From Patescibacteria group bacterium (GTDB lineage: Bacteria; Patescibacteriota; CPR2; UBA1875; JAMCYV01): a DNA stretch of 39,260 nucleotides. This document shows positions 1 to 39,260 of this stretch, piece by piece. Each line of letters begins with the position of its first letter. Position 1 is the first letter of the stretch. Position numbers and translations under genes: made by a program. The DNA is taken from assembly GCA_023473595.1 (NCBI GenBank), contig JAMCYV010000014.1:1-39260 (forward strand), written 5' to 3'. The notes under the pieces were generated by a model that made no database searches, was not told where the DNA came from, and was given only the letters and a program-made list of their open reading frames with translations.

Positions 1-2
1 TA

Positions 3-125
3 AAAGAATACTTACCTTATTATCTAAAAGAATTCCAAGCTAGGTTTAACCATAAAGAGTACTTTGATAATCCATTAAGTTACCTTAAAATATCATTAAA
101 GGTTGTTCCAAGTTCTTTACTTTAA
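3..125 (+). CDS. C-terminal fragment of an IS1595/ISXO2-like transposase (partial, enters from the left edge)
   Basis: An open frame enters from the left edge and stops with TAA at 123-125, giving about 40 residues. It reads YLPYYLKEFQARFNH followed by a short helix-like tail. This resembles the end of the ISXO2-like (IS1595) transposase domain, whose C-terminus typically has Y-L-x-E-F-x-x-R-F-N. Most of the protein lies outside the window, so I cannot tell an intact element from a remnant. No terminal inverted repeat is recognisable between the stop and the next gene. Confidence 0.45.
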   Translation, partial: KEYLPYYLKEFQARFNHKEYFDNPLSYLKISLKVVPSSLL

Positions 126-150
126 CCTTACCTTTCCCTCCCTTTTAAGC

Positions 151-156
151 TATAAT
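151..156 (+). promoter_or_regulatory. TATAAT -10 box of the HD-domain gene
   Basis: A perfect TATAAT ends 6 nt before the ATG at 163, so transcription would begin at or next to the A of the start codon. No Shine-Dalgarno sequence lies between. This fits a leaderless mRNA. Confidence 0.6.
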
Positions 157-162
157 TATTTT

Positions 163-705
163 ATGCAAGCAAAAGAAAAAAAATCAATTGACCTTAGGGT
201 TATTTTAGCCGCTGATAAACTAGCTAAAAAACTTCATGAAGGACAGTTGCGGAAAAATAACGGCGAACCATACGCCAATCATCCAGAGAGGGTAGCTGAG
301 CTTGTTGCCCAGTATAAGACCAGCCATCGCCTAGAAGATCTTTTAGCGGCTGCTATGCTTCACGACACTATAGAAGACACAGACTATTCCAAAGAAGAGA
401 TTGAAGAAAAATTTAATAAATTGGTTGCTTCCTTAGTCGAAGAATTAACTTCTGATGAAAAAGAGTTGAAGAAAAAGGGGAAAGCTAATTATCTCACTGA
501 AAAAATGCTGAAAATGAGTAATTGGGGATTAACCATTAAACTGGCCGACAGACTAGATAATGTTAGTGATTTAAATGATTGTCCTAAAGAATTCGCCGAG
601 CGATATACTAAGGAGACAAAACAGATTTTGGATGTTTTAGAAGAGAAAAGAGAGCTTACTAACGCCCACAAAGAGCTGATCAAAGCTATTCGAGAAAAGA
701 TATAA
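163..705 (+). CDS. MESH1/RelA-SpoT-like HD-domain phosphohydrolase
   Basis: A 180-residue single-domain HD protein of the class that hydrolyses (p)ppGpp (MESH1, SpoT hydrolase domain). Visible motifs are His25 in LHEGQ, PYANHP around residue 40, the HD pair in AMLHDTIEDT (67-72) and KLADRLDNV (126-134). These match the metal-binding and catalytic pattern of the family. There is no synthetase, TGS or ACT domain, so it would be a stand-alone hydrolase. An upstream in-frame ATG at 103 is possible, but the ATG at 163 is preferred because a TATAAT sits 6 nt before it and the extra residues look non-native. The macrodomain gene starts on the base after its TAA, so the two are probably co-transcribed. 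The substrate is inferred from the family. Confidence 0.82.
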   Translation: MQAKEKKSIDLRVILAADKLAKKLHEGQLRKNNGEPYANHPERVAELVAQYKTSHRLEDLLAAAMLHDTIEDTDYSKEEIEEKFNKLVASLVEELTSDEKELKKKGKANYLTEKMLKMSNWGLTIKLADRLDNVSDLNDCPKEFAERYTKETKQILDVLEEKRELTNAHKELIKAIREKI

Positions 706-1212
706 ATGAATAGAATTGAGATAATTAAAGGGGATATAACGAAGATAGAAGCCGATGCGACTGTGAATGCGGCAAATAGGACGCTTTTGGGCGGTGGGGG
801 AGTTGATGGAGCGATTCACAGGGCGGCCGGGCCTGAACTTTTGGAAGAGTGCAAGACTTTAGGCGGATGTAAGACCGGCGAGGCCCAGATTACCAAGGGC
901 TATAATCTCCCAGCCAAATATATTATTCATACTGTCGGTCCGATTTATGGCCGAGAAAACGGTAAGGAAGCTGAACTTCTAGCTAGTTGCTATAAAAATA
1001 GCTTGAAATTGGCCGAAAAATATAATCTTATAACAATCGCTGTTCCCAGTATCTCTACTGGTGCTTATCATTATCCTATCGAAAAAGCGGCCAAAATTGC
1101 CATTCAAACTGTTAAGGATTATTTCCGAAAAAAACCGAATACTTTTGATAGAATAATTTTTGTTTTATTTTCTGATTACGATTACAAAACCTACCAGAAT
1201 TTGCTAAATTAA
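706..1212 (+). CDS. Macrodomain protein (MacroD/YmdB-type, O-acetyl-ADP-ribose deacetylase-like)
   Basis: A 168-residue macrodomain. In order it shows GDIT (9-12), NAAN (21-24), the glycine-rich loop [14 protein letters not shown] (29-42), CKTGEA (55-60), HTVGPIY (75-81) and [10 protein letters not shown] (115-124). This is the MacroD signature for binding ADP-ribose and removing O-acetyl or mono-ADP-ribosyl groups. The length is normal and the key Asn and Gly-Val-Asp residues are present. Its ATG directly follows the stop of the HD hydrolase gene, which suggests translational coupling. The natural substrate cannot be read from the sequence. Confidence 0.9.
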
Positions 1213-1216
1213 ATCT

Positions 1217-1639
1217 ATGGCAGAGCTAGTAATTAAGACCACAAAAGAAAAAGAAGTTGTTGATATTACTGATAAGATTAATGATTTTTTAGCGAAAGAA
1301 AAAGTCGATGATGGGTTGGTGAACATTTTTCTGACCCACACTACAGCGGCGCTGGCGACCGCTGATCTAGATCCCGGAACTGATCTCGATATGCTCGATG
1401 CTTTTGAAGAATTAATTCCCTCGCACCAGAGTCAAGCTCGGTACGGGGCAGGCTACATAAATTACCGTCATCCCCACAATCCTGCCCACGTTCCCGACCA
1501 CATCCTTTCTTCATTAATTGGCACTTCACTAACCATTCCAATAAAAGATGGTGAAATGATTCTTGGAACTTGGCAGAGAGTCGTTCTTATAGAGCTCGAT
1601 GGCCCTCGTGAACGTCAAATTATCTGCTCATTAATATGA
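1217..1639 (+). CDS. yjbQ: YjbQ family protein (UPF0047, secondary thiamine-phosphate synthase-like)
   Basis: A 140-residue single-domain protein with the family signatures FLTHTTAAL (38-46), the histidine-rich HPHNPAHVPDH (85-95), SLIGTSLTIPI (99-109) and LGTWQ ending in ELDGPR (116-131). Members can show weak thiamine-phosphate synthase activity, but their main physiological role is unsettled. It lies 4 nt after the macrodomain gene and probably belongs to the same transcript. A TAAATT box also ends 6 nt before the ATG, so a separate leaderless start is possible. It ends in TGA. Confidence 0.9.
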   Translation: MAELVIKTTKEKEVVDITDKINDFLAKEKVDDGLVNIFLTHTTAALATADLDPGTDLDMLDAFEELIPSHQSQARYGAGYINYRHPHNPAHVPDHILSSLIGTSLTIPIKDGEMILGTWQRVVLIELDGPRERQIICSLI

Positions 1640-1713
1640 TTTAGAAAAAAAAGATCTATTCCATGTCCGTCAAAATTGCTATGATTTAATGGTGATTAAA
1701 AAAGGAGGTAAGA

Positions 1714-2112
1714 ATGAAAGGATTTAAAGACAATATCGAAAAACTAACTTTAGAAAATGAGAATTTTAGGAAAGTTCTCTATACTGCTCCTCATAGCCAG
1801 CTGGTCCTCATGGCTTTAAAACCAAACGAAGAGATCGGGATGGAAGTTCACGAAGAGAACGACCAGTTCTTCAGATTTGAAAGTGGCGAGGGGAAAGTTA
1901 TAATCGACGGAAATGAATATGATGTAAAAGATGGTGATGCTGTAATAGTCCCGGCTGGCGCCCAGCACAATGTCGTCAATGCTTCCGATAGCGAACAGCT
2001 AAAACTTTATACGATCTATTCACCAGCTCATCATAAAGATGGTATAACTCGAGCGACGAAAGAAGATGCAGAGGCTGATGCCCCGGAATTTGACGGCAAA
2101 AGAACGGAATAA
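1714..2112 (+). CDS. Single-domain cupin protein (mannose-6-phosphate isomerase-like)
   Basis: A 132-residue cupin. Cupin motif 1 is around 42-60 (Gly42, His46, then FESGEG) and motif 2 is GDAVIVPAGAQHNVVN (74-89) with the conserved Pro, Gly, His and Asn. The first motif has one clear metal-ligand histidine where the classic pattern has two, so metal binding may be altered. The C-terminal tail is acidic and probably flexible. A strong Shine-Dalgarno AAGGAGG precedes the ATG, unlike many neighbours. Cupins have very diverse functions and nothing nearby fixes this one. Confidence 0.82.
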   Translation: MKGFKDNIEKLTLENENFRKVLYTAPHSQLVLMALKPNEEIGMEVHEENDQFFRFESGEGKVIIDGNEYDVKDGDAVIVPAGAQHNVVNASDSEQLKLYTIYSPAHHKDGITRATKEDAEADAPEFDGKRTE

Positions 2113-2250
2113 GTTTTGAATACATTTCCTAAACCTATTTATTTCGCAAATATATTCTAATTTTCTTGCAAATCTTAGGCTTGGCCAAGGCGAATCAGCG
2201 TCTAACAAGAAAGTAATAAGGTGCAGTTTAGGTTATTTATCTAAGACCCC

Positions 2251-2279
2251 TTGTATTTTTATACTTTTTGTGCTAGTTT
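2251..2279 (+). promoter_or_regulatory. Candidate sigma-70 promoter for the 100-aa orphan gene
   Basis: TTGTAT (2251-2256), a 17-bp spacer, then TAGTTT (2274-2279) preceded by TGC as an extended -10. An alternative -10 is TATACT at 2260-2265. The leader would be about 60 nt. The rest of 2113-2344 shows no gene, only a short palindrome CTTGGCCAAG near 2181. Confidence 0.4.
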
Positions 2280-2344
2280 AGGTGTTAAATCCGAAAAAAT
2301 GACGGCAACCTGACATAAATTACTTCTCTAGGAAGGAGGAGGAA

Positions 2345-2647
2345 ATGGCGGCTAAGGACAAAAGTGCCTCACCGTTTGAGATGGCGTTTACAGCTATGGG
2401 TTACGCAAGTAAACAACTTGGCGAATACCTTGACCCGACTAAGAGAAAGATTCTTGAAGAAGCTGCGAATGCTTATGAGGCAATCTTCTTTCCGGAAGAT
2501 ATCGAAAAGCAAAATCCCTACTACAAGATGAGACATTCTGAGATTTTCACAGAACTTAGTAAGGATAGGCAGCTTCTTGGATCAGAAGAGTTGCTTAGAA
2601 AAGTGGCCAACACTCTGCGAGATAGCTCAAACGGTAAATGCTTATAG
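2345..2647 (+). CDS. Orphan 100-residue protein, unknown function
   Basis: I do not recognise this protein. It is 100 residues, soluble and mostly helical in appearance, with no signal peptide or membrane segment. Translation is well supported by a strong Shine-Dalgarno AAGGAGGAGG just before the ATG. The gene is a self-contained unit, with its own promoter, a leader of about 60 nt and a terminator-like hairpin at 2760-2800. Its promoter (TTGTAT box and TTTAGGTG at the start site) resembles that of the other orphan gene at 12663, which hints at shared control. It ends with TAG. The 110 nt between stop and terminator hold an ATTCTC/GAGAAT inverted pair but no convincing ORF. Confidence 0.65.
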   Translation: MAAKDKSASPFEMAFTAMGYASKQLGEYLDPTKRKILEEAANAYEAIFFPEDIEKQNPYYKMRHSEIFTELSKDRQLLGSEELLRKVANTLRDSSNGKCL

Positions 2648-2759
2648 ACTACAATCGGCGTCTCCAAGCATATTCTCGCCTTGGTTACCACAAACGGATG
2701 GACCCTTCTTAAGTTTCCAAAAATCCCAGCAAGCGCCTAAGTTGAGAATAAGAGGATTT

Positions 2760-2800
2760 GGCCTCCAGTGATGTAGAACTGGAGGCCAGGACTGTTTTTA
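2760..2800 (+). terminator. Terminator-like hairpin after the 100-aa orphan
   Basis: A perfect 10-bp stem GGCCTCCAGT/ACTGGAGGCC with an 8-nt loop is followed, after a few bases, by GTTTTTA. The T-tract is short and slightly delayed. Confidence 0.6.
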
Positions 2801-2816
2801 AGGTTAAATTTTTCGC

Positions 2817-2822
2817 TATAAT
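2817..2822 (+). promoter_or_regulatory. TATAAT -10 box of the DUF362 gene
   Basis: A perfect TATAAT ends 6 nt before the ATG at 2829 and no Shine-Dalgarno is present. This is the same leaderless arrangement as at 151-163. Confidence 0.6.
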
Positions 2823-2828
2823 ATACAT

Positions 2829-3656
2829 ATGGTTAAAGTTGTAAAAGTAAAGGCAAACTATGAATTAAAGGGTTCAATTATGAAGGTAGTTGAGCCCTTA
2901 GGGGGCTTCAAAGCCTTTGTTAAAAAGGGGGAGACAGTGCTTTTAAAACCGAATTTCAATACTGCCGATCCTTTCCCAGCCTCGACAGATCTCGGATTTT
3001 TAAAAACGATAGTCGGTTTGTGTTACGACCAGGGGGCAAAGTTGGTGATGGTGGGCGACTCTTCTACTATGAGCTTAAACACCAGAAAAGTAATGGAAGA
3101 GAAAAATATTTTTAGTTTGGAAAAACTAGATCGCCCAGCCAGAGTCTATGTTTTCGATGAGAGAGATTGGGTAACAAAAAAGATTTCTGACGGCAAATAT
3201 CTAAAAAAAGCTTGCATTACGGAATATCTAGACAAGGCCGACAAGCTAATCCTTCTCCCATGCTTAAAAACCCATTTCAAAGCTGAATTTACTGCCAGTC
3301 TTAAACTTTCAATCGGCTTTCTAAAGCCGAGGGAAAGAATAGGTTTGCATATTCGAAAGATAGAGGAAAAAATCGCTGAATTAAATACTCTTATTTATCC
3401 CGATCTTATTATTATGGATGCCAGAAAGTGTTTTATAACGGGCGGACCGGAACACGGCGAATTAAGAGAACCCAAGACTATTTTAGCTTCAACTGATAGA
3501 GTAGCCATCGATATTGAAGGAATAAAAATCATTCAAAGCTTTGAGGGAAATAATATAAAAGGCAAAGACCCTTGGAAATTCCCGCAGATAAAGAGAGCAG
3601 TAGATCTGGAAATTGGTGCAAAAAACGAGGACGACTACCAAATTATTGAAGGTTAA
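2829..3656 (+). CDS. DUF362 domain-containing protein
   Basis: A 275-residue protein matching DUF362. It has LLKPNFN near residue 40, VMVGDSS near 75, a PCLKTH element followed by a Lys-rich LKLSIGFLKPRER segment in the middle, and ARKCFITGGPEHG near 200. Many DUF362 proteins carry a C-terminal ferredoxin domain. This one does not, and it lacks CxxCxxC clusters. The biochemical role is unknown. The mRNA appears leaderless. The next gene starts 36 nt downstream with its own TATAAT (3659-3664) and Shine-Dalgarno. Confidence 0.8.
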   Translation: MVKVVKVKANYELKGSIMKVVEPLGGFKAFVKKGETVLLKPNFNTADPFPASTDLGFLKTIVGLCYDQGAKLVMVGDSSTMSLNTRKVMEEKNIFSLEKLDRPARVYVFDERDWVTKKISDGKYLKKACITEYLDKADKLILLPCLKTHFKAEFTASLKLSIGFLKPRERIGLHIRKIEEKIAELNTLIYPDLIIMDARKCFITGGPEHGELREPKTILASTDRVAIDIEGIKIIQSFEGNNIKGKDPWKFPQIKRAVDLEIGAKNEDDYQIIEG

Positions 3657-3691
3657 GCTATAATAAACATAATAATAAAAGGAGGGATTAG

Positions 3692-4570
3692 ATGGCTGAA
3701 GAAGCAACGCAAAATACACAACCGGCTGCCGCTGTACCGCAGAAAAAAGGCAAGGGAAAACTACTAGTAATTATTTTATTTATTTTGGCTGTTCTAGGAG
3801 TAGGCGGCTATTTTGGTTACAAGCAAGTAACTGCATATCTGGCCCAAAAGGCGATCTTAGCCCAATGCAAATACAAAGACGCCACCATTTGCCGCCATCT
3901 CTATAATCTAAAAGAGATAAAGTACATGTCGGCTAAATCAGCGATGACGGATAAAAGCGGCAAAAAGAGTGAATATGCTTATGATATGAATGGTGACAGG
4001 TATCATACTATCGCTACTGAAAACGGAAAAGAAATCTTCAATACCATCGCCATCGCAGACAAAGTCTATATGAAAGATTATTCTGACAACAAATGGTGGA
4101 TGAGTAAAAATAATAAAGACGTCGAAAAAAACTTTGATGAATTTGAGCCTGATTACCAAGTAGAGGAAAACGATACTAAGACTCAGATTGCTTACAAATA
4201 TATCGGCAAAGAAAAGGTAAATGGGGTAAATTGCTATAAATATCAAGTCAGTGATCCGAATAATAAGGATATGACGGAAGATCTTATTTGGTTTGACACC
4301 AAAGATTACTTACTTCGAAAAATGTCTTCGAAAGACAAGGACGGCAATACTTATGAAGAGACTTTCTCCTATAATAAGGTTGAGATCAATGAACCGTCGC
4401 CCGTCAAAGAGGCTACCTCGCAGCTTGATATGCTCGGAGGGCTTAGAAATGCCTTGCCAAATGAAAATATTGACCAAATGCAACAGGATGCTCAAAATGC
4501 GATCGATGCTTTGATGAAGTATTATAATGCTACTCCGACCGAGACGCCGGTTGAAACACCAGTTGAATAA
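3692..4570 (+). CDS. Membrane-anchored beta-rich protein, LolA/LppX-like fold suspected
   Basis: A 292-residue protein with a short cytoplasmic basic N-terminus, one membrane segment (about residues 25-45, LLVIILFILAVLGVGGYFGY) and an extracellular domain. The domain alternates polar and hydrophobic strands and includes YKYIGKEKVNGVNCYKYQV and IWFDTKDYLLRKM. These resemble strands of LolA/LppX-type lipid-binding barrels. The tail has a repeated ETPVETPVE stretch, probably a flexible spacer. GGAGGG lies 5 nt before the ATG, with TATAAT at 3659-3664, so this gene has a short leader. It directly precedes the MacB-type ABC genes and could be their partner. The fold and partnership are inferences. 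Confidence 0.6.
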   Translation: MAEEATQNTQPAAAVPQKKGKGKLLVIILFILAVLGVGGYFGYKQVTAYLAQKAILAQCKYKDATICRHLYNLKEIKYMSAKSAMTDKSGKKSEYAYDMNGDRYHTIATENGKEIFNTIAIADKVYMKDYSDNKWWMSKNNKDVEKNFDEFEPDYQVEENDTKTQIAYKYIGKEKVNGVNCYKYQVSDPNNKDMTEDLIWFDTKDYLLRKMSSKDKDGNTYEETFSYNKVEINEPSPVKEATSQLDMLGGLRNALPNENIDQMQQDAQNAIDALMKYYNATPTETPVETPVE

Positions 4571-4603
4571 TTATTTAAAATAAAGCTTTAGGAGAAATCT
4601 GAT

Positions 4604-5287
4604 TTGATACAGCTTGAAGATATTACTAGAACTTATAAGCTTGGCGATGAGATTATAAATGCCTTGGACAAGGTTAATCTCACGATAAAAGACGGGGAGT
4701 TTGTTGCTATCATGGGACCTTCAGGATCAGGTAAGACCACGCTTGCAAATATCATTGGCGGTCTAGATTCTCCGACATCAGGAACTGTCCTAATAGACGG
4801 CGAGGGTTTGAGTCAAAAGAATGATAAAAACCTCTCCTTATATAGAAATAAGAAGGTTGGATTTGTTTTTCAAACTTTCAATCTGCAATCCGGCTTCACG
4901 GCTCTGGAAAACGTAATGTTGCCTCTAATACTCGCTAAAATGAGCGGAAGAGAAAGGAAAAAAAAGGCTATCGAATGTTTAACCGCCGTCGGCTTAGCGG
5001 ATAGGATGAATCACAAACCGAATCAGCTTTCAGGCGGACAGAGGCAGAGGGTTAGCATTGCGAGAGCCTTGGCTAATGATCCAGAAATAATCATTGCTGA
5101 TGAGCCAACCGGGAATCTGGATTCAAAAAAGGGTCAAGAAATTATGGATATTTTAAAAGCCTTAAATAGAAATCAAGGCATAACTCTTATTATTATTACC
5201 CATGACTCAAATATTGCCAAACAAGCGAAAAAAATTATTGAAATTCAAGACGGAAGGATCAAAGAAAGAGCAGGAGCAGGGGCATGA
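4604..5287 (+). CDS. ABC transporter ATP-binding protein (MacB/LolD family)
   Basis: A 227-residue ATPase with Walker A GPSGSGKTT (38-46), Q-loop VFQ near 90, signature LSGGQ (142-146), Walker B IIIADEPTG (162-170) and the switch His200. The sequence class is that of MacB/LolD/FtsE-type mechanotransmission ATPases. The start is TTG at 4604, chosen because AGGAG lies 9 nt upstream and MIQLEDITRTY is the usual family start. The stop overlaps the permease start as ATGA, so translation is coupled. The substrate is unknown; a lipid-linked or peptide cargo or cell-wall role would fit. Confidence 0.9.
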   Translation: MIQLEDITRTYKLGDEIINALDKVNLTIKDGEFVAIMGPSGSGKTTLANIIGGLDSPTSGTVLIDGEGLSQKNDKNLSLYRNKKVGFVFQTFNLQSGFTALENVMLPLILAKMSGRERKKKAIECLTAVGLADRMNHKPNQLSGGQRQRVSIARALANDPEIIIADEPTGNLDSKKGQEIMDILKALNRNQGITLIIITHDSNIAKQAKKIIEIQDGRIKERAGAGA

Positions 5288-6732
5288 AATTTTTCGATTA
5301 TATCAAAATAGCCCTTAAAAATATTTGGCGGCAAAGAGTAAGATCTTCATTAACTATAGTCTCAATTGTTATTGGATCTTTAGCAGTAATTAGCGTTCTT
5401 TCTCTTGTCTTTGGCGCCCAAAAGGTTTTCATGGATACTCTTCAGGCAGAAGGATCTTTTACCCACGTAATGGTAACTCCAAATCAAGAAAATTTATCTG
5501 GAGGTGGAGGACCATTTGGCGGTGGAGGACAGGAAGTTTCTGATTCCCAGAAAAAAATTGATGATGCTCTTATTCAAAAAATTAAAACCATAAATTATGT
5601 CACAGATGTCAACCCAGCTGTAAGAATCTGGAATTTAGAATCATATAAGGCGAAGGGTGGAAACGGCAAAAAATTCAGAGCCGATGTGGAAGCGTCAGTA
5701 CCTGGAAAAGCGACTGAAAAAAAAATTATAGCTGGTAGAGATTTCACTAAAGAAGATGGAAATAGAAAGGTAATAATAGGCGTAAATTTGTTGGAAAGTT
5801 TAGGATATAAAGATCCACAAGACGCTGTCGGAAAAACAATTATTTTTACAACTAAAAAGGGTTATCAAGGAGAAGGTGCTCAACTTCCAGATTTTAATTC
5901 CGATAACAAAGAGAGTTGGGATAAATTACAGGAACAAGCTACAGAACTTGAAGCCGAGATTATCGGAATTACGTCTCCTCCAGGGCCAGGATCAAATGGT
6001 TCGGTGTTTATCACAATGAATTGGGCACGAAAGATTATGTCTTGGCCAAACATGAAGGAAGACCCGGTAAAAATGGAAGCCTATAAGACGAGGATGGAGA
6101 CTAGTGGCATTCGCAATTGGGATATGAGAAATTGTCAAGATTGCCGAACACTAACATATGAAAGCGAAATTGATAGACAAGGATATCATATGGCTTATGT
6201 CCAGGTTAATAATCCAGATAATACCAAGGCTGTCTCTGAAGAGATAAAAAAATTAGGTGTAGGAACTATTACAGCCGAGGATATGCTAAAAATGTTTACC
6301 CAAGTAATAAGTATTATTGCGGCAGTCTTGGGGGCAATTGGCGCAATATCTTTGGGAGTAGCTACAATCGGAATTGTTAACACGATGGTCATGGCGACTA
6401 TGGAAAGAACAAGAGAAATAGGAGTAATGCGAGCTTGCGGTGCAACTAGAAAAATCATAAGAAGGCTTTTTATGTTTGAGGCTGCAGTTTTAGGATTTTT
6501 AGGCGGCACTATCGGAATTCTAACAGGAATTGGTGTCTCAAAAATCGCTAATTATTACATAAACCGCATGCTAGCCTCTCAAAATATGAGTGCTGAAAAC
6601 GTCATTTCCCTTCCCCTGTGGCTTATTGTGGCAACTCTAGGAATTACAACCTTTTTAGGTCTTATCTCCGGCCTTTACCCAGCATTCAGAGCCGCCCGAC
6701 TTGATCCTGTCGAAGCCTTAAGATATGAATAG
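5284..6732 (+). CDS. MacB-like ABC transporter permease (MacB_PCD + FtsX domains)
   Basis: A 482-residue membrane protein with the MacB layout. It has one N-terminal membrane helix (about 18-40), a large extracytoplasmic domain to about 340, then three helices forming the FtsX domain, ending in the typical family C-terminus ARLDPVEALRYE. The consensus METTREIGVMRA is present as METRTREIGVMRA-like MERTREIGVMRACGA. The outer domain has an unusual Gly-rich loop (residues about 72-83, GGGG repeats) and a CxxC-like pair (MRNCQDCRT). It overlaps the ATPase gene by 4 nt. In a single-membrane CPR cell it cannot serve a TolC efflux path, so another mechanotransmission role is likely. Confidence 0.88.
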   Translation: MKFFDYIKIALKNIWRQRVRSSLTIVSIVIGSLAVISVLSLVFGAQKVFMDTLQAEGSFTHVMVTPNQENLSGGGGPFGGGGQEVSDSQKKIDDALIQKIKTINYVTDVNPAVRIWNLESYKAKGGNGKKFRADVEASVPGKATEKKIIAGRDFTKEDGNRKVIIGVNLLESLGYKDPQDAVGKTIIFTTKKGYQGEGAQLPDFNSDNKESWDKLQEQATELEAEIIGITSPPGPGSNGSVFITMNWARKIMSWPNMKEDPVKMEAYKTRMETSGIRNWDMRNCQDCRTLTYESEIDRQGYHMAYVQVNNPDNTKAVSEEIKKLGVGTITAEDMLKMFTQVISIIAAVLGAIGAISLGVATIGIVNTMVMATMERTREIGVMRACGATRKIIRRLFMFEAAVLGFLGGTIGILTGIGVSKIANYYINRMLASQNMSAENVISLPLWLIVATLGITTFLGLISGLYPAFRAARLDPVEALRYE

Positions 6733-6746
6733 CGTTAAAAATTTAA

Positions 6747-7082
6747 ATGAAAAATGTTTTTAAAAACAAGTTATTACTTTTCGGATTCGGATTAGCTATC
6801 GCTTTTATTGCAATTTCTTATTTCTTTTATCTACTAGTCTCAAAAGTTAATAGGGATGTCATTCAATCAACCGGCAAAAGGCAGATTTCCTGGGGAGAAG
6901 CGGTGAATAAGATAAATAATGGGGAAGTAAAAAGCATAATACAAACCCACAATCTTGAAGTGACTCTAATTCTAAAAGATGGGCAAGGCTTAATTACGGT
7001 TGAGTCAGCCATTGATAATGTCTTTAAAGTAATTCAAGATTGCGGGCAAAAATGCCAAGATATTTCCCTTGCAACTGAATAA
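6747..7082 (+). CDS. Small membrane-anchored protein with FtsH-exterior-like domain
   Basis: A 111-residue protein with an N-terminal membrane helix (about 8-33) followed by a roughly 75-residue outer domain. The stretch ISWGEAVNKINNGEVKSIIQTHN then ILKDGQG resembles the FtsH extracellular domain (pattern of S-x-F, then I-x-x-G-x-V, then a beta strand and D-G). No AAA ATPase or peptidase follows. It ends with two Cys in CGQKC near the C-terminus. It lies 14 nt after the permease gene, so it is probably in the ABC operon. The FtsH resemblance is my reading and is not proven. Confidence 0.55.
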   Translation: MKNVFKNKLLLFGFGLAIAFIAISYFFYLLVSKVNRDVIQSTGKRQISWGEAVNKINNGEVKSIIQTHNLEVTLILKDGQGLITVESAIDNVFKVIQDCGQKCQDISLATE

Positions 7083-7092
7083 ACCTTTAGAT

Positions 7093-7272
7093 CTAGAGAT
7101 CTAACTTATCTCTTATTTGACCTAAATTTTCTTCTAAATCTTTAATAGTGTTTTGAACTTTTACCCTTTCTTCGTTTGGCAAGTTATTTCTAGCTAGTTT
7201 ATCCATGTCCTCGATATTATTTCTAGCATTATTCCAATCTGCAACGAATTTTTCTTTTGTAGGTGCATCCAT
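7093..7272 (-). CDS. Tiny helical protein D of the minus-strand small-protein operon
   Basis: A 59-residue, highly charged, helix-rich protein that I do not recognise. The ATG at 7272 is chosen over an in-frame one at 7305 because GGAGGT lies 4 nt before it. That Shine-Dalgarno overlaps the stop codon of the preceding gene. Its start TKEKFVADWNNA matches TRERFMNEWNRA at the start of the upstream protein, so the two are paralogs (shared pattern T-K/R-E-K/R-F-x-x-D/E-W-N-x-A). It is the last gene of the cluster and ends with TAG. Confidence 0.65.
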   Translation of the reverse strand: MDAPTKEKFVADWNNARNNIEDMDKLARNNLPNEERVKVQNTIKDLEENLGQIRDKLDL

Positions 7273-7274
7273 TT

Positions 7275-7499
7275 TTACCTCCTTATTCTCATTATCTTTT
7301 TCCAATCTTCCTCCTGGTCTAGTCTTTGGAACCGATTTCGAGAATCGTATAAAGCTTTTTCTAATTTCTGAAGCTCAAACCGATATACATCCTTATCAGG
7401 GATTGTCCCATCACATTCAATAACGAACCTAATATCAGCGATAGAATGAAGAGCCCTGTTCCATTCATTCATAAATCTTTCCCGAGTATCTTTTTTCAT
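7275..7499 (-). CDS. Tiny helical protein C of the minus-strand small-protein operon
   Basis: A 74-residue charged helical protein that I do not recognise. Its N-terminus TRERFMNEWNRAL matches the next protein (59 residues), indicating a tandem duplication. Its ATG overlaps the TGA of the preceding gene (ATGA), and its last codons AGG AGG TAA double as the Shine-Dalgarno of the next gene. It has one cysteine and no membrane segment. Confidence 0.65.
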   Translation of the reverse strand: MKKDTRERFMNEWNRALHSIADIRFVIECDGTIPDKDVYRFELQKLEKALYDSRNRFQRLDQEEDWKKIMRIRR

Positions 7500-7693
7500 T
7501 CTTTTATCAACCCTTCTATTTTATTTTTCAAATCATAGGCTAGGAAGTCAGCCTCTTCTAAATCAACAACCAGTTTTCCAGTATTGACCCCATCTGCTTC
7601 TAAGTTTCGGATAATTCTCCTCATATCTCTAACGCTTGCCAGAAGATCATCCGCCCTATCATTGATTTTTTTAATATTAGAATTCATATTCAT
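7496..7693 (-). CDS. Tiny coiled-coil-like protein B of the minus-strand small-protein operon
   Basis: A 65-residue protein with heptad-like hydrophobic spacing across most of its length (IKKINDRADDLLASVRDM, then further leucines). It is probably an antiparallel helical hairpin. No family is recognised. Its ATG overlaps the TGA of the preceding 42-residue gene (ATGA), and its own TGA overlaps the next ATG, so translation along the cluster is coupled. A second ATG two codons in (MNMN) is an alternative start. Confidence 0.6.
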   Translation of the reverse strand: MNMNSNIKKINDRADDLLASVRDMRRIIRNLEADGVNTGKLVVDLEEADFLAYDLKNKIEGLIKE

Positions 7694-7818
7694 ATATTTT
7701 TAGTTGCGTTTTTGACATTCCTTACATCGTTTTCTATCTTCGTCAAGTTGTCACGGGTATCCACATTTGATCTTCTCACTCCTTGAACTGTCTTTTTCAT
7801 ATTGTTTAAGTTATCCAT
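7690..7818 (-). CDS. Tiny helical protein A (42 residues), first main gene of the small-protein operon
   Basis: A 42-residue ORF starting MDNLNNMKKTVQGVRR and ending NVKNATKNI. It looks like one amphipathic, positively charged helix with regular I/V/L spacing. It stops with TGA overlapping the next ATG. The ATG at 7818 overlaps the TAA of a 9-codon upstream ORF (TAATG), and AAGAGA sits 6 nt upstream. An in-frame ATG at 7824 would add two residues. Its place in a chain of overlapping stops and starts supports it as real despite its size. Confidence 0.5.
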   Translation of the reverse strand: MDNLNNMKKTVQGVRRSNVDTRDNLTKIENDVRNVKNATKNI

Positions 7819-7847
7819 TAGCATTCTCTTATCAACCTATAATTCAT
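7818..7847 (-). CDS. Nine-codon leader ORF of the small-protein operon
   Basis: ATG at 7847 with a good Shine-Dalgarno AAGGAG 5 nt upstream encodes MNYRLIREC and then stops at TAA (7820-7818), overlapping the next ATG by one base. It has the best ribosome-binding site at the head of the cluster. It may load ribosomes for the downstream genes or act as an attenuating leader peptide. The function is inferred from position only. A TATTAT at 7875-7870 is a possible -10 box. Confidence 0.4.
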   Translation of the reverse strand: MNYRLIREC

Positions 7848-7926
7848 AAATTCTCCTTTTTATTTTAAAATAATAGAAAGACGATTAGATTTTATTTAGC
7901 AAATTTACAAATTAAACCCCTCAACC

Positions 7927-7955
7927 TTGACAACTAGACTAGCATTTGCTATCCT
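7927..7955 (+). promoter_or_regulatory. Consensus sigma-70 promoter upstream of a putative small RNA
   Basis: A consensus TTGACA (7927-7932), a spacer of exactly 17 bp and TATCCT (7950-7955). Predicted transcription starts near 7961. No coding region follows before a terminator at 8045-8072. Confidence 0.65.
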
Positions 7956-7960
7956 TAGTC

Positions 7961-8073
7961 TACTTATAGGGAACGGCGCTATGTAAAAATAGTCGCCCCA
8001 GAGGGGGAAAGACCTTCCCTCTCGGTATGATCAAGAAAGCTAGAGGGCCTTGAGACTTCAAGGTCCTTTTTTG
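7961..8073 (+). ncRNA. Putative structured small RNA of about 113 nt, family not recognised
   Basis: Between a consensus promoter and an intrinsic terminator lies a short, GC-richer segment without an ORF. It can fold into three hairpins. The first is GGCG-CUAU/AUAG-CGCC with one bulged U (about 7975-7997). The second is AGAGGG/CCCUCU (about 8002-8025). The third is the terminator. I do not see the SRP RNA GGAAG loop, a T-box AGGGUGG element, or tmRNA and RNase P features. It ends about 70 nt before serS, so it could be a stand-alone RNA or a terminated leader of serS. The promoter-plus-terminator layout favours an independent RNA. Confidence 0.55.
8045..8072 (+). terminator. Intrinsic terminator of the putative small RNA
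   Basis: A 9-bp stem GGGCCTTGA/TCAAGGTCC (one G-U pair) with loop GACT is followed by six Ts at 8067-8072. Confidence 0.8.
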
Positions 8074-8145
8074 TATTATTCCAAAATTTGCATTTTTCGG
8101 TTATACTTATTGTTAATTGCTAATTATTAATTGTTAATTACTGCC

Positions 8146-9402
8146 ATGTTAGATATAAATTTTATTAGAGAAAATAAAGAAATTGTTGAAAAATCCGCTA
8201 AAGACAAAGGCTTTAGAGTTGATATTGATAAATTAATTAAGATAGATGATAGGAGACGAAAGCTCCTTACCGAGATTGAGAATTTGAGGACTGAACAAAA
8301 TAAGATTTCTAAAGGAATAAAAGGCAAGCCTGACAAAGCACAAATAGAAAAATCAAAAAAGATAAAAAAGGAGCAGGAAAAGCTTTTGCCAGAAATTAAA
8401 AAGGTTGAAGAAGATTTTAATCAACTTATGCTTCTGGTTCCTAATATACCAAGCAAAGATACACCCGTCGGCCCGGACGAAAATTCAAATAAAGAAGTGA
8501 AAAAATGGGGGAATATTCCTAAGTTTGATTTCCCGATCAAAGACCATCTGGATCTGGGAATTCAAAATGACTTAATTGACATTGAAAGGGCAGTCAAATT
8601 AGCCGGCACGAGAAGCTATTTCCTAAAAAATGATTTAGTACTCTTTGAGAACGCCGTTTTGAGATTCGCTTTGGATACCCTTAAAAAAGAAGGATTTCAA
8701 ATATTTAATCCACCGGTTCTTCTAAACCGGCAAGCTTTTATAGGAACTGGCTTTTTTCCAACCTACAGCGAAGATATTTACAAGGTTGAAGGAGAAGAGT
8801 ATTACCTGGCAGGAACAGCTGAAGTGCCGGTAGCTTCCTATTATAGTAATGAAACTTTAGGCGAGCATGAGCTACCGAAGCTTATGGCTGGGATTTCAAG
8901 CTGTTTTAGAAAAGAAGTCGGCACATACGGCAAAGACACTAGAGGAGTTTTCAGACTTCACCAGTTTAATAAGGTAGAGCAAGTGGTCATTTCAAAGCCG
9001 GAAGAAGCAGAAAAATATTTCAATTTTATCCTTGAAACAGCAGAAAAAATATTAAAAGCTTTAGAAATTCCTTATAGAGTAATGCAGCTCTCAACCGGCG
9101 AAATGGGCTTCCCGCAATATAAAAAGTATGATATCGAGTGCTGGGTCCCGTCGCAAAAGAAATATAGAGAAACCCATAGTTGTTCAAATGATACCGATTT
9201 TCAAGCCCGAAGGTTAAATATTAAATATCGAAGTGAGAATGGTGAGAAGGAGTATGTTTATACTCTTAATAATACCGCTATTGCTACGCCTCGAATTTTA
9301 ATCCCGCTTCTGGAACTCAATCAGCAAAAAGATGGTAGTATTAAGACCCCCAAAGTGCTACAACCCTATATGAACGGACAAAAGGAAATAAGAAATCAAT
9401 AA
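8146..9402 (+). CDS. serS: Serine--tRNA ligase
   Basis: A 418-residue class II synthetase. The N-terminal coiled-coil arm (about 28-105, LRTEQNKISK and KIKKEQEKL) binds the long variable arm of tRNA-Ser. The catalytic core shows AGTAEVPVA, motif 2 FRKEVGTYGKDTRGVFRLHQF and motif 3 with TATPRILIPLLE. Motif 3 has ATPR where many homologs have AxGR, a mild variation. The ATG at 8146 (MLDINFIREN) is preferred over a TTG 15 nt upstream because it matches the family start. No Shine-Dalgarno is visible, and TTAATT ends 6 nt upstream, so a leaderless start is possible. The 3' neighbour is hpf. Confidence 0.95.
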   Translation: MLDINFIRENKEIVEKSAKDKGFRVDIDKLIKIDDRRRKLLTEIENLRTEQNKISKGIKGKPDKAQIEKSKKIKKEQEKLLPEIKKVEEDFNQLMLLVPNIPSKDTPVGPDENSNKEVKKWGNIPKFDFPIKDHLDLGIQNDLIDIERAVKLAGTRSYFLKNDLVLFENAVLRFALDTLKKEGFQIFNPPVLLNRQAFIGTGFFPTYSEDIYKVEGEEYYLAGTAEVPVASYYSNETLGEHELPKLMAGISSCFRKEVGTYGKDTRGVFRLHQFNKVEQVVISKPEEAEKYFNFILETAEKILKALEIPYRVMQLSTGEMGFPQYKKYDIECWVPSQKKYRETHSCSNDTDFQARRLNIKYRSENGEKEYVYTLNNTAIATPRILIPLLELNQQKDGSIKTPKVLQPYMNGQKEIRNQ

Positions 9403-9463
9403 GAATAGGGATTCATTCGTAATATTTGTAGGATTAGTATAAGATTAGTAAATTCGTTGTCAT

Positions 9464-9838
9464 ATGAACATAGATATCACTGCTAGGAAATTTAAATTAA
9501 CCCCATCCATTGAGACTTATGCAAATGAAAAAGTCTCAAAGCTTTCAAAATTTCAGTCAAATATTACAGAGATTCGTGTAATTTTAGAGGTTGACGACGG
9601 CCACCATAGGCATGGCAGAAACAACGGCTGTGAAATTATTATCCATACGCCTCGTGAACATAAGGAATTTTTTGCTAGGACCTGGACTGATGATATGCAT
9701 AAGTCAATCAACCAAGCTGTTTCAGAAATGGAAAAAGAACTTATGACTCATAAGGGCAAACATTTGGTGATTGATCATGAAGAAATTAGGGCTGAAAAAA
9801 TGGAAATTCCAGAAGTTGGACCAGAAGAGGAAGAATAA
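9464..9838 (+). CDS. hpf: Ribosome hibernation-promoting factor / RaiA family (short form)
   Basis: A 124-residue HPF/RaiA protein starting MNIDITARKFKLTPSIETYANEKVSKL, with the beta-alpha-beta-beta-beta-alpha core and a typical TWTDDMHKSINQAVSEMEKEL helix. It binds the 30S decoding site and inactivates ribosomes during stress. It lacks the C-terminal dimerisation domain of long HPF, so it should act as a short form; the tail is acidic. A TATAAG box lies at 9438-9443 and no clear Shine-Dalgarno is seen. It sits 12 nt before secA, the same neighbour as in Bacillus subtilis. Confidence 0.92.
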   Translation: MNIDITARKFKLTPSIETYANEKVSKLSKFQSNITEIRVILEVDDGHHRHGRNNGCEIIIHTPREHKEFFARTWTDDMHKSINQAVSEMEKELMTHKGKHLVIDHEEIRAEKMEIPEVGPEEEE

Positions 9839-9850
9839 TTTTTTAATTTT

Positions 9851-12541
9851 ATGGCTTTTTTAAAGAAAATATTTGGCGACTCTAATTTAAGAGTGATAGG
9901 TAAGCTAAAACCTCTTGTTGAAGAGACTAATTCTAAGGAAAAAGAGATCTCCAAGCTTTCCGATAGCTCCCTTAAGGCCAAAACAACAGAATTTAGGGAA
10001 AAAATAAAGAAAGCAACTGAAAAAGTTTCCCAAGATGATGAAAAAAGAAAAATTGAAGGAAAAATTTTAAATGATATTTTACCAGATGCCTTTGCTTGCA
10101 CTAGAGAAGCAGGGAAAAGAACCCTTAAGCAAAGGCACTTCGATGTTCAACTCATAGGCGGAATTGCCCTTCACCAAGGCAAAATCGCTGAGATGAAGAC
10201 TGGAGAAGGTAAAACCTTGGTCGCTACTTTAGCAGTTTACTTAAATGCCCTCCCTGGAAGAGGCGTTCATGTCGTTACCGTAAATGATTATCTTGCCAAA
10301 AGAGACGCTGGATGGATGGGAAGAATTTATGACGCTTTAGGGCTTATAGTCGGTTGCATTGTCCACGAACAAGCTTTTATTTTTGATAAGAATTACAAAA
10401 ATGAGAATACCCTCGATGAAAGAGAAGAAAATCTAAGGCCGGTAAGCCGAAAAGAAGCTTACGATGCAGACATTACTTATGGCACTAATAATGAATTTGG
10501 TTTTGATTATTTGAAAGACAATATGGTCCAAAACTTAGGCCAGATGGTTCAAAGAGGCCATAACTTTGCCATAGTTGATGAAGTCGATTCAATTTTGATT
10601 GACGAGGCGAGGACTCCTCTTATTATTTCTCAACCGGCCGAAGAATCAACCGACAAGTACTACCAATTTGCCCAAATTGCTAAAAATTTGAAGGAAGAAG
10701 TAGACTATGAAATCGACGAGAAAATGAATGCAGTCGCTTTGACCGATGAAGGAATTAGAAAAATCGAAAGGGTTTTGGGTGTTCAAAATATTTACGAAGA
10801 GAGAGGGATTGACGAGGTTCATCATATAGAACAAGCCCTAAAAGCCCATGCTCTTTTTAAATTAGATAAAGACTATGTAGTACGAGATGGCGAAGTAATA
10901 ATTGTTGATGAATTTACTGGAAGACTTATGCCGGGAAGAAGATATTCCGAGGGGCTTCACCAAGCCATAGAAGCCAAAGAAGGCGTTGAGATAAAGAGAG
11001 AAAGTTTGACACTAGCTACGATTTCTTTCCAGAACTATTTCAGAATGTATTCCAAACTTGCGGGAATGACAGGAACTGCAGAAACAGAAGCTGAAGAATT
11101 TCAAAAAATTTACAAATTGGAAGTTTTAGTTATTCCGACAAACAAATCGATGATTAGAAAAGACCAAAACGATGTTATTTATAAAAATGAAGAGGCCAAA
11201 TTTAAAGCAGTTGTCGAAAAAATAAAAGAACTCAATAAAAATGGCCAGCCAGTTTTGGTAGGTACGGTTTCAATAGAAAAAAATGAGATTCTTTCAAACC
11301 TTCTTAGAAGAGAAGGAATAAAACATGAGCTTTTGAATGCTAAAAACCACGAAAAAGAAGCAATTATCATCTCTAAAGCCGGCCAAAAAGGCGCCGTAAC
11401 CGTAGCCACCAATATGGCAGGAAGAGGGACAGACATCGTCCTTGGAGATGGAATTGCTGGCTTAGGCGGACTTTTCGTCATAGGAACAGAAAGACATGAG
11501 GCAAGAAGAATCGACAATCAGCTTAGGGGCAGAAGCGGCCGCCAAGGCGATCCGGGATTCAGCCAATTCTATATTTCTTTGGATGATGATCTAATGAGAA
11601 TATTCGGCTCTGACAGGGTAAAAGCAATGATGGAAAGATTAGGGCTCCCTGAAAATAGACCGATAGAGCATCCTTTTATCAGCAAATCTCTTGAATCCGC
11701 TCAAAGAAGAGTGGAGGGCCATAACTTTGATATTAGAAAAAACTTGGTTGAATATGATGATGTTATGAATAAGCAAAGAGAGATTATTTATAAGAAGAGA
11801 AGATTAATTCTAGAAAGTGAATTCGATGAGAAAACCCAAGAAGAGGTTAAGGAAGAATTCCTTGAGATGATAAGAAATGAAATTCGCCTTATTATTGACA
11901 GCCATACCAATGTCCAAACAGGAGAGATTGAAACTGAAGATGCTTGGAATACCCTAAATTCTATCCTTCCTTTACCAGAAGATCTAAAAAAAGAAATAGG
12001 AAAGCTTGATTCAGAGAATGCCAAAGAAAAACTTATCAAACTCTTCGAGGAAGCTTATGAAAAGAAAGAAAAAGAGACCGGCAAGGAGCTTATGAGAATC
12101 TTAGAAAGAGCCGTTTACCTTAGAACCATCGATATGCTTTGGATCGATCATCTTGATATTATGACTCACCTTAGAGAGGGGATCGGTCTAAGGGGGTATG
12201 CTCAAAGAGATCCTTTAATTGAGTATAAAAAAGAATCCTATAATATGTTCCAGACCCTTCTTTTAGGCATTAGAAAAGAAATTGTCTATAACGTTTTCAA
12301 AGTCCAAATCCAAGCAAATCCTTTGCCGGAAGAAATAGAACAACAATCGGCAAACAGTAAACAAGAAACAGTAAATAAAAGTTTAAATGATAATAAAACT
12401 AATAATTCACCTGATTTATTAAAAGAAAAACCTACTAAACAATTAACTGATCAACCAATTAACCCCAAAAATAAAGTCGGCCGCAATGATCCCTGCCCTT
12501 GTGGTAGCGGGAAGAAATATAAGAAGTGCTGCGGCAAGTAA
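9851..12541 (+). CDS. secA: Preprotein translocase ATPase SecA
   Basis: An 896-residue motor that drives proteins through SecYEG. Walker A is MKTGEGKT (115-122). Walker B and following are [19 protein letters not shown], the second helicase lobe carries NMAGRGTDI and [13 protein letters not shown], and the helical scaffold is full length. The C-terminus ends in the zinc-binding SEC-C motif [18 protein letters not shown] after a low-complexity linker rich in N, K and T. The signature residues I can see are intact. It lies 12 nt after hpf and is probably co-transcribed. The signal-peptide proteins of the next 4 kb are expected clients. Confidence 0.97.
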
Positions 12542-12559
12542 AATGCCTATTTGAAAGTG

Positions 12560-12588
12560 TTGTATTTTAGCGATTAGTCTGATATAAT
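12560..12588 (+). promoter_or_regulatory. Sigma-70 promoter for the 104-aa orphan gene
   Basis: TTGTAT (12560-12565), a 17-bp spacer and a perfect TATAAT (12583-12588), followed by TTTAGGTG at the expected start. The leader is about 70 nt. The TTGTAT box and TTTAGGTG also occur in the promoter of the orphan at 2345. Confidence 0.65.
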
Positions 12589-12662
12589 TTAGGTGCAATT
12601 TTCGAGCTAGTCCTTTAAAATTACAATATTACTTTAGATGCTTAGAAAGAGGGTGTTATTGT

Positions 12663-12977
12663 ATGGCCACCGTTGAGTCCTTAGCTTCAATGTCTGCCGA
12701 TGAATTACCGAGTGAGAATGTGTTAATCAAGATGCTATATGGAGAATTATGGAAACTCTTCGTTAAGCAGGATGTATCGATCCAAGAATTCGACACGATA
12801 CTCAATCCAGCAGGCGCAGTAGGGGCCGACCCGTCGCGGGTAGAGGTAACGCTTGATCGAAGGTTTCTAATGGTTTACCAATTGCTACTCGAAGCAATCC
12901 GCGATGATTCCGAAATAGGCGAAAAAGCTGGCATACTCTTAGTGAAATACCTAAGGTACATAGAACATGATCTTTAA
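12663..12977 (+). CDS. Orphan 104-residue protein, unknown function
   Basis: I do not recognise this protein. It is 104 residues, acidic, without signal peptide or membrane helix, and probably helical in its second half (FLMVYQLLLEAIRDDSE and LLVKYLRYIEHDL). Translation is supported by AAGAGGGTG about 8 nt before the ATG. The unit is self-contained, with consensus promoter, leader and terminator (12995-13025). It separates secA from the surface-protein island. Its base composition is more GC-rich than secA, which may reflect different expression or ancestry. Confidence 0.65.
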   Translation: MATVESLASMSADELPSENVLIKMLYGELWKLFVKQDVSIQEFDTILNPAGAVGADPSRVEVTLDRRFLMVYQLLLEAIRDDSEIGEKAGILLVKYLRYIEHDL

Positions 12978-12994
12978 ATTAAATAAGGGGGACT

Positions 12995-13025
12995 AGACTC
13001 TCACAATAATGGGAGTCTTTCTCTT
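12995..13025 (+). terminator. Intrinsic terminator after the 104-aa orphan
   Basis: Stem AGACTC/GAGTCT, extendable to 8 bp with one G-U pair, with a loop around TCACAATAATGG, then TTTCTCTT. Confidence 0.65.
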
Positions 13026-13034
13026 ATAAAAATA

Positions 13035-13063
13035 TTGACTTTAGATATTGCTTAAGCTATAAT
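13035..13063 (+). promoter_or_regulatory. Sigma-70 promoter of the LPVTG surface-protein gene
   Basis: TTGACT (13035-13040), a 17-bp spacer and TATAAT (13058-13063). The ATG follows 17 nt later, giving a leader of about 10 nt with no clear Shine-Dalgarno. Confidence 0.7.
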
Positions 13064-13080
13064 TCTCCTAAAGAAAAAAT

Positions 13081-14130
13081 ATGAGAAAGAATTTACTGAG
13101 GGTATTTATTACCCTTTTTCTGTTTTCTAGTTTAATAACTATCCCGAAGGTAATGGCTGAAGCCAGAGACTATGATACAAACGCCATCATTTATGGCGGG
13201 GCTTATTCTATAGATGAATTAAACCAAAAGATAAACTTTGGCTCTGGACCAAATGCAGGCGCCGGAGTATACGGAAGCTGGCAAGCCCCTGGAGACGTCA
13301 AATACTTCTATAATGGACTTGGAATTTTCCAAGACCAGTTCCTAGGGCTTGGCGACGGCTTTGTACATAGCAACGGCACGGTAACTTTAGCTGGTAAGAA
13401 TGTAGCTACAGATGTGCTCTCTGCCGGTCGAGAATTTATGCCTGGCTCCACCCAAGATACTAGGTTCGCTGCTACTATTTGGTGGAGATCACCAAGTATA
13501 AGCTTCGCTTCAAGCAGCATTCCTGCATTTATTTATTTAGACGAGGATGGCAATTTTGCTTATGCAATTATTAAATCTTGCGGCAACCCTGTAATGAAGT
13601 GGCCTTTATACTTTGAAAAAAAGAAGGTTATTCCTAAATTCAAAATAGTTATCCATAAATTTGAAGATTTAAACGCTAATAATCAAAAAGAGGACAACGA
13701 AAATCCGATGAAAGATATTGAATTTACTCTAGAAGGGAATGGAATTAAACTTACAAAGAAAACTGATGCAAATGGAATTATAGAATTTACGGATCTTATA
13801 GAAGGAAATTACGCTCTAAAAGAAACTCCAATAAGCGGATGGCAAGCTATAGGGGATATTAAAATAAACATTAGTGGCCAAGATACACTGGTATTTATTG
13901 GAAATAGAAGGCTCCCGAAGCCGGTAGAAAAAAAGACGATTGAGGTAAAGGAAAAAACAGTCTTTGTTCCTAAAACGGAAGTTGTAGAAAAGAAAGTAGA
14001 AGTCCCTGTAGTAAAAACTCAAACTCTTCCTGTTACAGGCGCTCCTGAAACATTTGCTTCATTTTCTTTACTCTCACTGGGAACCAGCGCTTTATATTAT
14101 ATAAAGAGCCGAAAACTTTTGAAGAAATAA
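13081..14130 (+). CDS. Secreted LPVTG-type surface protein with a novel N-terminal domain and a SdrD-B-like domain
   Basis: A 349-residue sortase substrate. It has a signal peptide (1-26, cleavage near VMAEA) and an unrecognised domain (about 28-171) ending in AIIKSCGNPV. A SdrD-B/Cna-B-like beta domain follows (about 188-272, KFEDLNANNQKEDNENP, then TDANGIIEFTDLIEGNYALKE). A linker rich in K, V, E and P leads to LPVTG at 316-320, a hydrophobic helix and a basic tail KSRKLLKK. This is a complete cell-wall sorting signal. The N-terminal domain recurs in the protein at 15107, which has the variant signal LPQAG. The likely anchoring enzyme is the sortase at 33602. The role could be adhesion to a host cell, but that is inference. 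Confidence 0.82.
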   Translation: MRKNLLRVFITLFLFSSLITIPKVMAEARDYDTNAIIYGGAYSIDELNQKINFGSGPNAGAGVYGSWQAPGDVKYFYNGLGIFQDQFLGLGDGFVHSNGTVTLAGKNVATDVLSAGREFMPGSTQDTRFAATIWWRSPSISFASSSIPAFIYLDEDGNFAYAIIKSCGNPVMKWPLYFEKKKVIPKFKIVIHKFEDLNANNQKEDNENPMKDIEFTLEGNGIKLTKKTDANGIIEFTDLIEGNYALKETPISGWQAIGDIKINISGQDTLVFIGNRRLPKPVEKKTIEVKEKTVFVPKTEVVEKKVEVPVVKTQTLPVTGAPETFASFSLLSLGTSALYYIKSRKLLKK

Positions 14131-14150
14131 ACTAAATATAATTTAGCTCG

Positions 14151-14179
14151 AAAAAATGCCCATCTTAAGGGCATTTTTT
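14151..14179 (+). terminator. Intrinsic terminator after the LPVTG gene
   Basis: Perfect 11-bp stem AAAAAATGCCC/GGGCATTTTTT with a 7-nt loop. The T-tract is part of the stem, so it could work in both directions. Confidence 0.8.
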
Positions 14180-14337
14180 CTTTAAAAACCCTTAAGCTTA
14201 TTATTCAGACAATAACATTGGCGGATTGATTTCTTTTTTTGGATCTAAATCCAATGTTCTCTTGTCTTTTATTTAATATTATTCAAATTGGCTACCAGAT
14301 AAGCAGTACCTCATACCTATAAAGGGAGGGAATATTC

Positions 14338-15018
14338 TTGAGTGTAAAGGAAATCTTCTCAAGAAGTTCTGTCGAATCCGGGATAAAGAAGCTGCAAGAT
14401 TATGCGAATCAAACCGGAGAGAACGGCGAAAAGCGACTCGACTGGAAGAAGATCAGCCTCATCGTCGCAATGGTAACCGGACTTGCCTTAACCGTTACAA
14501 CGGTTGTCATCATGGCCACTGGAGTACTCTCAAGCAGGAGCAATTTCTCGGTCGAGCCTGGTCGTCTGCCTGGACAAAAACAAGCACAAACTGCTCCTGA
14601 ACAGTCTCCTAAAGATCAACCGGGAACTCCGCCGCAAGTCGAGGCTCAAACACAACCCGATTCCGCTCCAAGTCCCGAACCTGAAAGCAGTTCTGAAGCT
14701 GCCCCCGAAGGTTCTTGGGAACCACAATCTCGCGAATCTATCGGCCAAGGCGGCTCGTCGAGTACTGGGAGTGGGCCAACGGCAATAGTACCACCAGTCG
14801 CACCGCCATCTCCGACAATCGAGATTCCAAGTCCAAGCCAGCCGTCTCCGGGAACACCATCGCCTTCGCCCGATTCGGAAATAGGAAGTTCAGGTCCTGG
14901 AATGAGGTTTGACCCCTATACCGATCCGGAGCACGGAACAAATGACACAAGGCCGCCTAGCGAAAACGACGGCACCGGCAATCTCTTGCCGGAAGTGCCT
15001 GACGTCGAGATCAAATAA
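14338..15018 (+). CDS. Single-pass membrane protein with long Pro/Ser-rich disordered exterior
   Basis: A 226-residue protein that I do not recognise. Residues 1-35 are charged and probably cytoplasmic. Residues about 39-62 (ISLIVAMVTGLALTVTTVVI) form one membrane helix. The rest is a low-complexity region of P, S, Q, E, G and T with no cysteines. The start is TTG at 14338, with AAAGGGAGGG 7 nt upstream. The C-terminus LPEVPDVEIK has no sorting signal. GC content is clearly higher than in the flanking genes. It sits between the two sortase-substrate genes, so a cell-surface spacer or stalk role is plausible. A perfect hairpin follows the stop. Confidence 0.68.
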   Translation: MSVKEIFSRSSVESGIKKLQDYANQTGENGEKRLDWKKISLIVAMVTGLALTVTTVVIMATGVLSSRSNFSVEPGRLPGQKQAQTAPEQSPKDQPGTPPQVEAQTQPDSAPSPEPESSSEAAPEGSWEPQSRESIGQGGSSSTGSGPTAIVPPVAPPSPTIEIPSPSQPSPGTPSPSPDSEIGSSGPGMRFDPYTDPEHGTNDTRPPSENDGTGNLLPEVPDVEIK

Positions 15019-15034
15019 CTGGTAGCCATCTATA

Positions 15035-15059
15035 GAGAGGCAGGTAGCCCCTGCCTCTC
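15035..15059 (+). other. Strong hairpin after the Pro/Ser-rich gene
   Basis: Perfect 10-bp stem GAGAGGCAGG/CCTGCCTCTC with a 5-nt loop, 17 nt after the stop codon. No T-tract follows, so it is either an mRNA 3'-end stabiliser or an atypical terminator. Confidence 0.55.
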
Positions 15060-15106
15060 GCCTCCAATATTTCAAAGTAGATTATATTTATTATTAAAAC
15101 CAGAGA

Positions 15107-16483
15107 ATGAAAAAGAAAAGAAGCATCAAATTTTTAACTATCGTTCTATCTTTAATATTAGCCCTAGGCTCTGTATTTTCATTGCCATACATAAGTAGAG
15201 CTCAAAGCATCCCTAGAGACTTTAATACAAATGCTACGATTTTTGGCGGCGCCGCTACTAAAGAGGAACTCATAAGCAAAATAAATGGCGGTGATGGACA
15301 GCACACAGATATCGCTCAAATTCTTTTTAATGAAGGTAGAGGAATCACGATGCAAGGAATACAAAATAGCATCGACGGTATAGTAACTATTGATGGTAAT
15401 GTTATAGTTGGCGGACAGACTGTCGCCACAAATGCTTTTTCTTCGGGCCGTAATTTTATACCCGGTTCTACGAGAGACGTATCGCTCTGGATGCGGCCGC
15501 CTAGAGTCTCCTTCTTATCAAATCAGCTTGAGGCATTTGTTGGCATGGATGGCGGTGCCTTTAGATTTGCTATTATTAAATCTTGCGGCAATCCGATAAA
15601 GATTTTACAGGTGCCGTTTCCCCAGATATTTAAAAGAGTAAGAAATGACAGAACAGGCGAGGAAAGCGATGCTGATACTATTGCAACCGCAGTCAAAGTA
15701 GCTCCAGGCGATCCTATCACGTATTCTGTGACTATTACTAATTTGGGTACAGGACCTTTGACAGAAACCGTAATGAGAGATAATCTCCCAGCTGGCGTTG
15801 AATTAAGGGAGAATCCTCAAAATAGAAATTTAGTTGTCCCTCTTGATACCATAACAGCAGGTATCAATAAGAATGTCGCTATTAGAGCAAAAGTAACAGC
15901 AACAACTTCTCAATGTATCAATAACATCGCTAGTTTTACCGCTGCCGGCGGGTTTTCTGGTGAAAATAACGCTTGGATTTGTATTATCATTCCGCCAAAA
16001 CAGATTCATAATTTGATTATTATTAAATTCGAGGATAAGAACGGCGATGGCAAAAAAGATCCAGATGAAAGAGTTCTCCCGGGTTTCACTTTCAGGTTAG
16101 ATAATGACGGAACACAAGTCAGCGGAGCAGATGGAAAGGCTATTTTTACAGGAGTGAGCGCCGGACAACACACAATAACAGAAATAAATATTCCTAGCGG
16201 CTGGACGCCGACATTTCAAAACCCCTTTACTATAAATATGCCTGCCAATACTGATTTGGTCGTTTTTGCAGGGAATAAGCCTTCCGTGCCACCTCCTCCT
16301 CCACCTCCTCCTCCTCCACCACCACCTCCGCCGACGCCACCAATAACTCCAGTTATACCTTCTGCGCTTCCCCAAGCAGGACCAGAATCGGTTTTTGGGA
16401 TTGCCATGAGCACTTTAGGGTTAGGACTCGCCGAAAGAACATATAGGAAGAGTAAGAAACGACTCAAGAGAAAAAATAGGTAA
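15107..16483 (+). CDS. Secreted LPQAG-type surface protein: novel domain, DUF11, SdrD-B-like domain, poly-Pro stalk
   Basis: A 458-residue surface protein. The layout is: signal peptide (about 1-33); the domain shared with the protein at 13081 (about 36-163, ending AIIKSCGNPI); a DUF11-type repeat (about 194-300, ITYSVTITNLGTGPLTE); a SdrD-B-like domain (about 303-385, KFEDKNGDGKKDPDE); a proline tract (about 391-413); then LPQAG (421-425), a hydrophobic helix and a very basic tail. LPQAG is a non-canonical sorting motif, with Ala for Thr. A TATATT at 15083-15088 is the likely -10, leaving a short leader. Host-cell contact or adhesion is a reasonable inference. A 13-bp hairpin directly follows the stop. 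Confidence 0.82.
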   Translation: MKKKRSIKFLTIVLSLILALGSVFSLPYISRAQSIPRDFNTNATIFGGAATKEELISKINGGDGQHTDIAQILFNEGRGITMQGIQNSIDGIVTIDGNVIVGGQTVATNAFSSGRNFIPGSTRDVSLWMRPPRVSFLSNQLEAFVGMDGGAFRFAIIKSCGNPIKILQVPFPQIFKRVRNDRTGEESDADTIATAVKVAPGDPITYSVTITNLGTGPLTETVMRDNLPAGVELRENPQNRNLVVPLDTITAGINKNVAIRAKVTATTSQCINNIASFTAAGGFSGENNAWICIIIPPKQIHNLIIIKFEDKNGDGKKDPDERVLPGFTFRLDNDGTQVSGADGKAIFTGVSAGQHTITEINIPSGWTPTFQNPFTINMPANTDLVVFAGNKPSVPPPPPPPPPPPPPPPTPPITPVIPSALPQAGPESVFGIAMSTLGLGLAERTYRKSKKRLKRKNR

Positions 16484-16484
16484 A

Positions 16485-16518
16485 TTAATAACCGCCGATA
16501 TTAACCGGCGGTTATTAA
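16485..16518 (+). terminator. Hairpin terminator after the LPQAG gene
   Basis: Perfect 13-bp stem TTAATAACCGCCG/CGGCGGTTATTAA with an 8-nt loop, starting 2 nt after the stop codon. The following T-tract is weak. Confidence 0.6.
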
Positions 16519-16580
16519 AATTAAATTGATCAATCCCCCGACAATCAGTTTTCTAAGAGAGTGAAAAGCGAACGAAATAT

Positions 16581-16628
16581 TTTAAGAAAATACTTTCCTT
16601 AAGTCGTGACTTGTTGTATTTTCTTAAA
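16581..16628. repeat. 13-bp perfect inverted repeat in the intergenic region before prfB
   Basis: Arms TTTAAGAAAATAC (16581-16593) and GTATTTTCTTAAA (16616-16628) flank 22 nt. The motif GAACGA occurs on both sides (near 16570 and 16645), and AAAAGCTGCTTTT lies nearby. No ORF is seen between 16484 and 16708. Confidence 0.6.
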
Positions 16629-16683
16629 CATGAAGAGAGCATACGAACGACACTTTGAAAAGCTGCTTTTGTCGGTGCTTTTT

Positions 16684-16708
16684 GTTACTTTTTGGCGTCA
16701 AAAAGTAA

Positions 16709-16709
<1 letters not shown>
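16684..16709. repeat. Palindrome overlapping the prfB stop codon
   Basis: Arms GTTACTTTTTG and CAAAAAGTAAC flank GCGT. It sits at the 3' end of prfB (minus strand) and may terminate that transcript, though no separate T-tract follows on that strand. Confidence 0.55.
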
Positions 16710-17809
<1,100 letters not shown>

Positions 17810-17816
17810 ATGCTAA

Positions 17817-17822
17817 ATTATA
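17817..17822 (-). promoter_or_regulatory. TATAAT -10 box of prfB
   Basis: On the minus strand, TATAAT ends 7 nt before the prfB ATG, which predicts a leaderless or near-leaderless transcript. Confidence 0.6.
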
Positions 17823-17874
17823 ACATAAATTGAATAAATAAATTATGCATTTAAGTTAAAAAGATCCCTTATGC

Positions 17875-17902
17875 TTGCATTATTTTTTAGATAGGCTATA
17901 GT
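17875..17902 (+). promoter_or_regulatory. Candidate ftsE promoter
   Basis: TTGCAT (17875-17880), 16-bp spacer, TATAGT (17897-17902). A second possible -10, TATAAA at 17971-17976, ends 6 nt before the preferred ftsE ATG. Confidence 0.45.
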
Positions 17903-17982
17903 CTTTTCTCGTGGCAAGAACCAAAGGATTCAAGCGAAAGTTGACTTAGATTGGACCAAAATATACAATGTATAAAGACTTT

Positions 17983-18666
17983 ATGATTTATTTGGAAAAC
18001 GTTACAAAAGAATTTACTAAGAGCGCAAAAACCTTAGATAATTTAAGTTTGCACATCAAACCGAATGAATTTGTTTGTATTGTTGGAGCTTCCGGAGCAG
18101 GGAAGACCACGCTTCTCAAACTAATAACGAGAGAAGAGATCCCATCAACTGGAAATATCTATGTCGGCGGTATCAATTACAATGATTTGAAAAAATCTGA
18201 CATACCATACCTTAGAAGAAAAATAGGCGTTGTTTTCCAAGACTTTAAACTTTTGCCTAAAAAGAATGTGTTCGAAAATATTTCCTATGCTCTTGAGGTA
18301 GCCGGAATAAAAACGAAGGAAATCCAAGATAGGGTGCCAAAAATTTTAGACCTTGTTGGACTGCCCTCCAAAGCAAAAAACTTTCCGGCCGAGCTTTCTG
18401 GCGGAGAGCAGCAAAGGGTCGCAATTGCAAGAGCGATGATAAACCAGCCTAAAATCTTAATTGCCGATGAGCCTACCGGAAATCTTGACCCCAAAAATGC
18501 TTGGGCGATTGTTGAACTTCTCCTCAAGATTAATGAATCGGGGAGAACAGTAATCCTAACGACCCATAATAAAGATATTGTGGACAAAATCAAAAAAAGA
18601 GTTGTCGTTATTAAAAAAGGAAGAGTCGACCAAGATCGGAAGGAGAGCGGCTACCAGCTTGCATAA
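17983..18666 (+). CDS. ftsE: Cell-division ATP-binding protein FtsE
   Basis: A 227-residue ABC ATPase with Walker A GASGAGKTT (35-43), LSGGEQQR (138-145), Walker B ILIADEPTG (158-166) and switch His195. With FtsX it transmits ATP hydrolysis across the membrane to activate cell-wall hydrolases at the septum. An in-frame ATG at 17968 exists. The ATG at 17983 is preferred because MIYLENVTKEF is the family start and TATAAA ends 6 nt upstream. ftsX starts 3 nt after the stop. Confidence 0.95.
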   Translation: MIYLENVTKEFTKSAKTLDNLSLHIKPNEFVCIVGASGAGKTTLLKLITREEIPSTGNIYVGGINYNDLKKSDIPYLRRKIGVVFQDFKLLPKKNVFENISYALEVAGIKTKEIQDRVPKILDLVGLPSKAKNFPAELSGGEQQRVAIARAMINQPKILIADEPTGNLDPKNAWAIVELLLKINESGRTVILTTHNKDIVDKIKKRVVVIKKGRVDQDRKESGYQLA

Positions 18667-18669
18667 ATT

Positions 18670-19581
18670 ATGAGTACTTTACTTAGAACAATCAAACAGG
18701 GATTTTTTAACTTCATTCGAAATGGATGGCTTAGCTTGGCTTCTATCACTATTATGGTTCTTACGCTTTTAACTATTGCTATCTTTCTTATTTTAAATAT
18801 GGTTATTTCAGCTGGAATTAACGAAATTCAAGATAAAATGGACATTAGCGTTTACTTTAATGATACTGCCAAGGAAAAAGACATTTTGAGTTTGCAACAA
18901 AGTTTATCAAAAATGCCAGAAGTCAAAGCTATCGACTATGTCTCCAAGCAAGAAGCTTTAGCTAAAATGAAGCAGACCTTTTCTGATAATGAAAAGATTT
19001 TGAGCCCCTTGGGGAATGATAATCCGCTTCCTGCGAGTTTAGGAATTAAGGTTTACAAAGTAGAAGACTTTGATACGATTGCCAAAATCTTTGAAAAGAA
19101 GGAGATTAAGCCTCTCATTCATAATGTCAGCTATAAAAAGAATGAGACGATTATAAAAAGGCTTTATGTCGCTACGAACTTTATCAAAAAAGCCGGCTTC
19201 AGCATCGCCGCCATGTTTACAGTCACTTCTCTGATTATTATCTTTAATACAGTAAGAATGGCTATCTATGCCAGACAGGAAGAAGTTGAGATTATGCAGC
19301 TTGTCGGCGCTAATTATTGGTTCATCAAAGGACCTTTCATTATCGAGGGAATGATTATCGGTCTTATTGCTACTATAATCAGCCAAATTATTATTTTGCC
19401 AACTCTTTCTTACCTAGTCCCTGTGATCGACAAATATTTGGGCGGGGGAGTCTCGGGTAATATCTCTTCTTATTTAGGCAGTCATCTCTTCCAAGTTATT
19501 GGAATCCAGCTTTTGATCGGCATTCTAATAGGAGTTACTTCTAGCTACTTCGCTATCCGAAAATACTTAAAAACCGTTTAA
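18670..19581 (+). CDS. ftsX: Cell-division protein FtsX
   Basis: A 303-residue membrane protein with the FtsX layout: cytoplasmic N-terminus, membrane helix 1 (about 20-45), an extracellular domain (about 50-165) that normally binds the coiled coil of its hydrolase partner, then three more helices. The ARQEEVEIMQLVGA cytoplasmic loop is the family signature that contacts FtsE. The two coiled-coil hydrolases encoded 0.8 and 2.1 kb downstream are the likely partners. Confidence 0.95.
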   Translation: MSTLLRTIKQGFFNFIRNGWLSLASITIMVLTLLTIAIFLILNMVISAGINEIQDKMDISVYFNDTAKEKDILSLQQSLSKMPEVKAIDYVSKQEALAKMKQTFSDNEKILSPLGNDNPLPASLGIKVYKVEDFDTIAKIFEKKEIKPLIHNVSYKKNETIIKRLYVATNFIKKAGFSIAAMFTVTSLIIIFNTVRMAIYARQEEVEIMQLVGANYWFIKGPFIIEGMIIGLIATIISQIIILPTLSYLVPVIDKYLGGGVSGNISSYLGSHLFQVIGIQLLIGILIGVTSSYFAIRKYLKTV

Positions 19582-19603
19582 TTTAGATTTATTTCCAAAC
19601 CCT

Positions 19604-19642
19604 TTGTGTCATTTTGTTGCTATAGCAATACTTTGAACCATT
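19604..19642 (+). promoter_or_regulatory. Promoter with palindromic operator before the PaaX/Cas2-like gene
   Basis: TTGTGT (19604-19609), 17-bp spacer and AATACT (19627-19632). The perfect palindrome TTGCTATAGCAA (19617-19628) lies between the two boxes, and TTTGAACCATT follows up to the ATG. A second copy lies at 20244-20280. This arrangement suggests an autoregulatory site. Confidence 0.5.
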
Positions 19643-20188
19643 ATGGAAAAGAAGAAACGAATATTTATTGGTAAAAGAGAAAGAGAAATTATAAGATTTA
19701 TTGCAAAAGGAGTTTTAATTAGTGCTTCATTAGCAATTCCTAATTTACCAGTCGCCTTAAAACCATTTTTAGAGACTAATCAAAAGAAAAGAAATTTCAA
19801 ACGCAGCTTTAACCAACTATATGAAAAAGATGTTATTTATTTAAGCGGTGATAAAATATGTCTTTCTAAAAAGGGAAAGAAACTGCTAGCAAAAATTGAG
19901 AGCGAGAATATAACTTTGCAAGAAAAAGATTGGGATGGAATTTGGCGAATTGTAGCTTATGATATCCCAGATAAATCTAAAAGAGAAAGAGATTATTTTA
20001 AGAAAAAGCTCAAAGAATTGGGCTTTCAAGATCTCCAAAAAAGCATGATGGTCACCCCCTATGAATGCAAAGAAGAAATTGCTGTTTTTACGCAAAACAT
20101 CGGCATTTCACCTTACGTAATGTTTTTAACCACAGATCATTTGCCTAGGCAAAAGGAGATGGTAAGAAAATTTGGACTAGATAACTAA
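19643..20188 (+). CDS. PaaX-like transcriptional regulator with Cas2-like domain
   Basis: A 181-residue protein. The N-terminal part (about 10-90) looks like a winged helix with a wing-like stretch GDKICLSKKGKKLLAKIES. The C-terminal part (about 95-181), WDGIWRIVAYDIPDKSKRERDYFKKKLKELGFQ and then QKSMMVTPYEC, is the ferredoxin-like Cas2/PaaX central domain. There is no CRISPR array or cas1 in the window, so a CRISPR role is unlikely. It lacks the extra C-terminal domain of full PaaX. Nested palindromes before and after the gene are likely binding sites. Being between ftsX and the hydrolase genes, it may regulate cell-wall hydrolase expression; that is inference. Confidence 0.75.
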   Translation: MEKKKRIFIGKREREIIRFIAKGVLISASLAIPNLPVALKPFLETNQKKRNFKRSFNQLYEKDVIYLSGDKICLSKKGKKLLAKIESENITLQEKDWDGIWRIVAYDIPDKSKRERDYFKKKLKELGFQDLQKSMMVTPYECKEEIAVFTQNIGISPYVMFLTTDHLPRQKEMVRKFGLDN

Positions 20189-20243
20189 TCCTGATCCTCT
20201 TTAGATTTTCAAACCATTTCTTCTTAAACTGAAATTTTAATTA

Positions 20244-20277
20244 GGTTCAAAATATTGCTATAGCAAAAATTTGAACC
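20244..20277. promoter_or_regulatory. 34-bp nested symmetric site downstream of the PaaX/Cas2-like gene
   Basis: GGTTCAAA (20244-20251), 3 nt, TTGCTATAGCAA (20255-20266), 3 nt, TTTGAACC (20270-20277). The core and the right arm recur with identical spacing at 19617-19639. It lies upstream of the promoter of the C39-type hydrolase gene. Confidence 0.6.
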
Positions 20278-20338
20278 ATTGAATTGCTAAAATGAACAAA
20301 ATATTATTAATTTTTTGGTAATTTTAGCCCTAGCTGTA

Positions 20339-20367
20339 TTGACAATCCTTTCCTTCTTATGTTAAAC
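20339..20367 (+). promoter_or_regulatory. Candidate promoter of the C39-type hydrolase gene
   Basis: A consensus TTGACA (20339-20344), 17-bp spacer and TTAAAC (20362-20367). The -35 box is strong and the -10 is weak. Confidence 0.5.
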
Positions 20368-20389
20368 TATACACTTGAAGGGAGGGTTC

Positions 20390-21619
20390 GTGTCCCTAAA
20401 ACAAGCACAAAGACAAAAACTTAATTTTAGATTGAAGGATAGGACCAAAAATACACTATTTGCGGTCTTATTTTTATTTTTACAATTATCTGGATTACTT
20501 ATTCCCTCTATTGTTCAAGCTGATTCAGACGACGAAAATTACCAAAAAATTAATAATATTCAACAGCAAATTAATCAAATCCAGGGCCAATTAAATCAGA
20601 CAACACAACAAAGAATTACTCTTCAAAATGAAGTCGCAAATTTTGACAACCAAATTTATTTAATTAGTCTTCAAATACAAAAATTGCAATTAGAAATTAA
20701 CGGAGTACAAGCTGAAATAGACGAGACTATTGCAGAGATTAAAAAGGCTGAAGATGAGCTTACTCGCCAAAAAGAGTTTTTGAAGGAAAACCTGAGGGTC
20801 TTCTATGAGGAGGGACAGATTTCTTCCATTGAAATTATCGCCTCTAGTAATAACTTCTCTGAGTATATTGATAGGACGGAATATCTTAAAACATTGCAAG
20901 ATAAGATAATTGAAACTGTTAATAAAATTAATGAATTAAAAATCCAATTAGATCTTAAGAAAAAAGACTTAGAAGTTCAAAAAACAAAATTACTTGCAAC
21001 AAAAAATGAACAAGATACTCAAAAAGCAGCTCTTGATAGCCAAAGATATGCAAAAACAATGATATTAGATCAAGTGAAAGGTCAAGAAGACAATTTTCAA
21101 CAATTAATTTCAAAAAAGCAAGGCGATATTAGGTCAATCTATAATACTATTGGTAAACCACCTACAGGATCTGCTTTATCAATAGTTAATAGATATCCTC
21201 ATTATTACCAACATGATCCAGCATGGGGTAACTATAATTACGATTCTGGGTATACGCTGGCAGAATTTGGCTGTTTAATTACAAGTTTAGCTATGTTAAG
21301 AACATACTATGGTTTGCCCATAAATCCAGAGCAAGAAGCTCAACAGCATAGTTTCTCTAATGGCAATCTACTTTGGGGTAGTGCTCAGACAATCGCAGGT
21401 AGAAATCTAATTGAAAATGCATGGTATGCAGACTGGACTAACATTAATATATCATTGGCCGCCGGAAAACCTGTAATCATAGGAGTCCATATGGGCAGTT
21501 ATGATCACTATGTTTTACTTATAGGAATAAACAATGGTACATATTTAGTCAATGATCCTTATTTTGGCTCTGGGGGTTATGATTTAAGCCAAGTTTTTCA
21601 AACTATAATTTACGGATAA
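20390..21619 (+). CDS. Secreted coiled-coil protein with C39-like cysteine peptidase domain (PcsB/CwlO-type architecture)
   Basis: A 409-residue protein starting at GTG 20390, chosen because GGAGGG lies 3 nt upstream; a TTG at 20375 is also in frame. It has a signal peptide (to about residue 45, IVQADS) and a long coiled coil (about 50-255). The C-terminal C39-type peptidase has YYQHDPAW (oxyanion Gln), the catalytic Cys in EFGCLITSLAM (about 295), His in YDHYVLLIG (about 373) and Asp in VNDPYF (about 389). The coiled coil matches that of the M23 protein downstream. The layout mirrors PcsB and CwlO, but with a C39 head instead of CHAP or NlpC/P60. It is a likely FtsEX-controlled wall hydrolase; its bond specificity is unknown. 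Confidence 0.83.
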   Translation: MSLKQAQRQKLNFRLKDRTKNTLFAVLFLFLQLSGLLIPSIVQADSDDENYQKINNIQQQINQIQGQLNQTTQQRITLQNEVANFDNQIYLISLQIQKLQLEINGVQAEIDETIAEIKKAEDELTRQKEFLKENLRVFYEEGQISSIEIIASSNNFSEYIDRTEYLKTLQDKIIETVNKINELKIQLDLKKKDLEVQKTKLLATKNEQDTQKAALDSQRYAKTMILDQVKGQEDNFQQLISKKQGDIRSIYNTIGKPPTGSALSIVNRYPHYYQHDPAWGNYNYDSGYTLAEFGCLITSLAMLRTYYGLPINPEQEAQQHSFSNGNLLWGSAQTIAGRNLIENAWYADWTNINISLAAGKPVIIGVHMGSYDHYVLLIGINNGTYLVNDPYFGSGGYDLSQVFQTIIYG

Positions 21620-21637
21620 AACAAACTCTTCTTATGC

Positions 21638-21666
21638 TTGACGAAGCATAGCAACCAATATAGAAT
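21638..21666 (+). promoter_or_regulatory. Candidate promoter of the M23 hydrolase gene
   Basis: TTGACG (21638-21643), 17-bp spacer, TAGAAT (21661-21666). The -35 box lies inside an inverted repeat TATGCTT/AAGCATA (21633-21650). A second inverted pair CGTTGG/CCAACG precedes the ATG. Confidence 0.5.
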
Positions 21667-21696
21667 CGTTCTCGTTGGTTTTTAAAGCCAACGATT

Positions 21697-22995
21697 ATGG
21701 GGGAAAAGAAACCGCACAATCGGATCTTAAAATTCGGGCTTAAATACATATCGAATTTTGGGGGGAAACTAAAAAAGACCAGCCTCTGGCTGGCTAATTT
21801 TGAGCACGGTAGTAATTTAAAAACTAGAGCCAAATCGCTTTTTCTAGCATTCTTTTTTTCTGTTTCTACCATTATGGCCCCTATCCCTTATGGAGGCTAT
21901 GAAACCGCTTCTGCGGCCTCACAGGACGAACTGAACGCCACGATGAATCAACTGAACACGGAGATAGATTCCCTAAGAGCCCAGATTGGACAGAAAAGAA
22001 ATGAGAAGGATTCTTTAGCCAATGAAATCGCTATTTTTGATGCCCAAATTCAAGAATTAACTCTGAAAATTCAAGCTACAGATTATGAGATCACGAGAGC
22101 TAAGAGCGATATTACTTGGATTAATAATGAAGTTGTTCGAATTCAGAAAGAAATTGCCAAAGAAAAGGATCTCTTAAAAGAGAATATCCGAGTTCTTTAT
22201 GAACAAGGGAATGCCTCTGTTGCTGAAATGGTCGCCTCCAGCAACAATTTTTCTGAATATCTTGATAAGACCGAATATTTATATACTCTGCAAAATAAGA
22301 TTACTGATACTTTGGCTAGAATCGAGGCTTTGAAAAAGGATCTTGAGCAGAAGAAACAAGTTCTAGAGGCCAAAAAGAAAGACTTGGAGAAACTTCAAAA
22401 ACAGCAGAACGGCCAAATGGCAGACTTAAACAATCAAAGAGCCCAAAAAGACGCTCTTTTGGCCCAGACAGCCGGAGAAGAAGCTAATTTCCAAGCTATC
22501 TTAGATTCTAAAGCCGCTGCTTATAGAGATGCAGATGCCCAGCTGAAAGCCATTCTTAGCCGCCCAAGCCCGTCTGTATCTTCTGGAAGCAGCTATATAC
22601 CTTTTATCGGAGCTGCCTCGCCTTCATACGGAAGTATTGCTAGAGGGACAATTATAGGCTACCAGGGCAACACAGGCTTTTCATCAGGTTCCCATCTCCA
22701 CTTTGGGGTCTATATCGGAGACCAAGATGTCGAACCCGATCCTTATTTAAATTCAGGCCAAATTTCATATCCTGAAGACAGTTTCTATATCAGCCAAGGG
22801 TATTGGGGGACTTTTAGCCACAGAGGCGTAGGCTGGCCGGGCGGACTGGATATGGTCTCTTATTACGGCGCTCCTATTAGGGCTGCTGCCGACGGAAATA
22901 TTATTTTCGACGGCTATATGCCAAATGGTTTCGGCCACTACATCATCATGGAACACGGAAACGGACTTCGAACACTTTACGGCCACATGCAATAA
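21697..22995 (+). CDS. Coiled-coil M23-type peptidase with motifs in permuted order
   Basis: A 432-residue protein with a long basic N-terminus, a signal or membrane segment (about 45-75, LFLAFFFSVSTIMAP) and a coiled coil (about 76-280) paralogous to the protein upstream. The LytM/M23 motifs come in the wrong order. GYQGNTGFSSGSHLHF (HLH at 333-335) precedes SHRG...GLD (His375, Asp385) and HGNGLRTLYGHM (about 420-431), which is where the protein stops. Normally H-x-x-x-D comes first and HxH last. The His-Asp spacing is also 10 residues instead of 4, because of an inserted VGWPGG. This looks like a circular permutation. By position it is a likely FtsEX partner, like EnvC. Confidence 0.83.
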   Translation: MGEKKPHNRILKFGLKYISNFGGKLKKTSLWLANFEHGSNLKTRAKSLFLAFFFSVSTIMAPIPYGGYETASAASQDELNATMNQLNTEIDSLRAQIGQKRNEKDSLANEIAIFDAQIQELTLKIQATDYEITRAKSDITWINNEVVRIQKEIAKEKDLLKENIRVLYEQGNASVAEMVASSNNFSEYLDKTEYLYTLQNKITDTLARIEALKKDLEQKKQVLEAKKKDLEKLQKQQNGQMADLNNQRAQKDALLAQTAGEEANFQAILDSKAAAYRDADAQLKAILSRPSPSVSSGSSYIPFIGAASPSYGSIARGTIIGYQGNTGFSSGSHLHFGVYIGDQDVEPDPYLNSGQISYPEDSFYISQGYWGTFSHRGVGWPGGLDMVSYYGAPIRAAADGNIIFDGYMPNGFGHYIIMEHGNGLRTLYGHMQ

Positions 22996-23004
22996 AACAG
23001 TAGT

Positions 23005-23032
23005 CAGTAATTAGTTATCAGTAGCAAGTAGC
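23005..23032. repeat. 28-bp dispersed repeat (copy 1)
   Basis: The reverse complement of this segment matches 30623-30650 at 24 of 28 positions (GCTACTTGCTACTGA core). The rest of 22996-23218 is AT-rich with the inverted pair AATTTGC/GCAAATT (23057-23073) and the palindrome TTGTGCACAA (23178-23187). I see no gene in it. Confidence 0.5.
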
Positions 23033-23208
23033 CCAGATGAAGTTAAAATCTTTGGTAATTTGCTTTGCAAATTTTATTAATTAGTCGCAAAGCGATACCT
23101 TAATTTCGCATTTTGACTTTTGAATTTTGAATTATCTATTGCTTATGCTTTACAAGCTTTTTGTGTTGTGCTAAAATTTGTGCACAATTACAAAATCCTG
23201 TGGAAAAG

Positions 23209-23214
23209 TATAAT
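23209..23214 (+). promoter_or_regulatory. TATAAT -10 box before the first CdaR-type gene
   Basis: TATAAT ends 4 nt before the ATG at 23219. No Shine-Dalgarno is present, which supports a leaderless start here rather than at upstream in-frame codons. Confidence 0.5.
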
Positions 23215-23218
23215 TTGT

Positions 23219-24340
23219 ATGTTCGACAAAGAATGCTGCCAAAAAATTATCGCTAAAGTAGAGCCCCTTTTAAAAAGAGAAGTCGCTGTTTTAGATTTAA
23301 GAAATAATATAATTGCCAAAAGCGATTCTTTCGCTTCCTTGAATAAAATCAATAAAGAAAAAACAATACCAATTACATTTCAATCAGAAAAACTTGGTTC
23401 TATTTACATTAATGAAGACCCTAAAAAAGTTAAGGAAATGAAAGACGTCCTAAAAACCCTGATAGAGATGTTTTTAGAACAAGAAACACTTCTTGAAAAA
23501 ATACCATTAAAAGATCGTTATTTAGATAAGTTTGTCTATGATCTCCTTTATCAGAAGTCCGATGATGAAGACCTTTTTGAACAATCCAAAATATTCAATA
23601 TCAACTTAAAAATTCCAAGAGTAGCTATTACAATTCTTATTAACGGAAATGAAAGAAATATTCTAACAGGAACCAATATTACGGGGGAAGAAAAAGAAAA
23701 TTATATCCAGAGAATCAGGGAAAATATCGGGAGAGCAATTAACTCTTTTTATACCTCGCATAAGGAGAACATTGTAAGCTATATTGGTGACAACATATTC
23801 GTTATTTTAAAGGATATCGGGCAGCACCAACATATCAAAGAAAGCGTCGATCATTTTAATAAAACTATTGAGACTCTTCATTACGTTATCAAATCGGAGA
23901 TCAGAAACCCTTTGACAATTGGTGTGGGGAGGTATTATGAAGGCATTTCTGGACTTTCACAATCCTTTGGCGAAGCCCTTCTCACGGCAAGACTAGGAGA
24001 AGACTTGTGGGGAAACGACGGCATTTACCATTTTGACAATTTCGGGGTCTTGGCACCGGTATTATCAGGCCTCGACAAAAAAGCTTGCGGCTATCCAAGC
24101 GATATGTTTTCTAAATTTTCCAACAAACCGGAAGTAATAAAGACTTTAAACACTTTTTTTGACACTAATATGAGCCTCACAGAGACTGCCAAGAAATTGA
24201 AAATTCATAGAAATACCCTTATTTACAGGCTAGATAAGATAGCCGAGACCTTAAAACTTGATCCCCGAGTTTTTGATAGCGCAGTTCAGATCAAATTAGC
24301 AATGTTATTTAATAATTTTCTGGCGGGAGAAGCTCTATGA
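23219..24340 (+). CDS. CdaR/PucR-family helix-turn-helix regulator (first of a tandem pair)
   Basis: A 373-residue regulator. The N-terminal half looks like a sensor domain (about 1-90), followed by a GGDEF-like CdaR middle domain (about 110-290, ending TIGVGRYYEGISGLSQSFGEALLTARLG). The C-terminal HTH_30 is NMSLTETAKKLKIHRNTLIYRLDKI (about 315-340). The ATG at 23219 (MFDKECCQK) is preferred to one at 23120 because TATAAT lies just upstream and the earlier residues look like translated spacer. The stop overlaps the start of its paralog (ATGA). CdaR proteins usually sense sugar diacids in other bacteria; no such catabolic genes are nearby, so the ligand is unknown. Confidence 0.83.
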   Translation: MFDKECCQKIIAKVEPLLKREVAVLDLRNNIIAKSDSFASLNKINKEKTIPITFQSEKLGSIYINEDPKKVKEMKDVLKTLIEMFLEQETLLEKIPLKDRYLDKFVYDLLYQKSDDEDLFEQSKIFNINLKIPRVAITILINGNERNILTGTNITGEEKENYIQRIRENIGRAINSFYTSHKENIVSYIGDNIFVILKDIGQHQHIKESVDHFNKTIETLHYVIKSEIRNPLTIGVGRYYEGISGLSQSFGEALLTARLGEDLWGNDGIYHFDNFGVLAPVLSGLDKKACGYPSDMFSKFSNKPEVIKTLNTFFDTNMSLTETAKKLKIHRNTLIYRLDKIAETLKLDPRVFDSAVQIKLAMLFNNFLAGEAL

Positions 24341-25503
24341 AAATAGAAATACATTCAGCTGAAGAAATTTCTGATAAAATCCAAATGGTTTTAAATAAAG
24401 AAATCAGCGTAGCTAATGAAAAAGGCTTTATTCTTTCTGGAGAAAGAAAAGGAGACCTTTCGCTTACGGCTTATAAGACTGTCAAAGAAGATAAAGGAAT
24501 CTTAGATCAAGAAAAAAATGTTTTCTGGCAATCAATAAGCTATAATGACTCGCCAATCGGCTCTTTGGGAATAAAAAATAAAAACCTGCAGCCCGAAACT
24601 CTTAATCTGATGTCAGGAATGGCAGAAGTAATTCTTTATCAAAATTTTCTTTTAAAAAATCTCTATTCGATTACCGATATTAGAGCCCAGTTTCTTATAG
24701 ATCTTCTAGCCAGCAACAAATATAAGACATTTGAAGAAATCTATTCAGAAGCAGATATTTTAAAAATTAACCTTAGAGAAAAATTATCCGTTATCATTAT
24801 TAAAATTAACGATCTTGTTGAAGATTATCTAAAGACTCTAGAAAAACTGAGCAGCGATTCAAAAAAAGTTAAGGTCATAAATTACATTCAAGAAGTAGAG
24901 CTTTTTCTAAAACAATGTTTCAAAGACTATGACCAAAATACGGTAGCCTATGTAAATAACAATCAATTTATTATTTTAAAAGGGATTACGGGAGAGAAGA
25001 TAACTACTGAAAATTCCGTAAGATTTTTCAAAGAGAAGGCAAAATATCTATTTGAAAGCCTTTCAAAGAAGTATCCGAATAAAACAATAACCATGGGAGT
25101 CGGGCAGTTTTATCCAGAGCTTGAGGGCCTGAAAAAGTCCTATCAAGATGCTAAAATCGCTCTGGATATTGGACTCAAAGTCTGGGGCGGCAATAAAGCT
25201 TACCACATATTGGATATAGGCACATTTGCATCTCTTTCCGGAGAGATCAGTCAAAAAAGAAAAATGGAAATAGCAGAACAAGTTCTTTCAAAACTTTTGG
25301 AAACCCCTGAACTTCTAAAAACAATCAAAATTTTCTTAAGCTCTGGAATGAATCTAACTATGGCATCCAAAGAATTGCACATCCACAGAAATACTTTAAT
25401 TTATCGCTTAAACAAGGCAAAAAAAACAATCGGTCTCGACCCTAAAAAATTTTCTGATGCTCTTCAGATAAAACTAGGACTTTTGATCTGCCAAGTAAAG
25501 TAA
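24337..25503 (+). CDS. CdaR/PucR-family helix-turn-helix regulator (second of a tandem pair)
   Basis: A 388-residue paralog of the preceding gene. It has the same order: a sensor-like N-terminus, a GGDEF-like middle domain (TITMGVGQFYPELEGLKKSYQDAKIALDIG) and the HTH_30 element NLTMASKELHIHRNTLIYRLNKA near the C-terminus. The sensor halves have diverged far more than the HTH halves, which suggests different signals acting on similar sites, or a heterodimer. Its start overlaps the upstream stop by 4 nt, so the two are translated together. Confidence 0.83.
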   Translation: MKIEIHSAEEISDKIQMVLNKEISVANEKGFILSGERKGDLSLTAYKTVKEDKGILDQEKNVFWQSISYNDSPIGSLGIKNKNLQPETLNLMSGMAEVILYQNFLLKNLYSITDIRAQFLIDLLASNKYKTFEEIYSEADILKINLREKLSVIIIKINDLVEDYLKTLEKLSSDSKKVKVINYIQEVELFLKQCFKDYDQNTVAYVNNNQFIILKGITGEKITTENSVRFFKEKAKYLFESLSKKYPNKTITMGVGQFYPELEGLKKSYQDAKIALDIGLKVWGGNKAYHILDIGTFASLSGEISQKRKMEIAEQVLSKLLETPELLKTIKIFLSSGMNLTMASKELHIHRNTLIYRLNKAKKTIGLDPKKFSDALQIKLGLLICQVK

Positions 25504-25585
25504 TGGTAGTGTAGAAAACTATAGCATAACAAAAGGCTATTAAATCCTGTACTACTGAATACAGCGCTATAGTCTACTGACACAT

Positions 25586-25614
25586 TTGACGTTCTATCCG
25601 AATACAAGTAAGAT
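25586..25614 (+). promoter_or_regulatory. Sigma-70 promoter of the Ctp protease gene
   Basis: TTGACG (25586-25591), 17-bp spacer, TAAGAT (25609-25614). Upstream lie inverted arms ACTATAGC (25518-25525) and GCTATAGT (25566-25573). Confidence 0.55.
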
Positions 25615-25640
25615 ATTTCTGTATAGAATAGTAATGACCT

Positions 25641-26873
25641 ATGGAGAAAAAGGCCGAGAAAGAAAAAATTAAATCAAGTAAGAAAGCCATAAACAATGTT
25701 GTTATTGGCGTTTTTATTTTTTTGGCCTTTTTTTCCGGTTGGTTTTTAGGACATCAAGATTTAAAGTTTCAAAAAGGCAAAATCATTCCACAAATAATAA
25801 ATAATAATTCTTCGACTCAATCAGTGGACTTTTCGCCTTTTTGGAGGGCTTGGGATTTAGTTACAAAAAACTATGACGGCAATCTAGACCTAAAAAAGCT
25901 TGTTAATGGCGCCATTAAGGGTATGGTGAACGCAGTAGGCGATCCATACACCGTATACATGGATCCCGAAGAGACCAAAAACTTTGAAACTGACCTTAGC
26001 GGAAGTATTTCGGGGATAGGAGCAGAAGTAGGGATTAAAGACAATAGGCTCACCATAATTGCTCCTGTGGAAGATTCGCCCGCTCAAAAAATCGGTCTAA
26101 GAAGCGGTGATGTAATCCTTTCTATAAATGGCGATGATACCGCCAAAATGTCTCTTTCAGAGGCAGTCGCCAAGATAAGAGGAAAGGAAGGAACAAGCGT
26201 AAAACTAAGCGTAAAAAGAGGCAACGAGACCAAGGATTATGAGATTGAGAGAGCCAATATAACGGTAAAAAGCGTCAAATCTTCTGTAAGAGACAATATT
26301 GGTATTATTGAAGTCTCTTCATTTGATGAGAATACAGCCCAGCTTATGAAGGAAGCAACAAATGATCTTTTGTCTAAAAATGTAAAAGGCTTAATCCTGG
26401 ATTTAAGAGATAATCCAGGCGGACTTTTGGACTCGGCAATCTCGGTAAGTAGCGAATTTGTAAAAAACGGTGTAGTAGTTATCGAGAGAAAACAAGACGG
26501 TTCAAATCAAGAAGTTTTCAAAGCATCTGGAAATGGAAAGTTGACCGACGGCAAAATCCCTTTGACTGTTTTGGTAAACGGCGGATCGGCTTCAGCTTCA
26601 GAGATCGTAGCCGGAGCAATCCAAGATACTAAAAGAGGCGTTTTAATAGGCGAAAAGACTTTCGGAAAGGGAAGCGTCCAGCAAATTGAGAGTTTGGGAA
26701 ACTCCGGCTCTCTAAGAATTACAATTGCCCACTGGTACACTCCGAATAATCGGAACATTGATAAAACTGGTTTGACGCCCGATATAGAAGCTAAGACCAC
26801 CGACCAAGATTTCAGCCAAAACAAAGATCCACAAATGGACAAAGCGATAGAATATATTAATTCTAAAAGCTAA
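25641..26873 (+). CDS. Carboxy-terminal processing protease (S41 family, CtpA/CtpB-like)
   Basis: A 410-residue membrane-anchored serine protease. It has a basic N-terminus, one membrane helix (about 20-40, [18 protein letters not shown]), a PDZ domain (about 115-200, with [14 protein letters not shown]) and the S41 catalytic domain. Catalytic elements are the Ser in [14 protein letters not shown] and the Lys in [12 protein letters not shown]. Family members trim membrane or secreted proteins. In many bacteria ctp lies just after ftsEX and its hydrolase, and it may control levels of wall hydrolases here too. It has its own promoter, and no strong Shine-Dalgarno is visible. Confidence 0.93.
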
Positions 26874-26914
26874 TAAACAAAATTAACCAAATACTAATTA
26901 ACTGGGGAGGAAAC

Positions 26915-27373
26915 ATGAAGGTTATTTTTACAGAGAACGTTGAGAATAATAAAGTAGGAGATATCAAGGAAGTCGCCGACGGATACGCTAGAAATTTCCT
27001 TTTGAAACAGGGAATGGCTGTAATTGCTACTGACGAAGAGATAGAAAAAATCCAAAAAGAGTTAACCAAGCTTCAACAAGAGGAAGAGAAAAAAATAAAA
27101 GATCTTGAAGAGGAGAAAGAAAAGCTTGAGAAAATTAGCTTAGAGATTAAAGTTGAAGCCGGACCGGAAGATGAAGAGGGGACTAGAAAAATTTTCGGCT
27201 CTGTAACTAACGCCGAAATTCAGGAAACTCTCTTAGAAAAAGGATTTGATATAGATAAAAAAGAAATTGAAGTCTTAAATCCTATAAAGGAACTAGGAGT
27301 ACACGATATTCATATTAAGCTTGGTCATGGAGTTATAGCAGAACTCAAAATAAAAGTTTCACCGATTAAATGA
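26915..27373 (+). CDS. rplI: 50S ribosomal protein bL9
   Basis: A 152-residue bL9: N-terminal domain [35 protein letters not shown], a long charged connecting helix (about 47-85) and the C-terminal rRNA-binding domain with GSVTNAEI and ending in [26 protein letters not shown] lies 4 nt before the ATG. From memory, bL9 is absent from several CPR lineages (for example Microgenomates), so its presence is mildly informative about lineage. Confidence 0.95.
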
Positions 27374-27376
27374 TTC

Positions 27377-27428
27377 GTCATCTCGAGCGGAGCCGAGAGA
27401 TCTAGATCCCCGCTTTCGCGGGAATGAC
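27377..27428. repeat. GTCAT...ATGAC palindromic element, copy A
   Basis: A 52-bp element starting GTCATCTCGAG and ending GCGGGAATGAC. Inside are CTCG/CGAG and CCCGC/GCGGG stems. Its left end matches copy B at 30525. Confidence 0.6.
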
Positions 27429-27462
27429 AAAAAAAGAAGTCGAGGTAACAAATATCCAATAT

Positions 27463-27495
27463 AAAAGGTGGCCGCGTCTGACGCGGCCACCTTTT
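27463..27495. terminator. Bidirectional terminator between rplI and rpmA
   Basis: A perfect inverted repeat with 16-bp arms (AAAAGGTGGCCGCGTC and its complement) around one base. The arms end in A4 and T4, so it can end both the + strand rplI and the - strand rpmA transcripts. Confidence 0.85.
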
Positions 27496-27516
27496 AGCCA
27501 ATAAGCACCTTTTAAC

Positions 27517-27804
27517 TTATTTTTTAACCTCTTTTTCTACATGAACTATTGTTTTTCTTTTTAAAGCTCTTGTAAAGCGAGTAATTTTTTTATTAGTAAA
27601 TTTAACGATGCCGTCTGCTAAAGCAAAAATAGTATGATCTTTGCCGACTTTTGTATTTTCACCGGCTTTATATTTTGTACCCCTTTGGCGAAGGATAATA
27701 CTGCCATTTTTTATTCTCTAAAGTCCAAAAACCTTAACACCGAGCCGCTTGGACTCGGAATCTTTAAGATTTTTTGCTGAACCTCCTGCTTTTCTGTGTG
27801 CCAT
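27517..27804 (-). pseudogene. rpmA: 50S ribosomal protein bL27 interrupted by an in-frame TAG
   Basis: The frame from ATG 27804 to TAA 27519-27517 encodes a complete 95-codon bL27, with [22 protein letters not shown], then [37 protein letters not shown] at 27720-27718 interrupts it after 28 residues. At this position bL27 normally has Gln (GGQ-V-V-K), so one C-to-T change in CAG explains the stop. Everything after the TAG is conserved and in frame, which does not look like an old pseudogene. Possible causes are a sequencing or assembly error, a strain mixture, recent mutation or readthrough. TAG ends other genes here, so wholesale reassignment is unlikely. TTAAAT ends 6 nt before the ATG, and rplU is not adjacent. 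Confidence 0.85.
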
Positions 27805-27866
27805 AGGTTTATTTAATCAACTTAAAAAGTATATCAAAAAAACCGGTCACTTACAAGTCTAATTGC

Positions 27867-27872
27867 TATAAT
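27867..27872 (+). promoter_or_regulatory. TATAAT -10 box of the SpoU methylase gene
   Basis: TATAAT ends exactly 6 nt before the GTG start at 27879. No Shine-Dalgarno lies between. Confidence 0.6.
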
Positions 27873-27878
27873 ATTAAA

Positions 27879-28340
27879 GTGAAAGAAATTTTTTTAGCTT
27901 TAGATAATATAAGAAGTGCTGAAAATGTCGGCTCTATTTTAAGAACGGCTGAAGCATCAGGGGCAGACAAAGTTTTTCTTTGCGGGATTACCCCAACTTT
28001 AGAGAATAAAAAAGTCCTAAAAGCTTCTCTTAAAGCTGAAGAGTCTCTCAAAATTGAACATCGAAAGAACATAAGGGATCTTGTAACAGAGCTTAAATCT
28101 AAAGACATGAATATTTATTCTCTAGAAATAACTTCTAAAAGTAGAGACTATAAAAAAGCCAAATACCTACTCCCGCTTTTATTGATTGTCGGTAACGAGG
28201 TTTCCGGAGTATCTCAAGAAGTACTTAAAGAAAGCGACCAGATAATCAAAATCCCCATGAGGGGCAAGAAAAATTCCTTGAATGTGGCTGTTGCCACAGG
28301 GATTGTGCTTTATGAGATTGCCAGTCGGAAATATCTATAA
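27879..28340 (+). CDS. SpoU/TrmH-family RNA 2'-O-methyltransferase
   Basis: A 153-residue SPOUT methyltransferase with motif 1 ALDNIRSAENVGSILRTAEA (about 6-25), motif 2 LLIVGNEVSGVS (about 106-117) and motif 3 IPMRGKKNSLNVAVATGIVLYE (about 127-148), which form the SAM-binding trefoil knot. It transfers methyl groups to ribose 2'-O of tRNA or rRNA; the target nucleotide is not evident. It lacks the N-terminal substrate-binding domain of RlmB-type enzymes. The start is GTG, supported by TATAAT 6 nt upstream and the family-typical N-terminus. Confidence 0.92.
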   Translation: MKEIFLALDNIRSAENVGSILRTAEASGADKVFLCGITPTLENKKVLKASLKAEESLKIEHRKNIRDLVTELKSKDMNIYSLEITSKSRDYKKAKYLLPLLLIVGNEVSGVSQEVLKESDQIIKIPMRGKKNSLNVAVATGIVLYEIASRKYL

Positions 28341-28374
28341 TGCCATTTAAATTTTCTTATGAAAGAATAAGTTT

Positions 28375-28773
28375 ATGGCTGATCAAGAAGAGAAGCAGGA
28401 ACCAAATAAGAAATCAGAAGAAAAATTCTTGGATTCAAAAATTTCCGCCTTTTTAAGTTATCTTCTTGGTTTTATTACTGGTTTTATATTTCTAATTATT
28501 GCTAAAGATGATAGCTATGTGAAATTCCATGCTACTCAATCGATTTTTTTCAGCATTACTTTTTTTATAGTAAAATATTTAATAAGTTCCTATCTTTTCC
28601 CGCTTCTTATTAACGCTTCTCCCAGCCAGGCAACTTTAATAAGTATTTTTAATACGGCCGTAAATATAGTTTTTCTGATACTTTGGGTAATCCTCCTTAT
28701 TATGGCTTATACAGGGAAGAAATGGGAGCTTCCAATCCTAGGGCAACTCGCTAGAAAGATTTCTGAAAAATAA
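28375..28773 (+). CDS. DUF4870/Tic20-like small membrane protein
   Basis: A 132-residue protein with a charged N-terminus (1-20) and three or four membrane helices (about 25-43, 53-75, 87-110). The KFHATQSIFF motif after the first helix and the short KKWELPILGQLARKI tail are typical of the DUF4870 (Tic20-like) family. The biochemical function of these proteins in bacteria is unknown. No clear Shine-Dalgarno is seen. nfo begins 3 nt after its stop. Confidence 0.8.
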   Translation: MADQEEKQEPNKKSEEKFLDSKISAFLSYLLGFITGFIFLIIAKDDSYVKFHATQSIFFSITFFIVKYLISSYLFPLLINASPSQATLISIFNTAVNIVFLILWVILLIMAYTGKKWELPILGQLARKISEK

Positions 28774-28776
28774 AAA

Positions 28777-29616
28777 ATGAAAGTTGGTTATCACGTTTCA
28801 ATTAGCAGGGAATTTTCCGAAGCTATAGATATCGGAGAATCTTTGAGCTGCGAGGCAATCCAAATCTTTACAACCAATCCCAAGGCTTGGACTTATGAAA
28901 CCCCTAAAGAAGAGGAGATTATTAAATTTAGGAAAAGATGGGCTGATTCAGATATCAAAAATATATTTGGGCATTCCATTTATCTTGTAAATTTGGCATC
29001 AGCTAATCCTTATATTAGGACTAATTCATACAATTCTTTACTTCTCGGCCTTAAAGTTTGCGACAACTTAGGCATAGATGGTCTTATTACCCATATCGGG
29101 TCTCACAAGGGAAGAGGCGTTGAAGAGGGGATAGAAAAAGTCTCCGAGCTTATCTCTAAAATGATGAAGGTCTATGAAGGAAAAACACCTTTAATACTAG
29201 AAAATAGCGCCGGGTCAGGCGACCACTTAGGCAGAGATTTTAATGAGATCAAAAAGATAATTGATAAGGTCAAAGACGAAAGGGTGAATATCTGCCTAGA
29301 TACTGCCCATGCATTTGAATCAGGGTACGATTTAAAATCAAAAGAAGGTCTTGATAAACTCCTTACAGAAATTGATAATAAAATAGGGATTAAAAAGCTT
29401 AAAGTTGTTCACCTAAACGATTCTAAAAGCGACCTTGGTTCAAATATTGACCGGCATGAGGATATTGGTGAGGGCGCAATTGGAAAAGAAGCTTTCACAA
29501 ATATTGTAAATCACCCAGCCTTAAGAAATTTACCAGGGATTTTGGAGACCCCAAATTTTGAGAATGAAGAAAAAGGCAAAACAAATTTAGAAATAATAAA
29601 GTTTTTAGAAAGATGA
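28777..29616 (+). CDS. nfo: Endonuclease IV (AP endonuclease)
   Basis: A 279-residue TIM-barrel enzyme that cuts DNA at abasic sites in base-excision repair. Metal-ligand motifs are present: GHSIYLVNLA, THIGSHKG, LILENSAGSG, CLDTAHAFESGYD, VVHLNDSKSDLGSNIDRHEDIGEG and GILETP. This accounts for the trinuclear zinc site. Length is normal. It starts 3 nt after the DUF4870 gene and its TGA overlaps the ATG of the next gene, so it is inside an operon. Confidence 0.95.
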   Translation: MKVGYHVSISREFSEAIDIGESLSCEAIQIFTTNPKAWTYETPKEEEIIKFRKRWADSDIKNIFGHSIYLVNLASANPYIRTNSYNSLLLGLKVCDNLGIDGLITHIGSHKGRGVEEGIEKVSELISKMMKVYEGKTPLILENSAGSGDHLGRDFNEIKKIIDKVKDERVNICLDTAHAFESGYDLKSKEGLDKLLTEIDNKIGIKKLKVVHLNDSKSDLGSNIDRHEDIGEGAIGKEAFTNIVNHPALRNLPGILETPNFENEEKGKTNLEIIKFLER

Positions 29617-30452
29617 ATAGAAGAGATAAAATCTGCGCAAGTTTTTGGGGTAAAGCACTTAAATGGTTTTCCCTAACAGTTTTATTCTTTTCCTTAACAG
29701 CCGTTTTATTCCTTTATAATTTGAAAACGGTTATAAATGAAAAAAATATAAAAGAAGTAGGAGTCAAAACTATTTCGGATCTTTTGGAGCAAAATAGCAA
29801 AGTAATAGATGAAAACTTTGATGAATTAATGAGATTTGCCGAAGAGACACCGAATGAAACTTTAAAAATACCAACCGGCATCGAAAATCTCTTCGTCGAA
29901 ATAAAAGGACAAGATATCAAAGGCATATCGAAAGAGGATTTCTATAAAAAAGTACCAGTAATGGTTGTAGATACCATTTATTCAAAAACGCTCAATCAAT
30001 TTATAAATAGCAATCTTAAAAGCAATAGCCTAATTCCTGATTTTATTAGTGATCAGCTTTTAAAGCATAATGGTGAAAGGGGGGAGCTAACAAACTGGCT
30101 TTTTACTATTTTCTTGGTTATTTTAGCCGTTTCGGTTTCGCTTTATTTTTTCCTTGCCAAAGAGAAAAAATCGATAGTAATCGTCGGCTTAGTTATGTCT
30201 CTAGTTTCTTTTCCGATATATATATGCATTTATCTTTTTACACCTTTTATTAATTCAACAATTAGGCAAACAAGCTTTTACGTAACCGCTTCTATGATTA
30301 CGAATCTTTTAAACCAGGTCCAAAGAAATTACTTATACGTTTTTATTCTAGGCATCCTAATTTCTGTAGTCGGATTTATGTTTTATCTAGGCTTTAACTT
30401 AAAAAACCTTTTCCAAAAGAAAAAAGAATACGAGAAGATAATCAAGGTGTAA
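29613..30452 (+). CDS. Multi-pass membrane protein, unknown function
   Basis: I do not recognise this 279-residue protein. It has one membrane helix near the N-terminus (about 18-36), an extracytoplasmic region of roughly 120 residues rich in charged helices (about 38-155), and three hydrophobic segments (about 160-182, 187-212, 242-265), then a basic cytoplasmic end KKKEYEKIIKV. No catalytic motif is evident. The ATG overlaps the nfo TGA by 4 nt, so it is co-translated with nfo. The topology suggests a sensor or membrane scaffold, but nothing more can be claimed. Confidence 0.7.
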   Translation: MNRRDKICASFWGKALKWFSLTVLFFSLTAVLFLYNLKTVINEKNIKEVGVKTISDLLEQNSKVIDENFDELMRFAEETPNETLKIPTGIENLFVEIKGQDIKGISKEDFYKKVPVMVVDTIYSKTLNQFINSNLKSNSLIPDFISDQLLKHNGERGELTNWLFTIFLVILAVSVSLYFFLAKEKKSIVIVGLVMSLVSFPIYICIYLFTPFINSTIRQTSFYVTASMITNLLNQVQRNYLYVFILGILISVVGFMFYLGFNLKNLFQKKKEYEKIIKV

Positions 30453-30454
30453 TC

Positions 30455-30496
30455 GGTCTCTGGTCTCTGGTCTCTGGTCTCTGGTCTCTGGTCTCT
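30455..30496. repeat. Six perfect copies of the heptamer GGTCTCT
   Basis: Six head-to-tail 7-bp units with no mismatches, followed by a partial GGTA, 2 nt after the stop of the membrane-protein gene. Seven is not a multiple of three, but it lies outside any gene. Copy number may vary between strains. Confidence 0.9.
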
Positions 30497-30524
30497 GGTA
30501 GAGATTTTATAGTTCTCTTATACT

Positions 30525-30614
30525 GTCATCTCGAGCCTGTCGAGAGATCTCTTTCTCCTTCGACCATTCCGTAACCGCATTTAAAGAGATTTCTCCACTT
30601 AGGGTCGAAATGAC
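30525..30614. repeat. GTCAT...ATGAC palindromic element, copy B
   Basis: A 90-bp element starting GTCATCTCGAG (identical to copy A for 11 bp) and ending GTCGAAATGAC. An internal CTCGAGCCTGTCGAGAG pairs with itself. Confidence 0.55.
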
Positions 30615-30622
30615 AATCTCTT

Positions 30623-30650
30623 GCTACTTGCTACTGACAACTGGCTACTG
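30623..30650. repeat. 28-bp dispersed repeat (copy 2, inverted relative to 23005)
   Basis: It starts GCTACTTGCTACTGA and matches the reverse complement of 23005-23032 with four differences. The whole stretch 30453-30697 consists of repeats and has no gene. Confidence 0.5.
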
Positions 30651-30697
30651 TATTTTGTCTACTAGATTCTCAGTTAAATCCATATTAGCATGAAGGA

Positions 30698-31570
30698 ATG
30701 GAAAAAATTATCCAAAAGAAACCCTTATATCCTGAAATCCTTTGGAAGAGACCTGTTTTTAAATTTGGTCATAAAGCAGGAAAACTCTTAATTATTGCAG
30801 GTTCAGGGCTTAAAAATAAGGAAGCTCTAGATACTGCCGAGGCGGCTTTTCTTTCGGGAACCGGGGTTCTTACTTTAGCTTTCCCTGAAAGCCCGGAAAA
30901 GTCATACGGAGATTTTATCCCAAAAGAAATGCGGTTGGCTCTTCCGGAAACGCCGTCAAAGAGCCTATCTATAAAAGGGAGGGATGTGTTACTTGATTTT
31001 GCAAACTCAAACGACGTCACAGTGATTGGTCCAGGACTTTCTAAAAATTCGGAAACTACAGAGCTTATTTGGCAGCTTATCTCTGAATTTAAAAATCTAA
31101 CAATTATTTCTAACGAAGCCTTAGATTCTTTAATCCTTGGACTAAAGTTAATTTATAAGAAAGAAGGGATAGAAGGGTTAAACAAATTTGTTAGTAATCG
31201 AAAATCAAGACAAATAATTATATTTAACGACAAACAATTAAAAGAATTAAGGTATTTCGCTTTAGAAACTCAAAAAATTGCCGAAACCTTAAATTCAACT
31301 ATTATTTTAATTAAAAAGGGATTGACAGAAATTTTTACCGAAAAAAGAGTCATTAAAACCTTCACGGAAGGAGAATTAAAAGAAGATTTAATACCTATTC
31401 TTAGCGGAATGATTGGCTCTTTTTGCACTCAGAACCTTGATAAAATACCGGAAGCTATTGCTACAGCTGTCTATCTTTTTGCAAAAAGCGTTGATTTAAG
31501 AGAAAAAGACAAACAAAGAAAAACTTTAACAAGTTATATCAAAAAAGCTATAAGAGAGGAAGAAATCTGA
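30698..31570 (+). CDS. Divergent NnrD/YjeF-C-like (ADP/ATP-dependent NAD(P)H-hydrate dehydratase-like) protein
   Basis: A 290-residue ribokinase-fold protein. KAGKLLIIAGSG then ALDTAEAAFLSGTGVLTLAFPES and VTVIGPGLSKN match the first half of the NAD(P)H-hydrate dehydratase family. In the second half, the family's catalytic N-x-x-G-D/GGSGD loop is absent; the aligned region reads DLIPILSGMIGSF. The loss of GSGD suggests it no longer carries out the usual reaction. It has no fused YjeF-N epimerase. TATTAG at 30683-30688 is a possible -10, and AAGGA abuts the ATG. The next gene starts 12 nt after the stop. Confidence 0.65.
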   Translation: MEKIIQKKPLYPEILWKRPVFKFGHKAGKLLIIAGSGLKNKEALDTAEAAFLSGTGVLTLAFPESPEKSYGDFIPKEMRLALPETPSKSLSIKGRDVLLDFANSNDVTVIGPGLSKNSETTELIWQLISEFKNLTIISNEALDSLILGLKLIYKKEGIEGLNKFVSNRKSRQIIIFNDKQLKELRYFALETQKIAETLNSTIILIKKGLTEIFTEKRVIKTFTEGELKEDLIPILSGMIGSFCTQNLDKIPEAIATAVYLFAKSVDLREKDKQRKTLTSYIKKAIREEEI

Positions 31571-31576
31571 TATTAT
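31571..31576 (+). promoter_or_regulatory. TATTAT -10 box for the 305-aa orphan
   Basis: TATTAT ends 6 nt before the ATG at 31583 and begins on the base after the previous stop. No Shine-Dalgarno is visible, so the mRNA could be leaderless. Confidence 0.5.
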
Positions 31577-31582
31577 GTTTAT

Positions 31583-32500
31583 ATGGCAGAAAAATCTTCC
31601 TTAAATTTTGAACAGATTAAAGATACTAGAAATCTAAAAGAAGTTGGAAAACCGCTCTCTCCTGAAATATCAACCCCCCTAAGAGAATATCGAATGGGGG
31701 ATCATGAAGATTGGCAGGAAAATTACCAGAATCTAAGTGAGGAATTAAAAAAATATATTTTAGATCAAGGTCTTGAGGAAAGACATAAAGAAAATATTGG
31801 AGAAGCTAAGAGAGTCGTTTCTAAAATGAAAGCTTGCCATTCGACGACATTTGACAGCTTAGAGCAGATTTTCGAGCAAGGAGTTTTTTTACCTAATTAT
31901 GAAATTAAAAATTCGCTTTTTGCTGGAAAATCCAACACCTTTAAAGAAGATCGGTTTTTAGATTTAGATTTGGTAACATTTTGCAGGTTTGGAAAAATTC
32001 CGCACTTTGATCAAACAATTGCTACTTTTTTATTTAAGGATAAAGTTTTAGAAAGAAAAGATTCTTCAGCTTCTCCAATGGATATCGCCGATTTGACTGA
32101 GGGAAGCTTTGTAAGTTGGAGAAGTTTAAAGCCAGAGCAAGCAATTGAACTTTTAGAAAAGTTTAAAAAATTTCTAGTTCCTGCTAACAAAATCAAGGAA
32201 TTAATGGCTGATTCAATTGCAGCTTTTTATGAAAAACCAAGTGATTTTTATGAAGAGAGATCAGCGCTATCGCCATGGAAATGCAATTGGGGGATTGGCT
32301 TTCCTGAAGTTCAACTCGTAAAACCAACTATCAAAGATATAGAAGCAATTACTTTCCATCATTCTTCTCTCTTTTATGAAGATATTAAATTTCTTGAAGA
32401 ACAAACTAGAAAGTTCGATATTCAACTTATTCCTTACGAAATAACAGAAGTAGGAACATTTAAAACAGACGATAAGGAAATTTTTAATAAACTTAAGTAA
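31583..32500 (+). CDS. Soluble orphan protein, remote ADP-ribosyltransferase-like features
   Basis: A 305-residue soluble protein that I cannot assign. One stretch, ACHSTTFDSLEQIFEQGVFL (about 84-103), resembles the H-x-T/S then L-x-x-I-x-x-x-G element near the start of ADP-ribosyltransferase-fold domains such as DarT. Later, FPEVQLVKPTIKDIEAITFH (about 236-255) resembles the strand carrying the E-V-x-V-x-x-x-x-I pattern near the end of such folds. Length and order are compatible but the similarity is weak. It has no signal peptide or membrane helix. The gene stands alone between the NnrD-like gene and a convergent Nudix gene. No antitoxin-like partner is adjacent. Confidence 0.5.
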   Translation: MAEKSSLNFEQIKDTRNLKEVGKPLSPEISTPLREYRMGDHEDWQENYQNLSEELKKYILDQGLEERHKENIGEAKRVVSKMKACHSTTFDSLEQIFEQGVFLPNYEIKNSLFAGKSNTFKEDRFLDLDLVTFCRFGKIPHFDQTIATFLFKDKVLERKDSSASPMDIADLTEGSFVSWRSLKPEQAIELLEKFKKFLVPANKIKELMADSIAAFYEKPSDFYEERSALSPWKCNWGIGFPEVQLVKPTIKDIEAITFHHSSLFYEDIKFLEEQTRKFDIQLIPYEITEVGTFKTDDKEIFNKLK

Positions 32501-32536
32501 TTTTAATACAAAACTAGTGGTGTGGAATTTAAATTT

Positions 32537-33025
32537 TTATTTAATGGGACCAGAACTTGTATAAAGATAATCTAATGATATTCTTTTGCCTTCAATAATG
32601 TCTTGTATCATTTTCGTAGTACCAGCAAATCTAACTTTCTTTTCTTTAATAAGAATTTTCAACTCTTCTTTACTTTTCCAAGAGATAGAAAGGACATCGT
32701 CTGCCAAATCTTTTTGATTAGCTTTTACATTTATCTGTCCCAGGAAATTAAACCTAATTGTAATTCCATCCATATCGTCCCATGAGTAATGGTAGATACT
32801 GCAAAGATTTGTAATCTCAATTTCATAACCTGTTTCTTCCAAAAATTCTCTCTTTGCAGCTGTAATTAAATCTTCGCCAACTTCTACTTTGCCAGACGGA
32901 AAGTTCCAGAGCCCTTTGATATTTTCCTTAGCCTCTTCAACCATTAAAACTTTACTATCTTTAATAGCAGCAATAGAAACAACAAGATTTAAATATTTAC
33001 TTTTATCTAGAATAGTCTTTCTCAT
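32537..33025 (-). CDS. Nudix hydrolase
   Basis: A 162-residue Nudix protein with a complete Nudix box at residues 45-67 (G-x5-E-x7-REFLEETGY), the metal-binding loop that cleaves nucleoside diphosphates linked to another group. The LWNFPSGKVEVGE context is common to MutT/NUDT-like housecleaning enzymes; the exact substrate is not evident. It is convergent with the preceding gene. On its strand TTAAAC ends 6 nt before the ATG and no Shine-Dalgarno is present. Confidence 0.9.
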   Translation of the reverse strand: MRKTILDKSKYLNLVVSIAAIKDSKVLMVEEAKENIKGLWNFPSGKVEVGEDLITAAKREFLEETGYEIEITNLCSIYHYSWDDMDGITIRFNFLGQINVKANQKDLADDVLSISWKSKEELKILIKEKKVRFAGTTKMIQDIIEGKRISLDYLYTSSGPIK

Positions 33026-33070
33026 AAGGTTGTTTAATTTTGGCTTGCCATTCGTAGCTTTAGCGAAGAA

Positions 33071-33144
33071 TGGTGGGCGAGGAGCCCTTCGACAGGCTCA
33101 GGGTAAAGTCAGCCTGCATTGAAAGGCTTGACCCTGAAATGGTG
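33071..33144. repeat. About 75-bp direct repeat, copy 1
   Basis: It begins TGGTGGGCGAGGAG and ends GGTG. Copy 2 lies at 33188-33263 with about 80 percent identity by eye. Between the copies is the stem CCCGCC/GGCGGG. Confidence 0.65.
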
Positions 33145-33187
33145 TGTAGACCCGCCAGTGGCGGGTAAACTCCCTCGAACCTTACTC

Positions 33188-33263
33188 TGGTGGGCGAGGA
33201 GGCCTTTGACAAGCTCAGGATAAAGTTAGGTCGCATTGAAAGACTTTGACCTCTAATTTGGTG
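33188..33263. repeat. About 75-bp direct repeat, copy 2, running into the tRNA-Leu 3' end
   Basis: It begins TGGTGGGCGAGGAG like copy 1. Its last 5 bp (33259-33263) are the CCA tail, discriminator and first acceptor base of the minus-strand tRNA-Leu. Confidence 0.65.
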
Positions 33264-33345
33264 CCGGTGGACGGACTCGAACCGTCATGGAGTTGCCTCC
33301 ACGGGATTTTGAGTCCCGCGTGTCTACCAATTCCACCACACCGGC
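33259..33345 (-). tRNA. tRNA-Leu (anticodon CAA), CCA encoded
   Basis: The minus strand folds as a class II tRNA. Acceptor GCCGGTG pairs with CACCGGC, followed by A and an encoded CCA. The D arm is GTGGAATTGGTAGACAC. The anticodon stem CGGGA/TCCCG has loop CTCAAAA (CAA at positions 34-36, reading UUG). A long variable arm has stem GGAG/CTCC, and the T arm is GACGG-TTCGAGT-CCGTC. Length is 84 nt plus CCA. Confidence 0.97.
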
Positions 33346-33353
33346 AAAAACTT

Positions 33354-33377
33354 GTCATTCCTGGCTTGACCAGGAAT
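33354..33377. repeat. GTCATTCC half-element, copy C
   Basis: GTCATTCCTGG with the 8-bp stem ATTCCTGG/CCAGGAAT. It looks like the left half of the GTCAT...ATGAC family without a clear right end. The remainder up to the sortase promoter is AT-rich and shows no gene. Confidence 0.45.
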
Positions 33378-33557
33378 CTTTTAAAACAAGATCCTGAATC
33401 CCGCCTTCGCCCAAAAATATTGTTCAATTTTATGGAGAACTACTTTATTAGTCTTTTAAAATGTACTTCTCAACTCCGCTCGAAGTATAATTCTTTTTAA
33501 CTAAATAATTATACTCTATTTAAGCCATAATCGTCAATTCTTACAGTGTTATTCTTA

Positions 33558-33586
33558 TTGACGTTTTATAATATTTATGGTATAGT
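33558..33586 (+). promoter_or_regulatory. Sigma-70 promoter of the sortase gene
   Basis: TTGACG (33558-33563), 17-bp spacer, TATAGT (33581-33586). The leader to the ATG at 33602 would be only about 9 nt. It supports that ATG over a TTG at 33587. Confidence 0.6.
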
Positions 33587-33601
33587 TTGTTCTCGAAGCC
33601 T

Positions 33602-34531
33602 ATGATTTATAACAGAAAAATCAATTTTAAAAAAGAAGAAGTTATTCGACTCACCAATAAAAAACCAAAACCAAAAGATGAGGCTTTTTTCGCCGTCCAA
33701 ATCAGATATGTCGAAGAAAATTTTAAGGATGATTTAAAGAAATTATGGCCTAAAATTATCAACCTTTCCAAAAATAAGAAAGTGAAAAAAATCATTACGA
33801 ACCGGTACTTTAAAAAAGCATCATTATTCTTAGGCATCTACTTTGCCATTTATTTTCTTCTTAGCTCACCAATGTATTATGAGAGATTGAAATTTTTTAT
33901 AAAGGGAACAAAGAAAGTAAAGGTCATTACCCAAGAAGTAGTAACTACTCCGATGGCAAATTCTGCACCTCTAGAAGCGGGGGAGACGATTCCTGATGGC
34001 ACATTCCTAGTAATCCCAAAGATTGATATAAACATACCTATAATTTCTATCGATGGCATTGATGAGGATATTGTTCAAGATAATTTGAGAAAAGGAGTAG
34101 TAAAGCTAGGAGGAACAGCAGCTCCAGGAGAAGTAGGGAATACTTTCATCATTGGCCATAGCAGCGGCTATTTCTGGGATAATAATCCTTATAAATATGT
34201 ATTTGTTCTTTTAGATAAGATGGAAATAGGCGATACTGCCAAGATATATACAAACAAGAGGAAAATAACTTATGAAGTTATCGAAAAAAAGGTCGTTGAC
34301 CCAACTCAAGTCGATGTCGTTAAACAAACCGATGAGCCGTATCTTACCCTTATGACCTGCTATCCGCCCGGAACCACTAATCAAAGATTAATAGTAAAAA
34401 TGAAACAGACTCAGCCGGCATATGTTAAGCCAAAAGTTGTAACAAAAGAAAAAGAAGTAGAAGTGCCGAAAACTTTGCCTAGCGTAGAGCAAAGAAGCTT
34501 CCTTGATAGAATTCTATTTTTCTGGAAATAA
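33602..34531 (+). CDS. Sortase family transpeptidase
   Basis: A 309-residue sortase. It has a cytoplasmic basic N-terminus (about 1-70, unusually long), one membrane helix (about 73-90) and the sortase barrel (about 130-268). Catalytic residues are His186 in FIIGHSSG, Cys253 in TLMTCYPPG and Arg262 in NQRLIV. It should cleave LPxTG-type signals and attach proteins to the envelope; candidate substrates are the LPVTG and LPQAG proteins 18-20 kb away. The C-terminal tail (about 275-309) ends VEVPKTLPSVEQRSFLDRILFFWK, which mimics the V-E-V-P linker and LPxxx-hydrophobic-basic pattern of the substrates but lacks the TG. Whether the enzyme processes its own tail is unknown. Confidence 0.9.
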   Translation: MIYNRKINFKKEEVIRLTNKKPKPKDEAFFAVQIRYVEENFKDDLKKLWPKIINLSKNKKVKKIITNRYFKKASLFLGIYFAIYFLLSSPMYYERLKFFIKGTKKVKVITQEVVTTPMANSAPLEAGETIPDGTFLVIPKIDINIPIISIDGIDEDIVQDNLRKGVVKLGGTAAPGEVGNTFIIGHSSGYFWDNNPYKYVFVLLDKMEIGDTAKIYTNKRKITYEVIEKKVVDPTQVDVVKQTDEPYLTLMTCYPPGTTNQRLIVKMKQTQPAYVKPKVVTKEKEVEVPKTLPSVEQRSFLDRILFFWK

Positions 34532-34571
34532 CCTAACGCTAAGCTATCTAGACTTTTCTTAGCTACCGAGG

Positions 34572-34577
34572 TATAAT
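34572..34577 (+). promoter_or_regulatory. TATAAT -10 box of the PEGA protein gene
   Basis: TATAAT ends 10 nt before the ATG at 34588, predicting a leader of only a few bases. Confidence 0.5.
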
Positions 34578-34587
34578 TATTCCTGAC

Positions 34588-36006
34588 ATGGACACTAAGA
34601 GATACTCTTTTCCGCATTCCCCTTTAAAAATATTCGGCTTTTTCCTAGTAGCTGGATTTTTTGTTTTAATTGCAACTCTTTTAATAGCTTCAGCAAAGGG
34701 ATATAAATTTGAAATCAAAAACAACCGGCTTTCTTTTCAGAAAACGGGCACTATTATTTTAACTTCCCAACCTTCGGGAGGAAAAGTATACGTTAATGGA
34801 AAACTCAATCCGATAAATTCCGGTACAAACCTTTTTCCTACAAGCATAAAAGGGCTCCTTTCCGGAAAATACAGTCTAAAAATTGAAAGAGAAGGGTACA
34901 TTGTTTGGGAAAAGACAGTTGATGTTTTGGAGGAAACGGTTACATGGGCGAACTATATCGTCCTTTTCCCCAAAGAAGCAAAAAAGGAAACTGTTCTAAA
35001 TGGCAATATTACGTTAGCTAAAGAGTCTGATGACAGCCGCCATTTAGCTGCTTTAGCGGCAAACAGTAACACTCTCGAGCTTTATACTCTAGATACTATT
35101 AATTTAGACAAAACCAAAAATTTAACAATTGATAATTCAAATGCAACCAAACCAAAAACTGAAATCCTAGATATAAACTGGTCGCACGATAATTCGAAGA
35201 TTCTTCTAACGGAGAAAGAAGGCGACCTTATCAGCTATGACGTCTTAAATTTAAGAGACAATAGCCAAGTAAACATTACTGATTTATTCAAATTTAACTT
35301 TGACAAGATTACCTGGAATCCGGTCAATTCCGATCAGCTTTTTGGCCTTAAAGAAGGCAATATTTACAGAATTAATTCTTCTGAAAAAACAATTTCAGCT
35401 TCTATTTTGGGCAATGTTTTGTCATTTGAACCAGAGACCGATAGGAATGTTTATGCTATAAGAAATATTGACAATGAAATAAGCCTCTGGAAAGCTGATT
35501 TCAGCGGCAATAATCCTGAGAAAGTCATAAAGTCTTTACCAAAAAGCAAAAATTATAAATCAAAGCTTTCGCCAAATGGAGGAAGACTTTTAATTGCAAT
35601 TGATGGAGAAGTCAAAACTGTTTATCTGGCTGATCAATTAGGAGGATCAGTCAAGCTTACCCAACTTAGCCAAGAAGCCACCGATGCTAAGTGGTCGCCA
35701 AATGGAAGAAGGATTATGATTCGAAATGATAAAAATATCTGGGTTTATGATATTGAAAAGGAAAAAAATTACCAAGCAATAAAAGATACTGAAGTTCGTT
35801 TTGCTTCTTGGGATGATGGCAATGACCATCTGGTTACCAATCTGGCAGGAGAATATAAGGTAATCGAATATGATGGGGGGTACCCTATAAAGATTGGAAA
35901 CAGTAGTCAAGCCGATATTTTCTTCTCACCCAATAACAGGAATTACTTTTTCATAAGTCCCGAGCAAAACGAAAAGGGCAAATTAATTGTTTACGTCAGG
36001 GAATAA
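34588..36006 (+). CDS. Membrane-anchored PEGA-domain protein with WD40/TolB-like beta-propeller
   Basis: A 472-residue protein with a short N-terminus, one membrane helix (about 13-35), a PEGA domain (about 52-130, SQPSGGKVYVNGKLNP, then GLLSGKYSLKIEREGY) and a long C-terminal region of repeated blades. The blades carry motifs such as INWSHDNSKILLTEKEGDL, DAKWSPNGRRIMIRND and IFFSPNNRNYFFIS. This is the WD40-like/TolB-type propeller pattern, probably a surface-exposed binding scaffold. No catalytic site is visible. It follows the sortase gene by 56 nt and shares its envelope theme, but has its own -10 box. Confidence 0.8.
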   Translation: MDTKRYSFPHSPLKIFGFFLVAGFFVLIATLLIASAKGYKFEIKNNRLSFQKTGTIILTSQPSGGKVYVNGKLNPINSGTNLFPTSIKGLLSGKYSLKIEREGYIVWEKTVDVLEETVTWANYIVLFPKEAKKETVLNGNITLAKESDDSRHLAALAANSNTLELYTLDTINLDKTKNLTIDNSNATKPKTEILDINWSHDNSKILLTEKEGDLISYDVLNLRDNSQVNITDLFKFNFDKITWNPVNSDQLFGLKEGNIYRINSSEKTISASILGNVLSFEPETDRNVYAIRNIDNEISLWKADFSGNNPEKVIKSLPKSKNYKSKLSPNGGRLLIAIDGEVKTVYLADQLGGSVKLTQLSQEATDAKWSPNGRRIMIRNDKNIWVYDIEKEKNYQAIKDTEVRFASWDDGNDHLVTNLAGEYKVIEYDGGYPIKIGNSSQADIFFSPNNRNYFFISPEQNEKGKLIVYVRE

Positions 36007-36013
36007 ACTCGTC

Positions 36014-36019
36014 TAAAAT
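36014..36019 (+). promoter_or_regulatory. TAAAAT -10 box of gltX
   Basis: TAAAAT ends 6 nt before the gltX ATG, with no Shine-Dalgarno between. Confidence 0.5.
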
Positions 36020-36025
36020 ATAGTT

Positions 36026-37315
36026 ATGAAAGTAATAACACGCATTGCTCCAAGCCCGACCGGAAAATTGCATATCGGGACTGCACGAACAGCTCTTTAT
36101 AATTGGCTCTTTGCCCGAAAAGAGAAAGGCCAGTTTATCTTGCGTTTTGAAGATACAGACAAGGAAAGATCTACCAAAGAAAATGAAGAAAATATCAGAG
36201 AGGGCTTAAAATGGCTAGGACTTGATTGGAATAAGGAGTTTTTACAAATGGACCGCCTAGATCTTTACCAAAAATACGCCAAAGAACTAGTTCTAAAAAA
36301 TTTTGCTTATGAAAAAGAAGGTGCCACTTGGTTTAAAATTCCCAAAGATAAAAAAATTACTTTTAGAGACTTAGTCCAAGGAGAAATCACCTTCGATTCC
36401 AGTGAATTTAAGGATTTTGTGATTGTTAGGTCAGATGGTATACCTATTTTCTATCTCTCAAATGTTATAGATGACATTGAAATGGGAATTACCCATGTCT
36501 TAAGAGGTGCTGATCACATTACCAATACCCCAAAGCAACTCCTAATTTATGAAGCTTTGGATAAAAAACCGCCGTTTTTTGGACACATTTCTTTGAATCT
36601 CACACCCGAAAGGAAAAAATTATCTAAAAGGTATGGACCCGTTGGAGTCTCGGATTTCAAGGCTCTAGGATATTTACCTGAAGCAATTATAAACTTTGTT
36701 GTTCTTCTTGGTTGGAACCCTGGCATTGAAAAAGAGTACTTCACTCTAGAGGAACTCATAAAAGAATTTTCAATCGAAAGGCTTCAGAAAAGCCCCTCGA
36801 TTTTTGATATTAACAAATTGAATAGTACCAATTCACACTATATCCAAAAGATAGATAGCAAAAATCTATTAAAAATTGTCAGAGAAATCCTCCCGGAATT
36901 AAAAGGAATTAACGACGATTTTTTATTGAAAGTTATTGAAGTAGAAAAAACCAGGATTAGTTATTTAGCGCAAATAAAAGATTTTGATTTTTATTTCAAT
37001 GAGCCAAAATATGATCCTAAATTACTGATTTTTAAAAAAAGTGATAAAGAAAGAACTTTCAAAGGCTTATCTCTAGCCACTAACCACTTAACACTAGCCA
37101 CTAATGATATCTGGGATAGCGTTGAAAAGTTAAACAATCTCTTAGCACAAATTGTCGAAAAAGAAGGATTAGACAACGGATCTGTCTTTTGGCCGGTGAG
37201 AGCTGCTCTTTCTGGAAAAGAAGCTAGCCCATCGCCAGCCGAACTTCTTTGGGTTTTTGGAAAAGAAGAATCACTGAAAAGATTAGAAAAAGCTTTATCA
37301 ATACTAGAGAAATAG
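36026..37315 (+). CDS. gltX: Glutamate--tRNA ligase
   Basis: A 429-residue class I synthetase. It has the HIGH-type motif in RIAPSPTGKLHIGTARTALYN (about 6-26) and the KMSKS-type motif KLSKRYG (about 197-203), which together bind ATP. FEDTDKERS and LRGADHIT are further family signatures. The C-terminal anticodon-binding part is somewhat shorter than the usual 470-residue enzymes. Whether it also charges tRNA-Gln (non-discriminating) cannot be judged here. TAAAAT 6 nt upstream suggests a leaderless mRNA. It ends in TAG. Confidence 0.96.
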   Translation: MKVITRIAPSPTGKLHIGTARTALYNWLFARKEKGQFILRFEDTDKERSTKENEENIREGLKWLGLDWNKEFLQMDRLDLYQKYAKELVLKNFAYEKEGATWFKIPKDKKITFRDLVQGEITFDSSEFKDFVIVRSDGIPIFYLSNVIDDIEMGITHVLRGADHITNTPKQLLIYEALDKKPPFFGHISLNLTPERKKLSKRYGPVGVSDFKALGYLPEAIINFVVLLGWNPGIEKEYFTLEELIKEFSIERLQKSPSIFDINKLNSTNSHYIQKIDSKNLLKIVREILPELKGINDDFLLKVIEVEKTRISYLAQIKDFDFYFNEPKYDPKLLIFKKSDKERTFKGLSLATNHLTLATNDIWDSVEKLNNLLAQIVEKEGLDNGSVFWPVRAALSGKEASPSPAELLWVFGKEESLKRLEKALSILEK

Positions 37316-37349
37316 TTAAGATAAAGTTGATAGCATTAAAGTTAAATTT

Positions 37350-38624
37350 ATGAAAGTTTTAGTTGTTGGAAGTGGAGGACGAGAGCATGCTTTGATTTGG
37401 AAAATCAAGCAGTTTCCAAAAGTAGAAAAAATTTACGCTGCTCCCGGCAATGGGGGAACTGCAGAGATTGCTGAAAATGTACTTATTAAAGATACAGAAA
37501 TTGAGAAAATTGTTGAATTTGCCAAAGAAAAAAGTATCGATTTAGTTGTAGTCGGCCCAGAGATTCCTTTGAATCTTGGATTAGCAGACGAATTAGAAAA
37601 AGTCGGTATTAGAGCATTCGGCCCTAAGAAAAATGGGGCTAGAATTGAAGGAAGCAAAGCCTGGTCCAAGTATCTTTTTCAAAAATACAATATCCCTTGC
37701 GCTAAAAGCCAAACTTTTGAAGATGGAAGCAAAGCAAGGGATTTTTTAAATAATGCTTCTTTTCCAATTGTTTTAAAAGCAGACGGCCTGGCAGCCGGAA
37801 AAGGAGTTCTTATATGTAAAACTAAAGAAGAGGCTGAAAAGGGCATAGACCAAATTATGGTCAATGCAGTTTTCGGCGATGCAGGAAAAAAATTAATAAT
37901 TGAAGAGTTTTTGGAAGGAAAAGAAGTTTCAGTCTTAGCTTTCACTGACGGAAAATCTCTGAAACTTATGGTTCCGGCCTGCGATTACAAAAGAGCTTAT
38001 GATAATGACGAGGGCCTAAATACCGGTGGAATGGGAGTATATTCGCCGCCAAAATTTTATAAGCAAGAATTAGAAAATGAAATAATTGAAAACATTCTAA
38101 AACCAACTTTAGATGCTTTAAGAAAAGAAGGAGTAGAATACAAAGGTGTTCTCTATGCCGGGTTAATTTTAACTAAAGAAGGTCCTAAAATCTTAGAATA
38201 CAATTGCCGCTTCGGCGATCCAGAAACTCAAGTTATCCTTCCAAGATTAAAGACAGATATGGTTGAGATTTTTGAAGCCGTTCTTAGCAACCAATTAGAG
38301 AAAACCGTCATTGAATGGGATATGAGAGCTTGCGTAGGGGTAGTTCTTGCCTCCGGCGGGTATCCTCAAGACTATGATACAGGATTTGAAATAAAAGGAT
38401 TAAAAGATGTAGGAGAAGTAATAGTCTTCCATGCAGGCACAAAACTTGATGATGGCAAATTTTTGACAAATGGTGGACGGGTTCTTTGTATTTCAGCTTT
38501 GAGGGAGGATATTGTCTCTGCTCGAGAAAAAGTTTATGAAGAAGTCGGCAAAATTTCATTCGAAAACATGCATTTTAGAAAAGATATAGGATTAAGAGAG
38601 GTCGAAAAAGTAAAAATCAATTAA
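37350..38624 (+). CDS. purD: Phosphoribosylamine--glycine ligase (GAR synthetase)
   Basis: A 424-residue ATP-grasp enzyme that joins phosphoribosylamine and glycine, step 2 of de novo purine synthesis. It starts MKVLVVGSGGREHALIWKI and has VVGPEIPL, the ATP-grasp element VLKADGLAAGKGV, and LEYNCRFGDPETQVILPRL near the end of the grasp domain. It is full length. It precedes purF (step 1 enzyme) by 176 nt that contain a palindromic repeat element. Confidence 0.96.
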   Translation: MKVLVVGSGGREHALIWKIKQFPKVEKIYAAPGNGGTAEIAENVLIKDTEIEKIVEFAKEKSIDLVVVGPEIPLNLGLADELEKVGIRAFGPKKNGARIEGSKAWSKYLFQKYNIPCAKSQTFEDGSKARDFLNNASFPIVLKADGLAAGKGVLICKTKEEAEKGIDQIMVNAVFGDAGKKLIIEEFLEGKEVSVLAFTDGKSLKLMVPACDYKRAYDNDEGLNTGGMGVYSPPKFYKQELENEIIENILKPTLDALRKEGVEYKGVLYAGLILTKEGPKILEYNCRFGDPETQVILPRLKTDMVEIFEAVLSNQLEKTVIEWDMRACVGVVLASGGYPQDYDTGFEIKGLKDVGEVIVFHAGTKLDDGKFLTNGGRVLCISALREDIVSAREKVYEEVGKISFENMHFRKDIGLREVEKVKIN

Positions 38625-38629
38625 TTTTT

Positions 38630-38772
38630 GTCATTCCGGAATATTCCTATAAAAATATAATCAGTTGATCTCCGACGGAGTCCGATACTCGTCGGAGTCA
38701 TCGGACCGGAATCTATAGATCCTGAATCCCCGCCTGAATGATCTTTAAGTCGGGCAGGAAGTCCAGGATGAC
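38630..38772. repeat. GTCAT...ATGAC palindromic element, copy D, between purD and purF
   Basis: A 143-bp element starting GTCATTCCGG and ending CCAGGATGAC. An internal stem CTCCGACG/CGTCGGAG and an overlapping TCCGAT/ATCGGA pair could form alternative hairpins. The gap 38625-38800 holds no gene. Confidence 0.5.
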
Positions 38773-38800
38773 ATTAAAAGTCTGTTTTTAAAGAAAAAAA

Positions 38801-39260
38801 ATGACTTACTTAAATGACAAGATGGTCGAAGAATGCGGAGTTTTCGGGATCTATGCGCCCGGAGAAGAAGCCGCCAGGCTTGCTTATTTCGCTCTTTTCT
38901 CATTACAGCACAGAGGGCAAGAAAGCGCCGGAATAGCTACCTCCGATAATGAAAACTTGCATATTCTAAAAGGCTTAGGGCTTGTTTCCCAGGTTTTTGA
39001 TGAAGCTTCTTTGGAGACCTTAAAAGGCGAAATTGCTATCGGTCATAACAGATACTCAACAACTGGTTCGAATCATGATCATAACGCCTCGCCGATTCTT
39101 CAAGACTGTGAGCTCGGAACTTTTGCCGTTGCTCATAATGGAAATCTTGTAAATACTTATAGGTTAAAGAGGAAACTACAAGATAATTTTGAATTTGAAA
39201 CGACAACAGATAGCGAAATTCTCGCAAAATTAATTGCTCAATCCAAGGGAAAAAATTTTA
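38801..39260 (+). CDS. purF: Amidophosphoribosyltransferase, N-terminal part (runs off the right edge)
   Basis: The frame from ATG 38801 stays open to the end of the window (153 codons). It encodes the glutaminase domain of PurF, which makes phosphoribosylamine from PRPP and glutamine. The nucleophilic cysteine is Cys12 in MVEECGVFG, so an 11-residue propeptide would be removed. SLQHRGQESAG, IGHNRYSTTGS and FAVAHNGNLVN are the Ntn-hydrolase signatures. TTAAAG ends 7 nt before the ATG. The phosphoribosyltransferase half lies outside the window. Confidence 0.95.
   Translation, partial: MTYLNDKMVEECGVFGIYAPGEEAARLAYFALFSLQHRGQESAGIATSDNENLHILKGLGLVSQVFDEASLETLKGEIAIGHNRYSTTGSNHDHNASPILQDCELGTFAVAHNGNLVNTYRLKRKLQDNFEFETTTDSEILAKLIAQSKGKNF

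Follow-up and report, generated by a model that had tools for sequence, protein, structure and literature searches.

A chain of overlapping genes for small, predicted helical orphan proteins in a patescibacterial genome

The stretch of DNA that we analysed (39,260 nucleotides, hereafter the window, from contig JAMCYV010000014.1 of the Patescibacteria group bacterium assembly GCA_023473595.1) carries on its minus strand four tiny genes, here called A to D, that follow one another closely behind a nine-codon leader ORF. The four genes look real, and their codon usage is that of the host genome's genes. We give about an even chance to the explanation that they make up a genuine, lineage-restricted operon, expanded by tandem duplication, that encodes four small, soluble, helical proteins, and that these assemble into a charge-complementary bundle complex. 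Bacteria with small genomes have many short genes that are dropped during annotation. In the chain, which is a well-formed case, gene-finding statistics, paralogy and translation signals agree that the tiny genes are real, though databases know none of them. The complex, if it exists, would be a natural and compact case of one helical hairpin becoming a hetero-oligomer through tandem duplication, with gene overlap and Shine-Dalgarno (SD) strength as the sole controls of expression.

Layout and coding signal of the chain

The host genome comprises 775 kb in 33 contigs and is 84.6% complete, and the genomes of its relatives are mostly 0.5-1.2 Mb, which suggests a reduced-genome phylum of the Patescibacteria/CPR type. 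Apart from the chain, on contig C14, no run of four such small ORFs came up in a scan of the genome. The chain is flanked by a convergent gene for an FtsH extracellular domain (6747-7082, plus strand) and by the divergent serS (8131-9402). The sequence-only reading had described minus-strand ORFs of 9, 42, 65, 74 and 59 codons joined by TAATG, ATGA, ATGA and a stop embedded in the next SD, and all of this is found in the sequence as claimed (Table 1). The spacings at the leader-A, A-B, B-C and C-D junctions are -1 (TAATG), -4 (ATGA), -4 (ATGA) and +2 nt, so that every junction falls within the -4 to +3 nt range of start-stop spacing at which coupling is most efficient according to a review (PMC12548453). 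At the C-D junction, the TAA stop of C is the end of AAGGAGGTAA, inside the SD of D. A second in-frame ATG for A lies at 7824, from which A would have 44 codons.

Table 1. Features of the small-gene chain (positions in the window)
Feature	Position	Strand	Description
Leader mini-ORF, 9 codons (MNYRLIREC)	7818..7847	minus	SD AAGGAG; stop TAA overlaps ATG of A (TAATG)
ORF A, 42 codons, basic	7690..7818	minus	Predicted single amphipathic helix
ORF B, 65 codons, acidic	7496..7693	minus	Starts in ATGA overlap with A; no SD; predicted helical hairpin H2-33/H39-64
ORF C, 74 codons, basic	7275..7499	minus	Starts in ATGA overlap with B; predicted helical hairpin H3-29/H36-73
ORF D, 59 codons, acidic	7093..7272	minus	Paralog of C; perfect 9-nt SD UAAGGAGGU overlapping the stop of C
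Inverted repeat TTAGATCTCTAGATCTAA, 18 nt, AT-rich	7087..7104		Read from the sequence; spans the stop of D, between convergent genes

The coding signal was measured with codon models trained on 443 long host ORFs, each frame being scored as the per-codon log-odds against the best other frame. The scores were 0.150 for A, 0.306 for B, 0.044 for C and 0.223 for D. For 676 spurious ORFs from the same genome the 99th percentile was 0.025; all four lie above it, and they fall inside the range of real genes (percentiles 45, 97, 12 and 79 of real gene windows). A was weak when scored against an intergenic composition model. The leader frame scored negative and has no codon-usage support, and an antisense 72-aa ORF (7205-7423, plus strand) was also without coding support. 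On the minus strand, a scan found no sigma-70-like promoter directly before the leader. The inverted repeat at the end of D is possibly a weak bidirectional terminator, and the terminator scan did not call it as one.

Paralogy, predicted structure and tentative relatives

The last two proteins had been read as paralogs, and shuffle tests bear this out: the C-D similarity (score 54) was equalled by none of 2000 full shuffles and by one of 3000 shuffles that keep the heptad classes. By this measure, C and D are paralogs that have diverged from each other. B is probably a third member of the family, its similarity to C being reached in 2 of 2000 shuffles and in 1 of 3000 with heptad classes kept; in the same kind of test B against D was not significant and A showed no similarity to B, C or D. 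When the 11,729 ORFs of the genome were searched with C, D ranked first and B third among the non-self matches. As for a further paralog in the genome beyond B-D, the only near-threshold match (L050) turned out to be GatC.

The AlphaFold2 model of B, made from the single sequence, is a two-helix hairpin with a mean pLDDT of 92.7, and that of C, made with the three-row alignment A1, is likewise a two-helix hairpin (pLDDT 91.7). These folds are predictions, and a helical hairpin for D would follow by homology. A is strongly amphipathic, with a hydrophobic moment reached by 1 of 2000 shuffles. The initial description of the products as small, helical and coupled holds. The net charges alternate from A to D (+4, -2, +3, -3), a pattern with odds of ~1 in 8 by chance.

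Structure searches with the B and C models returned nothing significant. Among the closest known systems, Rop/Rom of ColE1 and other two-helix hairpins that dimerise into four-helix bundles share with the chain the ~60-residue soluble helical hairpin, and the B model superposes on Rop (3k79) at TM 0.74/0.83 with a Foldseek E of 1.6, which is not significant. However, the chain consists of four coupled genes whereas Rop is a single plasmid gene, and Pfam gave no Rop family match. WXG100/ESAT-6 proteins are also small helical hairpins that are often paired, and EsxB and HP0062 are among the insignificant fold matches for C. In contrast to the WXG100 proteins (~100 residues), the chain proteins are shorter, have no WXG in the loop and, in C and D, carry the W in helix 1; A-D had no match to this group in NCBIfam or Pfam.

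A tentative relative was found among the 16 genomes searched of the same class. In genome G015, a small standalone gene (L175:9870-10070) with its own strong SD encodes 66 residues and matched the profile at E 1.7e-4; its protein is ~33% identical to D, a similarity equalled by 2-3 of 3000 shuffles. The reverse search from this protein ranked D first and B second among the 11,729 ORFs, while broader profiles also match generic coiled coils. A second gene of G015, L186:1504-1707 (plus strand), has a strong SD and encodes a Met-rich 67-residue protein of hairpin type that is similar to the first (E 7.4e-6). We also observed that this second gene is convergent with a 317-aa permease-like gene. 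The relationship is only suggestive, because the profile of all five sequences also matches designed bundles and keratins. The tentative relative in G015 weakly matches half of the DUF2383/PA2169-type four-helix bundle (PF09537, E 2.7e-4; TIGR02284, E 8.4e-4), both matches being below the curated cut-offs (21.5 vs 30.8 bits for the first), and A-D themselves have no match to it in Pfam or NCBIfam. A broader reading, which we consider unlikely, is that B, C, D and the two G015 proteins belong to an undescribed, fast-evolving family of ~60-70-residue hairpins of the phylum, which would have expanded in tandem into an operon in this lineage; the paralogous subunits would form a single heteromeric bundle with complementary charges, and the last of them would be produced in excess.

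Translation signals and the proposed complex

The 3' end of the host 16S rRNA, GGATCACCTCCTTT, carries the canonical anti-SD, and the duplex energies calculated with it were -8.7 kcal/mol for the leader, -3.1 for A, +1.8 for B, -4.6 for C and -13.5 for D. The best SD of the chain had been assigned to the leader, but it is that of D, which is stronger than the SD of every one of 592 long ORFs (their best, -13.40 kcal/mol). From these energies, two entry points for ribosomes are expected, the leader and D. In the proposed operon, ribosomes would load at the leader SD, end leader translation at TAATG and start again on A; B and C would be reached via termination-reinitiation at the ATGA overlaps, and D would be read both by coupling and from its own very strong SD, making it the most abundant product.

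The coupling architecture is ordinary. Bicistronic leaders and termination-reinitiation chains with overlaps of -1 or -4 nt have in common with it the short leader with its own SD and the TAATG and ATGA junctions, whereas here every gene is a tiny orphan and the last one has the strongest SD of the genome. The leader itself is presumably translated. We also considered that the leader is the former start of A, separated from it by the loss of one base or by an assembly indel, in which case A would truly begin at 7847. No good SD precedes A other than the one at the leader ATG, the two frames would become one if the leader were shifted by a single base, and the lack of codon signal in the leader agrees with this reading. 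However, the leader contains no long homopolymer, and its stop-on-start placement is the one that coupling requires; this placement and the leader SD are rare (a comparable mini-ORF before a weak start was seen for 2 of the 592 long ORFs), which makes the leader unusual, and we hold a displaced start to be rather improbable.

The sequence-only reading had gone from strict coupling to a stoichiometric complex, and this argument is only partly supported. Because B has no SD, it should depend on coupling, and a complex of A-D is plausible given the paralogous hairpins, the alternating charge and the short overlaps. On the other hand, D can be initiated independently and is likely in excess, because its SD is the strongest in the genome; D is probably overproduced, the output is probably not strictly 1:1, and a strict stoichiometry for D is unlikely. 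Genes for subunits of heteromeric complexes are enriched in short overlaps (PMC10666635). Of all gene spacings, ATGA is the most frequent, and on its own it does not mean that a complex is formed. When homomers are duplicated, paralogous complexes are a common outcome (PMC1895999). Under the operon explanation, C, D and probably B would have arisen by tandem duplication of a two-helix hairpin and then diverged into alternately basic and acidic subunits, and B-D together with the basic helix A would form a hetero-oligomeric bundle of helices with complementary charges. No neighbour, homologue or motif lends support to a function beyond such a helical-bundle complex.

Orphan status, alternative origins and neighbouring sequence

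That none of the products could be recognised still holds after searches of Pfam, NCBIfam, PHROGs, PADLOC and PDB sequences, in which no homologue of A-D was recognised; the PHROG matches were weak and of the coiled-coil type only. No homologue appeared among viral contigs (including IMG/VR), phages (INPHARED) or genome contigs, the plasmid collection PLSDB gave one chance match only (E 0.2, unannotated), and A-D fell into no phage or plasmid family of these collections. Among 380 genomes of the phylum, apart from the tentative relative in G015, no homologue was recognised either. The phylum profile matches that could be identified, other than the small G015 genes, were generic coiled coils or came from helical portions of larger proteins (they include release factor 2 and GatC). 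The serS-secA synteny is conserved in relatives while the genes upstream of serS vary, and the small-ORF chain upstream of serS was absent in all nine syntenic relatives. No run like the chain came up in an architectural scan over 646 kb of G001, the closest relative; the longest small-ORF run there (four ORFs, L168:12531-13327) is of a different kind, with basic and membrane-type proteins. A-D are orphan proteins, and the function proposed for them is putative. As a separate observation, runs of small KGG/GGQ-repeat (stress-type) proteins occur in the host genome (L052 4939-5368, contig C5) and in the G001 run just mentioned, where other small ORFs lie between the repeat proteins.

Phage early regions typically contain chains of tiny orphan ORFs, and the chain could accordingly be a remnant of a phage or mobile element, tiny early genes left amid housekeeping genes; the variable gene content upstream of serS, with the chain never present in relatives, points the same way. 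However, the codon usage is host-like, the neighbouring genes with a Pfam identification are cellular, no tRNA flanks the chain, and the searches of IMG/VR, INPHARED, PLSDB and PHROGs described above speak against it, so we judge such an origin improbable.

The alternation of basic and acidic proteins is also what would be seen for two toxin-antitoxin-like or effector-inhibitor pairs, A with B and C with D, in which the acidic partner neutralises the basic one and the SD of D keeps the inhibitor in excess. Protein sizes, overlapping genes and the strong SD of D are compatible with such pairs. However, C and D are paralogs, which is unusual for a toxin and its antitoxin, B and C are modelled as plain hairpins without a DNA-binding or nuclease domain, and no toxin or antitoxin family, type II ones included, was significantly matched in Pfam, NCBIfam or PADLOC, and we therefore regard the pairing as doubtful and of low probability. 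That the ORFs are untranslated, being a non-coding RNA or chance open frames, would agree with the lack of homologues and with the weak score of A against intergenic composition, but it is highly improbable in view of the frame test, which places all four above the 99th percentile of spurious ORFs, the perfect SD before D and the paralogy seen at the protein level.

Several other elements were noticed around the chain. The convergent neighbour is a free-standing membrane protein that consists of the FtsH extracellular domain only (PF06480, E 1.8e-6) and lies behind a MacB-type ABC pair. Upstream of serS, on the plus strand, a promoter-like TTGACA-17-TATCCT (7927-7955) precedes short hairpins and an intrinsic terminator (8042-8069); the element 7927-8069 is a candidate ~108-nt small RNA or serS attenuator, with no Rfam match and no clear blastn conservation in 12 relatives. 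At the start of serS (8109-8135), the heptamer TTAATTG/AATTAAC is repeated, and it recurs as a tandem array elsewhere in the host genome (G000:C26:6702-6770) and as dispersed matches in relatives.
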